Source: Calditrichota bacterium (GTDB lineage Bacteria > Calditrichota > Calditrichia > RBG-13-44-9 > J042). Taken from it: 64,000 nucleotides of DNA. The notes under the pieces were generated by a model. It was not told the DNA's origin and did no database searches. It was given only the letters and a program-made list of their open reading frames with translations. The stretch spans positions 1 through 64,000 of the forward strand of contig JAADJD010000005.1 of NCBI GenBank assembly GCA_013150955.1, read 5' to 3'. A program made the position numbers and the translations under genes. Positions 1-64,000 of the stretch are shown piece by piece (the stretch's first letter is position 1; the number at the start of each line of letters is the position of its first letter).

Positions 1-1
1 T

Positions 2-40
2 ATTGATACAGTGATTAATGCAGTCAGGAAACAACAATGA
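2..40 (+). CDS. C-terminal end of an upstream gene, probably the antitoxin of the PIN toxin (partial)
   Basis: An open frame enters from the left edge and ends in TGA at 38-40, giving the tail IDTVINAVRKQQ. The stop overlaps the ATG of the PIN gene (37-39) in an ATGA junction, which indicates translational coupling. Short antitoxins commonly precede PIN toxins in this way, and a helical, basic C-terminus is compatible with one. Only 12 residues are visible, so the family cannot be named. The antitoxin role is inferred from position alone. Confidence 0.5.
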   Translation: MDTVINAVRKQQ

Positions 41-450
41 TCATCAAGGTGGTTATTGATACGAATGTGTTCATCTCTTCGTTTTTTGGAGGAAATCCGC
101 GAAAGATTATTGACTTATGGAAAACCGGTGAAATTTATTGGTGTTTATCCAATGCAATTATTGATGAATATATTGAAGTTCTTCGGCGTATGGGATTACA
201 GAACGAAGACGAAATATCCGAATTATTATCCCTCTTTGCGGAAGGTAAGTTTATTCTATTCACTACCAAAACCCCCCGGCTTAACGTTGTTGATGACGAT
301 CCCGATGACAACAAATTTATCGAATGTGCAGTAGCATTGAAAGCTCAATACATTATAACCGGTGATATTCATTTAAAACGCATTAAAAAATATATGAATA
401 TTGCTATCGTTAGTCCCAAAGATTTTCTAAAAAATATTGAAGCAATGTAA
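37..450 (+). CDS. PIN-domain putative toxin of a type II toxin-antitoxin pair
   Basis: The 137-residue protein opens with the PIN signature VVIDTNVFISSFFGG, whose Asp is the first metal ligand. It has an acidic residue in the middle (Glu in NAIIDEYIEVL) and the later DDDPDDNKFIECA and YIITGD segments that complete the acidic pocket. PIN proteins are Mg-dependent endoribonucleases, and VapC-type members cleave RNA until bound by an antitoxin. The length is normal for the single-domain 'putative toxin, PIN family' group. The ATG overlaps the stop of the upstream gene. The RNA target cannot be read from sequence. Confidence 0.85.
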   Translation: MIIKVVIDTNVFISSFFGGNPRKIIDLWKTGEIYWCLSNAIIDEYIEVLRRMGLQNEDEISELLSLFAEGKFILFTTKTPRLNVVDDDPDDNKFIECAVALKAQYIITGDIHLKRIKKYMNIAIVSPKDFLKNIEAM

Positions 451-556
451 TACTGGTGGAAGACATTTTAGGGTACGTCCAAAGCAGTGATAGCTAAGTT
501 AATATTGTTAAGAATTTGCTATATAATGAAATGAACAGGGGGGTAATCGTATATGA

Positions 557-637
557 TTTTACTGGCTGCAACCCCGGGCCTACGATACGGCTCAATTTCG
601 AGAGGCCTGGCAGCGGATTGGCTCCGGATACGAATAA
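557..637 (+). pseudogene. Possible remnant of a degraded gene
   Basis: In the otherwise empty 451-743 gap, one forward frame reads as protein-like sequence for 26 codons between stops (FYWLQPRAYDTAQ, then FREAWQRIGSGYE) and has no start codon. The amphipathic, aromatic composition and ordinary codon choice resemble the C-terminus of a real protein rather than chance. No family is recognised. The rest of the gap shows no gene, and the following RraB-like frame also has a poor start, so this stretch may be decaying. Confidence 0.25.
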
Positions 638-743
638 AGGCTCTTCAAAACTTTGCGCCTGAATGGATTTGTGCAGGTAATTTGTTGGTTCTTTTTTAAT
701 TCGCTGTTGACCATTCATGAAAATGTGAAAAATCATAACTTCA

Positions 744-1157
744 GTGGTCATCGTGCTGATTTTATTTATATTTTTCCAGGAAAAACAAAGTCCCCGGCGC
801 TTTGTTACCGAAGCCGAATTCCGGGAAAATCTCTCCGCACAGGTCGCCCTTTCGAAAAAGACCCTTGCCACATTACGACAATTTGGCGTTACAGCCGATA
901 GGGCTCTAAAACTGGAATTTTTTTTCTGCACGGATACGGAATTTAAAGCAATGCAACTGACCCACGCGCTGAGTCAAAGAGGGTATGCCGTTAGTTACGG
1001 TCCATCCGCCAGCGATAGCAATGTGGTGGTCGTTTCCGGCTGGACGGACCCCATCCCCATGACCGAAGATGTGCTGGTTCAATGGGCTGAGGCCATGTGC
1101 CGGGTGGGTTATCAATTCGACTGCCTGTTCGATGGCTGGGGAACAAGTCCGGATTAG
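744..1157 (+). CDS. RraB-like (ribonuclease E inhibitor fold) domain protein
   Basis: The 137-residue protein ends in FDCLFDGWGTSPD, matching the '(Y/F)DGWGT' terminus of the RraB/DUF695-like fold. The EFFFCTDTEFKAMQL and RGYAVSYGPSASDS segments match the two preceding strand-helix units. In Enterobacteria RraB binds RNase E and modulates mRNA decay; here only the fold is supported. The start is uncertain: the frame opens with GTG, has no convincing ribosome-binding site, and begins with a hydrophobic run (VIVLILFIFF) that could be a short membrane anchor or non-native sequence. No RNase E gene is visible nearby. Confidence 0.55.
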   Translation: MVIVLILFIFFQEKQSPRRFVTEAEFRENLSAQVALSKKTLATLRQFGVTADRALKLEFFFCTDTEFKAMQLTHALSQRGYAVSYGPSASDSNVVVVSGWTDPIPMTEDVLVQWAEAMCRVGYQFDCLFDGWGTSPD

Positions 1158-1196
1158 ATCGAAAATCAAAAATCAAAGATCGAAAATCGAAAATCG
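1157..1196 (+). repeat. Short A-rich tandem repeat (ATCGAAA/ATCAAA units)
   Basis: Immediately after the RraB-like stop, 7-8 bp units of the form gATCGAAA / ATCAAAA repeat about five times. The rest of the 1158-1454 gap is unstructured apart from the promoter near 1394. Such low-complexity runs arise by slippage, and no function is proposed. Confidence 0.6.
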
Positions 1197-1393
1197 GGAA
1201 TTGGGGTCGGGAATGGGGGATCGTGTGAGGTTTGGGTACTGCGAGTTAACAATGGGCTTAACCGCAAGTGGGGATTGGGAGGAGCAGGAAAGGATTTGGA
1301 ACGGGGCGTTCGAAGGATTGAATGGGATGACGAACGACCCGGTGCGAGCAGGGTGATGCTCATTTCGGCAACGCAGGTAAAAATTTCCATTTA

Positions 1394-1422
1394 TTGATAA
1401 CCGTATTAAAATTTATTAAAAT
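1394..1422 (+). promoter_or_regulatory. Candidate sigma-70 promoter for the universal stress protein
   Basis: TTGATA (1394-1399) and TAAAAT (1417-1422) are separated by exactly 17 bp, each with five of six consensus matches, in AT-rich DNA 33 bp before the start codon. The predicted transcript start is near 1429. Confidence 0.5.
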
Positions 1423-1454
1423 TATTTCAACCAAAACAATATTTGAGGGTTCGA

Positions 1455-2294
1455 ATGATAAAATCCATCCTTTTGGCGGTTGATGGGTCTGCCCATACGG
1501 AATTTGTTTTGAAATATGGAATTGATTTTGCCCGGCGTTGCCAGGCCCATTTGCGGGTACTTACGGTGGTGGATATCCGGTTTTTTGAGTGGGCGGTGGC
1601 AATTGGTGTGGAGGGTTTTGCACCGATTATCCCGTCCAGTACGTATCAGGAGGAGAGCCAGCGGTTATTGAATGAAAAGGCGGATAAACTATTAGAACGG
1701 GCGGGCCAGATATTACAGGATGCCGGACAGAAGTTTGATCTGATGAAGGAGAATGGATCGCCGGTGGAGGTTATTTGTGAGAAATCGCGGTTATGTGACA
1801 TGATCATTATGGGGGCACGAGGCGAATTTGAGCGCTGGAGCGATAAAATGCTGGGGGCAACCCTGGAGGCGGTTACCCGACTTTCCATTAAACCGGTATT
1901 CGTCGTTCGCAAGGCCTATCGCCCGATAAAGAAAATCCTGCTGGCCTACGATGGCAGTATGAATTCCAATCGGGCATTGCCCTGGGCCGGCTACATTGGC
2001 GAGTGTTTTCAAGCCCCCCTGACCATCGTGAATGTCAACGACTCCCGGGAAGACGCCGAAACCATATTAAAAGAAGCTCACGACTATCTGCTATCCTACA
2101 AATTACCGAATCTGGAAACGGTTCGTAAGGAGGGCGATCAACCGGACCGAATTGTGGAAACCTGTAAGGAAGTAGAGGCCGATATGATCATCATGGGATC
2201 CTATGGACACTCTCGCATTAGGGAGGCCATTCTGGGCAGTACCACCGTTCAGGTAATGCGAAAATCTCCCGTACCTATATTGATGGTAAAATAG
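1455..2294 (+). CDS. Tandem-domain universal stress protein (UspA family)
   Basis: A 279-residue cytoplasmic protein with two Usp domains. Domain 1 (about 1-150) starts MIKSILLAVDGSAHTE, and domain 2 (about 158-279) starts IKKILLAYDGSMNSNRAL. The second domain carries the full ATP-binding signature G-x2-G-x9-G-S (GSYGHSRIREAILGS). The first has a degenerate version, GARG then GA after ten residues, so probably only domain 2 binds nucleotide well. The ATG at 1455 is preferred over the in-frame TTG at 1443 because GAGGG lies just upstream and the protein then begins at strand 1. Fructose-bisphosphatase follows after 108 bp on the same strand. Confidence 0.9.
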   Translation: MIKSILLAVDGSAHTEFVLKYGIDFARRCQAHLRVLTVVDIRFFEWAVAIGVEGFAPIIPSSTYQEESQRLLNEKADKLLERAGQILQDAGQKFDLMKENGSPVEVICEKSRLCDMIIMGARGEFERWSDKMLGATLEAVTRLSIKPVFVVRKAYRPIKKILLAYDGSMNSNRALPWAGYIGECFQAPLTIVNVNDSREDAETILKEAHDYLLSYKLPNLETVRKEGDQPDRIVETCKEVEADMIIMGSYGHSRIREAILGSTTVQVMRKSPVPILMVK

Positions 2295-2402
2295 GAAGGT
2301 GATAGTAAACGCCATCCCCCTTCGTTCAGATCGAGGAGAATGGGTTTCAGAACCGTTGATTTCGATAAATAAACCGGTAACCCTAAACACCAGGAGGGAT
2401 TC

Positions 2403-3425
2403 ATGGATAGGTTTGTCATGACCTTAAATCGTCATATTATTGAACAGGAACGCCTGTATCCCCATGCAACGGGCGCTTTTACCGCTCTGTTGACCGACAT
2501 AGCCCTGGCGGCTAAGATTATTTCCTATCATGTTAATAAGGCTGGATTGGTCGATATCCTGGGTAAATCCGGAACCACCAATGTGTTTGGGGAGGAGCAG
2601 GAAAAGCTGGATGTCTTTGCCCATGAAATCATGGTGCGTTCGCTGGTACATGGGGGGAAGCTCTGCGCTCTGGCTTCCGAAGAATCCGATGGGTTGATCC
2701 CTATTCCGGAGAACATTCCCAAGGGAAAATATGTTTGTTTATTTGATCCGCTGGATGGTTCTTCCAACATCGATGTGAATGTAAGTATCGGAACGATTTT
2801 TAGCATTTACCGTCGGGTAACGTCAGGAGATGGACCGGGCACTCTGGAAGATTTGCTACAACCGGGGTACAAGCAGGTGTGTGCGGGTTACGTCATTTAC
2901 GGTTCCAGCACCATGCTGGTGTACACCACCGGAACCGGCGTGCATGGTTTTACCCTGGATCCCAGCTATGGCGAGTTTGTGCTGTCCCATCCCAACATTA
3001 AAATACCCACCAAAGGGAAAATCTACAGTGTGAATGAAAGTTATTTTGATTACTGGGATGAAGGGGTGAAAAATTACGTCCGCTGGGCCAAAAGAGCGGT
3101 TCCCTCAGATGGACGCCCCATGAACAGCCGCTACATTGGCTCCCTGGTGGCCGATTTTCATCGCAACCTGTTGAAAGGGGGAATTTTTCTGTATCCGGGC
3201 GATAACAAAAGTCCGGACCGAAAGCAGGGCAAATTACGGTTGTTATATGAAGCCAATCCCATGGCATTTATTGTGGAACAGGCCGGTGGTAAGGCCAGCG
3301 ATGGATTCCGTCGCATTCTGGACATTCAGCCCACAGAATTAAACCAGCGAACTCCGCTAATCATTGGCAGCAAGGAAGATGTGGAGATCGCCGAGGAATT
3401 TATTCAGGGCAAACGCAGTGAATAG
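2403..3425 (+). CDS. fbp: Fructose-1,6-bisphosphatase class I
   Basis: The 340-residue enzyme hydrolyses fructose 1,6-bisphosphate to fructose 6-phosphate and phosphate, the committed step of gluconeogenesis. The class I metal-binding signature [20 protein letters not shown] is present, as are the upstream EE (ALASEESD) and the substrate-binding segments [14 protein letters not shown] and [21 protein letters not shown]. The length matches the usual 330-340. AGGAGG lies eight bases before the ATG. With gap, pgk, tpiA and eno elsewhere in the window it completes much of the gluconeogenic route. No phosphofructokinase gene is present here. Confidence 0.96.
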
Positions 3426-3558
3426 TTGAAAGAAACTCCCGGACAGCAAAGGTAAACCGGACATTTCCTTCAAGTTCATGCGTTGTGCTGTTTACCGGGG
3501 ATAACGCAATTAGACAATGGTATTCTTTAAACTTTTCCAGACGTCTTAATCCCTTAAT

Positions 3559-3601
3559 CCCTCTCCCTGCCGCCACAAAAAAAGAAGCACCAGGGAGAGG
3601 G
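3559..3601. other. 11-bp inverted repeat after fbp, possible transcription end
   Basis: CCCTCTCCCTG (3559-3569) pairs perfectly with CAGGGAGAGGG (3591-3601) across a 21-nt A-rich loop. It lies between the convergent fbp (plus) and barrel-protein (minus) genes, where a bidirectional terminator is expected. A run of five T residues follows only at about 3611, so it is not a textbook intrinsic terminator. Confidence 0.45.
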
Positions 3602-3698
3602 GGATGTGGATTTTTGTTCTGAACCGTTAGCGTTCAGTTGAAAATAACGTCCATCGTGTTAAAATCGCATCTGTTTGTCGAGGGAGGTGACCTCCGGT

Positions 3699-5519
3699 TT
3701 AAAACCGGTACCGCAATTGAATGGTGCCGGTGTGAAAATATTGAAATCGCTGGCCGAAATTGGTGGAGTTGGTGGGTGCGTAAGTCGCATACAGGAATAG
3801 CTGGCTTCCGGGAACGCGGTAAATCACCGTTAGTCGCGGAGACAGGCTCCGGAATTCGCGGATCTTTCGTCGCTGCCCGTCCAGGCGCCATTCATCCCGC
3901 CGATAAATGGTGATGCCGGACAGCACCTGAAACATCCATAACCGGCGGTGTTCCAGGTACACGTTTATGAAATGGGCGGTCAATTCTTTGGTCACCTGCT
4001 GGGCAAACAGGTTTTTGAAGAAAGTCCCATTGTCCTCCTTTTCCAGCTGGTAGATTGCTTTCAGGGAAAGCTGCGGGCTAAGCTGAATGGAAAGCGAATC
4101 GGTAAAAATCAATTTCCGAAAAATGTAACTGCGGAAGACCGGGAACAGCTCATCAAAATCAAAAACCGTGTAGTTGGCCAGGATTTTTAATTGGTACCGA
4201 TGTTCCATTGAACCATTCAGGCGATGGCGAAACGCTGCCCGTAGCTGAAAGATCCGGTTCCAGTTGTTGTTGGCGCTGCGTGAGGGGTGAATGTAAATCT
4301 GATGATACAGGTACGTGTTGAATTGCAGCGTCATGGTAAAATCCGGGTGAAAACGATGGAGATAGGCAGCGTCTACAATGAAACGTAATTCATCCCGATC
4401 GTCATGGTTGACCACCGTGTCCGGGGTGTTGTATTCGAATTTGGTGTAGGAGAATCGGAGCCAGGCCAGCCGTCCGGGACGAAATCGATAGGTCACGTTG
4501 GACGATAGCGTGGTCTGCAGCGCATTCAGGTCGGTTTGCACATCGGGATTATCATAAATGGTTTGCGAAAAAGAAATCCCGCTCATCAGGGCCAGTTTTT
4601 CCCCCTGGTACCGCCAGCGCAAATGATTCCCCAGAAAAATTTCCTTGCGTCGATTTTGAAGATTCGGATTGCTCTGGTCAATGTCCCGGTTGCGGAAGGA
4701 GGTAGCCACCAGCACCTGGCTGCGGGGAGAAGTCTGGTAATGCAGTTCATTTTCCAGAAATCGCGCGTTAATCAGCACCTGTTCCAGCGCCTGCGTGTTG
4801 GGCAGGTAATACCGGCTTTGGGTAAATTGATATCCCACCCGGATGCTGTCCCGCGCGTAGGGCGAGAACTGTTTTTGCCAGCTAGTGAATACCCGCATTT
4901 CCTGATTTCGGCGTCCTGGAAAGGCCCGTACCTCGCCGCTGAAATCGGTGTCATTTAAATAACCGCCCATATCCCAGCGGCGAATCTTCATGTTAAGTCG
5001 GCCCAGGAATCCCTGATCCCGAATCCCAAAAATATCCTCCACAGCCCATCCAGCCGCCGGGGTAATCGCAATCTCCGGTCGTGGGCGGAAGGTGACTTCC
5101 TGCGTCAGATAATGCTTGCTGAATTTCACAAAGGTGTTCTCATCGGAAAAGATTTTAGATTGAAACCGGGTGCGTACATCCCAGAAAGGTGACATCCGTT
5201 TTTGCCAGCTGATTTCCAGCGCGTTGTCGTCCTTCCATTTCTTATCTGTACGCATGGCGCGGTACAGGTGGCTGCTGAACCGATTTTCCAGGAGTAGCTT
5301 TGAAGTGGAATCGCTTCCCAGCTGAAAATGCAGGCCGCCCAGCCACAACCAGCTGATGTTGTCTTTCACCAGCTGCAGCTCATAATGGGTGGCTGTTTGA
5401 GCCGGCAAAATTCCGGGACACACCAGCCCGCATACCAGAACAAGAATGGTGAGGATGTGTTTTTTCGCGCTCAATGCGAATGCCTGCTCCCTGATAATAT
5501 TTTTGCCCAGCGAACGCAT
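3699..5519 (-). CDS. Secreted, probable outer-membrane beta-barrel protein
   Basis: A protein of about 606 residues with an extended basic N-region, a hydrophobic stretch (KKHILTILVLVCG) and a likely cleavage site after ILPAQ. The mature part is rich in alternating aromatic strands and Arg/Tyr/Gln, with many repeated hairpin-like segments. It ends GTIQLRYRF, a terminal aromatic residue typical of barrels inserted by BamA. No enzymatic motif is recognised. It may be a porin-like or uncharacterised surface protein of the kind common in FCB genomes. The ATG at 5519 is favoured over the TTG at 5549. The stop codon lies inside the dyad CCGGTTT-A-AAACCGG (3694-3708). Confidence 0.65.
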   Translation of the reverse strand: MRSLGKNIIREQAFALSAKKHILTILVLVCGLVCPGILPAQTATHYELQLVKDNISWLWLGGLHFQLGSDSTSKLLLENRFSSHLYRAMRTDKKWKDDNALEISWQKRMSPFWDVRTRFQSKIFSDENTFVKFSKHYLTQEVTFRPRPEIAITPAAGWAVEDIFGIRDQGFLGRLNMKIRRWDMGGYLNDTDFSGEVRAFPGRRNQEMRVFTSWQKQFSPYARDSIRVGYQFTQSRYYLPNTQALEQVLINARFLENELHYQTSPRSQVLVATSFRNRDIDQSNPNLQNRRKEIFLGNHLRWRYQGEKLALMSGISFSQTIYDNPDVQTDLNALQTTLSSNVTYRFRPGRLAWLRFSYTKFEYNTPDTVVNHDDRDELRFIVDAAYLHRFHPDFTMTLQFNTYLYHQIYIHPSRSANNNWNRIFQLRAAFRHRLNGSMEHRYQLKILANYTVFDFDELFPVFRSYIFRKLIFTDSLSIQLSPQLSLKAIYQLEKEDNGTFFKNLFAQQVTKELTAHFINVYLEHRRLWMFQVLSGITIYRRDEWRLDGQRRKIREFRSLSPRLTVIYRVPGSQLFLYATYAPTNSTNFGQRFQYFHTGTIQLRYRF

Positions 5520-5562
5520 GATGCCCCATTCGGCCAATCGCGGTTGCAAAAGGCTTTCGCCT

Positions 5563-5718
5563 TAAACCCGAACAATGCATTAAACCGCGAATCACGCGAA
5601 TGAAACCAAAAATATCTATAAAATCGCGAATAAACCTCGAAACAAATTTTCATCTGTTTATAATCCAAATTAATGTTCATTCGTGTCATTCGTGGTCTTT
5701 TGCATAATCTGAGTTAAA
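5563..5718 (+). repeat. Dispersed palindromic intergenic element, copy 1
   Basis: Between two minus-strand genes lies a member of the dispersed family. It begins near 'AATGCATTAAACCGCGAATC' and ends with 'ATTCGTGTCATTCGTGG', then 'TGCATAATCTGAG'. Its two ends are imperfect reverse complements. Further copies lie near 34.5, 45.5, 48.3, 53.7, 57.7 and 61.3 kb. It occupies most of the 5520-5824 gap, and no gene is seen there. Confidence 0.75.
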
Positions 5719-5824
5719 TTGCCGAATGGGACGAACCGTTTCTTTCTATTTTGACTGCCAGTAAATTCCCGGATTTACCAGAATTGTCTCGATCGACATC
5801 CGGCCTCATAAAACAGAGGGTGCG

Positions 5825-6178
5825 TTATTTCGGTTCTACCAGATAGACTTCTTCGTTTTCTTTCTTGAGATTGTACTTTTCGCGGGCGATTTTCTCGATA
5901 TACTCCAGATCCGATTCCAGCTTTTTAATCTTTTCCTTCAGTTGCTGATTTTCCTGAATCAGTGCTTGCTTATCCCTTTTTAAGTTTTCCCGTTCCTGGT
6001 ATAGCATGTAAAGTTTAAATACCGATCGGGGGCCGGTGAAAAAGAAGATACCGGTTAACAGCAGCAGGATGAATAGCAGCCAGCGCAGGGTTTGCCGATG
6101 GAGGGGGCTTTTACGCGGGACAGAGCGTCTGGAGGAACGACGGCTGCTGTAGGATGTCGCACGCGGGGCGTTGCGCAT
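5825..6178 (-). CDS. FtsB/DivIC-type septum formation initiator
   Basis: A 117-residue bitopic membrane protein. It has a basic, Ser/Arg-rich cytoplasmic N-terminus (about 1-30), one membrane segment (LRWLLFILLLLTGIFFF, about 31-47), then a coiled coil (RENLKRDKQALIQENQQLKEK) and the closing IAREKYNLKKENEEVYLVEP typical of the family. FtsB/DivIC proteins bridge FtsL and FtsQ in the divisome. It lies 183 bp downstream of eno on the same strand; eno-ftsB adjacency is widespread and supports the call. Confidence 0.85.
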   Translation of the reverse strand: MRNAPRATSYSSRRSSRRSVPRKSPLHRQTLRWLLFILLLLTGIFFFTGPRSVFKLYMLYQERENLKRDKQALIQENQQLKEKIKKLESDLEYIEKIAREKYNLKKENEEVYLVEPK

Positions 6179-6304
6179 AAGGCCATTTACCTGCGTTTTT
6201 CATAAAGTTCCGGTGAGGACACGAATGGCCATCCACCGGAACCAAATTTTTTCATTTCGTTTTCTGGACAACTGAAAATCATTCAAACACGGCTCTGTTT
6301 GCGG

Positions 6305-6348
6305 GCGGCCGGGTACAGTGTTTTTTACCCGCAGGTTTTCCCGGCCGC
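6305..6348 (-). other. Hairpin between eno and ftsB
   Basis: Nine-base arms (6305-6313 and 6340-6348; GCGGCCGGG / CCCGGCCGC) can pair. An inner alternative stem (GGGTA / TACCC) is mutually exclusive with part of it. On the transcribed strand no U-run follows, so it may be an attenuating or mRNA-stabilising structure rather than a terminator. Confidence 0.4.
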
Positions 6349-6361
6349 TTTCCAGCACGGA

Positions 6362-7696
<1,335 letters not shown>

Positions 7697-7874
7697 TTAG
7701 TGAATGAATGCGGATAGTGCAAGGTGGGAATCTTTACATTCGGTAGCTATCCGGGGCGGTTGATTCCCGTACGTTTGGGAATCGTCAAGTCCCCGCAGCA
7801 ATTTTTGTTCGCGCGCGGGTGAAACTCCCCGGCCCGTCAATCCGTAATCTGACAAAAAATTCGGGAGGTCAATC

Positions 7875-8447
7875 ATGCGCTGGCTGTTGGGATTTTTCCT
7901 GGCAGGAGCCATTGCCGCGGTGTTAATGGTTTCCAGTGAGCTGGAACGTCATGCGGCCGTGAAAAAGGAACGGATTACCATCGGCAATTTGAAAATTAAT
8001 CTTGAAGGAGATCAACTGGTGCTGAGCTGTTCGGGGGGAGACGACGAGGTACGCATTTCGGCAGAATATGAATTGATGGTGAATGGTGAAACCGTTCCTC
8101 TTTCCCCGATGCAGGAAAAACAACTGGCCGAATTTTATGACGACACCTGGTATATGATCGACGAGGCGTTGCGGATTGCTCGCACCGGTGTGGAAATTGG
8201 GCTCCGGGGTGCAGGCGTGGGGTTCCGCACGCTGGTGGAAGCGCTGAAAGCGGTTTTTTCCGGTGGAGGAGAGGAAGCCATTGAAGCCGCGGTAGAAAAC
8301 CAGACCCGGGGGCTGGTGGCACAAGCCAATCGCCTGAAAGCACGTGCCGAGCAGATCGAATCCCGGGCCAATCGCTTGCAAATTCAATGGACGGAGCTGG
8401 TAAGGGCGATTCCGGAACTCTCGGTAATCGATTGTCACGTGTTCTAA
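7875..8447 (+). CDS. Secreted or anchored protein of unknown function, DUF2884/YggN-like
   Basis: A 190-residue protein with an N-terminal hydrophobic segment (WLLGFFLAGAIAAVLMV) acting as signal or anchor. A short beta-rich region follows (ITIGNLKINLEGDQLVL). Then comes a helical core whose pattern 'LSPMQEKQLAEFYDD ... ALRIARTGVEIGLRG' resembles the YggN/DUF2884 family, and an amphipathic tail. The function is unknown in any case. GGGAGGTC sits before the ATG. It is the first gene of a plus-strand run of envelope proteins. The family assignment is tentative. Confidence 0.5.
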   Translation: MRWLLGFFLAGAIAAVLMVSSELERHAAVKKERITIGNLKINLEGDQLVLSCSGGDDEVRISAEYELMVNGETVPLSPMQEKQLAEFYDDTWYMIDEALRIARTGVEIGLRGAGVGFRTLVEALKAVFSGGGEEAIEAAVENQTRGLVAQANRLKARAEQIESRANRLQIQWTELVRAIPELSVIDCHVF

Positions 8448-8634
8448 GGCCGTCGACGTCACCGGGAGGCGTTCAGACCGCGAAGGGCCCATTCACCTTT
8501 TAAGGCGCCTCTCACAGGAGCCCGAAAACGCCACCCTTCCCGGGAAACCGAATTTTCATTTTGATTTTTCAGGCCGCTATTGTAAAATTAAACCTTCTTT
8601 AAGCAACCAGAGCAACCAAAACACAGGATGGGTT

Positions 8635-9036
8635 ATGGAGGACTTCCCGGAAACCTTTGAGTATAATCTACCCCAGAAGGGGGATGAAAAATTGCTGGCG
8701 GCAGTGGCCCATTTTGCCGTCTTTTTTTTACCGGTACTGCTGCCGTTTATTATCTGGTATCTGGAAGACCGTAAGGAGAATTTCTCCGAATACGTGCTTT
8801 TTCAAAGCAAGCAGGCTCTGCTTTATCAGCTGTTTATCATCGTGGTGTTATTTGGCCTGGGACTTTTCCTGATGGTCTTTTCCTTTTTCCTGGTTGGGTT
8901 GTTGTTCTTACCCACCTTTGTGGGGCTCCTTTTTCTGGCATTCGGATATGCAGCCTATGGTGGATTGCAGTGTTTAATGGGCAAGGACTTTCGCTATTAC
9001 TTTATCGGGGAAAAAGTTCGGGAACTGCGCATTTAA
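8635..9036 (+). CDS. DUF4870-like small integral membrane protein
   Basis: A 133-residue protein with three or four hydrophobic segments: HFAVFFLPVLLPFIIWYL, QLFIIVVLFGLGLFLMVFSF, FLVGLLFLPTFVGLLFLAFG. The conserved 'KLLAAVAHF' opening and the 'FSEYVLFQSKQALLYQL' linker are typical of DUF4870/Tic20-like proteins. No biochemical role is established for the bacterial members. It ends 22 bp before the M16 peptidase gene. Confidence 0.7.
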   Translation: MEDFPETFEYNLPQKGDEKLLAAVAHFAVFFLPVLLPFIIWYLEDRKENFSEYVLFQSKQALLYQLFIIVVLFGLGLFLMVFSFFLVGLLFLPTFVGLLFLAFGYAAYGGLQCLMGKDFRYYFIGEKVRELRI

Positions 9037-9058
9037 TGAGTCCAGTCTGGAGGGATCA

Positions 9059-10390
9059 ATGAAATTGCTAACGATAGTTGGAGTGCTATTTATGAGCTTA
9101 CTGGTATTTACTCAATGCAGTCACGAGCCCAAAGAAGGCGAAATCGTTCAACATACATTGAAAAATGGATTGAAAGTGGTGCTGATGCGGGACACCTCGG
9201 TTCCCATTGTGGCCGTGGACATCTGGTACAAGGTGGGTTCCAAGAACGAAGAGCCGGGCAAGAGCGGATTTGCCCATCTGTTTGAACACATGATGTTTCA
9301 GGGATCGGAGAACGTGGGAAAAGCCGAGCACATGAAGTTGATCAGCGATGTGGGTGGCTGGATGAATGGCAGCACCAATAAGGATCGAACCAATTATTTC
9401 GAGGTGGTGCCGGCCAATCAGTTGCGGCTGGCGTTGTGGCTGGAGGCCGACCGCATGCGATCGCTGAAGGTGACCCGCGAAAATTTCGAAAACCAGCGGG
9501 CAACGGTGAAGGAAGAACGGCGCCTGCGGGTGGACAACCGCCCCTACGGCCCGGTATTTGCCGAATTGATCGACTCCCTGGCATACGAAAACTGGGCGTA
9601 CAAGCATTCCATCATCGGATCGATGAAAGATCTGGATCGGGCATCGCTGGAGGATGTGCAGAAATTTCATCAGCTTTATTATAAACCCAACAATGCCGTG
9701 CTGGCCATTGTGGGGGATATTAAAGTCAAAGAGGCCATTGAAATTGTGGAAGAGTATTTTGGAGACATCCCTCCGGGGGAAACCCCGCCGCCAGTGGATT
9801 TAACTGAGCCGGAGCAGACCCGGGAAAAGCGCATGAAATGGGAAGACAAATTTGCCCCCATGCCGGCCTATGTGTGTGCCTATCACATTCCCCCGAAAGG
9901 CCATCCCGATCAGTACGTGGTGGAGATCATCGAGAAAATTTTATTCGATGGGGAAAGTTCCCGGGTGTACCGCCGGTTGATCGAACAGGATCAATCCGCA
10001 TTGCACATTTTTGGTGGGGTGGATAGCCGTCAGGGGCCCAGCCTGTTCCTCTTTTTTGCCCAGGTAAAACCCGGTCGCACCATTCAGGATGTGGAGCGGG
10101 CGTTTGAAGAAGAAATTGCGCGTTTGCAACAGGAACCTGTGGATGCCCGCGAATTGCAGAAGGTAAAAAACAAGTTTAAGGCAGACTTTTTGACCAAGCT
10201 GGAACGGGTTTACTACAAGGCCGATTTGTTGTGCATGTACACCGCTTTTTTTGACGATCCCACGCTGTTTTATCGGGAGCTGGATCGTTATATGGAAGTA
10301 ACCCCGGAAGATATTCAGCGGGCGGCGCAAAAATATTTTCGAAAGACCAATCGGAGCGTGATCGAAGTGTATCCCGCCAAACGCCCGTAG
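9059..10390 (+). CDS. M16 family zinc metallopeptidase, catalytic subunit of a pair
   Basis: A 443-residue exported peptidase. The N-terminal signal ends at a possible lipidation cysteine (VFTQC20), although the lipobox is weak. The inverted zinc motif H-x-x-E-H is intact at 73-77 (HLFEH), with the downstream Glu in TVKEERR (about 153) as third ligand. The C-terminal half is the usual second, inactive repeat. M16B proteins of this size normally work with a partner lacking the zinc site, and that partner follows after 21 bp. Likely role: degradation of peptides in the periplasm. Confidence 0.9.
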   Translation: MKLLTIVGVLFMSLLVFTQCSHEPKEGEIVQHTLKNGLKVVLMRDTSVPIVAVDIWYKVGSKNEEPGKSGFAHLFEHMMFQGSENVGKAEHMKLISDVGGWMNGSTNKDRTNYFEVVPANQLRLALWLEADRMRSLKVTRENFENQRATVKEERRLRVDNRPYGPVFAELIDSLAYENWAYKHSIIGSMKDLDRASLEDVQKFHQLYYKPNNAVLAIVGDIKVKEAIEIVEEYFGDIPPGETPPPVDLTEPEQTREKRMKWEDKFAPMPAYVCAYHIPPKGHPDQYVVEIIEKILFDGESSRVYRRLIEQDQSALHIFGGVDSRQGPSLFLFFAQVKPGRTIQDVERAFEEEIARLQQEPVDARELQKVKNKFKADFLTKLERVYYKADLLCMYTAFFDDPTLFYRELDRYMEVTPEDIQRAAQKYFRKTNRSVIEVYPAKRP

Positions 10391-10411
10391 AGCGAATCAG
10401 GAGGTAGAGGA

Positions 10412-11851
10412 ATGAAACGGATATTGAGCATTTTGATTGCCACCGTGTGTGCGGGTTTAATTGTGGGATTAGCGGTTGAAAATCAACAGGAGAAGCCAGT
10501 CGTGAAGCAAAAACCCCCCATAGATGATCGCCTGATTGAATTTAAATTCCCCCGGGTCGCCGAAAAAACGTTTGACAACGGGCTGACCCTGCTGGTGATC
10601 GAACACCACGAGGTGCCCAAAGTGTATTTCCGAATGGGAATTGATTTTGGCGAAAAGAATGATCCCGATGGGATGGAAGGCGCCGTGGAGTTGATGACCC
10701 GGGTACTCAAAAAGGGAACCAAAAATCGAACGTATGAAGAAATTGCCGAAGAAATCGATTTCCTGGGCGGCGAGCTGGATGCCTCGTCCACCCGGGATTT
10801 TTTCTACGTGTATGGCGAATTTCTAAAGGAGTATGCGGATCGGGGATTGGATTTGATGAGCGATGTGGTGATGAACCCCATTTTCGATGCGGAGGAAATT
10901 GAGAAAGAACGCTCCAAGATGCTGGCGGACATTGAAAACGAGAAAAGCTCTCCGGCCTTTCTGGCCAATCGCCGATTGAATAAAGTCCTTTACTCACCCC
11001 ATCCCTACAGCAAGGCCAAATCCCCGGAAAGTATCCGCAACATCACCCGGGACGCTCTGCTGGAATTGCACCGGAACAACTTTGTGCCCTCGAAGACCGT
11101 GCTGGTTATTGCCGGGGATATTACCTTTGATGAAGCCGTGGATCAGGCTCGCAAGTATTTCAGCGCCTGGCGTTCGGAGGTGTTTAAAACGGAAAAATTT
11201 CCCCTGCCGCGGGAACGCACTCAACGGGTGCTCTACCTGGTGGATCGACCGGGTTCGGAACAATCCAATATTTTGATGGGGAATTTGCTGTTCAGCCGGA
11301 AAAGTCCCGAATACGAAAAAGTGCTGGTCATGAACAAGATCCTGGGTGGGGGCGCCAGTGGGCGTTTGTTCCTGTATCTGCGCGAAGAGAAAGGTTACAC
11401 GTACGGTGCCTACAGTTCCTTGCATACCTATAAAGACACCGGTGGCTGGGTGGCCAATGCCGAGGTGCGCACCAGCGTGACCGACAGCGCCCTGGATGCC
11501 TTCTTCGAACAGTTTGACCGGATCAAGTCCGAACCCGTCTCCGAAGAGGATTTGAGAAACGCCAAACGATACCTTATCGGGGTGTTTCCCCTGCAAAACG
11601 AAACCCCATCCAGTATTGCAGTGCTGGCCCTACAACAAAAGTTGTACGATTTGCCAGAAAATTACTGGGACAATTACCTGAAAGAAATCGACGCCGTAAC
11701 GGCGGAAGATGTGCAGAAAATGGCGCAGAAATACGTCAACCAGGACGTGATGGCCATTGTGGTGGTGGGCGATGTGAAGAAGATTAAAGAGCGATTATCC
11801 CGATTTGGCCCCATCGAGGTTTATGATGTGGAAGACAATCGCATTGAATAA
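10412..11851 (+). CDS. M16 family peptidase-like protein lacking the zinc site, partner subunit
   Basis: A 479-residue exported M16 homologue (signal RILSILIATVCAGLIVGLA). Where the upstream gene has HLFEH, this one reads AVELM (about 91-95), so it cannot bind zinc. It keeps the C-terminal substrate-grasping pattern in ASGRLFLYLREEKGYTYGAY, the R...Y motif that completes the active site of its partner in heterodimeric M16B enzymes. AGGAGG precedes the start. Gene order and the complementary motif loss together indicate an obligate pair. Confidence 0.88.
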   Translation: MKRILSILIATVCAGLIVGLAVENQQEKPVVKQKPPIDDRLIEFKFPRVAEKTFDNGLTLLVIEHHEVPKVYFRMGIDFGEKNDPDGMEGAVELMTRVLKKGTKNRTYEEIAEEIDFLGGELDASSTRDFFYVYGEFLKEYADRGLDLMSDVVMNPIFDAEEIEKERSKMLADIENEKSSPAFLANRRLNKVLYSPHPYSKAKSPESIRNITRDALLELHRNNFVPSKTVLVIAGDITFDEAVDQARKYFSAWRSEVFKTEKFPLPRERTQRVLYLVDRPGSEQSNILMGNLLFSRKSPEYEKVLVMNKILGGGASGRLFLYLREEKGYTYGAYSSLHTYKDTGGWVANAEVRTSVTDSALDAFFEQFDRIKSEPVSEEDLRNAKRYLIGVFPLQNETPSSIAVLALQQKLYDLPENYWDNYLKEIDAVTAEDVQKMAQKYVNQDVMAIVVVGDVKKIKERLSRFGPIEVYDVEDNRIE

Positions 11852-12130
11852 TCCGCATTTTCTGAGAGGTGAATCATGGAAGCGGAAAAACGGGCGATTG
11901 TTGCGGGAGAGTGTGTTCCTTTTCCGGTTTGGGTTTCCAGGGCATGATTTTTGATCGCGACCGGTGGAACCAGGGGAATTTCCGGGAACGTTCGAAGGGT
12001 TGAGAGGAACAACGGGCCAAAGGTTAGTTACGTTACGGGAGTGAAAAAGTAGCGTTTGTTTTTTTGGCGTATGGAACCGCCCTTTCAACGGGGAGGGGTA
12101 ACAATCATCCGAAAATTTCAGGGGCTGTTT

Positions 12131-13243
12131 GTGTTGAATTGGATTAGACGGTGGAATCGTATTGCTATTAGCCTGGTGCTGCTGTTGTGGGGAGCGGCGG
12201 GGATTCCCGCACAATCGCCCGATCATCCCCCAATTGCGACCCGTATTGAGCAGGGGATGTACCTGACCATCATGAATCAATTTGCAGAAGCGGATTCAGT
12301 CTTTCAGGGGCTCATTCGCGATTACCCTGATCGTCCCTTTGGGTATTTTTACCGTGGGGCCAACCTGCAGGCCTGGATGGTGGATCACGAAGATTATTCC
12401 CGAATGGAGGCCTTTCAGTACTGGATGGATCGCTGCGTGGCTGTGGTGGACTCCCTGGAGCAGCTGCAGCAGGCCACCGCCTGGGATTATTTTTATAAAG
12501 GAAGTGCTTATTTGTATCAGAGCTTTTTGAATGGGAAACAGCGCCAGTGGTGGCAGGCTTACCGAAATTCCCGTCAGGGGGTGCATTTGCTGGAAAAAGC
12601 CCTGGCGCTGGACTCCACCCTGTTCGATGCCTACCTGGGCATTGGCAGTTACAAATTCTGGAAAAGTAAAAAAGCGGGCATTTTAACCTGGTTGCCATTT
12701 TTAAAGAACGAGGCGGATCTGGGGCTTGAGCTGGTGCGGCTGGCCATCGAAAAAGGGCGATTTGTAAAATGGATTGGGCGCGACCAGCTTACCTGGATGT
12801 TGCTGGAACACGGGCAGCTGGAAGAAGCATTAGAACTGGCGCGCGGGAACGTGGCGCAATTTCCCGAAAGCCGATTTTTTAACTGGACGCTGGCACGGGT
12901 TTACGAAAAGGCTGGCCTCTACCGGGAAGCCCGGCAGGTGTACGAATGGTTGTTGAGTCAAATTCGTCAGCTGCCGGAAACCAATCATTACAACGAAGTG
13001 GTGATTCTGGCCAGATTGGTAGATCTGGCCTGCAAGAGTGGGGCGGAGTCGGAGGGGGAGCAGTATCTCCGCCAGTTACGGCAGGTGAAGCTGTCGCCCG
13101 ACGTTCGCTCCCGACTTCGGAAGACCCTTTCGCGCCTTGTTGAATCAGACGAACCCTGTGGGGCATCCTATCAAACCCGGGGGATGCCGTGGCGGAAATG
13201 GCTGCCGTTGCTGGAGCAGGAGCTGTTAAAATTGCACGGGTAA
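12131..13243 (+). CDS. Secreted TPR-containing protein of unknown function
   Basis: A protein of about 370 residues with a signal peptide (RIAISLVLLLWGAAGIPAQ, cleavage after PAQ) and TPR-like helical pairs throughout, such as FAEADSVFQGLIRDYPDRPFG and LEEALELARGNVAQFPESRF. It resembles a family of periplasmic TPR proteins in FCB bacteria with no known function. The start is uncertain: GTG at 12131 (AGGGG six bases upstream) gives a normal signal peptide, whereas ATG at 12071 would add a 20-residue hydrophilic extension. It lies 280 bp after the M16 pair. Confidence 0.7.
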   Translation: MLNWIRRWNRIAISLVLLLWGAAGIPAQSPDHPPIATRIEQGMYLTIMNQFAEADSVFQGLIRDYPDRPFGYFYRGANLQAWMVDHEDYSRMEAFQYWMDRCVAVVDSLEQLQQATAWDYFYKGSAYLYQSFLNGKQRQWWQAYRNSRQGVHLLEKALALDSTLFDAYLGIGSYKFWKSKKAGILTWLPFLKNEADLGLELVRLAIEKGRFVKWIGRDQLTWMLLEHGQLEEALELARGNVAQFPESRFFNWTLARVYEKAGLYREARQVYEWLLSQIRQLPETNHYNEVVILARLVDLACKSGAESEGEQYLRQLRQVKLSPDVRSRLRKTLSRLVESDEPCGASYQTRGMPWRKWLPLLEQELLKLHG

Positions 13244-13317
13244 AACGCTCCAAAAATGGGCAGGTAATTCTTTAAGAATCAATGGGATAAGTTGTAAAAA
13301 TTCGATTGGAAAATGCC

Positions 13318-13346
13318 TTGATTTTATTTTTGGTGCCCGTTATATT
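13318..13346 (+). promoter_or_regulatory. Candidate sigma-70 promoter for parAB
   Basis: TTGATT (13318-13323) and TATATT (13341-13346) are separated by exactly 17 bp and end 28 bp before the parA start. The predicted transcript start is about 13353, giving a very short leader. Confidence 0.6.
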
Positions 13347-13374
13347 TCAAAGCTTGTGAAACAATACGGGTTCT

Positions 13375-14139
13375 ATGGGAAAAATCGTCGCCATTGCTAA
13401 TCAAAAAGGTGGGGTTGGGAAAACGACCACCGCTGTTAATCTGTCGTCCTGTCTGGCGGTCGCTGAGAAGCGCACCCTGCTGATTGACATCGATCCACAG
13501 GCCAACGCCACCTCCGGTGTGGGAATTGATCCCCGGCAACTGGATCGCAGCACTTACGACGTCATCATCAATCAGGAGAATATCGAAAATGTGATCATTT
13601 CCACCAAAGTGCCCAATCTGGATCTGGTGCCGGCACACATCAATCTGGTGGGAGCGGAGGTGGAGCTCATTCAGGTCATTGCTCGCGAACGCATTTTACG
13701 AGACGCCATACAATCGATTCGGGATAAATATGATTATGTATTCATCGACTGTCCGCCGTCCCTGGGCATTCTGACCCTGAATGCCCTGACCGCGGCCGAC
13801 AGCGTTTTGATTCCCATTCAATGTGAATATTACGCGCTGGAGGGATTGAGTCAGCTGTTGAACACGGTCAAGCTGGTGCAAAAACACCTGAACAAGCAGC
13901 TGGAGATCAACGGAGTACTCCTGACGATGTACGATAATCGCCTGAATTTGTGCAATCAGGTGGCCGACGAAGTGCGCAAGTTTTTTAAGGAGAAGGTCTA
14001 TCAAACGGTGATTGCCCGCAATGTTCGCCTGAGCGAAGCCCCCAGTTTTGGGTTGCCCATTATCCTTTACGACGCCACGTCCACCGGCGCTGAAAATTAC
14101 ATGAAACTGGCGGAGGAAATTTTACATCATGAAAACTAA
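13375..14139 (+). CDS. parA: ParA/Soj chromosome partitioning ATPase
   Basis: This 254-residue ATPase has the deviant Walker A motif KGGVGKTT at 11-18, the signature lysine pair, [14 protein letters not shown] (switch I) and [18 protein letters not shown] (Walker B). The short N-terminus without an HTH domain marks it as the chromosomal Soj type. With ParB and parS it segregates origins and tunes replication initiation. parB overlaps its 3' end by 11 bp. Confidence 0.96.
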
Positions 14140-15016
14140 ACAGCGCCTGGGGAAGGGGCTGGAGGCCTTGATCCCGACCAATGTTTCGGCAGACGGTTTC
14201 AGCTCATCCGCTTCGGATGGGGTGCAAGAAATCGAAGTGGCCCTCATTGAGCCCAATCCCTTCCAACCCCGTTCCGATTACAATCCCGAGGCGCTGGAGG
14301 AACTAAAAGAATCCATCAAAGAAAAGGGAATTATTCAGCCCATTCTGGTGCGGCCCATCGGTGATGGGCGCTATCAGGTGGTGGCCGGGGAACGACGCCT
14401 GCGTGCTGCCATCGAACTGGGGTTGAAAACTGTGCCCATTCGGGTGCGCGAAGTCTCTTCCAACGAAGAGATGCTGGAACTGGCCCTTATCGAAAACGTC
14501 CAGCGAGAAAACCTCAATCCCATTGAACTGGCGCGTGGCTATCAGCGGTTGATCGACGAGTGTAACCTAACCCAGGAAGAGGTCGCCAGAAAAATTGGCA
14601 AAGACCGCACCACCATCGCCAATCTCCTGCGATTGTTGAAATTACCTCAGAAAATTCAGGACAGCCTGCGCAACGGGGAGATCAAAGAAGGCCATGCCCG
14701 GGCCCTGCTGGGGGTGGATGATCCCGAGATCCAGGAAAAAATCTGGCGCAAGGCAGTCAAGGATCAACTTTCCGTGCGCAAGGTGGAACAACTGGTTCGC
14801 AAGTACAATCAACAAACATCCGATGCCCCGGAAGTCCGCCCCAAACGAAGCCGGAAAATGATGTACATTTCCCGCTTTGAGGAACAGTTGCGGGAAAAAC
14901 TGGGTACTCAGGTGAAAATCCGCACCCGCAAGGAAGGCGGTTCCATCGAGATCATGTATTATTCCATGGAAGACCTGGAGCGTTTAATGGAAATCTTCGA
15001 TCAGATTAAACTGTAG
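14129..15016 (+). CDS. parB: ParB/Spo0J chromosome partitioning protein and CTPase
   Basis: A 295-residue protein that opens with [10 protein letters not shown], a family hallmark thought to touch ParA. NPFQPR and the CTP-binding box GERRLRAA (87-94) follow, then [12 protein letters not shown], the HTH ([24 protein letters not shown]) and a C-terminal dimerisation domain. It binds parS sites and slides as a CTP clamp. The start codon lies inside parA, so the two are translationally coupled. I saw no parS palindrome (TGTTTCACGTGAAACA-like) within the window. Confidence 0.95.
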
Positions 15017-15033
15017 AAAATCACCAGCAGCGT

Positions 15034-15798
15034 ATGCATAAAAAACATCAGAAAAAATTTCTCAACATCCTGCTCATCCCGGACGACGATTCGGCGCCCC
15101 GCAATCTGCGCATTCGCTATGCCACCCTTCGCTTTTTGCTGATTCTGGCCATCTTTTTATTTGTCAGCATCCTGGCAGGGGTGGTGACTTACGGAAAGGT
15201 GCTGCGGCTGGCACTGGAACGCAATACCCTCGCCCGAGAGAATGCTCAGCTGCGCGAACAGCTCATGAAGGTCAACGAAATCCTGAGCGAACTGGAGTCC
15301 CTGAAGGCTTACCAGCAAAAATTGCGGCACACCCTGGAAGGCTACATTAATCTGGAAAAAGCCATGCAGGAGTCCGGGGAAACGGAAAGCATCTCCACCC
15401 TGCAGGCGCGGTTGTCGTCCATCTTTACCAGCCTGCCGTTAAAGGCCCCGATCACTGGATTCATTTCGCAGGAATATTCTCCCCCCACGCACTATGGTGT
15501 GGATATTGTGGCGGCTGAGGGCACGCCCATCCAGGCCGCTGCCGATGGCATCGTGCTGTTCAGTGGGTGGACGTACCACGATGGCAATGTGCTGATCTTA
15601 CAACACGATCGGGGGTATTTTACCTACTACAAACATAACCTGCGGAACCTGGTGTTTCCTCATCAGATTGTCAAGCAGGGGCAGGTCATTGCGCTGCTGG
15701 GAAATTCCGGCGAATCGTCCGGGCCGCATCTTCACTTCGAAATCTGGCGGGGCGGCTTCCCCATCGATCCACTGAAACTGGTCATGAATCTGGACTAA
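15034..15798 (+). CDS. Membrane-anchored M23 (LytM-type) peptidase
   Basis: A 254-residue protein with one membrane segment (FLLILAIFLFVSILAGVVTYG, about 35-55), a coiled coil (RNTLARENAQLREQLMKVNE) and a C-terminal M23 domain. The zinc ligands are intact: HYGVDI (HxxxD) and HLHFE (HxH). It would act in the periplasm as a peptidoglycan endopeptidase. The coiled coil plus LytM layout resembles proteins that pair with bactofilin to shape the wall. It sits 17 bp after parB, and bactofilin is the next gene. Confidence 0.9.
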   Translation: MHKKHQKKFLNILLIPDDDSAPRNLRIRYATLRFLLILAIFLFVSILAGVVTYGKVLRLALERNTLARENAQLREQLMKVNEILSELESLKAYQQKLRHTLEGYINLEKAMQESGETESISTLQARLSSIFTSLPLKAPITGFISQEYSPPTHYGVDIVAAEGTPIQAAADGIVLFSGWTYHDGNVLILQHDRGYFTYYKHNLRNLVFPHQIVKQGQVIALLGNSGESSGPHLHFEIWRGGFPIDPLKLVMNLD

Positions 15799-15992
15799 CA
15801 GAAAGGAATCCAGCATTCCGGAACCCGAATGCGCTGGCACGGCATTCACCTGTCGAAAAGCCGCGAATTTTATTCAAATCGTTTCTTCCCGGACATAAAG
15901 TTTATTATTTTTGACATCGATTCTATGGTAATTGTGGAGGTCTGCTAAACGGGTCGAAAGAATTCATAAGCAACAGGAGGTAAAAAGGAAAG

Positions 15993-16433
15993 ATGGCATT
16001 CAAGGCGAAAAATTCCGGTACGATGTCCAACGAATTAAATTTCATCGGCTCAGGGACGTTTCTGGAGGGATTGATTGAAACCAGCGGCAGCCTGCGGGTG
16101 GATGGCCGGGTAAAGGGAACCATAAAGAGCAACGATTCGGTAACCATTGGCTCGGCTGGCGAAGTGGTGGGGGATGTGTATGCCCGCAATGCCATCATTG
16201 GCGGCAAGGTGGAAGGCAATGTGATCGTTCAGGAAAAATTGATCCTGGAGTCCACATCCATTTTAAACGGAAATTTACGTGCCGGAAAGCTGATTATTGA
16301 TGAAGGGGCCTTGTTCAATGGCAAATCGGAAATGGGGGAAGCCAGCGGGCAATCGGGCGATAAAAAATTTAAATTGAAGCCCGCAACCGAAGCGGCTCCC
16401 GGTGAAGGGGGAAGTGGTGAGGGAAGCCAATAA
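15993..16433 (+). CDS. Bactofilin, polymer-forming cytoskeletal protein
   Basis: A 146-residue protein with the single DUF583 beta-helix core (about 18-112). The core shows six-residue hydrophobic/Gly periodicity: GSLRVDGRVKGTIKSNDS, VTIGSAGEVVGDV, AIIGGKVEGNVIV. Flexible polar tails flank it. Bactofilins polymerise into filaments that scaffold cell-wall enzymes or partition complexes, and their genes commonly sit beside an M23 peptidase as here. GGAGG and AAGGAAAG precede the ATG. The 3' end overlaps the start region of atpZ, linking it to the ATP synthase operon. Confidence 0.92.
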   Translation: MAFKAKNSGTMSNELNFIGSGTFLEGLIETSGSLRVDGRVKGTIKSNDSVTIGSAGEVVGDVYARNAIIGGKVEGNVIVQEKLILESTSILNGNLRAGKLIIDEGALFNGKSEMGEASGQSGDKKFKLKPATEAAPGEGGSGEGSQ

Positions 16434-16689
16434 ACAGCGTCCCGGCCGGTGGAACCTGGAATCCCTGAGCGAAGCGTATCGGAAAATTGCCCCCTATCTA
16501 AATATCGGCTACGTGATGACCGCCTCTGTTGTCTTATTTACCTTTCTGGGATATTACCTGGACAAACGGTGGGAAACCCGTCCCTGGTTAACGGTAACCG
16601 GGGCCACCGTGGGCGTGATTGTGGGGTTTTATCAATTTTTTAAAATTGTTCTGGGAATGGAAAAGCGCAAGGAGAATCGCGAACCTTGA
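16417..16689 (+). CDS. atpZ: AtpZ-type F1Fo ATPase accessory membrane protein
   Basis: A protein of about 90 residues with two membrane segments (IGYVMTASVVLFTFLGYYL and PWLTVTGATVGVIVGFYQFF) and the family's short DKRW turn between them. This is the PF09527 'ATPase_gene1' family that precedes atpI/atpB in many operons; it has been linked to Mg/Ca uptake or complex assembly. Three in-frame GTG codons (16402, 16414, 16417) are possible starts. The last is chosen for spacing to AAGGGGGAA and overlaps the bactofilin 3' end. Its TGA stop overlaps the TTG of the next gene. Confidence 0.8.
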   Translation: MREANKQRPGRWNLESLSEAYRKIAPYLNIGYVMTASVVLFTFLGYYLDKRWETRPWLTVTGATVGVIVGFYQFFKIVLGMEKRKENREP

Positions 16690-17075
16690 AATTTAAACAA
16701 TACCTGTTGTTGGTCACGATTCTGGCGATTGTATTGTTGATCGGCGCTCGCTTGCTGGATGGGTTGTATCCCCATCGGGTGCTCTGGCGACCGGTAAGCG
16801 TGGGAATTGCTCTGGGATATCTCAACACCCTGGTGGGGTATGCCTTTCTGGCGTGGGGCTATTCCCGGTCGCAGAATGCCTTTATGGGCGCGGTATTCGG
16901 CGGGATGATTTTTAGATTTTTGTTGCTTTTTTCACTTTTATTTATTTTAATTACCGCCGTTCAAATTGAGATGATTCCCTTAATTATTTCTTTATTATTA
17001 ACTTATTTTGTCTATTTGGCTATTGAAATCTGGTTTGTGAATAAAAACACAGTTTCAGGGGATGTAAACGAATGA
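16686..17075 (+). CDS. atpI: ATP synthase subunit I (AtpI-like)
   Basis: A 129-residue, very hydrophobic protein with four membrane segments (YLLLVTILAIVLLIGARLL, VSVGIALGYLNTLVGYAFLA, FRFLLLFSLLFILITAV, IPLIISLLLTYFVYLAIEIW). This topology and position between atpZ and atpB are those of AtpI, a non-essential assembly factor for the c-ring. It starts at a TTG overlapping the previous stop and ends in an ATGA overlap with atpB, so all three are translationally coupled. The sequence itself is poorly conserved; the call relies on topology and context. Confidence 0.75.
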   Translation: MKFKQYLLLVTILAIVLLIGARLLDGLYPHRVLWRPVSVGIALGYLNTLVGYAFLAWGYSRSQNAFMGAVFGGMIFRFLLLFSLLFILITAVQIEMIPLIISLLLTYFVYLAIEIWFVNKNTVSGDVNE

Positions 17076-17917
17076 GTGCACTGCTCTACATCGAGGAAGC
17101 GGAAAAGGGTGCAGAAAAGGGCGAGAGCCTGGGTGAATACATCATGCATCATATACAGGATTCCCACGAGTGGAATCTGTTTGGTTATCACCTGCATTTG
17201 CCCACCTTTAAACCATTGCATGTGCTGGGAATTGAACTGGATTTATCCATCACCCTGCACGTTTTAATGATGTGGTTTGCTGCGCTGTTTTTAATTCTGG
17301 CGTTTGGACTGGCTTTTCGGAAGCGGCGGTTAATTCCCACGGGATTTGCCGGGGTGCTGGAGGCCATGACCCTGTTTGTGCGGGACGAAATCGCCATCCC
17401 CAATCTGGGAGAAAAGTACGGCAAACGGTTGACTCCCTTCCTGGCTACCATGTTTTTCTTTATCCTGACCAGTAATTTAATGGGGATGATCCCTCTGTTT
17501 GCCACGGCTACCGGAAACATCAGTGTTACGGCCTCCCTGGCCATTGTAACGTTTGTAACCACCCAGCTGTATGGCATGATCAATAACGGGGTGGTGGGTT
17601 ACTGGAAGAATCTGGCGCCACACGGGCTGCCAGCACCGCTTTACCTGATTATTATTCCCATCGAAATTCTGGGATTGTTTACCAAGCCGTTTGCCCTGGC
17701 CATGCGACTTTTTGCCAACATGCTGGCCGGTCATACGGTGATTTACGCCCTGCTGGGGTTGATCATTGCCCTGGGGACACTGCTGGTGTCTCCCTTCTCG
17801 GTGGGAATGGCGCTGTTTATCAGTTTGCTGGAAATTCTGGTGGCCTTTATTCAGGCCTACATCTTTACAATGCTATCGTCGCTGTTTATTGGAATGGCCA
17901 TACATCAAGAGCATTAA
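17072..17917 (+). CDS. atpB: F1Fo ATP synthase subunit a
   Basis: A 281-residue Fo stator channel protein with five or six membrane helices. The essential arginine lies in FALAMRLFANMLAGH, and the helix-6 segment LLEILVAFIQAYIFTMLSSLFIG completes the proton half-channels. The long N-terminal region (HHIQDSHEWNLFGYHLHLP) is typical of FCB-type subunit a. It starts with ATGA overlapping the atpI stop. Confidence 0.96.
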   Translation: MSALLYIEEAEKGAEKGESLGEYIMHHIQDSHEWNLFGYHLHLPTFKPLHVLGIELDLSITLHVLMMWFAALFLILAFGLAFRKRRLIPTGFAGVLEAMTLFVRDEIAIPNLGEKYGKRLTPFLATMFFFILTSNLMGMIPLFATATGNISVTASLAIVTFVTTQLYGMINNGVVGYWKNLAPHGLPAPLYLIIIPIEILGLFTKPFALAMRLFANMLAGHTVIYALLGLIIALGTLLVSPFSVGMALFISLLEILVAFIQAYIFTMLSSLFIGMAIHQEH

Positions 17918-17962
17918 AATAAGTAAGGTTAAACAATTAGAAAAATATTAGGAGGTTCTCTG

Positions 17963-18190
17963 ATGGATGCATTAGGATTAGCGTATTTAGCCGCTGGAAT
18001 TGGTGCCGGAATTGTGGCAATTGCCGCTGGTTTGGGAATTGGTCGTATTGGTGGGCAGGCAATGGAAGGAACCGCCCGTCAGCCCGAAGCCGCCAATGCG
18101 ATCCGTACATCCATGATTATTTCGGCTGCATTGATTGAAGGTGTGGCCTTCTTTGGATTGATTATTTGTTTCTTGTTGGGGCTAAAATAA
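17963..18190 (+). CDS. atpE: F1Fo ATP synthase subunit c
   Basis: A 75-residue hairpin of two membrane helices joined by the polar loop ARQPEA. The ion-carrying carboxylate is Glu59 (AALIEGVAFFG). The position equivalent to the Gln of sodium-type c subunits is Ile26, and Gly follows the Glu where sodium types have Ser or Thr, so the ring should carry protons. A strong AGGAGG lies before the ATG, as expected for the most highly translated subunit. Confidence 0.97.
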   Translation: MDALGLAYLAAGIGAGIVAIAAGLGIGRIGGQAMEGTARQPEAANAIRTSMIISAALIEGVAFFGLIICFLLGLK

Positions 18191-18213
18191 ATAACCGGCG
18201 AGGGTGATGATCT

Positions 18214-18711
18214 ATGTTAAAGCTTGAACCCGGAATGTTAATCTGGACCTGGGTGACGTTTCTATTTCTGCTGCTGGTTCTGCGGAAGCTGGCCTGGAAG
18301 CCCTTGCTGGGTGCCGTGGAAGAACGGGAGCGCACCATTGCCGAATCCCTGAAGCGGGCAAACGAGGCGCGCGAGGAAGCGGAGCGTTTGCTGGAAGAGC
18401 AGCAGAAAAAGTTTGCCCGGACGCAGGAAGAAATCCAGGCCATGTTGAAGGAAAACAAAGAACTGGCGCAGAAGATGCGGGATGAAATCATCGCCCAGGC
18501 CCGTGCCGATGCCAGTAAGTTGATCGAACGGGCGAAGCAGGACATCGAAAAAGAGCGCCAGATGGCCATGCAGGCATTAAAAGAAGAAGTGGCCAACATG
18601 GTGGTCTATGCCACGGCCCGGCTCATCCAGTCCCAGCTGGATGAAAAGAAACACCGCGAGATCATCGATCAATACATCGAAGCGTTTGGAAATCAGTCAG
18701 AAAAAAATTAA
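18214..18711 (+). CDS. atpF: F1Fo ATP synthase subunit b
   Basis: A 165-residue peripheral stalk protein. It has one N-terminal membrane helix (LIWTWVTFLFLLLVL) followed by the conserved WKPLLGAVEERE and a long charged helix (KRANEAREEAERLLEEQQKK) that forms the right-handed stalk coil. It lies between atpE and atpH with gaps of 23 and 6 bp. Only one b gene is present, so the stalk is presumably a homodimer. Confidence 0.95.
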   Translation: MLKLEPGMLIWTWVTFLFLLLVLRKLAWKPLLGAVEERERTIAESLKRANEAREEAERLLEEQQKKFARTQEEIQAMLKENKELAQKMRDEIIAQARADASKLIERAKQDIEKERQMAMQALKEEVANMVVYATARLIQSQLDEKKHREIIDQYIEAFGNQSEKN

Positions 18712-18717
18712 AAGGAT

Positions 18718-19266
18718 ATGACGGTGATTCGATCTCGAGTAGCAAAACGATATGCACTGGCATTGTTCGAAGCCGCGCTGGAAGCGAACAAGCTGGAAGT
18801 GGTGGAAAGCGATCTTCACCTGATTGAACAGGAGTATCAGCAGGTGGAGGATCTGCAGAAGCTGATCGATTCTCCGGTCATCTCGAATACGGTAAAGCGA
18901 ACGGTGGTGACCGAAGTTTTTCAGAATCGACTGGATCCGATTACCTTTGATATGCTGGTGCTGCTCATCGAAAAGAATCGGGAAAAGTATCTTCCCGGTG
19001 TCATTATGTATTTTCGGGAATTACTGGATGAGCATCGCGGGATATTGCGGGCCGATCTGTACAGCGTGGTTCCATTAACCGAGTCACAGCTCCAACATTT
19101 AAAGAAACGGCTGGATGCCCTGACAGGAAAAAATGTCATCATCACCCAGCACATTGATCCCGAATTGCTGGGTGGATTCACGATTCGCATCAACGATACG
19201 GTTTTTGACAGCAGTTTGAAGCATCAGCTGGAAAAGCTCAGGGAAAACCTGGTTCGGGCATCGTAA
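18718..19266 (+). CDS. atpH: F1Fo ATP synthase subunit delta (OSCP)
   Basis: A 182-residue protein starting with the family pattern VAKRYALALFEAALEANK. It closes with the beta-hairpin LLGGFTIRINDTVFDSSLKHQLEKLRENL that ties the stalk to the crown of F1. Size and position between atpF and atpA are canonical. Confidence 0.95.
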   Translation: MTVIRSRVAKRYALALFEAALEANKLEVVESDLHLIEQEYQQVEDLQKLIDSPVISNTVKRTVVTEVFQNRLDPITFDMLVLLIEKNREKYLPGVIMYFRELLDEHRGILRADLYSVVPLTESQLQHLKKRLDALTGKNVIITQHIDPELLGGFTIRINDTVFDSSLKHQLEKLRENLVRAS

Positions 19267-19274
19267 ACGAATAG

Positions 19275-20831
<1,557 letters not shown>

Positions 20832-20838
20832 GGAGCTT

Positions 20839-23135
<2,297 letters not shown>

Positions 23136-23241
23136 TCCATCAGGCGATTATCCCCATCCATTGGCCAGCTGGTCTTCGTGATTAATTATCAAATTTTATT
23201 AAAGTTAACTGGGTACGGATCGATAATGGGTTACTTGAAAG

Positions 23242-23661
23242 ATGGCGGAAGAATATTTAAAAATTGAAATTACAACTCCCCATAAACAGTGGATGTTTGA
23301 GGAGGCAATAAGCTGTTCGGCACCAGGGACGTTAGGGCGATTTCAGGTTCTGGTTCATCACGCACCGCTGATGAGCCAGCTGGAAATTGGAGAATTAAAA
23401 ATCGAATTGCCAGATGGCGTGAGGTATTTTTCCTTAAGCGGCGGTTTTCTGGAAGTCAAACAAAACCGGGTGATTTTATTGTTGGAAACCTGCGAAGCGG
23501 CCGAAGAGATCGATGTGGAACGCGCCGAACGCGCCCTGCAACGGGCCAAAAAACGCTTGCAAGAACGGCCACCCGGTCTGGATGTGATTCGCGCAGAAGC
23601 CGCCCTGGCAAGGGCTATGAATCGATTAAAAGTCGCCAAGAAAATATCGCAACCGGCATAA
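23242..23661 (+). CDS. atpC: F1 ATP synthase subunit epsilon
   Basis: A 139-residue protein with the N-terminal beta-sandwich (about 1-85; GTLGRFQVLVHHAPLMSQLEIGEL is the family core) and a C-terminal helical hairpin (EEIDVERAERALQRAKKRL) that can inhibit ATP hydrolysis. It lies 106 bp after atpD, a slightly larger gap than elsewhere in the operon, and is the last ATP synthase gene. Confidence 0.93.
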   Translation: MAEEYLKIEITTPHKQWMFEEAISCSAPGTLGRFQVLVHHAPLMSQLEIGELKIELPDGVRYFSLSGGFLEVKQNRVILLLETCEAAEEIDVERAERALQRAKKRLQERPPGLDVIRAEAALARAMNRLKVAKKISQPA

Positions 23662-23730
23662 AATTCATTGTTTTGCAGTAGATTTTTTTTAAATTTCCTT
23701 TATCTGCGATATAAAACGGTGGATTCTTTT

Positions 23731-26340
23731 ATGAAAAGATCCGTATTGTTTTTTTTAGCCCTTGTCATTTTCTGCTTTCAACACCCCACGATCTTCGCGC
23801 AAGAAGCCACCCAGGATACAACCCTGCTGAAAAAGTTCATCCGATATACATCGGAACTGGAATTTGAATACGAAGTCCGGCAATATGTGTATAACCGCTT
23901 TCTGGAATACGGGGAGCATCGCATCCCTCAGGAGCGGTTTTTGGTAAGCCTGATGCGGCTGGTGAATAAGGAAGTCGCCCGTCGTCTGAAAGATCCCAAG
24001 CAAGCGCGAAAGCGCTATTTTAATAGCCTGTATCAGATGCTGGAAGAAATCCAGCAGCTTAAGACCCGGCTGCGGGCCAGTGGCATCCGGGAGCTGGATC
24101 ATTTTGTGCTGGAACTGGAAGCCCGAATCCGTTTAACGCTGGAACGCGGGGAGATTGATTTCAAAAAGAAAAAGGTGTTCGAAGACGCCCTGCAGATGCT
24201 TTACGTAGCCGAGGAAATGATCCGGCTGGATCAGTTAAATCAGCCGGAAGGTGCCCGCGTTTCTCAGCAAATCTCCCAATCGAAAGAAAAATTACTGAGC
24301 GCGTTTGGAGAAGTCCCTGCCGAAGCGCCTTCCGAAAGCCAGGCGTACACCGGGCCAAAGCCCACCATTTACGACCTGTTTCTGGAATGGCGCAAAGTCG
24401 ATCTGTTGAAATTTCAGGTGCGATTGGCGGATGTCAAGCTGGCGCGACGAAACCTCCTGAAATCGGGGGGGCTGGAACACATCCTGCGGATGTTTAATGA
24501 TCAGCTCTTCGAAGCATATTCCAATTTCAATTTTGGTAATTACGATCTGGCCGATCGATTGCTGGAAGATCTCATCGAAACATATCCCGAATGGGGCATT
24601 CAGAATCTGGATGATGTGTATTTCTACCGGGCTGAATGTAATTACGCCCTGCAACGGTATTTGACCGCCCAGGAAATTTACGAAGAGTTGCTGGAAAAGT
24701 ACCCGGGCACTGCCTACTTACCGCGGGTTTACAGCCGGTTGGTCATGATTTATTACAACCTGGAAAATTACGATCGGGTGGTGGATTACGCGCTGGCGTA
24801 TCAGGGCGTGGCTTCTCAAAGCGATCCCGATTTTTACGATATCCAATTCCTGCTGGCCATGGCCTATCAACGGCTGGGGAATTTGAATGAATCGGTGGAG
24901 GTTCTGTACAATATCCCGCAAAACCATCCGTATTATTATCTGGCGCAGTATTTTATTGCCAATGCGTATGCGGAGAATCAGTTGTTTGACGATGCGGTAG
25001 CCATTTACATCACGCTGGTGCGGGATAAGAAAACACCCAAAGAAATTTATGCCCGATCGGTGTATAAACTGGGTATTGTGGAATACGAACGGGGCAATTA
25101 CGACATTGCCATTCAATATTTGCAGCTGGTTCCTGAGGAATTCCCCAACTATGATAAAGTGTTAAATGCACTGGCCTGGGCGCATTTTGAACTGGAACGC
25201 AGCAAACCCATCGACGCCTATCACGACTTTAGCCTGGCCAAGTTTTACGCGCAGAAAATTCTGGATGAATATTACAGCTCACCTTACCGCATGGAAGCCA
25301 AGAGCCTGCTGGCATACATCAAGCAGATGGAGAACGAGCCACTGGAGGCGATTGATCTGTATCGCCAGGTGTATACCACCAAAGTGAAAAAACGGGATGT
25401 CATTTCTTACCTGGAAGAAAAAGATCGCCTGCAGCAATTGTATTACCAGGCCACGCGTTTGAAGGAGAAAGCCCTTCAAAAAAATAAGCCCGAGGCGTTC
25501 ATTCGGGCTTCGGAGATTGCCGAAAAGCTGCGTCGCGAAATCGAAGCCCTGGATCTTGCAGAGGTCAGTGCCAGCGGGAGCGCGTTGTATAACGAAATTA
25601 ATCGGGTGACCCGCTCTCTGGCAGAACTGGATTCACTGCGTCTGCGGGCAATTGAAGAAGGCAACGAACGCGCGTTGAAGAAAATCGATAGTCTGTCCGT
25701 ACGGTTGCTGGCAGTATTGGAAACCTTCCCCGTGGAGCTGATTGCACGCGCCCGTCAATTTAACTGGTTTGATGCCTATCCGGTAAGCCGGTATGTGGGC
25801 GAAGAAGAGTTTCGATTTCGCAAAGTGGTGAAGGATCGACAGGAAATTATGGAAGACATCGCCCAGATCGATGCACAGATTGCGGCGATCCAGGAACGGC
25901 TGATTCAGGCGCGTGCCGAGAAAGATTACTCCCTGGTCATTCGATTGGAGCAGAAACTGAATCAAATGAAAGATATTCGCAAGTATTACGATCAATTGTT
26001 TGCATCCACTTATCACATCGAAGCCAATCCCGAGGTATATCCGGAATTTGCCAAATGGGGTGATTTTGGTGCCTTTGGGATCATTAATGTGCACTTTGAT
26101 CAGCGACGACGAATTCAGAACCGCATTGCTGAGATCGCCCGCGTGCTGGATAAGGTGAATCGAGAGCTGAACCAGCGGCAACAGGTTATCGAAAGTAAAA
26201 TCAAAAAGATTGAAGCAGAAATTCGCTTTATGACCATGAAGGCGCGGATGGAGGAGCGGGCACGGTTACGGGCAGAGCGAGAACGGGCTTTTCGCGAATC
26301 GTATTTTGATACCCGAACCAGTGAGTTTGAAGAACAATAA
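23731..26340 (+). CDS. Large exported TPR protein, first gene of the TolQR/AgmX-type operon
   Basis: An 869-residue protein. It has a signal peptide (RSVLFFLALVIFCFQHPTIF, cleavage after FAQ), a helical N-terminal domain (about 30-220), then tandem TPRs (about 240-560; for example NFGNYDLADRLLEDLIETYP and RYLTAQEIYEELLEKYPG). A long C-terminal coiled coil is rich in Glu, Arg and Gln (IAQIDAQIAAIQERLIQARA). It should be periplasmic. The ATG at 23731 is preferred over one at 23668 because it begins the signal peptide. It follows atpC by 69 bp and precedes the second TPR gene by 53 bp. No enzymatic motif is seen. A scaffold role in the envelope machine is inferred from context. Confidence 0.75.
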   Translation: MKRSVLFFLALVIFCFQHPTIFAQEATQDTTLLKKFIRYTSELEFEYEVRQYVYNRFLEYGEHRIPQERFLVSLMRLVNKEVARRLKDPKQARKRYFNSLYQMLEEIQQLKTRLRASGIRELDHFVLELEARIRLTLERGEIDFKKKKVFEDALQMLYVAEEMIRLDQLNQPEGARVSQQISQSKEKLLSAFGEVPAEAPSESQAYTGPKPTIYDLFLEWRKVDLLKFQVRLADVKLARRNLLKSGGLEHILRMFNDQLFEAYSNFNFGNYDLADRLLEDLIETYPEWGIQNLDDVYFYRAECNYALQRYLTAQEIYEELLEKYPGTAYLPRVYSRLVMIYYNLENYDRVVDYALAYQGVASQSDPDFYDIQFLLAMAYQRLGNLNESVEVLYNIPQNHPYYYLAQYFIANAYAENQLFDDAVAIYITLVRDKKTPKEIYARSVYKLGIVEYERGNYDIAIQYLQLVPEEFPNYDKVLNALAWAHFELERSKPIDAYHDFSLAKFYAQKILDEYYSSPYRMEAKSLLAYIKQMENEPLEAIDLYRQVYTTKVKKRDVISYLEEKDRLQQLYYQATRLKEKALQKNKPEAFIRASEIAEKLRREIEALDLAEVSASGSALYNEINRVTRSLAELDSLRLRAIEEGNERALKKIDSLSVRLLAVLETFPVELIARARQFNWFDAYPVSRYVGEEEFRFRKVVKDRQEIMEDIAQIDAQIAAIQERLIQARAEKDYSLVIRLEQKLNQMKDIRKYYDQLFASTYHIEANPEVYPEFAKWGDFGAFGIINVHFDQRRRIQNRIAEIARVLDKVNRELNQRQQVIESKIKKIEAEIRFMTMKARMEERARLRAERERAFRESYFDTRTSEFEEQ

Positions 26341-26393
26341 AAAAATCCGTTATTAAATTGAAAAGTGGGCCAGCAATGATCAGAATTCCCCAT

Positions 26394-29300
26394 ATGAAAA
26401 AAGTATTCATCATCGGTTTCCTGATCGGATGCCTGGGTTTTCCAGCAGGGTCGCTGTTACAGGCACAGGAAGGGATTATCAGCGACACGCTGCTGAAGAA
26501 GTTTTCGGTGGAAGAACTGGTTCAGCTGCGGAAGTTGCTTGCCAAACAGCGGGAACGGTTGTTAAGGGAACAGCAGAAAAGTCAGGCGACCGGTCTGGAG
26601 CTGAGTCAGGAATTCATCGGTAAGTCCCGTGAAGAGAATTCCAATCAGGATAAAATTTTGATTCGTGTGGCGGAATATTACTACGAGGAGGCATTGCTGG
26701 AATTTGATCGGCGAATGGAGGAGTATGAGCGTCGGTATCAGGAATATGAGAAGTTGCTAAAGGCTTTCGAGGAAGGGAAGATCAAAACGCCACCGATTGA
26801 GCCCAAGCGTCCCCAACACAATTTTGAAAAAGCCATTGCCATTTATGACATTATCATCAATTCTTTCCCGGAATCGGATCTGGTGGACGATGCCCTGTAC
26901 AACAAGGCCTACCTGTTAAAAGAGATGGGTGAGTGGAAGGCAGCGGAGCAGGTATTTCAGCAGATTATTGATCAGTATCAGGAAAGCCGCTATGCCCCGG
27001 AAGCGTACATGGAATTGGCCGAACGCTATTTTAATCCCGAACCCGGTGACTCCCGGGAAACTACTATTTTAAAATTGAACAAAGCGGTTCGGTTATATAA
27101 AAATGTGTTGCAATACAAAGATTCCCCCAGATACGCCGAGGCGCTGTACAAGTTGGGCTGGAGCTACTATCGTTTAGCCGGTGCGGATCCCGATTATTAC
27201 ACCGATGCTATTGTTTACTTTATGGCGGTTGTGCGGGACATTGAGCGATTGAAGGAGCTGGATCCGACGGGAGAACTGGTGCGGGCGGATGTGGAGCCGG
27301 AAGCGCTGGAGTTTATCGCTGCCTCCTTTATCGATACGGCTTACAGCAAAAGTGGGGTGGCCAACGCCCGGGCTTTTCTGGAGAAGCTGGGTAAGCCTTC
27401 CTACGGCGTTCAAATAATGGAAAAGATCGGCGATCGATACGCGAAGATCACCCTGTGGGATAAGGCCATCGAGGCTTATCGGGAATTGCTGGACATGTAT
27501 CCCGATTACGCCTATGCTCCCCGAATCCAGAAAAAAATAGCGGACGCTTATTTGGCCGATCAAAAATTTGAATTGGCTTTTGAAGAGCGCAATAAATTAT
27601 TTGAGAATTACAATCCGCATTCCGAATGGTATGCCCAGATTGAACAGCAGGATATTCCCGATCGCATCACCATTCTGGATGAGGCATATCGATTAACCGA
27701 AGAGGCCTTGCGGGCAAACATTAATTACCTGCTGTCCATTGCCCAGACAGCGGAGGCCAATCAGGAAGATCCGCGGCCTAAATACGAGGAGTTTGTGAAA
27801 CTGGCTCGGTTTTACCTGGAAAACTTTCCCACAGATGAGAATGCATACGAAATCAACTGGGCACTGGCCTATGTGCTGGATGCCAAATTGGGTCGATTTG
27901 CGGAGGCATTTGAAGAATATATTCGGGTAAGCAATGATTATCTGGAAGATGCGCATCGATTGGATGCGGCCGAGAATGCCATTGTGGTAGCCGATACCCT
28001 GGTGCGTATGGCCCGGATGCAGCGGGATACAACCAGGATTGCTGGTGCCGATTTTGGACGACTGCCTCCGCAGGAACTGAGTCCTGAAGAAAAAATGCTG
28101 GCCGAGGCATACGATAATTTCATTAAACTCTTCCCCGATTCACCCCAGACGCCACGGGTCTTAGCCGATGCTGGTGCGTTGTACTACAACCATCGCCAGT
28201 TCGATCTGGCAAAGAAGTATTATAAAACGATGGTGACGAAATTTCCCAAAGCGCAGCAGAAGAGCATCGGATTGGTCTCCTTAATGAATAGCTATTTCTT
28301 CCTGGGACAGTATCTGGATGCGGAGATCGTTGCCAAAAAAATCCTGGAGTCGCCCAATGTGCCGGAGGATCAGGCGGAACTGGCCCGGCGCCGCATCGGG
28401 GAATCGATTTACAAAAATGCAGAAAAACTGGAACAGCAATCGGAATATCTGGAAGCGGCTAAAGAATATTTCCGGGTTTTTACGGATGCCCGGGATTACG
28501 TCAAATTCGCCGATATGGCGCTCTTCAAGAGTGCGTATAATTACGAGCAGGCCGGTGAGTGGTTAAAGGCCATTGAGATGTACAATGTGCTGGTGGACAA
28601 TTTCCCGGAATCCAAATATGTACTGCCGGCATTGGGGAATATTGCAGAAGACTACAAGGAACTGGGTGAGTACGATAAAGTGGCGGCAGCGTACGAGCGC
28701 ATCTACCAGATGTTCCCCAATACCAAGGATGCCGAGGTGGCACTCTACAACGCCAGTTTGTTCTATGCCAAAGCGGAAAACTGGGCTGAAGCCATTCGGG
28801 TGAATAAAGAGTACATTCGACGTTATCCCGGCAATCCCGAGTCAAAAGATCTGCTGTTTGAAAATGCCGGGTATTACCTGAAACTGGGCGATTTGAAAAA
28901 CGCAAACAAGATTTTTGCCGAGTTTGCCGCTTTGTATCCAGACGATCCGCTGGCGGTGGAGGCATTTTATCGTCGCGGGGAATATTATTTTGAACGGGCC
29001 AGGTACGATTCTGCCAAAGTTGAATTCCAGAATGCCATCCGCAAAAGCAATGAATTTGCCCGGATTGGAAAAGATCCCAATTTGTATTATGCAGCGGAAT
29101 CGTATTACAAGCTGGCAGAAATCTTAAATCAGGAATACAAGGCCATTAAACTGAGTTATCCACCGGCTAATGCCCGGGCACAGTTGATTCGCAAAAGGGA
29201 TAAATTAAAAGAATTGCAGGAGGCTTACGCCCGGGTGATTGAGCTGGGTTCCATCCGGGGATTCGAAGCGATGTTCCGGATTGCGGAAGCATTTGAAGAA

Positions 29301-31151
29301 CTGGCCAATGCCATTGCCTATCAGGAATTGCCAGACAATTTAACCCGGGAACAAGCACTGGTGGAGCAAAACAAAATCTTCCGGGCCTCGGTTCCAGCTT
29401 ACGACAAAGCGGTTGAGGAATACAAAAATGTGTTGATCAATATGCCGGTACTGGCCGAAAAGTTTGGCATTTCTTTGACAGAGGCAGAGCTGGAAACCAT
29501 GGAAGAGGCCCCACCCACTGCTCCGGAAGATACCGCATTTGCCCTGGAAAAGGCGGTGGAGGAAGATTCCACCCGCGAGGTGGCCATCAAATGGTATACC
29601 CGGGCAAAGGAAAAGATCTCCGAAATCCTTTATTCCGTTGCAGAACGATCTTCCTTCTTTGTTAAGGAATATCTGAGAACGCCCAATCCCAATACCGGTT
29701 TACAGGCGCTGGTGTACGAAGATCTGGTGTTAAGAAATCTGGTGGTGCCCGCTGTACAGACAACCATCAATGCACATTACAAAAACATCCAGGTTTCGGA
29801 AGAGCTGGGATTGGAGAATAAATATGTGGTTGAATCCCGGCGTATGATCTTGCTTACCAATAATATTATTTCCGAACAATATGCCAAGTTGTTTTACCAG
29901 AGTGCCGAACTGTATCAGCAAAACATCCCGGTGCTTGAGGAATTAGTGGAACGCGGAGAGGGAGCAACCACGCCCGAGGGATTGGATTATTACGACTTCC
30001 AGGATGAAGTCGTCATGCAAACCATTTATTACATGGATCAGTTCTCCAAACGGGCGATTACAAACTATGAAAATACCATCAAGTTCGCGGTGGAACATAA
30101 CATTGAAAATGATGCCAAACTTACCACGGAAGAGAAATTGTTCAATTTTGCATATGAATCCAGCGATTTGATGGAAGCATTGAGCAAGGCCGCCGAACAA
30201 AAGGCAGAATACTACATCAATAAATTTGATACGTTACAAAACCCACGTTATCAGCTGGCCAGCACGTTCTTTGATGACCAGAGCGTGGAACTGGTGAGCT
30301 ATTCGCAGGAAGTCCTGGAAACCGCTTATGACGTGAGCAAGAACTATCAAATCGAAAATATCTGGACCAAATTGATATTGGCCAAGCTGGTGGAACTGGA
30401 TCCGGCAACATACCTGGTGGATCTGCCCAAGGAAGAATATGTCGTTCAGAGCGATACCACCTGGAAGGCCACTACCCGATACGATCCCGGGTACAACTTC
30501 TGGGATTATGATGATAGTGGATGGGGATATGCGACCATGGTGGCCGTTCCCTTCGATACCGTCTTCCAGGTGTTCGATTCGCTGGGTGTTTCACCGCCGG
30601 CCATCTGGGTCAGTCGGGTGGAATTGGGAGGCCGTCAATACGGTCCCACCACATTGGAATTGACCGCCAAGGAAGAAACCGATACCCTTCTGGCAGAAAC
30701 CGAAATGGCGCCGGTGGACACGACGCTGGATACTGCCATGGTCTCCATTCCGGAACCGGATACGCTGACGGCTTATTTCCGCAAAACATTTTATCTGGAT
30801 TCGGAGCCCATTGATGGTTACCTTGCTGTTACTGCCGACAAAACGTTCTACGTATATTTGAATGATAATTACCTGATTGGGAGTGACGATCATCGATATC
30901 ATCGCGTGGAAATAATTCCTTTCGAAGCGCTGAAAGAACTGGTCCATCAGGGGGATAACCTGATTGCAGTTTCAGTAACCGATTACGATGGGCCCCCGAG
31001 GTATGGATTGCGATTTTATCTGGTGCTGAAATTGCTGCCCAAGGAAATTACTGAGACGTTGGCCCGATTGCGAAAGGTTCAGGAAACGGAGGCCGATCCA
31101 GTGAAATTGAAACGGGTGGTCATATTAAATCGAAATCAAATCATTGAATAG
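26394..31151 (+). CDS. Giant exported TPR protein with C-terminal beta domain
   Basis: A 1585-residue protein with a signal peptide (KKVFIIGFLIGCLGFPAGSL, cleavage after LQAQ), an N-terminal coiled coil and many TPR units of the YbgF/BamD style. Examples are NFEKAIAIYDIIINSFPESD, EWKAAEQVFQQIIDQYQESR and LKNANKIFAEFAALYPDDP. The last 250 residues form a beta-rich, galactose-binding-like domain (TAYFRKTFYLDSEPIDGYLA ... NLIAVSVTDYDGPPRYGLRF). It could span much of the periplasm and bind a glycan or protein. The downstream genes are TolQ/TolR-type, which suggests it is a passive part of that machine. The start at 26394 begins the signal peptide; upstream ATG and TTG codons are less likely. Confidence 0.75.
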   Translation: MKKVFIIGFLIGCLGFPAGSLLQAQEGIISDTLLKKFSVEELVQLRKLLAKQRERLLREQQKSQATGLELSQEFIGKSREENSNQDKILIRVAEYYYEEALLEFDRRMEEYERRYQEYEKLLKAFEEGKIKTPPIEPKRPQHNFEKAIAIYDIIINSFPESDLVDDALYNKAYLLKEMGEWKAAEQVFQQIIDQYQESRYAPEAYMELAERYFNPEPGDSRETTILKLNKAVRLYKNVLQYKDSPRYAEALYKLGWSYYRLAGADPDYYTDAIVYFMAVVRDIERLKELDPTGELVRADVEPEALEFIAASFIDTAYSKSGVANARAFLEKLGKPSYGVQIMEKIGDRYAKITLWDKAIEAYRELLDMYPDYAYAPRIQKKIADAYLADQKFELAFEERNKLFENYNPHSEWYAQIEQQDIPDRITILDEAYRLTEEALRANINYLLSIAQTAEANQEDPRPKYEEFVKLARFYLENFPTDENAYEINWALAYVLDAKLGRFAEAFEEYIRVSNDYLEDAHRLDAAENAIVVADTLVRMARMQRDTTRIAGADFGRLPPQELSPEEKMLAEAYDNFIKLFPDSPQTPRVLADAGALYYNHRQFDLAKKYYKTMVTKFPKAQQKSIGLVSLMNSYFFLGQYLDAEIVAKKILESPNVPEDQAELARRRIGESIYKNAEKLEQQSEYLEAAKEYFRVFTDARDYVKFADMALFKSAYNYEQAGEWLKAIEMYNVLVDNFPESKYVLPALGNIAEDYKELGEYDKVAAAYERIYQMFPNTKDAEVALYNASLFYAKAENWAEAIRVNKEYIRRYPGNPESKDLLFENAGYYLKLGDLKNANKIFAEFAALYPDDPLAVEAFYRRGEYYFERARYDSAKVEFQNAIRKSNEFARIGKDPNLYYAAESYYKLAEILNQEYKAIKLSYPPANARAQLIRKRDKLKELQEAYARVIELGSIRGFEAMFRIAEAFEELANAIAYQELPDNLTREQALVEQNKIFRASVPAYDKAVEEYKNVLINMPVLAEKFGISLTEAELETMEEAPPTAPEDTAFALEKAVEEDSTREVAIKWYTRAKEKISEILYSVAERSSFFVKEYLRTPNPNTGLQALVYEDLVLRNLVVPAVQTTINAHYKNIQVSEELGLENKYVVESRRMILLTNNIISEQYAKLFYQSAELYQQNIPVLEELVERGEGATTPEGLDYYDFQDEVVMQTIYYMDQFSKRAITNYENTIKFAVEHNIENDAKLTTEEKLFNFAYESSDLMEALSKAAEQKAEYYINKFDTLQNPRYQLASTFFDDQSVELVSYSQEVLETAYDVSKNYQIENIWTKLILAKLVELDPATYLVDLPKEEYVVQSDTTWKATTRYDPGYNFWDYDDSGWGYATMVAVPFDTVFQVFDSLGVSPPAIWVSRVELGGRQYGPTTLELTAKEETDTLLAETEMAPVDTTLDTAMVSIPEPDTLTAYFRKTFYLDSEPIDGYLAVTADKTFYVYLNDNYLIGSDDHRYHRVEIIPFEALKELVHQGDNLIAVSVTDYDGPPRYGLRFYLVLKLLPKEITETLARLRKVQETEADPVKLKRVVILNRNQIIE

Positions 31152-31166
31152 ACGTGAGGTGAGGGT

Positions 31167-31493
31167 ATGGTACACAGAATGATATTCATGATCCTTGCGC
31201 TGGCAGCGGTTATACTGGCGCAACAAAATGCACCGCCTCAACAGGGGGCACAGGGAAATCAACCCGGTGTGATACAATTGGGGCCAGTTCAGATCGAAGC
31301 GCGCATCGAATTGCCCCAGGTGCAAATTCTGGATAAGCGGATTGAACCGGAGTTCGAAGAAGTGCGTGCCGAGAAAAGTTTTGCCCTGGAACTGAGAAGT
31401 GAGGTGGAGGCCATACGGTTTGTCCCCGTTACCAGCGGCAAGGTCGAGCCAATCAAAAATATCAATGCGTTATTAAACAAGAAACGATTTTAA
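31167..31493 (+). CDS. Small secreted protein of unknown function in the TolQR/AgmX operon
   Basis: A 108-residue protein with a signal peptide (MIFMILALAAVILAQQ) and a Gln/Pro-rich linker. A short beta-prone region follows (VIQLGPVQIEARIELPQVQI) and a Glu-rich tail. I do not recognise a family. The position, 15 bp after the giant TPR gene and 59 bp before exbB, argues for a periplasmic accessory subunit. The repeated 'V-Q-I' strands could pair with a partner's beta sheet. Confidence 0.6.
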   Translation: MVHRMIFMILALAAVILAQQNAPPQQGAQGNQPGVIQLGPVQIEARIELPQVQILDKRIEPEFEEVRAEKSFALELRSEVEAIRFVPVTSGKVEPIKNINALLNKKRF

Positions 31494-31552
31494 CCGAAAA
31501 TAGAGCAATAAATTTCAAGTAAACACTTTTAACATAGTAAGGAGGTTTTAGC

Positions 31553-32218
31553 ATGACAACCACATTCTGGAGAGAATTCTTTGGGCAGTTTAAACCCGGT
31601 GTGGAAGGTGCCGCGTTTATGTGGTTAATCCTGGCCATGTTTGTGATAGCGGTAGCCATTGCGATTGAACGGATTTATTATGTGATGGTGCGTTCCAATA
31701 TTAACGCCGATAAATTTATGATGGAAATCCGAAAACTGGTGACCAGTGGAAACATTAAACGGGCAATTGAATTGTGTGAGCAGGGGAAGCAAAAGGCCCT
31801 GCCTTATGTGGTGCTGGCGGGTCTGAGGCGGGTTGCCGAAAGTGATAGCCTGGATTTCCGCTCCATTCAAAATGCGGTTGATGAAGGAACCCTGGAAGTC
31901 ATTCCGAAGTTACAGAAACGTACGAATTATTTGTCCATGCTGGCCAATGTGGCTACACTCACGGGGCTGATGGGAACGATCTACGGTCTGATCATTTCGT
32001 TTAATGCCGTGGGTAATCCGGAAATCCCCGAAAAAGATAAATCGGCCATGTTAGCCAAGGGTATTGCAACGGCAATGAATACCACCATTTTTGGTCTGGG
32101 GGTGGCCATTCCCACGCTGATCGTGTACAATATCATTCAGAATAAAACGGCCCAGATCATTGACGAAATGGATGAGCATCTGGTGAAGTTGATCAACTTA
32201 ATCACGGGTAATCGATAA
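31553..32218 (+). CDS. TolQ/ExbB/MotA-type proton channel subunit
   Basis: A 221-residue inner-membrane protein. It has three membrane helices (about 20-45, 120-147 and 165-190) and the conserved channel segment LSMLANVATLTGLMGTIYGLIISF. The second channel helix is ATAMNTTIFGLGVAIPTLIVYN. Members form a pentamer around a TolR/ExbD dimer and use the proton gradient to move partner proteins in the periplasm. A strong AAGGAGG lies before the ATG. Two TolR-like genes follow at once, the minimal motor set. Whether it serves import, envelope constriction or motility cannot be decided from this gene. Confidence 0.92.
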   Translation: MTTTFWREFFGQFKPGVEGAAFMWLILAMFVIAVAIAIERIYYVMVRSNINADKFMMEIRKLVTSGNIKRAIELCEQGKQKALPYVVLAGLRRVAESDSLDFRSIQNAVDEGTLEVIPKLQKRTNYLSMLANVATLTGLMGTIYGLIISFNAVGNPEIPEKDKSAMLAKGIATAMNTTIFGLGVAIPTLIVYNIIQNKTAQIIDEMDEHLVKLINLITGNR

Positions 32219-32235
32219 AAACGTAGGGTGAAAAT

Positions 32236-32784
32236 ATGGCTTATAAGCCTTCAATGCGGCGTCACTTAAAGATCCAGGAAATTCCCCTGGATATCCGTCC
32301 CGTCATGAATTTGATGGTGGTATTAATTCCCCTATTGCTCTCCAGTGCCGTCTTTACCAAATTGGCAATTCAGGAATTAAATTTACCGCCTGCCAAAGGG
32401 GGCACGGGAACAGGGACGGAAAAGCCCACAGAAGAGGAAAAGCGACTGGAATTAAAGGTTTTGATATCCAAACGCGGATTCTACATTGGATCCCGTGCCG
32501 GGTATTTAACCGGGGAGGCCAACACCGAAGCGGATCCAGCGGTTCCGCTTAACCCGGATGGGAGCTACGATTTCAAAACGTTGCAGCAAAAACTCATCGA
32601 GATTAAGGAAAAAATCGCCGGCATGGGATTTACCGACGAGAAAATGGTCATCATATCGGCGGAAGCAGACATCGCCTATAAGCACATCGTAAAGGCAATC
32701 GATTACATATCCACTTACACCGATGAGGAAGGTCGGGAGCAGGAATTATTCCCGGCAATCGCCATTGGTCAGATATTAATGTAG
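32236..32784 (+). CDS. ExbD/TolR-like protein with Asp-to-Asn change in the membrane helix
   Basis: A 182-residue bitopic protein. The membrane segment reads LDIRPVMNLMVVLIPLLLSS. Aligned with ExbD (NVTPFIDVMLVLL), the proton-carrying Asp is replaced by Asn25, while the 'LNLP' that begins the periplasmic part is kept. The periplasmic domain (about 60-182) contains a peptidoglycan-binding-like TolR fold, including KMVIISAEADIAYKHIVKAIDYI. It is probably a non-protonatable partner of the next gene product. The spacing is 17 bp from exbB and 9 bp to the second exbD. Confidence 0.88.
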   Translation: MAYKPSMRRHLKIQEIPLDIRPVMNLMVVLIPLLLSSAVFTKLAIQELNLPPAKGGTGTGTEKPTEEEKRLELKVLISKRGFYIGSRAGYLTGEANTEADPAVPLNPDGSYDFKTLQQKLIEIKEKIAGMGFTDEKMVIISAEADIAYKHIVKAIDYISTYTDEEGREQELFPAIAIGQILM

Positions 32785-32793
32785 GGGGTCACT

Positions 32794-33279
32794 ATGGCAT
32801 TTATTCCATCCAGAAGAAAAAAACACGACACTTTCCGTAGGGAAGAACTGAACTTGACATCCATGATGGACATGATGACCATCATCCTCCTTTTCCTTCT
32901 GAAGACCTATTCCACCACCGGACTGATTGTAACGCCATCAAAAGACCTGACCCTCCCGTACTCCATGAGCGATGAGGCACCCAAAAAGGATTTGAGTGTC
33001 TCCATTACCCGTCAAAATATTCTGGTTGCGGATCAGGTGCTGATGTCAGTGGATGAAGTCAATCCCAATTCGCCTATCATAGAGCCGCTGTATCAGGTGT
33101 TAAAGAAATATGCAGACGAAGCCAAGGAAAACGAGATTAAATATGCCATTCCATTCAATCACGAGGTGATTATTCAGGGGGACCAGGAAACGCCATTTGA
33201 CTTACTGGTAAAGGTGTTGTATACTTGTGGACAGACGGAATTTTATAAATTAAGGCTTTTAACTTATCAAGAAAAATAA
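32794..33279 (+). CDS. ExbD/TolR-like protein with intact membrane Asp
   Basis: A 161-residue bitopic protein. Its membrane helix LNLTSMMDMMTIILLFLL retains the essential Asp26 that is protonated during the motor cycle. The periplasmic domain contains YAIPFNHEVIIQGDQETPFDLLVKVLY, a TolR-type core. With the preceding Asn-bearing paralogue it would form a heterodimer inside the TolQ-like pentamer. Known one-TolQ/two-TolR gene sets include AglR-AglQ-AglS of Myxococcus gliding motility. Confidence 0.9.
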   Translation: MAFIPSRRKKHDTFRREELNLTSMMDMMTIILLFLLKTYSTTGLIVTPSKDLTLPYSMSDEAPKKDLSVSITRQNILVADQVLMSVDEVNPNSPIIEPLYQVLKKYADEAKENEIKYAIPFNHEVIIQGDQETPFDLLVKVLYTCGQTEFYKLRLLTYQEK

Positions 33280-33299
33280 ACCAGGAGCCTCGGTGTAAT

Positions 33300-34361
33300 A
33301 TGGAAACAAGGAGAGGAGTTCGAAGCGGGGCTGGTTTTCAACTGGCCGGCTTCCCGAAGGAATTTGAAAGAAATATATGGGAAGAGCTGGATAAACGGTT
33401 CTGGTCAATTTTACTGATAACCTGGGTCGTGTCATTCGGATTGGCGTTTTATTTATCCAATAAAGAATGGCATATCAGCGAAGAAGAAATTGCCAAGTTG
33501 AAAGAAAAAGTGATCCGAACGGTTTATTCGGATATTATCATAACTGAGGAGCCGGCGGTGGAAGAGACGGGGATCGAAGGTCCCGGTATGGCGGAAGAGC
33601 AGAAGGCCGAGGAAAAGGAGATTAGTGAAGAGGGCAAAAAGATTGTTGAGGAATCGGTTGCGGAGCGGGTGCAGCGACGTCGGCGTGCCAGGAAATCGCG
33701 GGCGCAGCGGACGCGTCAGATGGAGCAGGCGGTGGCTTCTACGGGTATTCTGGCCGTGGCCACAGCAGCCGGTGGCGGTGGTGGCGGTGACGTCGGGTTT
33801 GCCGATGTGTTGAAAGACGTAGGGGGTGCAGGTGGTGTGGCTGATATTGGAAAGGTGGTTGAAGGAACTTCCGGATTGGTGGCTGCCACCAGCAGCAAGG
33901 AACGGACCCGGGTGGCCAAAGGCGGTGGCTATCGGGGTGCGGGTGAAGGTGTGGGAATTGACGATTTGATTGAAGGTGAAGGCGTATCCCGTTCGGCCTC
34001 TTTCCGACGGCGCGGGGAGATCAAACTGGCCGCCAGTGATCTGGGACTGTCCGGAGCAGCCACAGGAGCGGCTTCCCGTGATCCCGAAAGCCTGATGCTG
34101 GTAATCAATCAAAATAAGGGATCCGTCGAATACTGTATTCAAAAGAGTTTGAAGGTTAATCCCAGCTTAAAAGGCCGCATCGATCTGGAGCTGGAGATTG
34201 ATCCCAATGGCCGGGTGGTAAAAGTGCGGGTGATCAAGTCCACCATTCCAGATAAAAAATTGGAACGGTGTATCCTGCGTACGGTAAAACGCTGGCGAGG
34301 CTTTGGGAAGATTGATCCCACTTACGGAAACTTGCGATTGCGATTGCCGTTCATCATTTAA
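33300..34361 (+). CDS. TonB-like envelope protein with AgmX/PglI-type C-terminal domain
   Basis: A 353-residue inner-membrane protein. It has a short cytoplasmic N-terminus, one membrane helix (WSILLITWVVSFGLAFYL, about 35-52) and an acidic then Arg/Gly-rich periplasmic linker, with glycine runs near 155-175. The C-terminal domain (about 260-353) reads VEYCIQKSLKVNPSLKGRID, then DPNGRVVKVRVIKST and LERCILRTVKRW. Cys279 and Cys324 sit where AgmX/PglI-type proteins have a paired cysteine. It would transmit TolQR motion to outer partners. It is the last gene of the operon, and an intrinsic terminator follows. Confidence 0.85.
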   Translation: METRRGVRSGAGFQLAGFPKEFERNIWEELDKRFWSILLITWVVSFGLAFYLSNKEWHISEEEIAKLKEKVIRTVYSDIIITEEPAVEETGIEGPGMAEEQKAEEKEISEEGKKIVEESVAERVQRRRRARKSRAQRTRQMEQAVASTGILAVATAAGGGGGGDVGFADVLKDVGGAGGVADIGKVVEGTSGLVAATSSKERTRVAKGGGYRGAGEGVGIDDLIEGEGVSRSASFRRRGEIKLAASDLGLSGAATGAASRDPESLMLVINQNKGSVEYCIQKSLKVNPSLKGRIDLELEIDPNGRVVKVRVIKSTIPDKKLERCILRTVKRWRGFGKIDPTYGNLRLRLPFII

Positions 34362-34395
34362 TCAGTGCAAAAAACAATTAATACGACGTTTATAA

Positions 34396-34421
34396 AAAAC
34401 CTGCCTTGTGCAGGTTTTTTT
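34396..34421 (+). terminator. Intrinsic terminator of the TolQR/AgmX operon
   Basis: The stem AACCTGC / GCAGGTT (34398-34404 with 34410-34416) encloses a 5-nt loop and runs straight into seven T residues. It lies 35 bp after the stop of the AgmX-like gene. Confidence 0.92.
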
Positions 34422-34431
34422 ATTCCCCAAT

Positions 34432-34641
34432 TTGCATTCGCCTAAGAATCGCACGAGTGAATACGAACAAAAATAATCCCAAAAAATGCGTTAAACCACG
34501 CATCACGCGAATGAATTCGAAAAAAATCAACAAAATCGCGAATATATCCGTGAAAACATTTTCATCCAGATAGAATCAGGTGCATTCTATTATTTTCATT
34601 GGTGTCCATTCGTGTAATTCGTAGGCGAATGCTTAATCTGG
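34432..34641. repeat. Dispersed palindromic intergenic element, copy 2
   Basis: About 210 bp running from 'TTGCATTCGCCTAAGAATCG' to 'ATTCGTGTAATTCGTAGG' and 'TGCTTAATCTGGG'. Its ends are imperfect reverse complements. The right end touches the 3' end of arsC, whose TGA stop lies just outside the element. Confidence 0.75.
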
Positions 34642-34643
34642 GT

Positions 34644-35084
34644 TCAAATATTCGAAGAAGTGGACGGTCGCAAACGGGTGAAATAAAATTCCGTAAACGT
34701 TTTTCGAATTTGATCCCGGATACGGCGAAAGGTGGACAGAATCTCCCCGGAAGTTCCCGTGGCCCGGGCCGGATCTTCAAAGCCGAAATGAAGGCGTTGT
34801 CCCACCTGTCCCGGAAACACCGGACACGTCTCCCGGGCATCATCACACACAGTGATCACGTAGTCGAAGTTCATACTCAGGAATTCAGACACCGATTTTG
34901 GTCGTGCTGTAGAAAGGTCGATACCAATCTCCCGCATGACCTGGATGGCAAGCGGATGAACCTGTTCTGCTGGCCGGGTACCGGCGGAGTACACTTCCAG
35001 TTGAGGATCCAGGGATTTTAAGATCCCTTCCGCCATCTGACTACGACAGGAGTTACCCGTGCACAGGATCAATATTCGGTACAT
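34644..35084 (-). CDS. arsC: Arsenate reductase, low-molecular-weight phosphatase (thioredoxin-linked) type
   Basis: A 146-residue enzyme with the P-loop CTGNSCRS (CX5R, Cys8 and Arg14) at the N-terminus and the redox pair Cys80 and Cys87 in VITVCDDARETCPVFPG. This three-cysteine relay defines the ArsC family that reduces arsenate to arsenite using thioredoxin, and separates it from plain tyrosine phosphatases. It is a single minus-strand gene with no arsR, arsB or acr3 beside it, so the arsenite exporter must lie elsewhere. Its 3' end abuts a dispersed repeat. Confidence 0.9.
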   Translation of the reverse strand: MYRILILCTGNSCRSQMAEGILKSLDPQLEVYSAGTRPAEQVHPLAIQVMREIGIDLSTARPKSVSEFLSMNFDYVITVCDDARETCPVFPGQVGQRLHFGFEDPARATGTSGEILSTFRRIRDQIRKTFTEFYFTRLRPSTSSNI

Positions 35085-35389
35085 AAATATTCCATTATTA
35101 AGTTAGATAAGAAGTTAAAGTCCACCACCTGTTTGAGCAAACGATAATCATCGTTTTTGTGTTCGGTGTGGGATCCTTCATCCATTTCCCACCAGTTTTT
35201 TGTACCATCGCCTGGTGATAGCCTTATGTTACGGATTGATCTTGAATAAAAAATATCTAAGTGACCAATTAAATTTAGTCGCGATCTGTGTTTGGGGATT
35301 GGGGTGGAATAACGAGTCGAGGATCAGGAAGAAATCCGGACTTCCTGAAAATTGGATTTTCAAACAATTTTTTAAACCTTGTGAAATTT
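35085..35389. other. Intergenic region without a supported gene
   Basis: The 366-bp divergent gap between arsC and aspS is AT-rich. A 69-codon frame at 35200-35409 has no ribosome-binding site and an unlikely protein sequence. Apart from the aspS promoter near 35390, nothing is recognised. Confidence 0.6.
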
Positions 35390-35419
35390 TTGATATTCCG
35401 TTAAATTAAAGTTTATGAT
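35390..35419 (+). promoter_or_regulatory. Candidate sigma-70 promoter for aspS
   Basis: TTGATA (35390-35395) and TATGAT (35414-35419), each five of six matches, are separated by 18 bp and end 31 bp before the aspS GTG. Confidence 0.5.
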
Positions 35420-35450
35420 TTTAATGTAAAACAAAGGGGATGATGTCGGC

Positions 35451-37217
35451 GTGAAGCTCAAGCGTACGCACACCTGTGGTGAATTAAATTTATCCCATAC
35501 CGGACAAAAAGTGGTGTTAAATGGCTGGGTCGATAACTGGCGAGATCACGGTGGCATTATTTTTATTGATTTGCGGGATCGGTATGGAAAGACCCAGGTG
35601 GTGTTTTACCCGGAGAATGCAGATATTTATGCCACCGCCAAAAAATTGCGTTCGGAGTACGTCATTGCAGTAAAAGGGGAGGTCCAGGCGCGCCCTCCGG
35701 AAGCGGTAAATCCCAACCTTTCCACCGGGGAAATTGAAGTCCGGGTGGAAGCGCTGGAACTGTTGAATGTCAGTCAGGTGCCACCGTTTGAAATTAAGGA
35801 TTATGTGGATGCTTCGGAAGATCTGCGCTTGCGCTATCGTTATCTGGACTTACGCCGTCCCAAATTGCAACGGAACATTTTATTGCGACATCGATTGGCA
35901 CAATTTACCCGACAGTTTTTCGATCAGGAAGGATTCGTTGAGATTGAAACCCCTTTTCTAACCAAAAGTACACCGGAAGGGGCCCGGGATTTTCTGGTGC
36001 CATCTCGATTGCATCGTGGGAAGTTTTACGCATTGCCCCAATCCCCGCAAACTTACAAACAAATCCTGATGGTTTCTGGGTTCGATAAATATTTCCAGAT
36101 AGTCAAGTGCTTCCGCGATGAGGATCTTCGAAAAGATCGACAACCGGAATTCACCCAGATTGACATCGAGATGTCGTTTGTGGATGAGGATGATGTGATG
36201 GGCGTGGTAGAGCGCTACATCCAGCAACTGTTCAAACAGCTTTTTGATGAGGACATTCCCATCCCTTTTCCGCGAATTCCATATCACGAAGCCATGGAAC
36301 GATTTGGCAGCGATAAACCCGATTTGCGGTTTGGATTGGAATTGAATGAAGTCACTCCCCTATTTTCGAACACGGCGTTTAATGTTTTCGCTTCGGTGGT
36401 GAAGGCAAAGGGGTATATTGGTGCGCTGGTTGTTCCCCAGGCCAGTTCGTATAGCCGGAAGCAGATTGAGCAACTGGGGAAATACATCGAAAGTCTGGGA
36501 GGGAAGGGTCTGGCGCATGTGAAATTTATGAATGGGCAACTGGAAGGGGGCATAAGTAAGTTTTTATCCGCAGATGAACACCAGGCGCTCAAAACTCAGC
36601 TATCCCTGAAAGACGATGCATTAATTTTAATGGTTGCCGATACGCATCGTGAATTTGCTCAGACGCTGCTGGGGAGTTTGCGGTTGCGTCTGGCAGAAGA
36701 GCTGGATCTGATTGACAAAAGTGTGAAAAAATTTCACTGGGTGGTGGATTTCCCGTTGCTGGAATACGATGAGGAGGAACAGCGATACGTAGCCCGACAC
36801 CATCCGTTTACCTCACCTAAGTTAGAAGATATTAACAAGTTAGAAAGCCAACCCGAAGAAGTGCGGGCCCGAGCATACGACTTGATCTTTAATGGCAATG
36901 AAATTGCAGGGGGAAGTATTCGTATTCATACGCGTGAGATGCAGGAGAAGATGTTTCGTCTATTAAAGATTGAACCGGATGAGGCAGAACGTAAATTTGG
37001 ATTTCTGATGGAAGCGTTCCAGTATGGGGCGCCTCCGCACGGGGGAATTGCCTTTGGATTCGACCGGCTGGTCATGCTGATTGCGGATACGCCGTCCATT
37101 CGGGATGTGATTGCGTTTCCCAAAACGGCCAGTGCGGTGGGGTTAATGGAAAATACCCCATCCGAAGTGGATCCGCAGCAACTCAAAGAATTGGGGATTT
37201 CCATTGAAAATAAATAA
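35451..37217 (+). CDS. aspS: Aspartyl-tRNA synthetase, bacterial type
   Basis: A 588-residue class II synthetase. It has the N-terminal OB fold (VVLNGWVDNWRDHGGIIFID), motif 2 region (FRDEDLRKDRQPEFTQIDIEMSF), the bacterial GAD insertion (from about 280; GSDKPDLRFGLELNEVTPLF) and motif 3 GGIAFGFDRLVMLIAD. The residue after 'RD' in the anticodon-binding loop is His (RDHGG), as in non-discriminating AspRS of Pseudomonas. Discriminating enzymes such as that of E. coli have Leu. It may therefore also charge tRNA-Asn for amidation. It starts at a GTG. Confidence 0.96.
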   Translation: MKLKRTHTCGELNLSHTGQKVVLNGWVDNWRDHGGIIFIDLRDRYGKTQVVFYPENADIYATAKKLRSEYVIAVKGEVQARPPEAVNPNLSTGEIEVRVEALELLNVSQVPPFEIKDYVDASEDLRLRYRYLDLRRPKLQRNILLRHRLAQFTRQFFDQEGFVEIETPFLTKSTPEGARDFLVPSRLHRGKFYALPQSPQTYKQILMVSGFDKYFQIVKCFRDEDLRKDRQPEFTQIDIEMSFVDEDDVMGVVERYIQQLFKQLFDEDIPIPFPRIPYHEAMERFGSDKPDLRFGLELNEVTPLFSNTAFNVFASVVKAKGYIGALVVPQASSYSRKQIEQLGKYIESLGGKGLAHVKFMNGQLEGGISKFLSADEHQALKTQLSLKDDALILMVADTHREFAQTLLGSLRLRLAEELDLIDKSVKKFHWVVDFPLLEYDEEEQRYVARHHPFTSPKLEDINKLESQPEEVRARAYDLIFNGNEIAGGSIRIHTREMQEKMFRLLKIEPDEAERKFGFLMEAFQYGAPPHGGIAFGFDRLVMLIADTPSIRDVIAFPKTASAVGLMENTPSEVDPQQLKELGISIENK

Positions 37218-37238
37218 TTTTGCTTTTCCAATTGTCTC

Positions 37239-37267
37239 TTGACAAAAAAATTAATCTTTAGTATCTT
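37239..37267 (+). promoter_or_regulatory. Sigma-70 promoter for the lipoprotein/LysM pair
   Basis: A perfect TTGACA (37239-37244) is followed after exactly 17 bp by TATCTT (37262-37267). The gene start is 38 bp further on. This is among the best sigma-70 matches in the window and suggests strong expression of the two envelope genes. Confidence 0.65.
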
Positions 37268-37304
37268 AACTTAACTAAATCAAGAAATTAAGAGGAGGCT
37301 TGTT

Positions 37305-37586
37305 ATGAAAAACTCGAAAAAAGTGGTAGCGCTTCTACTTTCGGCAAGTATGGCGTTGTCCTTACTGTTGAGTACCGGTTGTGCCCGTCATCCCAATGAG
37401 GAACAGATTCGTGTTCTGGAAGAAACCCGTGCTGCCGCTCTCGCCGCTGAAAAACAACTGGAAGAAAAGCGTCAGGAACGCATGAAGCTTGAAAAACAGC
37501 TGGAAGAAAAAAAGCAAATGCTGGAAAAAGCCAAGAAAGAACGTGATGAAGTGAAGAAACGCATTGAAGCCACGAAAAGTGAATAA
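37305..37586 (+). CDS. Small coiled-coil lipoprotein
   Basis: A 93-residue protein. The signal peptide ends in the lipobox LSTGC (Cys26). The mature 67 residues form one continuous heptad coiled coil (AAEKQLEEKRQERMKLEKQ ... KAKKERDEVKKR). In size and form it resembles Lpp-like or spacer lipoproteins that tether or space the outer membrane, although no C-terminal Lys anchor motif is evident. AGAGGAGG lies before the ATG. It is followed after 22 bp by the LysM protein, which is probably co-transcribed and may be its partner at the cell wall. Confidence 0.8.
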   Translation: MKNSKKVVALLLSASMALSLLLSTGCARHPNEEQIRVLEETRAAALAAEKQLEEKRQERMKLEKQLEEKKQMLEKAKKERDEVKKRIEATKSE

Positions 37587-37608
37587 TTAAGGTGAGAGGA
37601 GGCAAAAA

Positions 37609-38457
37609 ATGAAAAATAAAGTTGCTTTAATTGCAATACTGGTCCTTTCCGTATTTGCATTTAACCTGTTTGCCCAACAGTACAGCTATGATTATAAGAC
37701 CATGAGCATGGATGAGTATAAGGCGGAATTGGCCAAATGGCAGCAGCGGGAAGCGGATGCCAAGGCAGCAATCGCTGAGGAAGAGGCCAAAATTGCGAAA
37801 TTGAAAGAAGAGATTGCGGCCGTGGAAAAGGAAATCGATGCAGTTTATAACGAAATTTACGCGTTACTGGAAACCGACGAAGCCGGTTATAAGGCTTTCC
37901 TGGAACAGCTCAAATCCTTCGAAAATGATCTGCAGGCCTTTACGGCGCTGTCCCCCGAAGAAATTTATGAAAAACGTTCCGAGCTGGATGCGTTTAAAGC
38001 TCGCCTGGAAGAGCTGAAAAAAGATAAACGTAGTCTGGGTGTGGAAGCAAATGAAACCCTGAGCCGGATTGAAAACCTTATTGCCCAGGCGGAAAAGAAG
38101 GCTCAGCCGGCAGCGGCCGGACGCTACGAGGTTCAGCGTGGGGATTATCTGTGGAAAATCGCCAAACGTCCCGATGTGTACGGCGATCCGTATGCATGGA
38201 TCCGAATTTACACGGCCAATAAGGATCAAATTAAAAATCCGGATTTAATTTATCCCCGTCAGGTATTCCGGATTCCCAAAGTGGCCGGCCCCAATGAATA
38301 CTGGGTGGAGCGAGGGGATTACCTGAGCAAGATTGCTGGACTGGCCAATGTCTATGGAAATCCCTTTAATTGGCAGAAAATTTACGAAGCCAACCGCGAT
38401 GTGATCTCGGATCCGAATCTGATTTATCCGTACATGATTCTGGTGATTCCCCGTTAA
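37609..38457 (+). CDS. Secreted coiled-coil protein with two LysM domains
   Basis: A 282-residue protein. The signal peptide (NKVALIAILVLSVFAFNLFA) is cleaved after FAQ. A coiled coil spans about 40-165 (KAAIAEEEAKIAKLKEEIAA). Two LysM-type peptidoglycan-binding repeats follow at about 172-224 (YEVQRGDYLWKIAKRPDVYG) and 230-281 (YWVERGDYLSKIAGLANVYG), each ending in 'LIYP...IP'. No catalytic domain is present, so it probably binds the wall structurally. The shape parallels YbgF/CpoB-like or LysM spacer proteins. A strong terminator follows. Confidence 0.88.
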   Translation: MKNKVALIAILVLSVFAFNLFAQQYSYDYKTMSMDEYKAELAKWQQREADAKAAIAEEEAKIAKLKEEIAAVEKEIDAVYNEIYALLETDEAGYKAFLEQLKSFENDLQAFTALSPEEIYEKRSELDAFKARLEELKKDKRSLGVEANETLSRIENLIAQAEKKAQPAAAGRYEVQRGDYLWKIAKRPDVYGDPYAWIRIYTANKDQIKNPDLIYPRQVFRIPKVAGPNEYWVERGDYLSKIAGLANVYGNPFNWQKIYEANRDVISDPNLIYPYMILVIPR

Positions 38458-38486
38458 TTAAATCGAAGCATGAAGCGGCATAAAAA

Positions 38487-38520
38487 TAAAAGGCTCTTGG
38501 GTTCTACCAAGAGCCTTTTT
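38487..38520 (+). terminator. Intrinsic terminator after the LysM gene
   Basis: A 13-bp stem (AAAAGGCTCTTGG at 38488-38500 with CCAAGAGCCTTTT at 38507-38519) with a 6-nt loop runs into a T tract. It lies 30 bp after the stop codon. Confidence 0.95.
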
Positions 38521-38565
38521 AATTTTTATTCGCACCTAAATTTATAGGAGGACATCGAGGAGAAG

Positions 38566-39540
38566 TTGGAAAAGGTATTCAAGCTGGAAAAAGTCGATCC
38601 CCTGATATTGTTAGGATATCAGGATCAAAATTTAAAGATTATAGAGAGGCATTTTCCGGTTCAAATCATTGCGCGTGGGAATCAAATCAAATTAATCGGA
38701 CCGGATGCGGAAGTGGAGCAGGTCGAAAATGTGTTGTCCGAACTGGTATTTCTGGCCAATCGCAATAAAACGGTCACCCCAGAAGATGTCGAGACCGTGG
38801 TGCACGTTGTTAAAGCCCATACCCCGGTGATTGAAGGCACCGTAGAAGCGGAAAAAACGGTAAGCCGATCGCGGGAACTGGATGAGGTTATCTTGTTTAC
38901 CAAAAGGGGCTTTGTTAAACCCCGCACACCGGGACAGCGGCGCATTGTGGAGGCCATTCGCGACTACGACATCGTGGTGGTGATTGGTCCTGCAGGCACC
39001 GGAAAAACGTACCTGGCCGTGGCTCTGGCCGTGGCCGCGTTGAAAAATAAGGAAGTCAACAAAATTGTGCTGGCCCGTCCCGCCGTGGAAGCCGGAGAAA
39101 GTCTGGGATACCTGCCCGGTGATTTTCGGGAGAAGATTGATCCGTACCTGCGGCCACTATATGATGCCCTGGAAGAAATGTTACCCCGCGAATTGATCCG
39201 AAAATACATGGAGCAGGGGGTAATCGAGGTCATTCCGCTGGCCTATATGCGGGGACGAACCTTGAACAATGCCTTTGTGATTTTAGATGAGGCCCAGAAT
39301 GCCACCTCTCTTCAAATGAAAATGTTTTTGACCCGATTGGGCATCAATTCCCGTGCCATCATTAATGGCGATATTACCCAAATCGATTTACCGGATAAAA
39401 ACAACTCTGGCTTGCTGGAAATTCAGGAAGTATTGAAGGATGTGGAAGGCATTGCTTTTATTTATCTGGACCGACAGGATGTGGTTCGCCACCGGCTGGT
39501 GCGCGATATCATCCATGCTTATGATGCATATAAAAAATGA
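38566..39540 (+). CDS. phoH: PhoH-family ATPase
   Basis: A 324-residue protein. It has an N-terminal KH-like/RNA-binding region (about 1-110) and a PhoH ATPase domain with Walker A GPAGTGKT, followed by LARPAVEAGESLGYLPGDF and the Walker B region NAFVILDEAQNAT. RNA-related roles (helicase or RNase partner, YbeZ-like) are proposed for the family. It starts at TTG with GAGGAG four bases upstream. Its stop overlaps an ATG in ATGA, but the thiolase start is more likely 12 bases later. Confidence 0.92.
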   Translation: MEKVFKLEKVDPLILLGYQDQNLKIIERHFPVQIIARGNQIKLIGPDAEVEQVENVLSELVFLANRNKTVTPEDVETVVHVVKAHTPVIEGTVEAEKTVSRSRELDEVILFTKRGFVKPRTPGQRRIVEAIRDYDIVVVIGPAGTGKTYLAVALAVAALKNKEVNKIVLARPAVEAGESLGYLPGDFREKIDPYLRPLYDALEEMLPRELIRKYMEQGVIEVIPLAYMRGRTLNNAFVILDEAQNATSLQMKMFLTRLGINSRAIINGDITQIDLPDKNNSGLLEIQEVLKDVEGIAFIYLDRQDVVRHRLVRDIIHAYDAYKK

Positions 39541-39551
39541 AGGAGAACCTT

Positions 39552-40736
39552 ATGGGCAACTCGCGAGAAGTCGTTATCGTATCTGCCGTTCGAACACCTA
39601 TTGGAAGCTTTAATGGAGCGCTGGCATCGTTAACGGCTCCCCAGCTCGGTAGTCTGGTAATTAAGGAAGCGCTGAAGCGGGCGGGATTGAAAAACGAGGA
39701 TGTCGATGCGGTAATTATGGGAAACGTATTGACAGCGGGTGTTGGACAGGCGCCTGCCAGACAGGCCGCTATTTTTGCCGGTTTGCCGACCAGCGTGGAT
39801 TGTATGACCATTAACAAAGTGTGTGGTTCCGGACTCAAAGCCGTGATGCTGGCCCGAAACGAAATTGCACTGAATGAAGCCGATGTGGTGGTGGCCGGCG
39901 GCATGGAGAGCATGAGCAACGCTCCTTATTTATTATCAAAAGCGCGTTTTGGGTATCGGATGGGACATGGGCAGTTGATCGACAGCATGATAAACGATGG
40001 ATTGTGGGACGTTTACAATAACTTTCACATGGGCAATGCGGCCGAACTCTGTGCCCGTGAATGTCAGGTCCCCCGTGAGGCCCAGGATGAATTCGCCGTT
40101 CTGAGTTACAGGCGGGCTTTAGAAGCGCAGGAGAAAGGGTATTTCAAAGAAGAAATCGTTCCGGTGACGGTCAAAGAAAAGAAAGGGGAACGGATTGTGG
40201 AACAGGACGAGGAACCGGGAAAAGTGAAGTTCGAGAAAATTCCCAATCTCCGCCCTGCATTTGAGGAGCAGGGTACCATTACCGCAGCCAATGCATCGAA
40301 GATTAATGATGGGGCTGCGGCAGTGGTTGTGATGTCTGCCGAGGCGGCAGAGAGACACGGAATCCAGCCAATGGCCCGAATCGTTGCGCAGGCAACTGCA
40401 TCAAAAGATCCGGAATGGTTTACCACCGCACCGGCGGATGCCATTGAAAAGGTACTGAAGAAGGCCAATTTAACCAAGGACGACATTGACCTTTATGAGA
40501 TTAATGAAGCGTTTGCGGTGGTCACGCTGGCGGTGAATAAAATTCTGGGTCTGGATGTCAATAAGGTGAACATTGCGGGAGGTGCGGTGGCATTGGGACA
40601 TCCCATTGGTGCCAGTGGGGCACGCATTTTGACAACCTTGCTTTATAATTTAAAGCGCACTGGCGGAAAACGGGGACTGGCTTCACTGTGTATCGGTGGT
40701 GGCGAGGCTGTGGCTGTGATTGTTGAAATGTTATAG
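39552..40736 (+). CDS. Acetyl-CoA acetyltransferase (thiolase)
   Basis: A 394-residue thiolase. The acyl-accepting Cys91 is in NKVCGSGLKA, the catalytic His in GGAVALGHPIGASGARI, and the second active-site Cys in LCIGGGEAVAV. Thiolases interconvert acetoacetyl-CoA and two acetyl-CoA (or longer beta-ketoacyl-CoA). The closeness to atoB/phaA-type enzymes and the length of about 393 favour the biosynthetic type. The ATG at 39552 has AAGGAG seven bases upstream and is preferred over the one at 39537. Neighbours (phoH, nusB) give no metabolic context. Confidence 0.93.
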   Translation: MGNSREVVIVSAVRTPIGSFNGALASLTAPQLGSLVIKEALKRAGLKNEDVDAVIMGNVLTAGVGQAPARQAAIFAGLPTSVDCMTINKVCGSGLKAVMLARNEIALNEADVVVAGGMESMSNAPYLLSKARFGYRMGHGQLIDSMINDGLWDVYNNFHMGNAAELCARECQVPREAQDEFAVLSYRRALEAQEKGYFKEEIVPVTVKEKKGERIVEQDEEPGKVKFEKIPNLRPAFEEQGTITAANASKINDGAAAVVVMSAEAAERHGIQPMARIVAQATASKDPEWFTTAPADAIEKVLKKANLTKDDIDLYEINEAFAVVTLAVNKILGLDVNKVNIAGGAVALGHPIGASGARILTTLLYNLKRTGGKRGLASLCIGGGEAVAVIVEML

Positions 40737-40777
40737 GAAGTTTACCGCTGAATATACCTGGAAAAAAACCACACTTT

Positions 40778-40816
40778 GCCGGGATGTTCCCACGGGGAAC
40801 ATCCCGGCAATTTTTT
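40778..40816 (+). terminator. Intrinsic terminator after the thiolase gene
   Basis: The 14-bp perfect stem GCCGGGATGTTCCC / GGGAACATCCCGGC (40778-40791 with 40795-40808) has a 3-nt loop and is followed by AATTTTTT. The remaining DNA up to nusB (about 180 bp) is AT-rich with nothing recognised. Confidence 0.93.
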
Positions 40817-40999
40817 GTGGGGGATGTGGGGACGGGAAGGTTGGTGTCATTGATGGTATTAATCAAAAGTTTACATAAGTCAACAAAAAATGAAGAGTTA
40901 CAGCACCAGAAAAATGGGTGAAATTGACGGAGCGCACTTTTTAAAAATTTTTCTCGATGTATTTTTCACAAATTGCAGTTGGAAAATGGAGTATGGTCC

Positions 41000-41479
41000 A
41001 TGATTTCGAGACGACACGCGCGACGCATCGCTCTCCAGATTTTGTTCGCCAATGAATTTTTGAAAGAAGATGTTCAAACCGTCTCTCGGCGGGTACTGGA
41101 GAGTCTGGAAGAAAAGCCCAGTAATTTTACCATGGAACTGGTAGAAAAGACTGCCCGCAACAAGGATGAGCTCGACCGCCTGATTGAAGAGCACCTGAAG
41201 AACTGGGATCTGAGCCGAATTGCGGTGCTGGATCGAGTGCTGATTCGAATGGCACTGGCCGAAATGCTGTATTTCCCGGATATTCCTGTAGAGGTGACCA
41301 TAAATGAAGCGTTGGAAATTGGAAAAGATTTTTGTAATTTAAAGAGTCGGCGGTTTATTAATGGAATTCTGGATTCGATTTATAAGGATCTTCGAAAACG
41401 CAATGTGCTCATCAAAAAATTAGAGGCCGACGCCAAGCACCGATCCGGTAGCGAGGTGAAAAAAGGAAACCTGATGTGA
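41000..41479 (+). CDS. nusB: NusB transcription antitermination factor
   Basis: A 159-residue all-helical RNA-binding protein. The Arg-rich start SRRHARRIALQILFANEF binds boxA RNA, and the C-terminal signature is IPVEVTINEALEIGKDFC followed by SRRFINGILDSIYKDLR. With NusE it forms the rRNA antitermination complex. The ATG at 41000 has GGAG nine bases upstream. Longer frames from 40973 are unlikely. The stop overlaps the GTG of the phosphoesterase gene. Confidence 0.92.
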   Translation: MISRRHARRIALQILFANEFLKEDVQTVSRRVLESLEEKPSNFTMELVEKTARNKDELDRLIEEHLKNWDLSRIAVLDRVLIRMALAEMLYFPDIPVEVTINEALEIGKDFCNLKSRRFINGILDSIYKDLRKRNVLIKKLEADAKHRSGSEVKKGNLM

Positions 41480-42195
41480 AAATCGCGGTCATTTCCGATA
41501 TCCATGCCAATCTGGAAGCCCTGACCACCGTTTTATCCTATTTACAGCAACAACATATTCAGCGAATATTTTGCCTGGGGGATGTTGTGGGTTATGGCCC
41601 CCGTCCCAATGAATGTGTGGAACAGATCCGCCAGACTTGCGAAGTCTGTTTAATGGGGAACCACGACCATGCCGTGGTGGGACTAACCGATATTACCTAT
41701 TTTAATCAATATGCCCAGGAAAGTGTGCTCTGGACGCGAAAACAACTGACAAAGTCCAATTTTCAATTTCTCAAGCAACTCAAATTTTATCACGAAGAGA
41801 ATGACATTCTTTTCGTGCATAGCACCCCTTTAAATCCGGAAGAATGGGATTACATTTTCTCGGAGCGGGAAGCGCGTTATCACCTGGATCGCGTGCCGCA
41901 TCGCCTGGTATTTATTGGCCATTCCCATTTACCCATGGTGTTTTCATATCAGGATGGAAAACGGTATCAGGATCGTATGGTGCTGGATTTGAAGGCGGAT
42001 CGTTACATTGTGAACGTGGGCAGTGTTGGGCAACCACGGGATGGCGATCCGCGCGCATGTTTTGTGCTTTACGATTTAGACCATCAGGTTCTGGAGTACA
42101 TCCGCCTGGAGTACGATGTGCAAAAAACCTATCAGGAAATTATTGATCGCAATTTGCCCACCTTTTTGGCCATCCGGTTGTTGTCTGGATTCTAA
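41476..42195 (+). CDS. Metallophosphoesterase, YfcE/MJ0936 type
   Basis: A 239-residue cytoplasmic enzyme with the five metal-binding motifs in order: DIHAN (about 7-11), GDVVGYGPRPNEC, GNHDHAVVG, FVHSTPLNPEEW and GHSHLPMV. Members are phosphodiesterases of broad specificity. The physiological substrate is unknown. It starts at a GTG that overlaps the nusB stop (GTGA). Confidence 0.9.
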   Translation: MKIAVISDIHANLEALTTVLSYLQQQHIQRIFCLGDVVGYGPRPNECVEQIRQTCEVCLMGNHDHAVVGLTDITYFNQYAQESVLWTRKQLTKSNFQFLKQLKFYHEENDILFVHSTPLNPEEWDYIFSEREARYHLDRVPHRLVFIGHSHLPMVFSYQDGKRYQDRMVLDLKADRYIVNVGSVGQPRDGDPRACFVLYDLDHQVLEYIRLEYDVQKTYQEIIDRNLPTFLAIRLLSGF

Positions 42196-42324
42196 CCTCA
42201 ACCTTTCTATTTAAATCTTTGCAAAATATGGCCAGAATTGATATTTTTAAGGCTGAACTTTTTGTTTCTAAAAAAGTAATATGAAAGAAATTTAAATCCA
42301 TTTTTAATTCGAGGTGATTGACCG

Positions 42325-45300
42325 ATGTTGAGTCAGGTGATCAGCAAAATTGTTGGTACCAAGAACGAACGTGAAATTAAGAAGCTCATTCCCATCGTTC
42401 AGCAGATCAATCAATACTATGAAGAATTTCAGAAGTTAAGCGACGAAGAGTTGCAGCGTAAGACGGAGGAATTCAAAGAACGGTTGAAGGCCGGGGAAAC
42501 GCTGGACGATATCTTGCCCGAGGCTTACGCGGTGGTTAAGGATGCCTGCCGACGAATGGTGGGCAAAAAATGGATGGTAACTGGCCAGGAAATTGAGTGG
42601 GACATGATCCCATTCGATGTGCAGTTGATGGGTGCCATCGTGTTGCATCAGGGTAAGATTGCGGAAATGGCCACGGGCGAAGGAAAAACGCTGGTGGCCA
42701 CCATGCCGCTTTATCTCAACGCCCTGGAAGGAAAGGGTGCCCATCTGGTAACGGTAAATGACTACCTGGCCCAGCGCGATGCGGAGTGGATGGGAGAAAT
42801 CTTTAAATTTTTAGGGCTTTCGGTGGGGGTCATTCTAAGTCAGATGGATTCCAAACAGCGAAGAGAAGCCTACAGCGCAGATATTACCTATGGCACCAAC
42901 AACGAGTTTGGTTTCGACTACTTGCGCGATAACATGGCTGTGAGTCCTGATGATATCGTACAGGTCAAAGGCCATAATTACGCCATCATCGATGAAGTGG
43001 ACAGCGTGCTGATTGACGAAGCCCGTACGCCGCTGATTATTTCCGGCCCGGTGGAACATTCCACCCATGCTTATCACGAAGTAAAACCCATGGTGGAGCG
43101 GCTGGTTCGGTTGCAAACGCGATATGTGAACTCCATGATCGCGGAAGCGGAAAAGCTTCTGGAAGAAGGGAAGGAATACGAAGCCGGGGTGAAACTGTTA
43201 ATTGCCCAGCGGGGTGCCCCCAAGAATCGCCGCTTACAGAAGTTATATCAGCAGCCGGGAATCAAAAAGCTGGTGTTTGACATTGAAAGCGCTTTCATGC
43301 GGGATAAGAAGCTTCATGAAATCGATGAAGAGCTGTATTACACCATCGATGAAAAGCGCAACATCGTTGATTTAACGGATAAGGGACGCAATGAACTGTC
43401 TCCATCCAATCCCGAAGAGTTTATCCTTCCGGATTTGGCCGAAGAATTTAGCCGCATTGAAGGGGACGAATCCCTTTCCCCAATGGAAAAAATGGAGCAG
43501 AAGAACAAAATCCAGCTGGAATATGCCCGCAAGAATGAGAAAATCCACAACATCACCCAATTGTTGAAAGCCTATTCGCTGTTTGAGAGGGATGTGGATT
43601 ACGTAGTCTCCGATGGCAAGGTGTTGATTGTGGACGAGTTCACCGGCCGGATCATGTACGGGCGCCGTTACAGCGATGGATTGCATCAGGCGTTAGAGGC
43701 CAAGGAAAATGTGAAGATTGAACGGGAAACCCAGACGCTGGCCACAATTACCCTGCAAAATTATTTCCGATTATACAAAAAACTGGCAGGGATGACCGGA
43801 ACTGCAGAAACGGAAGCCCAGGAATTCTGGGATATTTACAAACTGGATGTGGTGGTGATTCCCACCAACAAACCGGTGCGGCGAATCGATTACGAGGATG
43901 TGATTTACCGTACGAAGCGGGAGAAATTTAATGCGGTGATTGAAGAAATTGAACGGCTGCACAAACTGGGTCGGCCGGTACTGGTGGGTACCATTTCGGT
44001 GGAGACCTCGGAAACATTGAGCCGTATGTTAAAGCGGCGGGGAATCCCTCATCACGTGCTGAACGCCAAACATCATAAGCAGGAGGCGGAGATCATTGCC
44101 AAGGCCGGCCAACTGGGTGCCGTCACCATCGCCACCAACATGGCCGGGCGGGGTACGGACATCAAACTGGGCAAAGGCGTCATTGAATGCAATCGGGAGT
44201 GTTTTAAGGATGACGACGAAAAGATGACCGGCCTGGTCATTCGCCACAAGAATTTTAAAAATTGTAAACTGGATACGCCCTGTGGATTGCACATCATTGG
44301 TACAGAACGACACGAAGCCCGACGCATCGATCGCCAGTTGCGGGGCCGTGCGGGACGCCAGGGGGATCCCGGTGCCAGCCGATTTTTCCTCAGTCTGGAA
44401 GACGACCTCATGCGATTGTTTGGTTCCGATCGGATGATCAAGGTGATGGATCGTCTGGGAGCGAAAGAGGGCGAGGCCATCACCCATCCCATGGTCACCC
44501 GGGCCATCGAAAAGGCGCAGAAGCGCGTCGAGATGCAGAACTATAGCATTCGCAAGCACCTGCTGGAATACGATGATGTAATGAACAAGCAGCGGGAAGT
44601 CATCTATGCCCGACGACGGAAGGCATTGATGGGTGAGAATACCCGCGAAGATCTGGAACAGATCATGGAAGAATTCCTGGATGCGCAGTTTGAAAATTAC
44701 ATTGAGGGTCGAAAGCATCCGGAGGACTGGGACATCGACGCGTTGAGCGATGTGGTCTTCCGGACGTTGCTGGTGGATTTAAAGTCGCTGGGTGACCGGA
44801 TCTACACCATGACGCCTGATGAAATTCGGGAGTACATCAAGGAAGAAGCATTTAAGATTTACGATTACAAGGAACAAAAAGTCGGACGGAAGATTGTTCA
44901 GGATTTTGAGAAATACATTATTTTGCGGGTGATTGATGACAACTGGAAAGATCACCTGCACCAGATGGATTTGTTAAAAGAAGGGATTGGCCTCCGGGCG
45001 TATGGCCAGAAAGATCCGCTGGTGGAATACAAGCAGGAAGCCTACCACATGTTCCTGGATCTGATCGACACCATCAACCAGAAAACGCTGGAATTGCTGT
45101 GGCGAACGGAATTTGTTGAGGCACCGCCGGCCTACAAGGGAGCACCACCGCGCATCATGCTGGTACACAACGATGCAACCAACATGGGGTTGTTGTCTCA
45201 GAAAGAAACTGCCACCGAGAAAGCAGCCAGAGAGCGCAGCAGCAAACCACGCCCGGTAAAAGTAGAGACCAAAGTGGGACGAAATGATCCCTGTCCCTGC

Positions 45301-45345
45301 GGCAGCGGTAAAAAATACAAGAAATGTCACGGACGGGGACTCTGA
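42325..45345 (+). CDS. secA: Preprotein translocase ATPase SecA
   Basis: A 1006-residue ATPase that drives Sec export. It shows Walker A ATGEGKT (116-122), [17 protein letters not shown], the DEAD-like [21 protein letters not shown], a second ATPase motif MAGRGTDI, and [18 protein letters not shown]. It ends in the zinc-binding tail [16 protein letters not shown], which contacts SecB and ribosomes. It is about 100 residues longer than the E. coli protein, through added helices in the crosslinking region (about 255-345) and an insert before IIGTERHE (about 625-650; [16 protein letters not shown] ... CKLDTPCG). That insert carries four cysteines and is typical of FCB bacteria. Confidence 0.97.
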
Positions 45346-45419
45346 AATTTAATCCATTATTTTGTGGTAATTCAGGCAGCAGCGGGCATGTCCCGTTGCC
45401 GCATTTTTATCCCGGGTGA

Positions 45420-45655
45420 TGCATTAAACCCAGACAATGCGATAAACCTCGAATCACGTGAATGAAGTCAGAAAATATCTGCAAAATCACTAATAAACCC
45501 TGGAACACATTTTCATCCAGACATCATCAAACGGATTTTATTATTTTTATTCGTGTTAATTCGTGTCATTCGTAGACTACTGCATAATCTGGGATTATTT
45601 TTATTTGTGTTCATTCGTGTTATTCGTGGTTTGATGCATAATCCGAGATATTACG
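45420..45655. repeat. Dispersed palindromic intergenic element, copy 3, with a partial second right end
   Basis: The first right end 'TTCGTGTCATTCGTAGACTA' is followed by 'TGCATAATCTGGGATTA', and about 60 bp on a second right end repeats 'TTCGTGTTATTCGTGG' and 'TGCATAATCCGAGATTA'. The last half therefore looks duplicated. Together with about 150 bp of AT-rich DNA it fills the 463-bp gap between secA and the secreted protein. Confidence 0.75.
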
Positions 45656-45808
45656 AAAAATCCATTATCTCGTAAGTTATTCAAAAAATCGACCCTCCCA
45701 CTGAAAATATATTAACAAATTTTAATGTTCACCCGATAAATATTTTACATATGTGGTTTATTACGGTCTCTTAAAACTTTACTAAAAACAACAGGGAGGT
45801 GTAGATAT

Positions 45809-48070
45809 ATGAAAAGGATTTTGGTGGTTTTAATAACCCTGGTTTTTGGGGTCACGGGCGTCTTCGCCCAGAATTATTTCGGTGCGCCACCTGGCATTAG
45901 CTTACCAGCACAGGCATTCACAAAGGATCCGATTTTCCAGCAATTGCAGATCACGGAAAGCGATTCGTCAACGGAGCTATCGGTTGTGACCTTTACTTCG
46001 TTTGACCTGGTGGTGTTCAGCTATTTCGACAGTTCCTATTTTTATGTTTACAATCATAAAGGGGTAGTCATCGACAGCGTGTTTCTGAATCGCGATGAAA
46101 CCCATACGTTTGTTACGGGTGAGGGACTCTACCTGGTGCGGGGAAATCACCGGTTTTCATTATTGGTTGGAGATCCCGTAACCAATTACGTTCAGGGATA
46201 TTTTGCTGTTGATGCCTATGGTCGCCCGCTTTCCACTCACATAAATACCTATTTCCCGCGAATCTACACCGGTGAAGAGCGGTTGATCATTTTTGCATAT
46301 GAAGACAGCACCATCTTTCGGGTAGTGACTGCAGATTCCTTTGAGCGAGCAAAGGGTCTTTTAAATCGCGGTGAACATCATGAAATAGACCCCGTTGACC
46401 TTCAAAATCAATTTGTGTTCATTCGGTCGAATAAACCGGTTTCCGTGCTAACGTATGCAGATCAGGGATATCACGTTCCGGCGGCCAATGGAACGTTCAA
46501 AGGAAAATTGTTTTATGGATATTCCGCGTTTTTGTCTGGCTGGACAAATAGCATTATTGTCATCGCCTATTCCGATTCTACGCGCATAGTTGTCCGCAAT
46601 AGCATCACGTTTGATACTTTAGCTGTGGATACGTTAAATACAGGCGAGTTGTTTAAGTATTATGTTACGGCACCACTTTACTGGGAAGTGCAGGCTTCCC
46701 GGCCGGTTACGGTGATGAATGCTCCCTATGCTTATTACAATGGAGCTTACTACCATATGGTGCGCCATATCGATTCCACGGGAACCGGTGTGGGGAATCT
46801 CTTTTTCTGTCCGGTGATGGCTGGAGCACGGTTGGCCATATTTTCGCATGAGAATGATAATGTGGTAACCGTTGTGAATGAATTCAACAAGGATACCCTG
46901 GGAGTATATGAGTTGAATCGAGGAGGGGTGGCGATTGCGTGGCCCCCTTATGCGTTGCTCAGGGTCACGGGCACCAAAAAATTGTCGGCAATTTCCTGGC
47001 TGGGGGACATGAATGGGACGTTTGGTGCGGATTTTGCCCCGCTTTATTTTTATACTGGAAAGGAATTACCGGATATTGCCGTGTATGATGATCGCCTGCA
47101 ATTTCAGGCGGTCGATTCGGTGATGAGTCCGGGTAACACCGTGGAATTAAAAGCCTGGGTGTACAATGTGGGATTGGAAGTGGCCGAAAACATCCAGGTT
47201 CAGTTTTTTGATGGCCCGCCTGAAATTGACAAACCCCTGACGTCACCGATCACGATTCCCGTTCTGAAGCCGGGCGATTCGGTGCTGGTTCAGGCCCAGG
47301 GCGTGATACCGGAGCGTCCAGAATATCACTGGATTTATGTACAAACTGAACTGGTTGCCGGGGACGAGCGGTCGTATTCCAACAACGTGGCCCGTCATCC
47401 GTTAATTCCCAATAACGATCTAAATGGTACGCTGGCTGTTCGCTGGTCCGCGCCCCCCATCATTCGTTTTGAGAATGGGCAACCGGATATTCAGCAGTTC
47501 GAACTGGAGGTGGAAATCACCAACAATAGTTATCTCGATATTAGTCCCATTTCGTTGAAATTGGTACTCCCTTCTGGGTGGACAAATGTGGATTCGCTAC
47601 CGGATTTGGTGACCTTTGGGCTTTTGAGTGGCGAGACGACAAAATATCGCTGGAAAATTCAGGTGGATTCATTACCCGAATCGAATCATGCCTACTACTT
47701 TTCGCTGGATCTGGATGGATACTACTGGGAATCGAAAACGGTGAATGGGATTGTTCACGTTGGTCAGGTGACCTCGGTGCCAGATGGGGATTTTTCCAAC
47801 ACAATTACCCGTTTTGAATTGCTGCCCGCCTATCCCAATCCGTTTAATCCGGAAACGGTGATCCCGATTCGCGTGCCGGAACGGGAGCGTGTTGTGCTGG
47901 AGGTGTATAACATTCTGGGACAGCGCGTGGCCACCTTGTTAAATCGGGAGTTGCCGCGGGGAGAATATCGATTTCGGTTTCGGGCCGATCAATTGGGTAG
48001 TGGAATTTATTTCATCCATATGCGGGCAGGCTCCTTCCGCGATATCCGCAAAATCATTTTAATGAAGTAA
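45809..48070 (+). CDS. Large secreted protein with C-terminal T9SS-type (Por) sorting domain
   Basis: A 753-residue exported protein with a signal peptide (RILVVLITLVFGVTGVFA, cleavage after FAQ). The N-terminal 430 residues are beta-rich and resemble IgGFc-binding-like surface domains (weak). A CARDB-like domain sits near 435-530 (GNTVELKAWVYNVGLEVAEN), then another Ig-like domain. The C-terminal 80-residue sorting domain has YPNPFNPETVIPIRV, LEVYNILGQRVATLL, GEYRFRF and SGIYFIHMRAG. Such tails direct proteins to the type IX secretion system or anchor them at the surface in FCB bacteria. No T9SS component gene is in the window. Confidence 0.85.
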   Translation: MKRILVVLITLVFGVTGVFAQNYFGAPPGISLPAQAFTKDPIFQQLQITESDSSTELSVVTFTSFDLVVFSYFDSSYFYVYNHKGVVIDSVFLNRDETHTFVTGEGLYLVRGNHRFSLLVGDPVTNYVQGYFAVDAYGRPLSTHINTYFPRIYTGEERLIIFAYEDSTIFRVVTADSFERAKGLLNRGEHHEIDPVDLQNQFVFIRSNKPVSVLTYADQGYHVPAANGTFKGKLFYGYSAFLSGWTNSIIVIAYSDSTRIVVRNSITFDTLAVDTLNTGELFKYYVTAPLYWEVQASRPVTVMNAPYAYYNGAYYHMVRHIDSTGTGVGNLFFCPVMAGARLAIFSHENDNVVTVVNEFNKDTLGVYELNRGGVAIAWPPYALLRVTGTKKLSAISWLGDMNGTFGADFAPLYFYTGKELPDIAVYDDRLQFQAVDSVMSPGNTVELKAWVYNVGLEVAENIQVQFFDGPPEIDKPLTSPITIPVLKPGDSVLVQAQGVIPERPEYHWIYVQTELVAGDERSYSNNVARHPLIPNNDLNGTLAVRWSAPPIIRFENGQPDIQQFELEVEITNNSYLDISPISLKLVLPSGWTNVDSLPDLVTFGLLSGETTKYRWKIQVDSLPESNHAYYFSLDLDGYYWESKTVNGIVHVGQVTSVPDGDFSNTITRFELLPAYPNPFNPETVIPIRVPERERVVLEVYNILGQRVATLLNRELPRGEYRFRFRADQLGSGIYFIHMRAGSFRDIRKIILMK

Positions 48071-48108
48071 TTCCTGTTTGGGTCGACTTCCCCATGAAAA
48101 ACAATCAG

Positions 48109-48600
48109 GGTAGCCGCAGGCTTTCAGCCTGCGGTTGCCAGGTTGTAGCCCGACTCTCCAGAGTCGGTAGCGTCCTCCACCCGCCTTGCCGGGGGAGCAC
48201 GCTTGTTTGGTTACCGATGTGTTTGGTTCCATTGATCATGGCCACGGTAACCGCAGGCTTTTAGCCTGCGGTGATTTGTTAATCCCGGATTATGCAATAG
48301 CCTACGAATGACGCGAATTAAAACGAATAAAAATAATAAAATTCGTTTGATGATATCTGGAAAAAAATATGTTCCAGGGTTTAATTCTTGCTTTAATGTA
48401 AAGCTAATTTACCTTACAACCCGCGGGCATAAAACCCGCGACTACCATTGCCTGCTGCTTACGGAAAAAACCATCCAATGCATGTCTACAACAACTGCCA
48501 ACTGCATACTGCATACTGCCAACTGAAATATGGGCATAAAGCCCACAACTACCATTTCCAATTGCCTATTGCCCACTGCCTACTGCCAACTGGACACTGG
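48109..48600 (+). repeat. Left arm of a long inverted repeat framing 48.6-53.4 kb
   Basis: The arm matches the reverse complement of about 53450-53980, with long identical runs interrupted by scattered differences. It is mosaic: hairpin CCGCAGGCT/AGCCTGCGG (48114-48134), hairpin CCGACTCT/AGAGTCGG (48150-48167), a second CCGCAGGCT hairpin (48251-48271), a copy of the dispersed element (about 48284-48390), hairpin CGCGGG-N7-CCCGCG (48422-48440), then 'CTGCCAACTGCATACTGC' low-complexity repeats. Relative to the right arm it lacks a unit of about 50 bp near 48448. It fills most of the 48071-48657 gap, and no gene is seen there. Confidence 0.88.
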
Positions 48601-48657
48601 TAAAGGGTCAGCTGTCCACTGCCAACTGGGTATTGAAAGAAAGGCCGCAGGTGTTGT

Positions 48658-49794
48658 TTATAAAATGGCCAATGATTTTTCGGGAATGAGTTGATTGGTC
48701 TGAAATTCCTCGTGGAGCCGCTGGACCACCATGTGCAAATTTTTTCCCGAATGCACCCAGCCACGCTGTCGCATGTAGCTTGGGCCAGAATCGATCACAT
48801 CGAAAACCTTCAACAAATAGGGTTCCACCCCCAGTTCGGCGGCCAAGGGTTGAAGTTCACGAACCAGGCGAATCAGATCCTTTTTTAAGGAGACAACCTG
48901 ATTCTTTTCCACGTCGATGATCTTGGCCTGTAGCCCGTAACGAGTGGCTCGCCACTTGTTTTCGTACAATTTCCAGCGTTCGTATTCGATGGGATGGGGA
49001 TCGGCTTCGAATTGCTGCTCGAATTTTTTAAACAGGGTGTAAATCAGGGCCGATGCGGCCAGCGTTTCGGTCAGTGTGGGCATGGCATCGCAAATTCGCA
49101 CCTCGATGGTACCAAAGCCGGGATGTGGTCGAATATCCCACCAGATATCCCGGAAGGAGTCAATCGAACGGGTGTCCAGCAGATTTTGAACGAACTCCCG
49201 ATACCGCTGCCAGTCTGGAAAATAGTAGGGGATCCCCGCATTGGGCAGCTCCTCAAAGATTTTGATTCGCGAAGAGGCCAGACCGGTGTCGTACATCATC
49301 CAGTAAGGCGAACTGGCCGAAATCGCGATTAGATGGGGCAGGTAGGGCAGCAGGGCGTTGGTAATGTACAGGCTTTTGTCCGCATCGTCCACCCCGATGT
49401 GGACGTGTATGCCAAAAATCAGAAATTGTCGGACAGGCCATTGAATTCGTTGAAGCAAATTGAGGTATCGGGGATTACTGGTGATTTTCTGTTTGCGCCA
49501 GCTGCTGAACGGATGGGTACCGGACAGGTTGATGAAGACCCCGTGGTGACGGGCCACTTCCTGTAATTGATGAAGCTTTTCCCGGATGTCTTCTTCCAGC
49601 TCTTCAAAGGAATGGCAAATGCGGGTGTTGATTTCCACGGTGCATTCAAACAGTTCCGGTTTGAAATATTCTTCGGGGAGTTCTTTTAAAATTTGCGGTG
49701 CGCGGGAAACCAGATCCCCGGTATTCGGATCAATCAGCTGGACTTCGATTTCCAGACCGATGGTGTTGCGGCTCGATGCATTGAAATCAATCAT
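48658..49794 (-). CDS. Carboxylate-amine ligase, YbdK / glutamate-cysteine ligase type 2 family
   Basis: A protein of about 378 residues. It opens NTIGLEIEVQLIDPNTGDLV (the ATP-grasp-like GCS2 signature) and has INLSGTHPFSSWRKQKIT, FGIHVHIGVDD (metal/ATP site) and the C-terminal WWDIRPHPGFGTIEVRICDAMPTLTET. E. coli YbdK shows weak gamma-glutamyl-cysteine ligase activity; the true substrate of most members is unknown. The ATG at 49794 is chosen, though a GTG at 49803 is possible. It is the last gene of the minus-strand block between the inverted repeats, 83 bp after add. Confidence 0.88.
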   Translation of the reverse strand: MIDFNASSRNTIGLEIEVQLIDPNTGDLVSRAPQILKELPEEYFKPELFECTVEINTRICHSFEELEEDIREKLHQLQEVARHHGVFINLSGTHPFSSWRKQKITSNPRYLNLLQRIQWPVRQFLIFGIHVHIGVDDADKSLYITNALLPYLPHLIAISASSPYWMMYDTGLASSRIKIFEELPNAGIPYYFPDWQRYREFVQNLLDTRSIDSFRDIWWDIRPHPGFGTIEVRICDAMPTLTETLAASALIYTLFKKFEQQFEADPHPIEYERWKLYENKWRATRYGLQAKIIDVEKNQVVSLKKDLIRLVRELQPLAAELGVEPYLLKVFDVIDSGPSYMRQRGWVHSGKNLHMVVQRLHEEFQTNQLIPEKSLAIL

Positions 49795-49877
49795 TTGCTT
49801 CACAGTTTAATAAAAATCAAATTAAACATAATAATAATTAAAAATAGTGAATAAGGCAAGTTGAATCCGGCCGTTTC

Positions 49878-50906
49878 TCAATATTTTTTGAGCTCGTCGT
49901 TCACCATGTTCAGCATGATTGATTTTGCGCGATTGGGCAGGAAAGCGCTTTTGAATCCGTCGATGATGATCGATTTGATGTCCTCCAGGGTAAAATCCAG
50001 ATGCTTTGCGGCCAGATACAACTCTTTCGTCACGGTGGTATCGGAGATTAGTCGATTATCTGTATTGATGCAGACACGCAATCCGTAATCATAATAAAAA
50101 CGAAGCGGGTGAGTTTCCAGAGAACTGGCGGCTCCGGTTTGGACGTTGCTGGTCAAACAAATTTCCAGCGGGATGCGGTGATCGTTGACGTAATTCAGCA
50201 GGTCGCCGTCTTCGTACAGGCGGGTGCCATGGCCAATCCGATGAGCCCCGCAATAGTGTATGGCCTGGTGAATACTTTCCGGGCCAAATGCTTCGCCTGC
50301 ATGCGCCGTGGTATTGATGTTATTTTTACGGATTAGAAAGAAGGCTTCTTTATGGTGTTTGGCCGGATAGTTTTCTTCCTGTCCCGCCAGATCGAAAGCC
50401 ACCACGCCCCGGTTCTTGTAAGCTACCGCCAGCTCGGCCAGCAGCAAGGAGGTTTCGGGATTGATATTGCGCATACCGCAGATAATCACCCCGGTTTTGA
50501 TGTTGAATTTCTTTTCGGCAGCCTGCAATCCTTCAATTACCGCATCCACAATTGTGGTCAACTTAAGTCCCTTTTTTGTGTGAAGAATGGGCGAATAGCG
50601 TACTTCCATATACCAGACGTTTTCTGCAGCCGCATCTTCGGCCAGTTCATACGCCACCCGATATAGCGCTTCCGGTTCCTGCAACACCGACAGAGTGATT
50701 TCAAAACCGCGCAGGTATTCCGCAAGATTTTTACAATTTTTCCCACTCATCACGATTTTGGCCAATTTTTTGGGATCTGTGGAAGGCAATTCCACGTTCT
50801 GCTTCCTGGCCAGATCAATCAGGGTGTCGATACGCAACGAGCCATCCAGATGCACGTGCAGATCCGTTTTGGGCAACTTTTCCAGAATTTCGTATGGAAT
50901 TTCCAT
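49878..50906 (-). CDS. add: Adenosine deaminase
   Basis: A 342-residue enzyme that deaminates adenosine to inosine. The zinc ligands and catalytic residues are visible: KTDLHVHLDGSLR (two His), TTAHAGE (His, Glu), HRIGHGTRL (His) and VCINTDNRLISDT (Asp). The last motif has Asn where many enzymes have a second Asp, a variant that also occurs in bacterial adenosine deaminases. It lies between the ligase gene and a TPR lipoprotein on the same strand. Together with the nearby amidohydrolase it suggests purine nucleoside salvage. Confidence 0.93.
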   Translation of the reverse strand: MEIPYEILEKLPKTDLHVHLDGSLRIDTLIDLARKQNVELPSTDPKKLAKIVMSGKNCKNLAEYLRGFEITLSVLQEPEALYRVAYELAEDAAAENVWYMEVRYSPILHTKKGLKLTTIVDAVIEGLQAAEKKFNIKTGVIICGMRNINPETSLLLAELAVAYKNRGVVAFDLAGQEENYPAKHHKEAFFLIRKNNINTTAHAGEAFGPESIHQAIHYCGAHRIGHGTRLYEDGDLLNYVNDHRIPLEICLTSNVQTGAASSLETHPLRFYYDYGLRVCINTDNRLISDTTVTKELYLAAKHLDFTLEDIKSIIIDGFKSAFLPNRAKSIMLNMVNDELKKY

Positions 50907-50954
50907 GGGCCGTTATCCTTTCGTGTTCGCTTTTAACGAATAACCCGCAAGCAG

Positions 50955-51851
50955 TTACTTAAGTTCCAGCTTCGGTTTTTCGGTGGTATCGGGTAAAGCG
51001 ATTTTTTTCGCCGCCCGTGAGGTATCGGCTGTGAGTTTTGTTCCCAGGGTGTCCGGTGTTTGTTTGCTGGTATCCGCCGGGAGTGGGGCAGGCAGGAGGG
51101 TATCCGCCTGAGCGGGAGTGATCAGGGTATCCATGGGAGCCGGGGCAGCTTCGGGAACGGCCTGCAGGGTGTCCGCCGCGACCGGGGCGCCTGCGGCCTG
51201 ATACTGAGCCCGCAGCTCCAGCCGTTGCCGCAAGTCTTCGATGGCCTGCTCGGCCCGGAGACGCCACTCCGTGTTCGGGTAATTGTTAATGGTTTTCTCA
51301 TAAGCTTCGATGGCGTGCTGGTAATCCTTCAGTCGTTCGTACAGTGTGCCAATCTTAAATTGTGCGTACCCTTTTGCCTCTTTGTCATCACTGTTAGGGT
51401 AGTCGATGGCTTTCTGATAGTACTCAATGGCCCGTTCAAAGTCCTGAGCGCTTTCCCCGGTTAATTGCTGGGAAATGCCCGCCGAGTTTTCGTAAAATTC
51501 CGCAATGGCATTGTAGATCTGGGGAATTCTCGAGGGAATGATGTTTTCCCGTAGCAGGTTGTACAGTAGATCGAATTGCTTTTCGTATTGTTCGAAGGCG
51601 CCATAGCATTTGCTTAAGCCAATCACGGCATCGATGTATTCCCGGCTGGTGGGATAATTCTGGTAGATTAAACTGTAAGCAATGAACGCATTTTCATAAT
51701 CGCCTGCTTCATAGAATTGATTCCCGTACTGCAATAAATCGGCGGCGGTGGCACCTTCCTGTTGAAATCCTTCCTGAGTGGTTTTTTTGGTGCAGAAAAG
51801 CAGAAAACTGATCAGGACAAGCAAGAAAACGGGTATTTTAAACAGGCGCAT
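50955..51851 (-). CDS. TPR-containing probable lipoprotein
   Basis: A 298-residue protein with a signal peptide (RLFKIPVFLLVLISFLLFC) ending in a possible, atypical lipobox (LLFC). TPR units at about 35-200 (YEAGDYENAFIAYSLIYQNY; DYQHAIEAYEKTINNYPNTE) resemble BamD/YbgF. A C-terminal Pro/Ala/Thr-rich tail carries repeats around 'ADTL' and 'PDT', probably disordered. The start at 51851 has AAGGAGG upstream and begins the signal peptide, so longer frames are rejected. It starts 28 bp downstream of the amidohydrolase stop. The function is unknown. Confidence 0.75.
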   Translation of the reverse strand: MRLFKIPVFLLVLISFLLFCTKKTTQEGFQQEGATAADLLQYGNQFYEAGDYENAFIAYSLIYQNYPTSREYIDAVIGLSKCYGAFEQYEKQFDLLYNLLRENIIPSRIPQIYNAIAEFYENSAGISQQLTGESAQDFERAIEYYQKAIDYPNSDDKEAKGYAQFKIGTLYERLKDYQHAIEAYEKTINNYPNTEWRLRAEQAIEDLRQRLELRAQYQAAGAPVAADTLQAVPEAAPAPMDTLITPAQADTLLPAPLPADTSKQTPDTLGTKLTADTSRAAKKIALPDTTEKPKLELK

Positions 51852-51879
51852 TCTAACCTCCTTAAATATGGGCTCATAT

Positions 51880-53187
51880 TTACGAAATTCTTTTGAGGAG
51901 TGCGGTGCATTCATTCCAGGCTCGATCTACGATTTCATCTTTATTATATGCCAGGGGAAGGCCATCCTTTACCACCCAATTTCCGTCGACAATAACGTGA
52001 ACCACGTTTTGGGTTTGTGCTGAATAGACAATTTGAGAATAAATATTATCGGCCGGTACCACCTGAACTTTATTGAGATCCAGGATGGTCAGATCGGCCA
52101 GTTTGCCAACCTCGATGCTACCGATTTTGTCCGCCATTCCCAGCGTGCGCGCCCCATTGATGGTGACCATGTCAAAAACATCCTGAGCGGTGATGGAGGT
52201 TACGCCAAAACGCGGTTTGTGGATCAGTGCCGCCAGTCGCATGTCAATAAAAATGTCCAGATTATTGTTACAGGGGGCACCGTCGGATCCAAGCGATACG
52301 TTAATTCCCTTGTGTAACATTCGGGGAATCGGAGCGAATCCGGAACCCAATTTCAGATTTGCAGAAGGGCAGTGCAGCACGTTGATCTGGTACTCCCTGA
52401 GATACTCCATTTCCCGCTCCGAGACCCAGATGCAATGGGCCAGACACAGTCGGGAGGAAGCCAGTCCCTTTTCCACGAAAAATTCCACATTATCGTAGCC
52501 GGTCTGTTTTTTTACCAGAGCCACTTCTTTTTGATTTTCGGATGCGTGGGAGTGGATGAGCAGTTTGTGGCTTTCCGACAGGGCTTTAATGCCTTCCCAT
52601 AAAGCGTCGCTGCAGGAGGGGACGAATCGGGGCGCCAGGGCGTACTGGATGCGTCCATTGGCTGCACCGTGCCAGCGCTGGATCAGTTCTTCGGTGGATT
52701 TCAGTGCGTCGTCTGTGCTTTCTTTGTAGGGCTGATCTCCATAATCCATCATCACCTTGCCACTGAATCCTCGAATACCGCTGCGCACCATCTCCTCGAA
52801 AACCACGTCCATGTGCCGCCCATTGCCCATGTCCAGAATGCTGGTTACCCCGCTGCGCAGCATTTCGTATAATCCCAGCTGGGCGGAGACACGCAGAGAG
52901 GCCTCCGTGTGGGCCATTTCCATGGGCCAGATGTGAAGGCTGAGCCAGTCCAGTAGTTCCAGGTCATCTGCCAGATTGCGGAACAGTGTCTGGCACAGGT
53001 GGACGTGGGTCTGGATGAGTCCCGGAATCACCGTCAATCCACTTAAATCCAGTTCTTCCACGCCGGGATTTTCCAGTTGTCTGCCCAAGGATTCAATGCG
53101 GTTATCTTTTATAAGGATGTCTCCCTCAAAGATATCGCGGTTGGGGTTCTGGGTTACAATCGTGGCATTCTTCAGCAGTATATTCAT
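51880..53187 (-). CDS. mtaD: Amidohydrolase, 5'-methylthioadenosine / S-adenosylhomocysteine / 5'-deoxyadenosine deaminase type
   Basis: A 435-residue zinc-dependent deaminase of the amidohydrolase superfamily. It has GLIQTHVHLCQTLFRNLADD (HxH), the LLIHSHASENQKE segment, LCLAHCIWVSERE (His), VLHCPSANLKLGSGFAP and NVSLGSDGAPCNNNLDIFID (Asp). Together these match the MtaD/DadD subgroup that deaminates adenosine-like nucleosides formed from SAM. Related chlorohydrolase-type members (AtzA/TrzA) share the fold, so the exact substrate is inferred. It is the first gene of the minus-strand block and lies with adenosine deaminase. Confidence 0.85.
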   Translation of the reverse strand: MNILLKNATIVTQNPNRDIFEGDILIKDNRIESLGRQLENPGVEELDLSGLTVIPGLIQTHVHLCQTLFRNLADDLELLDWLSLHIWPMEMAHTEASLRVSAQLGLYEMLRSGVTSILDMGNGRHMDVVFEEMVRSGIRGFSGKVMMDYGDQPYKESTDDALKSTEELIQRWHGAANGRIQYALAPRFVPSCSDALWEGIKALSESHKLLIHSHASENQKEVALVKKQTGYDNVEFFVEKGLASSRLCLAHCIWVSEREMEYLREYQINVLHCPSANLKLGSGFAPIPRMLHKGINVSLGSDGAPCNNNLDIFIDMRLAALIHKPRFGVTSITAQDVFDMVTINGARTLGMADKIGSIEVGKLADLTILDLNKVQVVPADNIYSQIVYSAQTQNVVHVIVDGNWVVKDGLPLAYNKDEIVDRAWNECTALLKRIS

Positions 53188-53339
53188 TCACCAACCTTTT
53201 TCGCTACAGTTCCGTCTTTCAAAACTTTGCAAATTTAGTTTTATCAAGGAATTGAAGCAAGCAAAATTCCTGGCGGCCGTCGGATTTTCCAATTTTCTGG
53301 AATTCCTGAATATCGGCATTGGGCAGTCGGCAATTAACA

Positions 53340-53980
53340 GTAGTCAGTGGGCAGTTTGCAGTATGCAGTTGGCAGTTGTTGTAGCCACGCATTGGATGGT
53401 TTTTTCCATATGCAGCAGATAATGGTAGTCGTTGGCTTTGTATCGGTATCCAGTTAGCAGTAAGCAGTAGGCGATTGGCAATGGTAGTCGCGGGCTTTAT
53501 GCCCATATCTCAGTTGGCAGTTTGCAGTATGCAGTTGGCAGTTGTCGTAGCCATGCATTGGATGGTTTTTTTCCGTAAGCAGCAGGCAATGTTTGTCGTG
53601 GGCTTTGCACAAGTATCCACTTAGCAGTGGGCAATTGGAAATGGTAGTCGCGGGCTTTATGCCCGCGGGGTGTAAGGTAAATTAGCTTTACATTAGAGCA
53701 AGAATAAACCCTGGAACATATTTTTTTCCAGATATCATCAAATGGATTTTGTTATTTTTATTCGTTTTAATTCGTGTAATTCGTAGGCTATTGCATAATC
53801 CGGGATTAACAAATCACTGCAGGCTAAAAGCCTGCGGCTACCGTGGCTATAATCAATGGTACGATACACACCGTTAACCAAACAAGCGTCCTCCCCCCGG
53901 CAAGGCGGGTGGAGGACGCTACCGACTCTGGAGAGTCGGGCTACAACCTGGCATCCGCAGGCTAAATGCCTGCGGCTACC
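53340..53980 (-). repeat. Right arm of the long inverted repeat, with an internal tandem duplication
   Basis: The reverse complement matches the left arm (48109-48600). The shared modules run from the CCGCAGGCT hairpin (53957-53976) through the CCGACTCT hairpin, the second CCGCAGGCT-type hairpin near 53820, the dispersed element (about 53695-53812) and the CGCGGGC hairpin. A unit of about 160-166 bp is then repeated: 'ATGGTAGTCGCGGGCTTTAT' occurs at 53481 and 53641, and 'GCAGTATGCAGTTGGCAGTT' near 53358 and 53524. No gene is present in 53188-54317; the flank 53188-53339 shows nothing recognisable. Confidence 0.88.
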
Positions 53981-55319
<1,339 letters not shown>

Positions 55320-55323
55320 ATCT

Positions 55324-55353
55324 AAATCCCCCGGCAACCGTCGGGGGATTTTT
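55324..55353 (+). terminator. Intrinsic terminator after gap
   Basis: The stem AAATCCCCCG / CGGGGGATTT with an 8-nt interior runs into TTTCTTT. It begins four bases after the gap stop. The remaining 150 bp to pgk shows only a short CAGACGTCTG palindrome. Confidence 0.9.
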
Positions 55354-55503
55354 CTTTCGCCTGGACTCGGGTGCATCCTCTAAAGGAATTGGTTTTCTGC
55401 CTGATTCAGACCGGAGTGAGGCACCCGTGTTGGCGTTCAGACGTCTGTTCAAGGTGTTTCCGGAAGGATGTAAAATTCTGGTTGAAGATCGGAGGGACTG
55501 AAG

Positions 55504-56700
55504 ATGGCCAAATTAACCATTGATGATCTGGAGTTAAAAGGAAAGACTGTGCTGGTTCGGGTGGATTTTAATGTACCTCTGGACGATCAATTCCGCGTAA
55601 CGGATGACTTCCGTATTCGTTCGGCGCTGCCCACCATTCAAAAAATCATCCGGGAAGGAGGTCGCGCTGTGCTCTGTTCCCATCTGGGGCGTCCCAAAGG
55701 GCAGCGAAACGAGAAGTATTCTCTGAAACCTGTGGCCGATCGTTTGGCAGAGTTGCTGGGACAGAATGTTCATTTTGCACCCGATTGCATTGGCCCCGAG
55801 GTGGATCGCCTGAAACAGCAACTCAAAGATGGAGAGGTATTGCTGCTGGAGAATCTGCGGTTTCATCCGGGGGAAGAAGCCAACGATCCCGAATTTGCCC
55901 GCCAGCTGGCCAGCTATTGTGATGTATATGTGAATGATGCCTTTGGGACGGCGCATCGGGCGCATGCCTCGACTGTGGGGGTGACCCGCTATTTTGATTG
56001 CTGTGCCGCCGGATACCTGATGCAAAAGGAACTGGAATATCTGGGAAAGGCGCTGGAAAATCCAGAGCGGCCATTCGTTACCATCCTGGGTGGGGCGAAA
56101 ATTTCCGGCAAAATCGATGTCATCCTCAATCTGCTGGATAAAACCGATGTGCTGCTCATCGGTGGAGGCATGATTTTCACCTTTTTTAAGGCTCAGGGAT
56201 TGGAAATCGGAAAATCCATTCTGGAGGAAGATCGCCTGGAGATGGCACGGGATATTCTGGATCGCGCTTCCCGCAGTCGTACCCGTTTGGAATTGCCGGT
56301 GGATGTCGTGGTGGCGGACAGGGTGGAAGCGGGGGCTTCCACCACGGTGGTGGACGTCAACGCCATGCCTTCGGATGGCATTGGTGTGGACATCGGGCCA
56401 CGAACCATTGAGAAATATAAAGAATTTCTGGCAACCGCCCGCACGGTGGTCTGGAATGGCCCCATGGGCGTTTTCGAAATCCCGGATTTTGCCAGAGGTA
56501 CCGAAGCCATTGCCCGCTACCTGGCGGAGATTACCGAGAAAGGGGCGATTACCATCGTGGGAGGCGGTGATTCCGCCGCTGCGGTGAAGCAGTTTGGCCT
56601 GTCGGATAAACTCTCACACGTGTCCACTGGCGGCGGGGCATCGCTGGAGTTCCTGGAAGGGAAAACCCTGCCTGGTGTGGCAGCCTTAACGGATAAATAA
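55504..56700 (+). CDS. pgk: Phosphoglycerate kinase
   Basis: A 398-residue enzyme transferring phosphate from 1,3-bisphosphoglycerate to ADP. It has [49 protein letters not shown] (substrate basic patch), [20 protein letters not shown] and the C-terminal [15 protein letters not shown] and [14 protein letters not shown] nucleotide loops. GGAGG lies nine bases before the ATG. Confidence 0.98.
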
Positions 56701-56727
56701 TTCCGTCGCCGTTTGTTTCCAGCAAAA

Positions 56728-56758
56728 ACGTTCCGGTGGCGATTGGCGGCCGGAACGT
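56728..56758. other. Hairpin between pgk and tpiA
   Basis: The nine-base arms ACGTTCCGG (56728-56736) and CCGGAACGT (56750-56758) pair across 13 nt. There is no T-run. It may end or stabilise the pgk transcript. Confidence 0.4.
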
Positions 56759-56877
56759 GGGAAGGATTGGTGGGGTGAAGTTGCACTGTGAGCACCATCA
56801 TGCGTGGAGAAGGGACTTCTTTTTATTTTTGAAACTTGGGATGACTTGCGTTTCACGGATAAAAAAGAGGGGTGATC

Positions 56878-57645
56878 ATGAGAAAGAAAATGATTGCGGG
56901 TAACTGGAAAATGCATAAAACCAACGCCGAGGCGGTACGTCTGGTAACGCAGCTCAGGCGGATGCTGGAAAAGAAACCCGCCCGGAAAACCGAGGTGGTG
57001 GTCTGTCCGCCATTTACCGCGCTGGTTCCCGTTGCGGAACTGTTAAAAGGCAGTAAAATCCAGCTGGGTGCCCAGAACATTTTCTGGGAAGAAGAAGGAG
57101 CCTTTACCGGCGAGGTTTCCGCCCGAATGGTAAAAAGTGCCGGGGCAAAATACGTGATCATTGGACATTCGGAACGTCGCCGGTATTTCAAGGAAGATGA
57201 AAACATCATCAACAAAAAAATTCGACTGGCACTAAAGAACAAGCTTCGGGTGATTCATTGTGTGGGAGAAACCCTGGAAGAACGGGAACACAACCTGACC
57301 CAGGACATCATCATCAATCAACTGGAATGGGGCCTGAAGGGATTTACAGCCGATGATTTCAAGAGGATTGTCATTGCCTACGAGCCGGTCTGGGCCATTG
57401 GCACCGGTAAAACGGCCACTCCGGAGCAGGCGCAGGAAGTGCATGCCTTTATCCGCGAGATTTTGAATACGTTGTATGGTAGCCAGGTGGGTACGCGCAT
57501 CACCATTCTTTACGGGGGAAGTGTGAAGCCGGAAAATGCGGCGGGATTATTGTCACAGCCGGATGTGGATGGTGCGCTGGTTGGTGGCGCCTGTTTGAAT
57601 GCCAGAAGCTTTTTTCAGATCATTCAGGCCAGTGAGGGGGCCTGA
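56878..57645 (+). CDS. tpiA: Triosephosphate isomerase
   Basis: A 255-residue enzyme interconverting dihydroxyacetone phosphate and glyceraldehyde 3-phosphate. It has the substrate lysine in AGNWKMHK, the electrophile IIGHSERR, the catalytic Glu in AYEPVWAIGTGKTATPEQ (also the mobile loop) and YGGSVKPENA. The ATG at 56878 is chosen over a GTG at 56872, with AGAGGGG just upstream. Confidence 0.97.
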   Translation: MRKKMIAGNWKMHKTNAEAVRLVTQLRRMLEKKPARKTEVVVCPPFTALVPVAELLKGSKIQLGAQNIFWEEEGAFTGEVSARMVKSAGAKYVIIGHSERRRYFKEDENIINKKIRLALKNKLRVIHCVGETLEEREHNLTQDIIINQLEWGLKGFTADDFKRIVIAYEPVWAIGTGKTATPEQAQEVHAFIREILNTLYGSQVGTRITILYGGSVKPENAAGLLSQPDVDGALVGGACLNARSFFQIIQASEGA

Positions 57646-57657
57646 GCAATTGCAAAC

Positions 57658-57880
57658 TTAAACCCGGATTTTACATTCGCCTGCGAATTACAAGAATTCA
57701 CACGAACCAAAAGAATGAAATGCATTTGATGCAATCAGGATGAAAATGGGGTCCAGGGTTTGGTAGGTGGTTTGTTAATCCCAAATTATGCTTTGAACCT
57801 CAATTGACGCGAATGAACACAAATAAACCCAGATTATGCATAAGACCACGAATTGCACGAATTCACACAAATAAAATTAA
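57658..57880. repeat. Dispersed palindromic intergenic element, copy 6, rearranged
   Basis: The segments 'TTCGCCTGCGAATTACAAGA', 'GATGAAAATGGGGTCCAGGG', 'AATCCCAAATTATGC' and 'CCAGATTATGCATAAGACCA' are recognisable in the same order or inverted relative to other copies. At least two ends are joined, so this is a compound or degraded copy. It starts 13 bp after tpiA. Confidence 0.65.
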
Positions 57881-57895
57881 CCTGTTGTTCTAATT

Positions 57896-58025
57896 GGACA
57901 ACCCAAACCGTTAAAACGGTTCTGTAAATTATTGTTACTTTAGGAGTTGTCCACCCAGATAAATCTGGGTGTTAATGAATGATAATTTCGATTAACTCCT
58001 GGCTACTCCTGGCTTTAGCCAGGAG
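57896..58025. repeat. Cluster of hairpin units with A/T loops
   Basis: Three perfect hairpins lie in series. AACCGTT-AA-AACGGTT (57906-57921) is enclosed by GGACAAC (57896-57902) and GTTGTCC (57946-57952). ACCCAGAT-AA-ATCTGGGT spans 57953-57970. CTCCTGGCT-TT-AGCCAGGAG spans 58006-58025, with an extra half copy at 57996. They share the plan stem - AA/TT - stem with the hairpins in the 48 and 53 kb repeats but have different stems. No T-run follows. The remaining 58026-58198 is AT-rich; TTTTTCTG-C-CAGAAAAA (58138-58154) is a perfect dyad just upstream of the sigma-54-like promoter. Confidence 0.8.
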
Positions 58026-58198
58026 AAATAGATGAAGTAACCGATTGATTCGTGAATTCATGCATCATTTGAGTTCAAGGAAACCATCCGCTTCTTTGGT
58101 CGCTTTTCAAAAAATTCTCAACGATTTTCCCCTCAAATTTTTCTGCCAGAAAAATATTTTGTATTTTTAAACATGCCGATTAAATTTCAGGATCGAAA

Positions 58199-58216
58199 TT
58201 GGCATAATTTGTGCAA
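58199..58216 (+). promoter_or_regulatory. Candidate sigma-54 promoter of the two-component operon
   Basis: TTGGCATAATTTGTGCAA has GG (58201-58202) and GC (58213-58214) separated by exactly 10 bp, the invariant sigma-54 spacing. The -24 element TTGGCA is perfect, and the -12 element GTGC differs from TTGC at one base. The predicted start is near 58226, 18 bp before the kinase ATG. Confidence 0.65.
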
Positions 58217-58243
58217 ATCTATAAAAGAAAAACGAGGGGCCTG

Positions 58244-59764
58244 ATGGACTTTCGCCGATTGGGATTGAAATACCGTTTCATCGTTATCACCATTGCCGTG
58301 GTGGTACTGGTAACCCTGGCGGGTAGCCTGACCCTCCACGGGATATATCGCGCGGGTGGCAATGTGTACCGCCCGGAATATTTGATGGCAGTGGCCGCTT
58401 TTTATATCTTCATTGGGATCATCGGGGTGTTGCTGGTTTCCAAATACATGATCCAGCCGGTCGTGCATCTCACCCAGAAGGTGTACGAGGTGCGCAATGG
58501 GAACCTGGACATCGAGTTTTCCAACCATCAGAATCACGTGTGGATGGATGAAATGGATCAATTGTACGAGGGATTTGCCCACATGGTGCGCCATCTGCGG
58601 CAGACCATCGAAGAGTTGACCAAGGCAAAGGAACGGGCCGAAACCGTTTCCCGCGAACTTTACAAAAGTAAAAAACGCCTGGAGGCGGTATTTAACAGCC
58701 TGTCTGACGGCATCATGATTATTGACAAGAACTTTCGGATTGTGACGGCCAATCCGGTTATCCTGAAACTGATGGGCCGCACGGAGGAAGAAATCAAAGG
58801 AAAACACTGTTTTGAGATGTGCAACGGTAGCCTGCGGCGTTGCCAGTTCTGTCGGGCGACGGATACGTTCCGCTTTGGCGAGCACGAGATTACCTATTGC
58901 ACCAAACCCGATCCATCGGGGAAGGGCGACCGCATTCTGGAAGTCCACGATTTTCCCATGTTCGATGAAAATGGCGAGATTGTGCAAATCATTGAGTATG
59001 TCAAGGATGTAACCGATGCCATGCAAATGCAGGCCAAGCTGGAAAGTTCGCGGCGGCTGGCGGAGATTGGGGAAATGGCCGCCAAAGTGGCGCATGAGGT
59101 GCGCAATCCACTGAACGCCATCAAAGGCGCGACCCATTATTTGCGGGGGGAGATTCAGGAGGAATCGGTGGCTATGTATCTGGATTTGATCGAGGAACAG
59201 GTGGATCGAGTAAATCGGGTGGCCACGGATTTACTGGGATTGGCGCGTCCCCTGGAACCGGTTTTTCATCCGGGCAATCTGGAGAAAGTGATTCGACAGG
59301 CCTTGTGGGATACCCAGCAGGCACTGGACGATAAGCAGATTCGGGTGAAAACGCATATCCATCCCAATATCCCCGAAATTCCCCTGGATGAAAATCAGAT
59401 TGAGCAGGCGCTGGTAAATTTAATTTTAAATGCGGTGGATGCCATGGAAGAAGGGGGGCAGTTGACCATCGAACTGAAGTCCCTTTGTGGAGGAAACGGC
59501 ATGCGGGGGGAACATTTGCAGCTGGTGATTGCCGATACCGGTTGTGGCATCCCCGCCGAAACGCGTGAACAGATTTTCCAGCCGTTTTTTACCACCAAAA
59601 TAAAGGGAACCGGTCTGGGACTTACCATTGTGAAGAAAATTGTGGAACACCATCAGGGACAAATTGAAATTGAAAGCGAGGAAAATCAGGGAACCCGGGT
59701 GATCATTCGGTTGCCGTTAAACATCCGTCACCATGAAGCCAAAATTTACAATTTTAGTAGTTGA
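58244..59764 (+). CDS. PAS-containing sensor histidine kinase (NtrB/AtoS-like)
   Basis: A 506-residue membrane kinase. It has two membrane helices (about 11-32 and 47-66) with only a short outside loop, a HAMP linker ([20 protein letters not shown]), and a coiled linker. The PAS domain (about 148-262) contains four cysteines, Cys189, Cys193, Cys200 and Cys203 ([16 protein letters not shown]), then HisKA with His284 in [17 protein letters not shown] and a full HATPase ([34 protein letters not shown]). The tiny periplasmic loop and cysteine-rich PAS suggest internal redox, metal or sulfur-species sensing (inference). ATG 58244 has GAGGGG at the right distance. Its last 32 bp overlap the regulator gene. 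Confidence 0.92.
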
Positions 59765-61133
59765 TGACGAAGAGCCCATCCTTCGGGTCATGGAAGCCAA
59801 TCTGGTGCGGGAGGGTTACGAGGTAAAAACCGCCCGCGACGCGACCACAGCACTTCAGATCCTGCAACAGGATCAGGTGAGCACGGTGATTGTAGACTAC
59901 CTGATGCCGGGGATGAATGGCATTGAAATGATTCAGCGCATGAAGGAGATGCAGCTGGATGTGCCCGTCATTGTGGTCACCGCGTACGGTACGATTGAAC
60001 AGGCCGTACAGGCCATGAAGCTGGGGGCATTTAATTATCTGACCAAGCCCATCAATTACGATGAGTTGATTTCCATTGTTAAAAAGGCAGTGGAGCAGCA
60101 TGCGCTGGCGCTGGAGGTGCAGCGGTTGCGACAGGAGATTACCTCGCAGTACGGATTCGATCAGATTGTGGGGCAAAATCAAAAGATGCAGGAGATCTTC
60201 TCGCTGGTGCGGGATGTGGCAGAAACCGATGCCACGGTGCTGATCCGCGGTGAAACCGGTACCGGAAAAGAGCTCATTGCCCGGGCACTGCATTTCAATA
60301 GTCCACGGAAAAATAAACCTTTCGTGCGGGTGAATTGTCCCGCCATTGCAGAAACCTTGCTGGAGAGCGAGCTATTTGGCCACGAAAAAGGCGCGTTCAC
60401 CGGGGCGATCAAGACGCGCATCGGACGCTTTGAGCAGGCCGATGGTGGCACCATATTTCTGGATGAAGTGGGCGATTTGCCCCTTCGCATCCAGTCGAAA
60501 TTGTTGCGGGTGCTGCAGGAAAAGGAGTTTGAACGGGTTGGGGGCAATAAAACCATCAAGGTGGATGTGCGCATCATTTCCGCCACCAATAAGGATCTGG
60601 AGGCAGAAGTGCAGGCCGGAAATTTTCGCCAGGATTTGTTTTACCGGCTGAATGTGGTGCCCATTGTGGTGCCGCCATTACGTGAGCGACCGGATGACAT
60701 CCCCCTGCTGGCCATGCATTTTTTGAAAAAATATGCCCGCCGATTCAACAAACCGGTTCATGAGATTTCTCCAGAAGGCATGGCGCTGCTGGTGGAACAG
60801 CCCTGGCCGGGAAATGTACGCCAGCTGGAAAATGTGATTGAACGGGCCATTATTCTGGAGAAAAGTGAACAACTACAACGGGATACCCTGCTCCGCTGCC
60901 TGGAATATAAACCCACCAATCTCTATTCCTTTCCCATCAATGCCCGTAAGCCCTTGAAAGAATTAAAAGAACAGCTGATTGAAAATTTCGAGAAGGAATA
61001 CATCATCACCCTGTTGAAAGAGTTCAAGGGAAATATCAGCGCGGCTGCACGGGCATCGGGGATTCACTACAAAAATTTTTACGAGAAAATGCGCAAGTAC
61101 AATATCCGCCGGGGGGATTATCAGGAGGAATGA
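59733..61133 (+). CDS. NtrC-family sigma-54-dependent response regulator
   Basis: A 466-residue enhancer-binding protein. The receiver domain has DDE at 11-13, phospho-acceptor Asp55 (VIVDYLMPGMNG) and the Thr and Lys switch residues in VVTAYG and YLTKPI. The AAA+ domain has Walker A GETGTGKE (173-180), the sigma-54 contact loop GAFTGA (220-225) and Walker B GGTIFLDEVGDLP. The C-terminal Fis-type HTH is GNISAAARASGIHYKNFYEK. It activates sigma-54 RNA polymerase. The matching promoter and dyad sites lie in the 535-bp gap downstream, before the sulfur-relay genes. Confidence 0.95.
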   Translation: MKPKFTILVVDDEEPILRVMEANLVREGYEVKTARDATTALQILQQDQVSTVIVDYLMPGMNGIEMIQRMKEMQLDVPVIVVTAYGTIEQAVQAMKLGAFNYLTKPINYDELISIVKKAVEQHALALEVQRLRQEITSQYGFDQIVGQNQKMQEIFSLVRDVAETDATVLIRGETGTGKELIARALHFNSPRKNKPFVRVNCPAIAETLLESELFGHEKGAFTGAIKTRIGRFEQADGGTIFLDEVGDLPLRIQSKLLRVLQEKEFERVGGNKTIKVDVRIISATNKDLEAEVQAGNFRQDLFYRLNVVPIVVPPLRERPDDIPLLAMHFLKKYARRFNKPVHEISPEGMALLVEQPWPGNVRQLENVIERAIILEKSEQLQRDTLLRCLEYKPTNLYSFPINARKPLKELKEQLIENFEKEYIITLLKEFKGNISAAARASGIHYKNFYEKMRKYNIRRGDYQEE

Positions 61134-61226
61134 CCCCGGTCGATTTGCCCATCGGTCGAACAATGAATCTTTATCCACCAATCAGAAACTCCCTTCGCAG
61201 GGCATGCTGAGGTGTTTGCAATTATG

Positions 61227-61413
61227 CCAGATTATGCATTAGCCTACGAATTACACGAATTAACACCAATAAAAATAATAAAATGCACTGGATTCTATCT
61301 GGATGAAAATGTTTTCCATGAAAATGTTTTCCCGGATATATTCGCTATTTTATTGATTTTTTTCGAATTCATTCGCGTGATTCGTGGTTTAACGCTCTAT
61401 TTGGGATTATGCC
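61227..61413. repeat. Dispersed palindromic intergenic element, copy 7
   Basis: It runs from 'CCAGATTATGCATTAGCC' and 'TACGAATTACACGAATTAAC' to 'TTCATTCGCGTGATTCGTGG' and 'TTTGGGATTATGCC', with imperfect inverted ends and the central GGATGAAAATGTTTTCC partly duplicated. An 88-codon frame across it is not credible as a gene. It lies between the response regulator and the upstream sites of the sulfur operon. Confidence 0.75.
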
Positions 61414-61465
61414 CACCTGCAAAGACGATGATTCTTTCCGTTCCAATTGAAGGATTTGAGCGACA

Positions 61466-61519
61466 TTATGGTATTTAGGTTATAACGCCGGTGCCATAAT
61501 TATGGTAAAAATACCATAA
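61466..61519 (+). promoter_or_regulatory. Candidate upstream activator binding sites (two dyads) for the sigma-54 promoter
   Basis: Four copies of one 8-bp half site lie in alternating orientation: TTATGGTA (61466-61473), TGCCATAA (61492-61499), TTATGGTA (61500-61507) and TACCATAA (61512-61519). The last two form a perfect dyad with four A between; the first two form a nearly perfect dyad with wider spacing. The array ends 110 bp before the -24 element, normal for enhancer sites of NtrC-type activators. The obvious ligand is the regulator encoded just upstream (inference). Confidence 0.65.
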
Positions 61520-61628
61520 CTGTTGGATCGATGGAAACCCGCCTGAATGATCCGTTTTACTTGCAAATTCTATAAAATTTCAGGGGAATCCGTTTATAGA
61601 GTGAAATATTTCACGAATGTGAAAATTC

Positions 61629-61644
61629 TGGAACGCCGTTTGCA
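61629..61644 (+). promoter_or_regulatory. Sigma-54 promoter of the sulfur-relay operon
   Basis: CTGGAACGCCGTTTGCA matches the consensus YTGGCACG-N4-TTGCA at all but one base (A for C in the -24 box). GG (61630-61631) and GC (61642-61643) are exactly 10 bp apart. The predicted start near 61655 lies 14 bp before the first gene, leaving just enough room for AGGAGG. Confidence 0.8.
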
Positions 61645-61668
61645 CATCACCGGGGCCAGGAGGAAAGG

Positions 61669-61902
61669 ATGAATCTGGTCGTCAGTAAAAAACTGGATTG
61701 TCGCTGGATGTACACCCCTCTGGCGGTGGTGCATCTGTATTTTGCTTTTCGGGAAATGCGTTCGGGAGAAATCATTGAATTGCTCATCAACAACGAGGAG
61801 AGTCATGCGGACGTGCAGAGCTGGAGCCGCATGACCGGAAATCCCATTCTGCAGGTGCGCGACAAACAGGAGCACCTGAGCCTATTTGTTCAAAAAAAAT
61901 AA
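61669..61902 (+). CDS. TusA/SirA-fold protein lacking the catalytic cysteine
   Basis: A 77-residue protein that aligns over its whole length with the TusA encoded next. Its N-terminal segment KKLDCRWMYTPLAVVHLY matches TLDCSGLLCPMPVVKTN, but the sulfur-carrying Cys of the CPxP motif is Thr16 and the second Pro is Ala. The earlier Cys11 is shared by both. The MRSGEIIELLINNEESHADV strand-helix matches LKVGEVLEMIATDPGSIPD. It cannot act as an ordinary persulfide carrier. A structural partner of TusA or a sensor role is possible. It is the first gene after the sigma-54 promoter, with AGGAGGAAAGG upstream. Confidence 0.7.
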   Translation: MNLVVSKKLDCRWMYTPLAVVHLYFAFREMRSGEIIELLINNEESHADVQSWSRMTGNPILQVRDKQEHLSLFVQKK

Positions 61903-61913
61903 TGGAGGAAGCA

Positions 61914-62153
61914 ATGGCAGATATCCCAATTGCGGAAACCCTGGATTGTAGCGGCCTGCTGTGTCCCATGCCGGTCGTCAAAACCAACAAGGCCATAAAA
62001 AATCTGAAAGTGGGGGAAGTACTGGAAATGATCGCCACCGATCCCGGATCCATTCCCGATATGGAGGCATGGGCCAAGCAAACCGGTCATGAGCTTCTGG
62101 AGGCAAAAGAAGAAGGGGGCAAGTACCGCTTTTTGATTAAGAAGACCCACTGA
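61914..62153 (+). CDS. tusA: TusA-family sulfur carrier protein
   Basis: A 79-residue protein with the intact CPxP motif in LDCSGLLCPMPVVKT, where Cys17 carries the persulfide, and the TusA beta-alpha core (GEVLEMIATDPGSIPDMEAW). TusA proteins hand sulfur between desulfurases or DsrE-type transferases and acceptors in tRNA thiolation, cofactor synthesis or dissimilatory sulfur metabolism. The ATG at 61914 is preferred (GGAGG five bases upstream) over the ATG at 61902 that overlaps the previous stop. Confidence 0.92.
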   Translation: MADIPIAETLDCSGLLCPMPVVKTNKAIKNLKVGEVLEMIATDPGSIPDMEAWAKQTGHELLEAKEEGGKYRFLIKKTH

Positions 62154-62265
62154 TCGGGAAGGATGTGCCTCGGCAGGCAGGCCGTTTTCTGGAGAACGCA
62201 GGTTTACAAAAAGGGAAAGTTGACGGTTCAAAAGTAACAAACCAATCAATTGAGAGGGGGCCAAA

Positions 62266-62778
62266 ATGTCGGAGAAAAACGGACGTCGTCGTTTAGCGAT
62301 AATTGCCAGCAAGGGGACGCTGGACTGGGCATACCCGCCCTTTATTCTGGCCACAGCTGCAGGGGCCATGAACTGGGAGGTGGCCATTTTCTTTACGTTT
62401 TACGGGTTGCCCCTGCTGAAGAAGAAGCTGGATGCTTCGGTCAGTCCACTGGGGAATCCCGCCATGCCCATGAAGATGCCCTTTGGGCCGCTGGAAAAAA
62501 TTGATTTGCCGATTCCCAATCTGATCATGAGCAATGTGCCTGGATTCCAGCAGATGGCCACTGCATTGATGAAGAAAACCTTCAAGAAAAAAGGGGTGGC
62601 CAGCATTGAGGAATTGCGCGATATGGCCGTGGAAATGGACGTGCGGCTCATTGGCTGTCAGATGACCATGGACGTCTTTGGGTTCAAAAAGGAAGATTTT
62701 ATTGACGAGGCCGAAATTGGTGGAGCGGCCACATTTCTGGAATTTGCCGCCGACGCCAATGTTACCCTGTTTATTTGA
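62266..62778 (+). CDS. DsrE2-type (DsrE/DsrF/DrsH-like) sulfurtransferase-family protein
   Basis: A 170-residue protein. It begins RRRLAIIASKGTLDWAYPPFILATAAGAM and continues WEVAIFFTFYGLPLLKKKL, a family signature. A single conserved Cys131 lies in LIGCQMTMDVFG, where DsrE-type proteins bind sulfur. Hydrophobic stretches suggest membrane association, as in DsrE2. In sulfur-metabolising prokaryotes dsrE2-tusA pairs lie together and exchange persulfide sulfur. The gene follows tusA after 112 bp. Confidence 0.87.
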   Translation: MSEKNGRRRLAIIASKGTLDWAYPPFILATAAGAMNWEVAIFFTFYGLPLLKKKLDASVSPLGNPAMPMKMPFGPLEKIDLPIPNLIMSNVPGFQQMATALMKKTFKKKGVASIEELRDMAVEMDVRLIGCQMTMDVFGFKKEDFIDEAEIGGAATFLEFAADANVTLFI

Positions 62779-62815
62779 AACAAAGCACAATGGTCAATAA
62801 ATGAAAGGGGCGTTT

Positions 62816-63910
62816 GTGGACAGGAAAAAACCATTGCGTTTAATCGATGCCGGAACCATTCCGTATCTGGAATCTCAGACTATTTATCACGCCGTGGCCC
62901 ATGCCATGACCCCGGAAACGCCGGACACTGCCATCCTGGTCAGTCCCCAAACTCCGTACGTTTGCGTGGGATTCCATCAGGAGGTAGATCGTGAAGTGGA
63001 TCTGGAATATTGTCAGGCGCATCAGATTCCGGTTACCCGTCGTGAGGTAGGCGGTGGGGCGGTGCTTCTGGATGCCAATCAAATTTTTACTCAATGGGTG
63101 TTTCAGCCCGATCATGTTCCCCTGAAAGTGGTGGATCGGTTTCGGTTGCATGCGGAACCCATCATGGCCACTTATCGGGATTTTGGGGTGGAAGCCAATT
63201 TCCGGCCCATTAATGACATTCACGTAAGCGGGAAAAAGATTGGGGGCATGGGGGCAGCAGCCATTGGCAATGCAGAGGTCGTGGTCAGCTCGCTGATGCT
63301 GGATTTCGATACCCGGACCATGGCCCGGGTGTTGAAAGTACCCAACGAGAAGTTCCGGGATAAGGTCTTTCAGGGACTGGAAAACTACATGACCACCCTG
63401 AAAAAAGAGCTGGGGCAGATGCCGGATCGGGACGAAGTGAAACAACACTACGTCCGGCATCTGGAAGAGGTTTTGCAGCGGCCGGTCGAGTGGGGTGAGT
63501 TGACTCCTGGCGAAAAGGAGGTCATGGCCCAGTTAAATGCCCGCTTTGCCACCCGGGAATGGTTGTACCAGAAAGGTGGGCTGGTTCGAGGCGCCGTGAA
63601 GATCCACAGCGGTGTATGGGTGGGGGAAACGGCTTACAAGGCACCCGGTGGCCTGATTCGCATCACGCTCCGCATCCGGGAAAATACCATCGATGACCTG
63701 GCCATTTCCGGGGACTTCACGTTTTATCCGCAACATCAGCTGGCGGCCTTCGAGGCCTTTTTGAAGGGCCATTCTCTGGAACCCGCCACCCTGCGGCGTA
63801 CCATCGAGGCATTCTACCAGGAAACGGGCGTGCAAACACCGGGCATCGAAGTTGACCACTGGCTGACGGTTTTTGGTCAGCTGGCGGATGCGGTGGCAAA
63901 ACACAGTTGA
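62816..63910 (+). CDS. Lipoate-protein ligase A family enzyme
   Basis: A protein of about 364 residues of the biotin/lipoate ligase fold. It has TRREVGGGAVLLDANQIFTQ, NDIHVSGKKIGGMGAAAIGN (the lysine contacts lipoyl-AMP) and a full C-terminal LplA accessory domain (ARFATREWLYQKGGLVRGAV). It attaches lipoate to an acceptor protein. The neighbours TusA and DsrE2 recall gene sets in which a dedicated lipoate ligase serves the lipoate-binding protein of the heterodisulfide-reductase-like sulfur oxidation system; that link is inferred. The GTG at 62816 (AAAGGGG five bases upstream) is preferred to the ATG at 62801. Confidence 0.88.
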   Translation: MDRKKPLRLIDAGTIPYLESQTIYHAVAHAMTPETPDTAILVSPQTPYVCVGFHQEVDREVDLEYCQAHQIPVTRREVGGGAVLLDANQIFTQWVFQPDHVPLKVVDRFRLHAEPIMATYRDFGVEANFRPINDIHVSGKKIGGMGAAAIGNAEVVVSSLMLDFDTRTMARVLKVPNEKFRDKVFQGLENYMTTLKKELGQMPDRDEVKQHYVRHLEEVLQRPVEWGELTPGEKEVMAQLNARFATREWLYQKGGLVRGAVKIHSGVWVGETAYKAPGGLIRITLRIRENTIDDLAISGDFTFYPQHQLAAFEAFLKGHSLEPATLRRTIEAFYQETGVQTPGIEVDHWLTVFGQLADAVAKHS

Positions 63911-63914
63911 GTCC

Positions 63915-64000
63915 GTGAATGCATGGGAGAACAAAATACTGGGACTCCGAGAACTCAGCGAGATGTACCTGCAGGAAGCCGGAAAGTGGGTGTTGCTGGA
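63915..64000 (+). CDS. Start of a further gene cut by the window edge (partial, unidentified)
   Basis: From a GTG 5 bp after the lplA stop an open frame runs to the end (MNAWENKILGLRELSEMY, then LQEAGKWVLL). Its amphipathic, helix-like sequence and genome-typical codons (CTG, GAG, GCC) favour it over the alternative frame starting at ATG 63923. There is no clear ribosome-binding site, so the true start may lie a little further on. No family can be named from 28 residues. Confidence 0.4.
   Translation, partial: MNAWENKILGLRELSEMYLQEAGKWVLL

Follow-up and report, generated by a model that had tools for sequence, protein, structure and literature searches.

The question raised by this locus is whether a kinase and an NtrC-type regulator control the sulfur operon behind them. 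The window, a stretch of 64,000 nucleotides (G000:C40:1-64000), is part of a 4.07-Mb genome in 66 contigs. The kinase/regulator pair (58244-61133) is separated by a gap of 535 bp from the operon that starts at 61669, and in this gap a half-site (61466), two abutting 20-mers (61480-61519), a -24/-12 box (61629-61644) and the ATG (61669) follow one another (Table 1). RpoN is encoded in this genome (G000:C29, E=1.7e-61) as well as in G001 and G003; it was not found in G002, the assembly of which is incomplete.

Table 1. Features of the pair, the gap and the beginning of the operon (positions in the window).
Feature	Position	Strand	Basis
Second, weaker -24/-12-like box TGGCATAATTTGTGCA, 28 bp 5' of kinase start	58200..58215	+	9/12 positions
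Sensor histidine kinase: two TM helices (by eye), linker, PAS, HisKA, HATPase_c	58244..59764	+	Pfam; 12-way alignment
NtrC-type response regulator: receiver, GAFTGA AAA+ (Sigma54_activat), Fis-type HTH (HTH_8), helix HYKNFYEKM	59733..61133	+	Pfam; alignments; clade
Extra TTATGGTA half-site	61466..61473	+	Kept in G001 and G003, absent in f6 and KSB1
Predicted activator site 1, TTATAACGCCGGTGCCATAA, left half degenerate, abuts site 2	61480..61499	+	20-bp register
Predicted activator site 2, perfect 20-bp dyad TTATGGTAAAAATACCATAA	61500..61519	+	Uniqueness, conservation, paired change in G003
Putative sigma-54 -24/-12 promoter TGGAACGCCGTTTGCA	61629..61644	+	Consensus score, shuffles, genome count, conservation; equivalents in 11 related loci
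Shine-Dalgarno AGGAGG	61658..61663	+	Sequence
TusA-like protein, CPxP cysteine absent (LDCRWMYTPL), first gene	61669..61902	+	Pfam TusA 3.4e-11; alignment
TusA sulfur carrier (LDCSGLLCPMPVV)	61914..62153	+	Pfam 2.7e-28
DsrE2 sulfur carrier	62266..62778	+	NCBIfam SulfCarrDsrE2 220 bits, cut-off 210
Lipoate-protein ligase, sHdr type (sLpl) by context	62801..63910	+	Pfam LplA-B_cat; context
Rest of operon, start approximate, runs past window	63925..64000	+	Locus L025

The array had been described in a sequence-only reading as four 8-bp half-sites forming two dyads. The half-sites are real: TTATGGTA occurs at 61466-61473 and again at 61500-61507, TGCCATAA (one mismatch) at 61492-61499 and TACCATAA at 61512-61519. 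The unit, however, had to be redefined after comparison of 12 loci as a 20-bp site, TTATGG-N8-CCATAA with the core GGT-N6-RCC, present in two abutting copies, to which the half-site at 61466 is an extra. This 20-bp register of sites 1 and 2 was repeated in G001, G003, G002 and six f6 genomes. The dyad TTATGGTA-N4-TACCATAA was unique in the genome at 0 mismatches, the next best match having 3, and none of 2000 shuffles of this gap produced a match to it. The end of the array lies 109 bp from the -24/-12 box.

The 12 loci belong to the families f1 (G000-G003) and f6 (six genomes), both of one class, and to two KSB1 MAGs (L067 and L068), which were found by scanning named genomes with a lipoate ligase alignment; being related, these genomes do not count as independent, and several are represented by incomplete MAGs. 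Loss of the dyads and the box at related loci had been stated beforehand as the outcome that would count against the proposal. Both were conserved where the flanking DNA had diverged: in G001 (same genus) and G003, which have array and box in the same register as the window, identity to the window was 84-86% in the array and 84-89% in the box versus 22-38% in the flanks (upstream and middle stretches). In site 2 of G003, CTATGG...CCATAG, both halves have changed in such a way that the symmetry is retained. G002 contains TTATGGCAAACAGACCATAA and TGGAACGAAGTTTGCA and is the outlier in spacing, with the site about 350 bp upstream of the box. In the f6 genomes two GGT-N6-RCC sites are found 20 bp apart, the first beginning at the stop codon of the regulator, and in L067 and L068 kinase, regulator, dyad and box follow in order. 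Altogether, each of the 12 loci has, ahead of its tusA gene, a -24-like box and the dyad motif with 0-3 mismatches; the single-region p values were 0-0.19 for the dyad, the weak dyad of G031 (3 mismatches) giving the 0.19, and 0.0005-0.046 for the box. At the level of sequence this confirmed that the array and the -24/-12 box are real elements beyond chance.

As had been read from the sequence, a GAFTGA-bearing activator is encoded directly upstream of the gap and is itself preceded by its kinase. The regulator stayed below the NCBIfam cut-offs of the named subfamilies AtoC (500 against 714 bits), NtrC (468 against 558.6 bits), NtrX and ZraR. A kinase/GAFTGA-activator pair of one clade was found upstream in 11 of the 12 loci; in a quick tree the linked regulators formed one group with full support, and they have in common the recognition helix [HD]YKNF..KM, in which 12 paralogs from G000-G003 differ. 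The ortholog in G002 (66%) is located on a different contig from the operon. As the ends of these two contigs have 99 identical bases in common, it would lie about four genes upstream of the operon. No orthologous regulator was detected in G003 (86% complete assembly), where the best HTH match had an E-value of 8.9e-11, compared with 4e-32 or better elsewhere.

The occurrence of the regulator was compared with that of the operon in 40 genomes of the phylum. A 62-position HTH profile found the regulator in 10 of them at E<=4e-32, followed by a gap to 1e-18. sHdrC1 was present in 9 of the 40, to which G023 is to be added since its contig ends within the operon before sHdrC1. The overlap was 9, i.e. 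9 of 10 each way (Fisher p=3.6e-7, uncorrected for kinship). The exceptions were G003, with the operon and no detected regulator, and G034, with the regulator pair and no sHdr. On one side of the pair in the latter (L177:959-8468) lie a molybdopterin oxidoreductase and an NrfD/DsrP-like membrane gene, on the other a SulP transporter, so that it is still beside candidate sulfur genes, which suggests that it has been reused for another sulfur step.

These exceptions would fit the idea that the dyads are operators for another transcription factor, a repressor or other activator, and that the NtrC-type pair controls something else, as G003 retains the sites without a detectable ortholog of the regulator and G034 the pair without sHdr. 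We consider this unlikely, because the clade of the regulator tracks the operon both ways and adjoins it directly in 10 loci, and because the sites are placed 100-350 bp upstream of the -24/-12 box, which is the position of an enhancer and not of an operator. Moreover, 41 other ligase loci (from Chloroflexi, Aminicenantes, deltaproteobacteria and others) contained no such regulator and gave no convincing site. A two-site model searched over the 40 genomes had strong matches only upstream of the ten sHdr operons, and these regions match by construction since the model was built from the loci that it then finds, KSB1 being the exception; all other matches had E>=0.05, so that no further targets were found in these genomes. 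The regulon of the circuit is probably this one operon. A match on the contig of the G034 regulator was considered as a target and rejected, as it falls in apparent coding sequence. When a held-out site model was applied to 44 loci, it found KSB1 L067 at the right place (E=0.0085), missed L068 and found none in the other 42.

The near-consensus promoter with one mismatch that had been proposed was recovered: TGGAACGCCGTTTGCA agrees with the consensus at 11 of 12 informative positions, has an exact GG-N10-GC and is conserved in the relatives. It stands 24 nt before the ATG. When the C of GC (61643) is taken as -12, transcription is predicted to start at about 61655, giving a 14-nt leader with the AGGAGG. 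The strict pattern YTGGMACRN4TTGCW had only 3 matches in the 4.07-Mb genome, and a match as good as TGGAACGCCGTTTGCA within 130 bp of the gene start was found in 0.15% of 2000 dinucleotide shuffles of the gap (p~0.0015). It could be argued that the -24/-12 match arose by chance and that an ordinary sigma-70 promoter drives the operon. At 2 mismatches the loose box pattern indeed occurs in the whole window at chance frequency (9 found, 10.3 expected), and a box alone at loose thresholds would carry no meaning; likewise, four f6 boxes (G020, G022, G023 and G035) have a degenerate -12 with TTGT or TTGA, not TTGC, the other f6 boxes being TGGTACACCATTTGCA (G021) and TGGTACATCTTTTGCA (G031). Against this stand the rarity of the strict match and the conservation of the box, which in three f1 genomes keeps its distance of 24 nt to the start codon while the neighbouring DNA drifts. 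In addition, sigma-70-like matches in the gap were not above those in shuffles and were situated far upstream. A sigma-70 promoter is therefore very unlikely to account for the locus. It is still less credible, to the point of being almost negligible, that the dyads belong to an RNA hairpin of the regulator gene, such as a terminator, instead of being protein sites. In favour are the position of site 1 in f6, directly next to the stop codon of the regulator, and the 8-bp stem into which the perfect dyad could fold, but no terminator was found, the stem is A+T-rich without a T tract, two phased copies are present and the dyads are kept in G003 and G002 despite a different upstream gene.

The box before the kinase gene has an equivalent in the sister species (TGGCACAATTTCTGCA, L059:5345-5360), in both cases without a dyad beside it, and such a box was not seen in G002 or in KSB1 L068. 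Its occurrence in both species of the genus is consistent with a pair that may itself be sigma-54 dependent.

The agreement of promoter type, enhancer spacing and regulator, from which a sigma-54 circuit had been put forward, has thus been strengthened by the conservation of sites and box and by the co-occurrence of regulator and operon. A dedicated two-component, sigma-54 activation circuit for the type II sHdr operon is very probably present. In such a circuit the membrane-anchored kinase would sense a signal via its cytoplasmic, cysteine-containing PAS domain and would phosphorylate the regulator, which, once activated, is predicted to assemble on the two abutting 20-bp sites and to loop to the sigma-54 RNA polymerase waiting at the box. 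Its GAFTGA ATPase would then open the promoter, and the putative operon from 61669 would be switched on. TusA and DsrE2 would carry sulfane sulfur to lipoylated LbpA and the sHdr complex, which presumably oxidises it toward sulfite, and the electrons would pass to EtfAB and a membrane Hdr/NarI-like protein.

The nature of the signal may be considered from the kinase. As only a short loop connects its two apparent TM helices, the kinase probably receives its signal in the cytoplasm or the membrane. Five cysteines of the PAS domain (C189-x3-C193-x6-C200-x2-C203 and C219) were invariant in 12 kinases, which makes this conserved domain a candidate sulfur or redox sensor. At E<=1e-6 the kinase carries the only copy of the domain in G000; G021 gave a single match and G017, a genome with no detected sHdrC1, gave none. 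In the PDB the domain had only distant relatives, the PAS domains of WalK and of a further kinase, and these gave no metal-site information. A conjecture is that the PAS cysteines respond to sulfane sulfur or to redox state. A wider proposal is tentative and leans to the doubtful side: the five-cysteine PAS kinase might be a new cytoplasmic sulfur or redox sensor (for sulfane sulfur or an Fe-S cluster) in a one-operon activator switch for type II sHdr, common to the phylum of the window and KSB1 by old descent or by transfer.

Regarding the target, the tusA, dsrE2 and lplA genes that had been named are present, but they are only the beginning of it: the gene order in L025 indicates that the target is the whole type II sHdr-LbpA cluster. 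The ligase is followed by a small ORF, DsrE, a GcvH/LbpA-like gene, HdrC1, HdrB1, HdrA, a hypothetical protein, a fused HdrCB (B3), EtfB, EtfA and a NarI/HdrD-like membrane protein. Type II sHdr is defined by shdrC1B1AHB3 and etfAB in one syntenic cluster (PMC11582611), and this arrangement was found here; in place of the authors' HMSS2 models, its genes were recognised from their domains, their order and their similarity. NCBIfam yields general GcvH models only for the GcvH/LbpA-like gene; its position in the cluster supports its assignment as LbpA. Gaps of 192 bp before etfB and 235 bp before the last gene leave space for further promoters, and no strong -24/-12 box was seen in them. In f6 the order is kinase-regulator-TusA-DsrE2-ligase-DsrE-LbpA, after which the sHdr genes follow in the same order where the contig permits. 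In the first gene, a TusA paralog, the CPxP cysteine has been exchanged (YTPL), and the motif is changed in a similar way in KSB1 (EPMP); f6 has no separate gene for this paralog. The paralog may assist TusA as a partner, either structurally or in regulation. Behind the fused HdrCB, G000 and G001 have etfBA, unlike G003 (L063:4743-1044, minus strand) and G002 (L062:10336-11732), in which a second GcvH-like gene is found, together with what, judged by eye, look like lipoate assembly genes. G003 also has a nitroreductase-like ORF, likewise named by eye only, between HdrC1 and HdrB1 (L063:9222-9878, minus strand).

No paper describing sigma-54 control of sHdr was found in the open-access literature. 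To this extent the suspected novelty holds; a sigma-54 two-component system that governs sulfur oxidation has a precedent in TspS/TspR, which controls sox (the sox-II cluster) in Acidithiobacillus caldus via TGTCCCAAATGGGACA (PMC6335251, PMC12194929). Compared by site and target, the two systems differ: the target of TspS/TspR is the periplasmic Sox and that of the window the cytoplasmic sHdr, TGTCCCAAATGGGACA is unlike TTATGG-N8-CCATAA, and the phylum is also a different one. No TGTCCCAAATGGGACA UAS before a sox cluster was found at the window locus. A histidine kinase and a GAFTGA regulator also adjoin the thiocyanate dehydrogenase cluster of Thioalkalivibrio (PMC5744179), which belongs to another sulfur-compound oxidation pathway and has a sensor with a GAF domain. 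The shdr-lbpA cluster of the alphaproteobacterium Hyphomicrobium denitrificans is controlled by the ArsR-type repressors sHdrR and SoxR (PMC12423496, PMC10451225). These sense sulfane sulfur by cysteines, which for the window is conjecture, and repress without kinase or sigma-54, whereas the window encodes a predicted activator and has the cysteines in the kinase PAS domain. ArsR-type sHdr regulators rarely adjoin shdr genes according to the authors (PMC12423496), and none was noticed among the ORFs read in the sHdr cluster of L025. The cluster resembles published type II sHdr systems in having shdrC1B1A-Hyp-B3, etfAB, an LbpA-like gene, ligase, TusA and DsrE together (PMC11582611). In the cited papers on these systems, and on LbpA and sLpl (PMC6067878, PMC10332631), neither an activator nor a sigma-54 promoter is described for type II; a difference of the cluster here is its first gene, a TusA paralog in which the CPxP cysteine is missing. 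The layout of kinase/activator, site and promoter in about a dozen related uncultured bacteria thus points to an activator-controlled version of a pathway for which only repressors were found described, and provides type II sHdr in such bacteria with a specific candidate activator, its site and its promoter. It also suggests that sulfur oxidation is under switch control in these cells.

Imperfect dispersed repeats around CACGAATT..CACGAATT also occur at 57659-57876, in the gap that precedes the kinase, and at 61221-61410, in the one preceding the array; one pair of them forms a 64-nt inverted repeat that is 70% complementary. They are possibly the remnant of a small mobile repeat.
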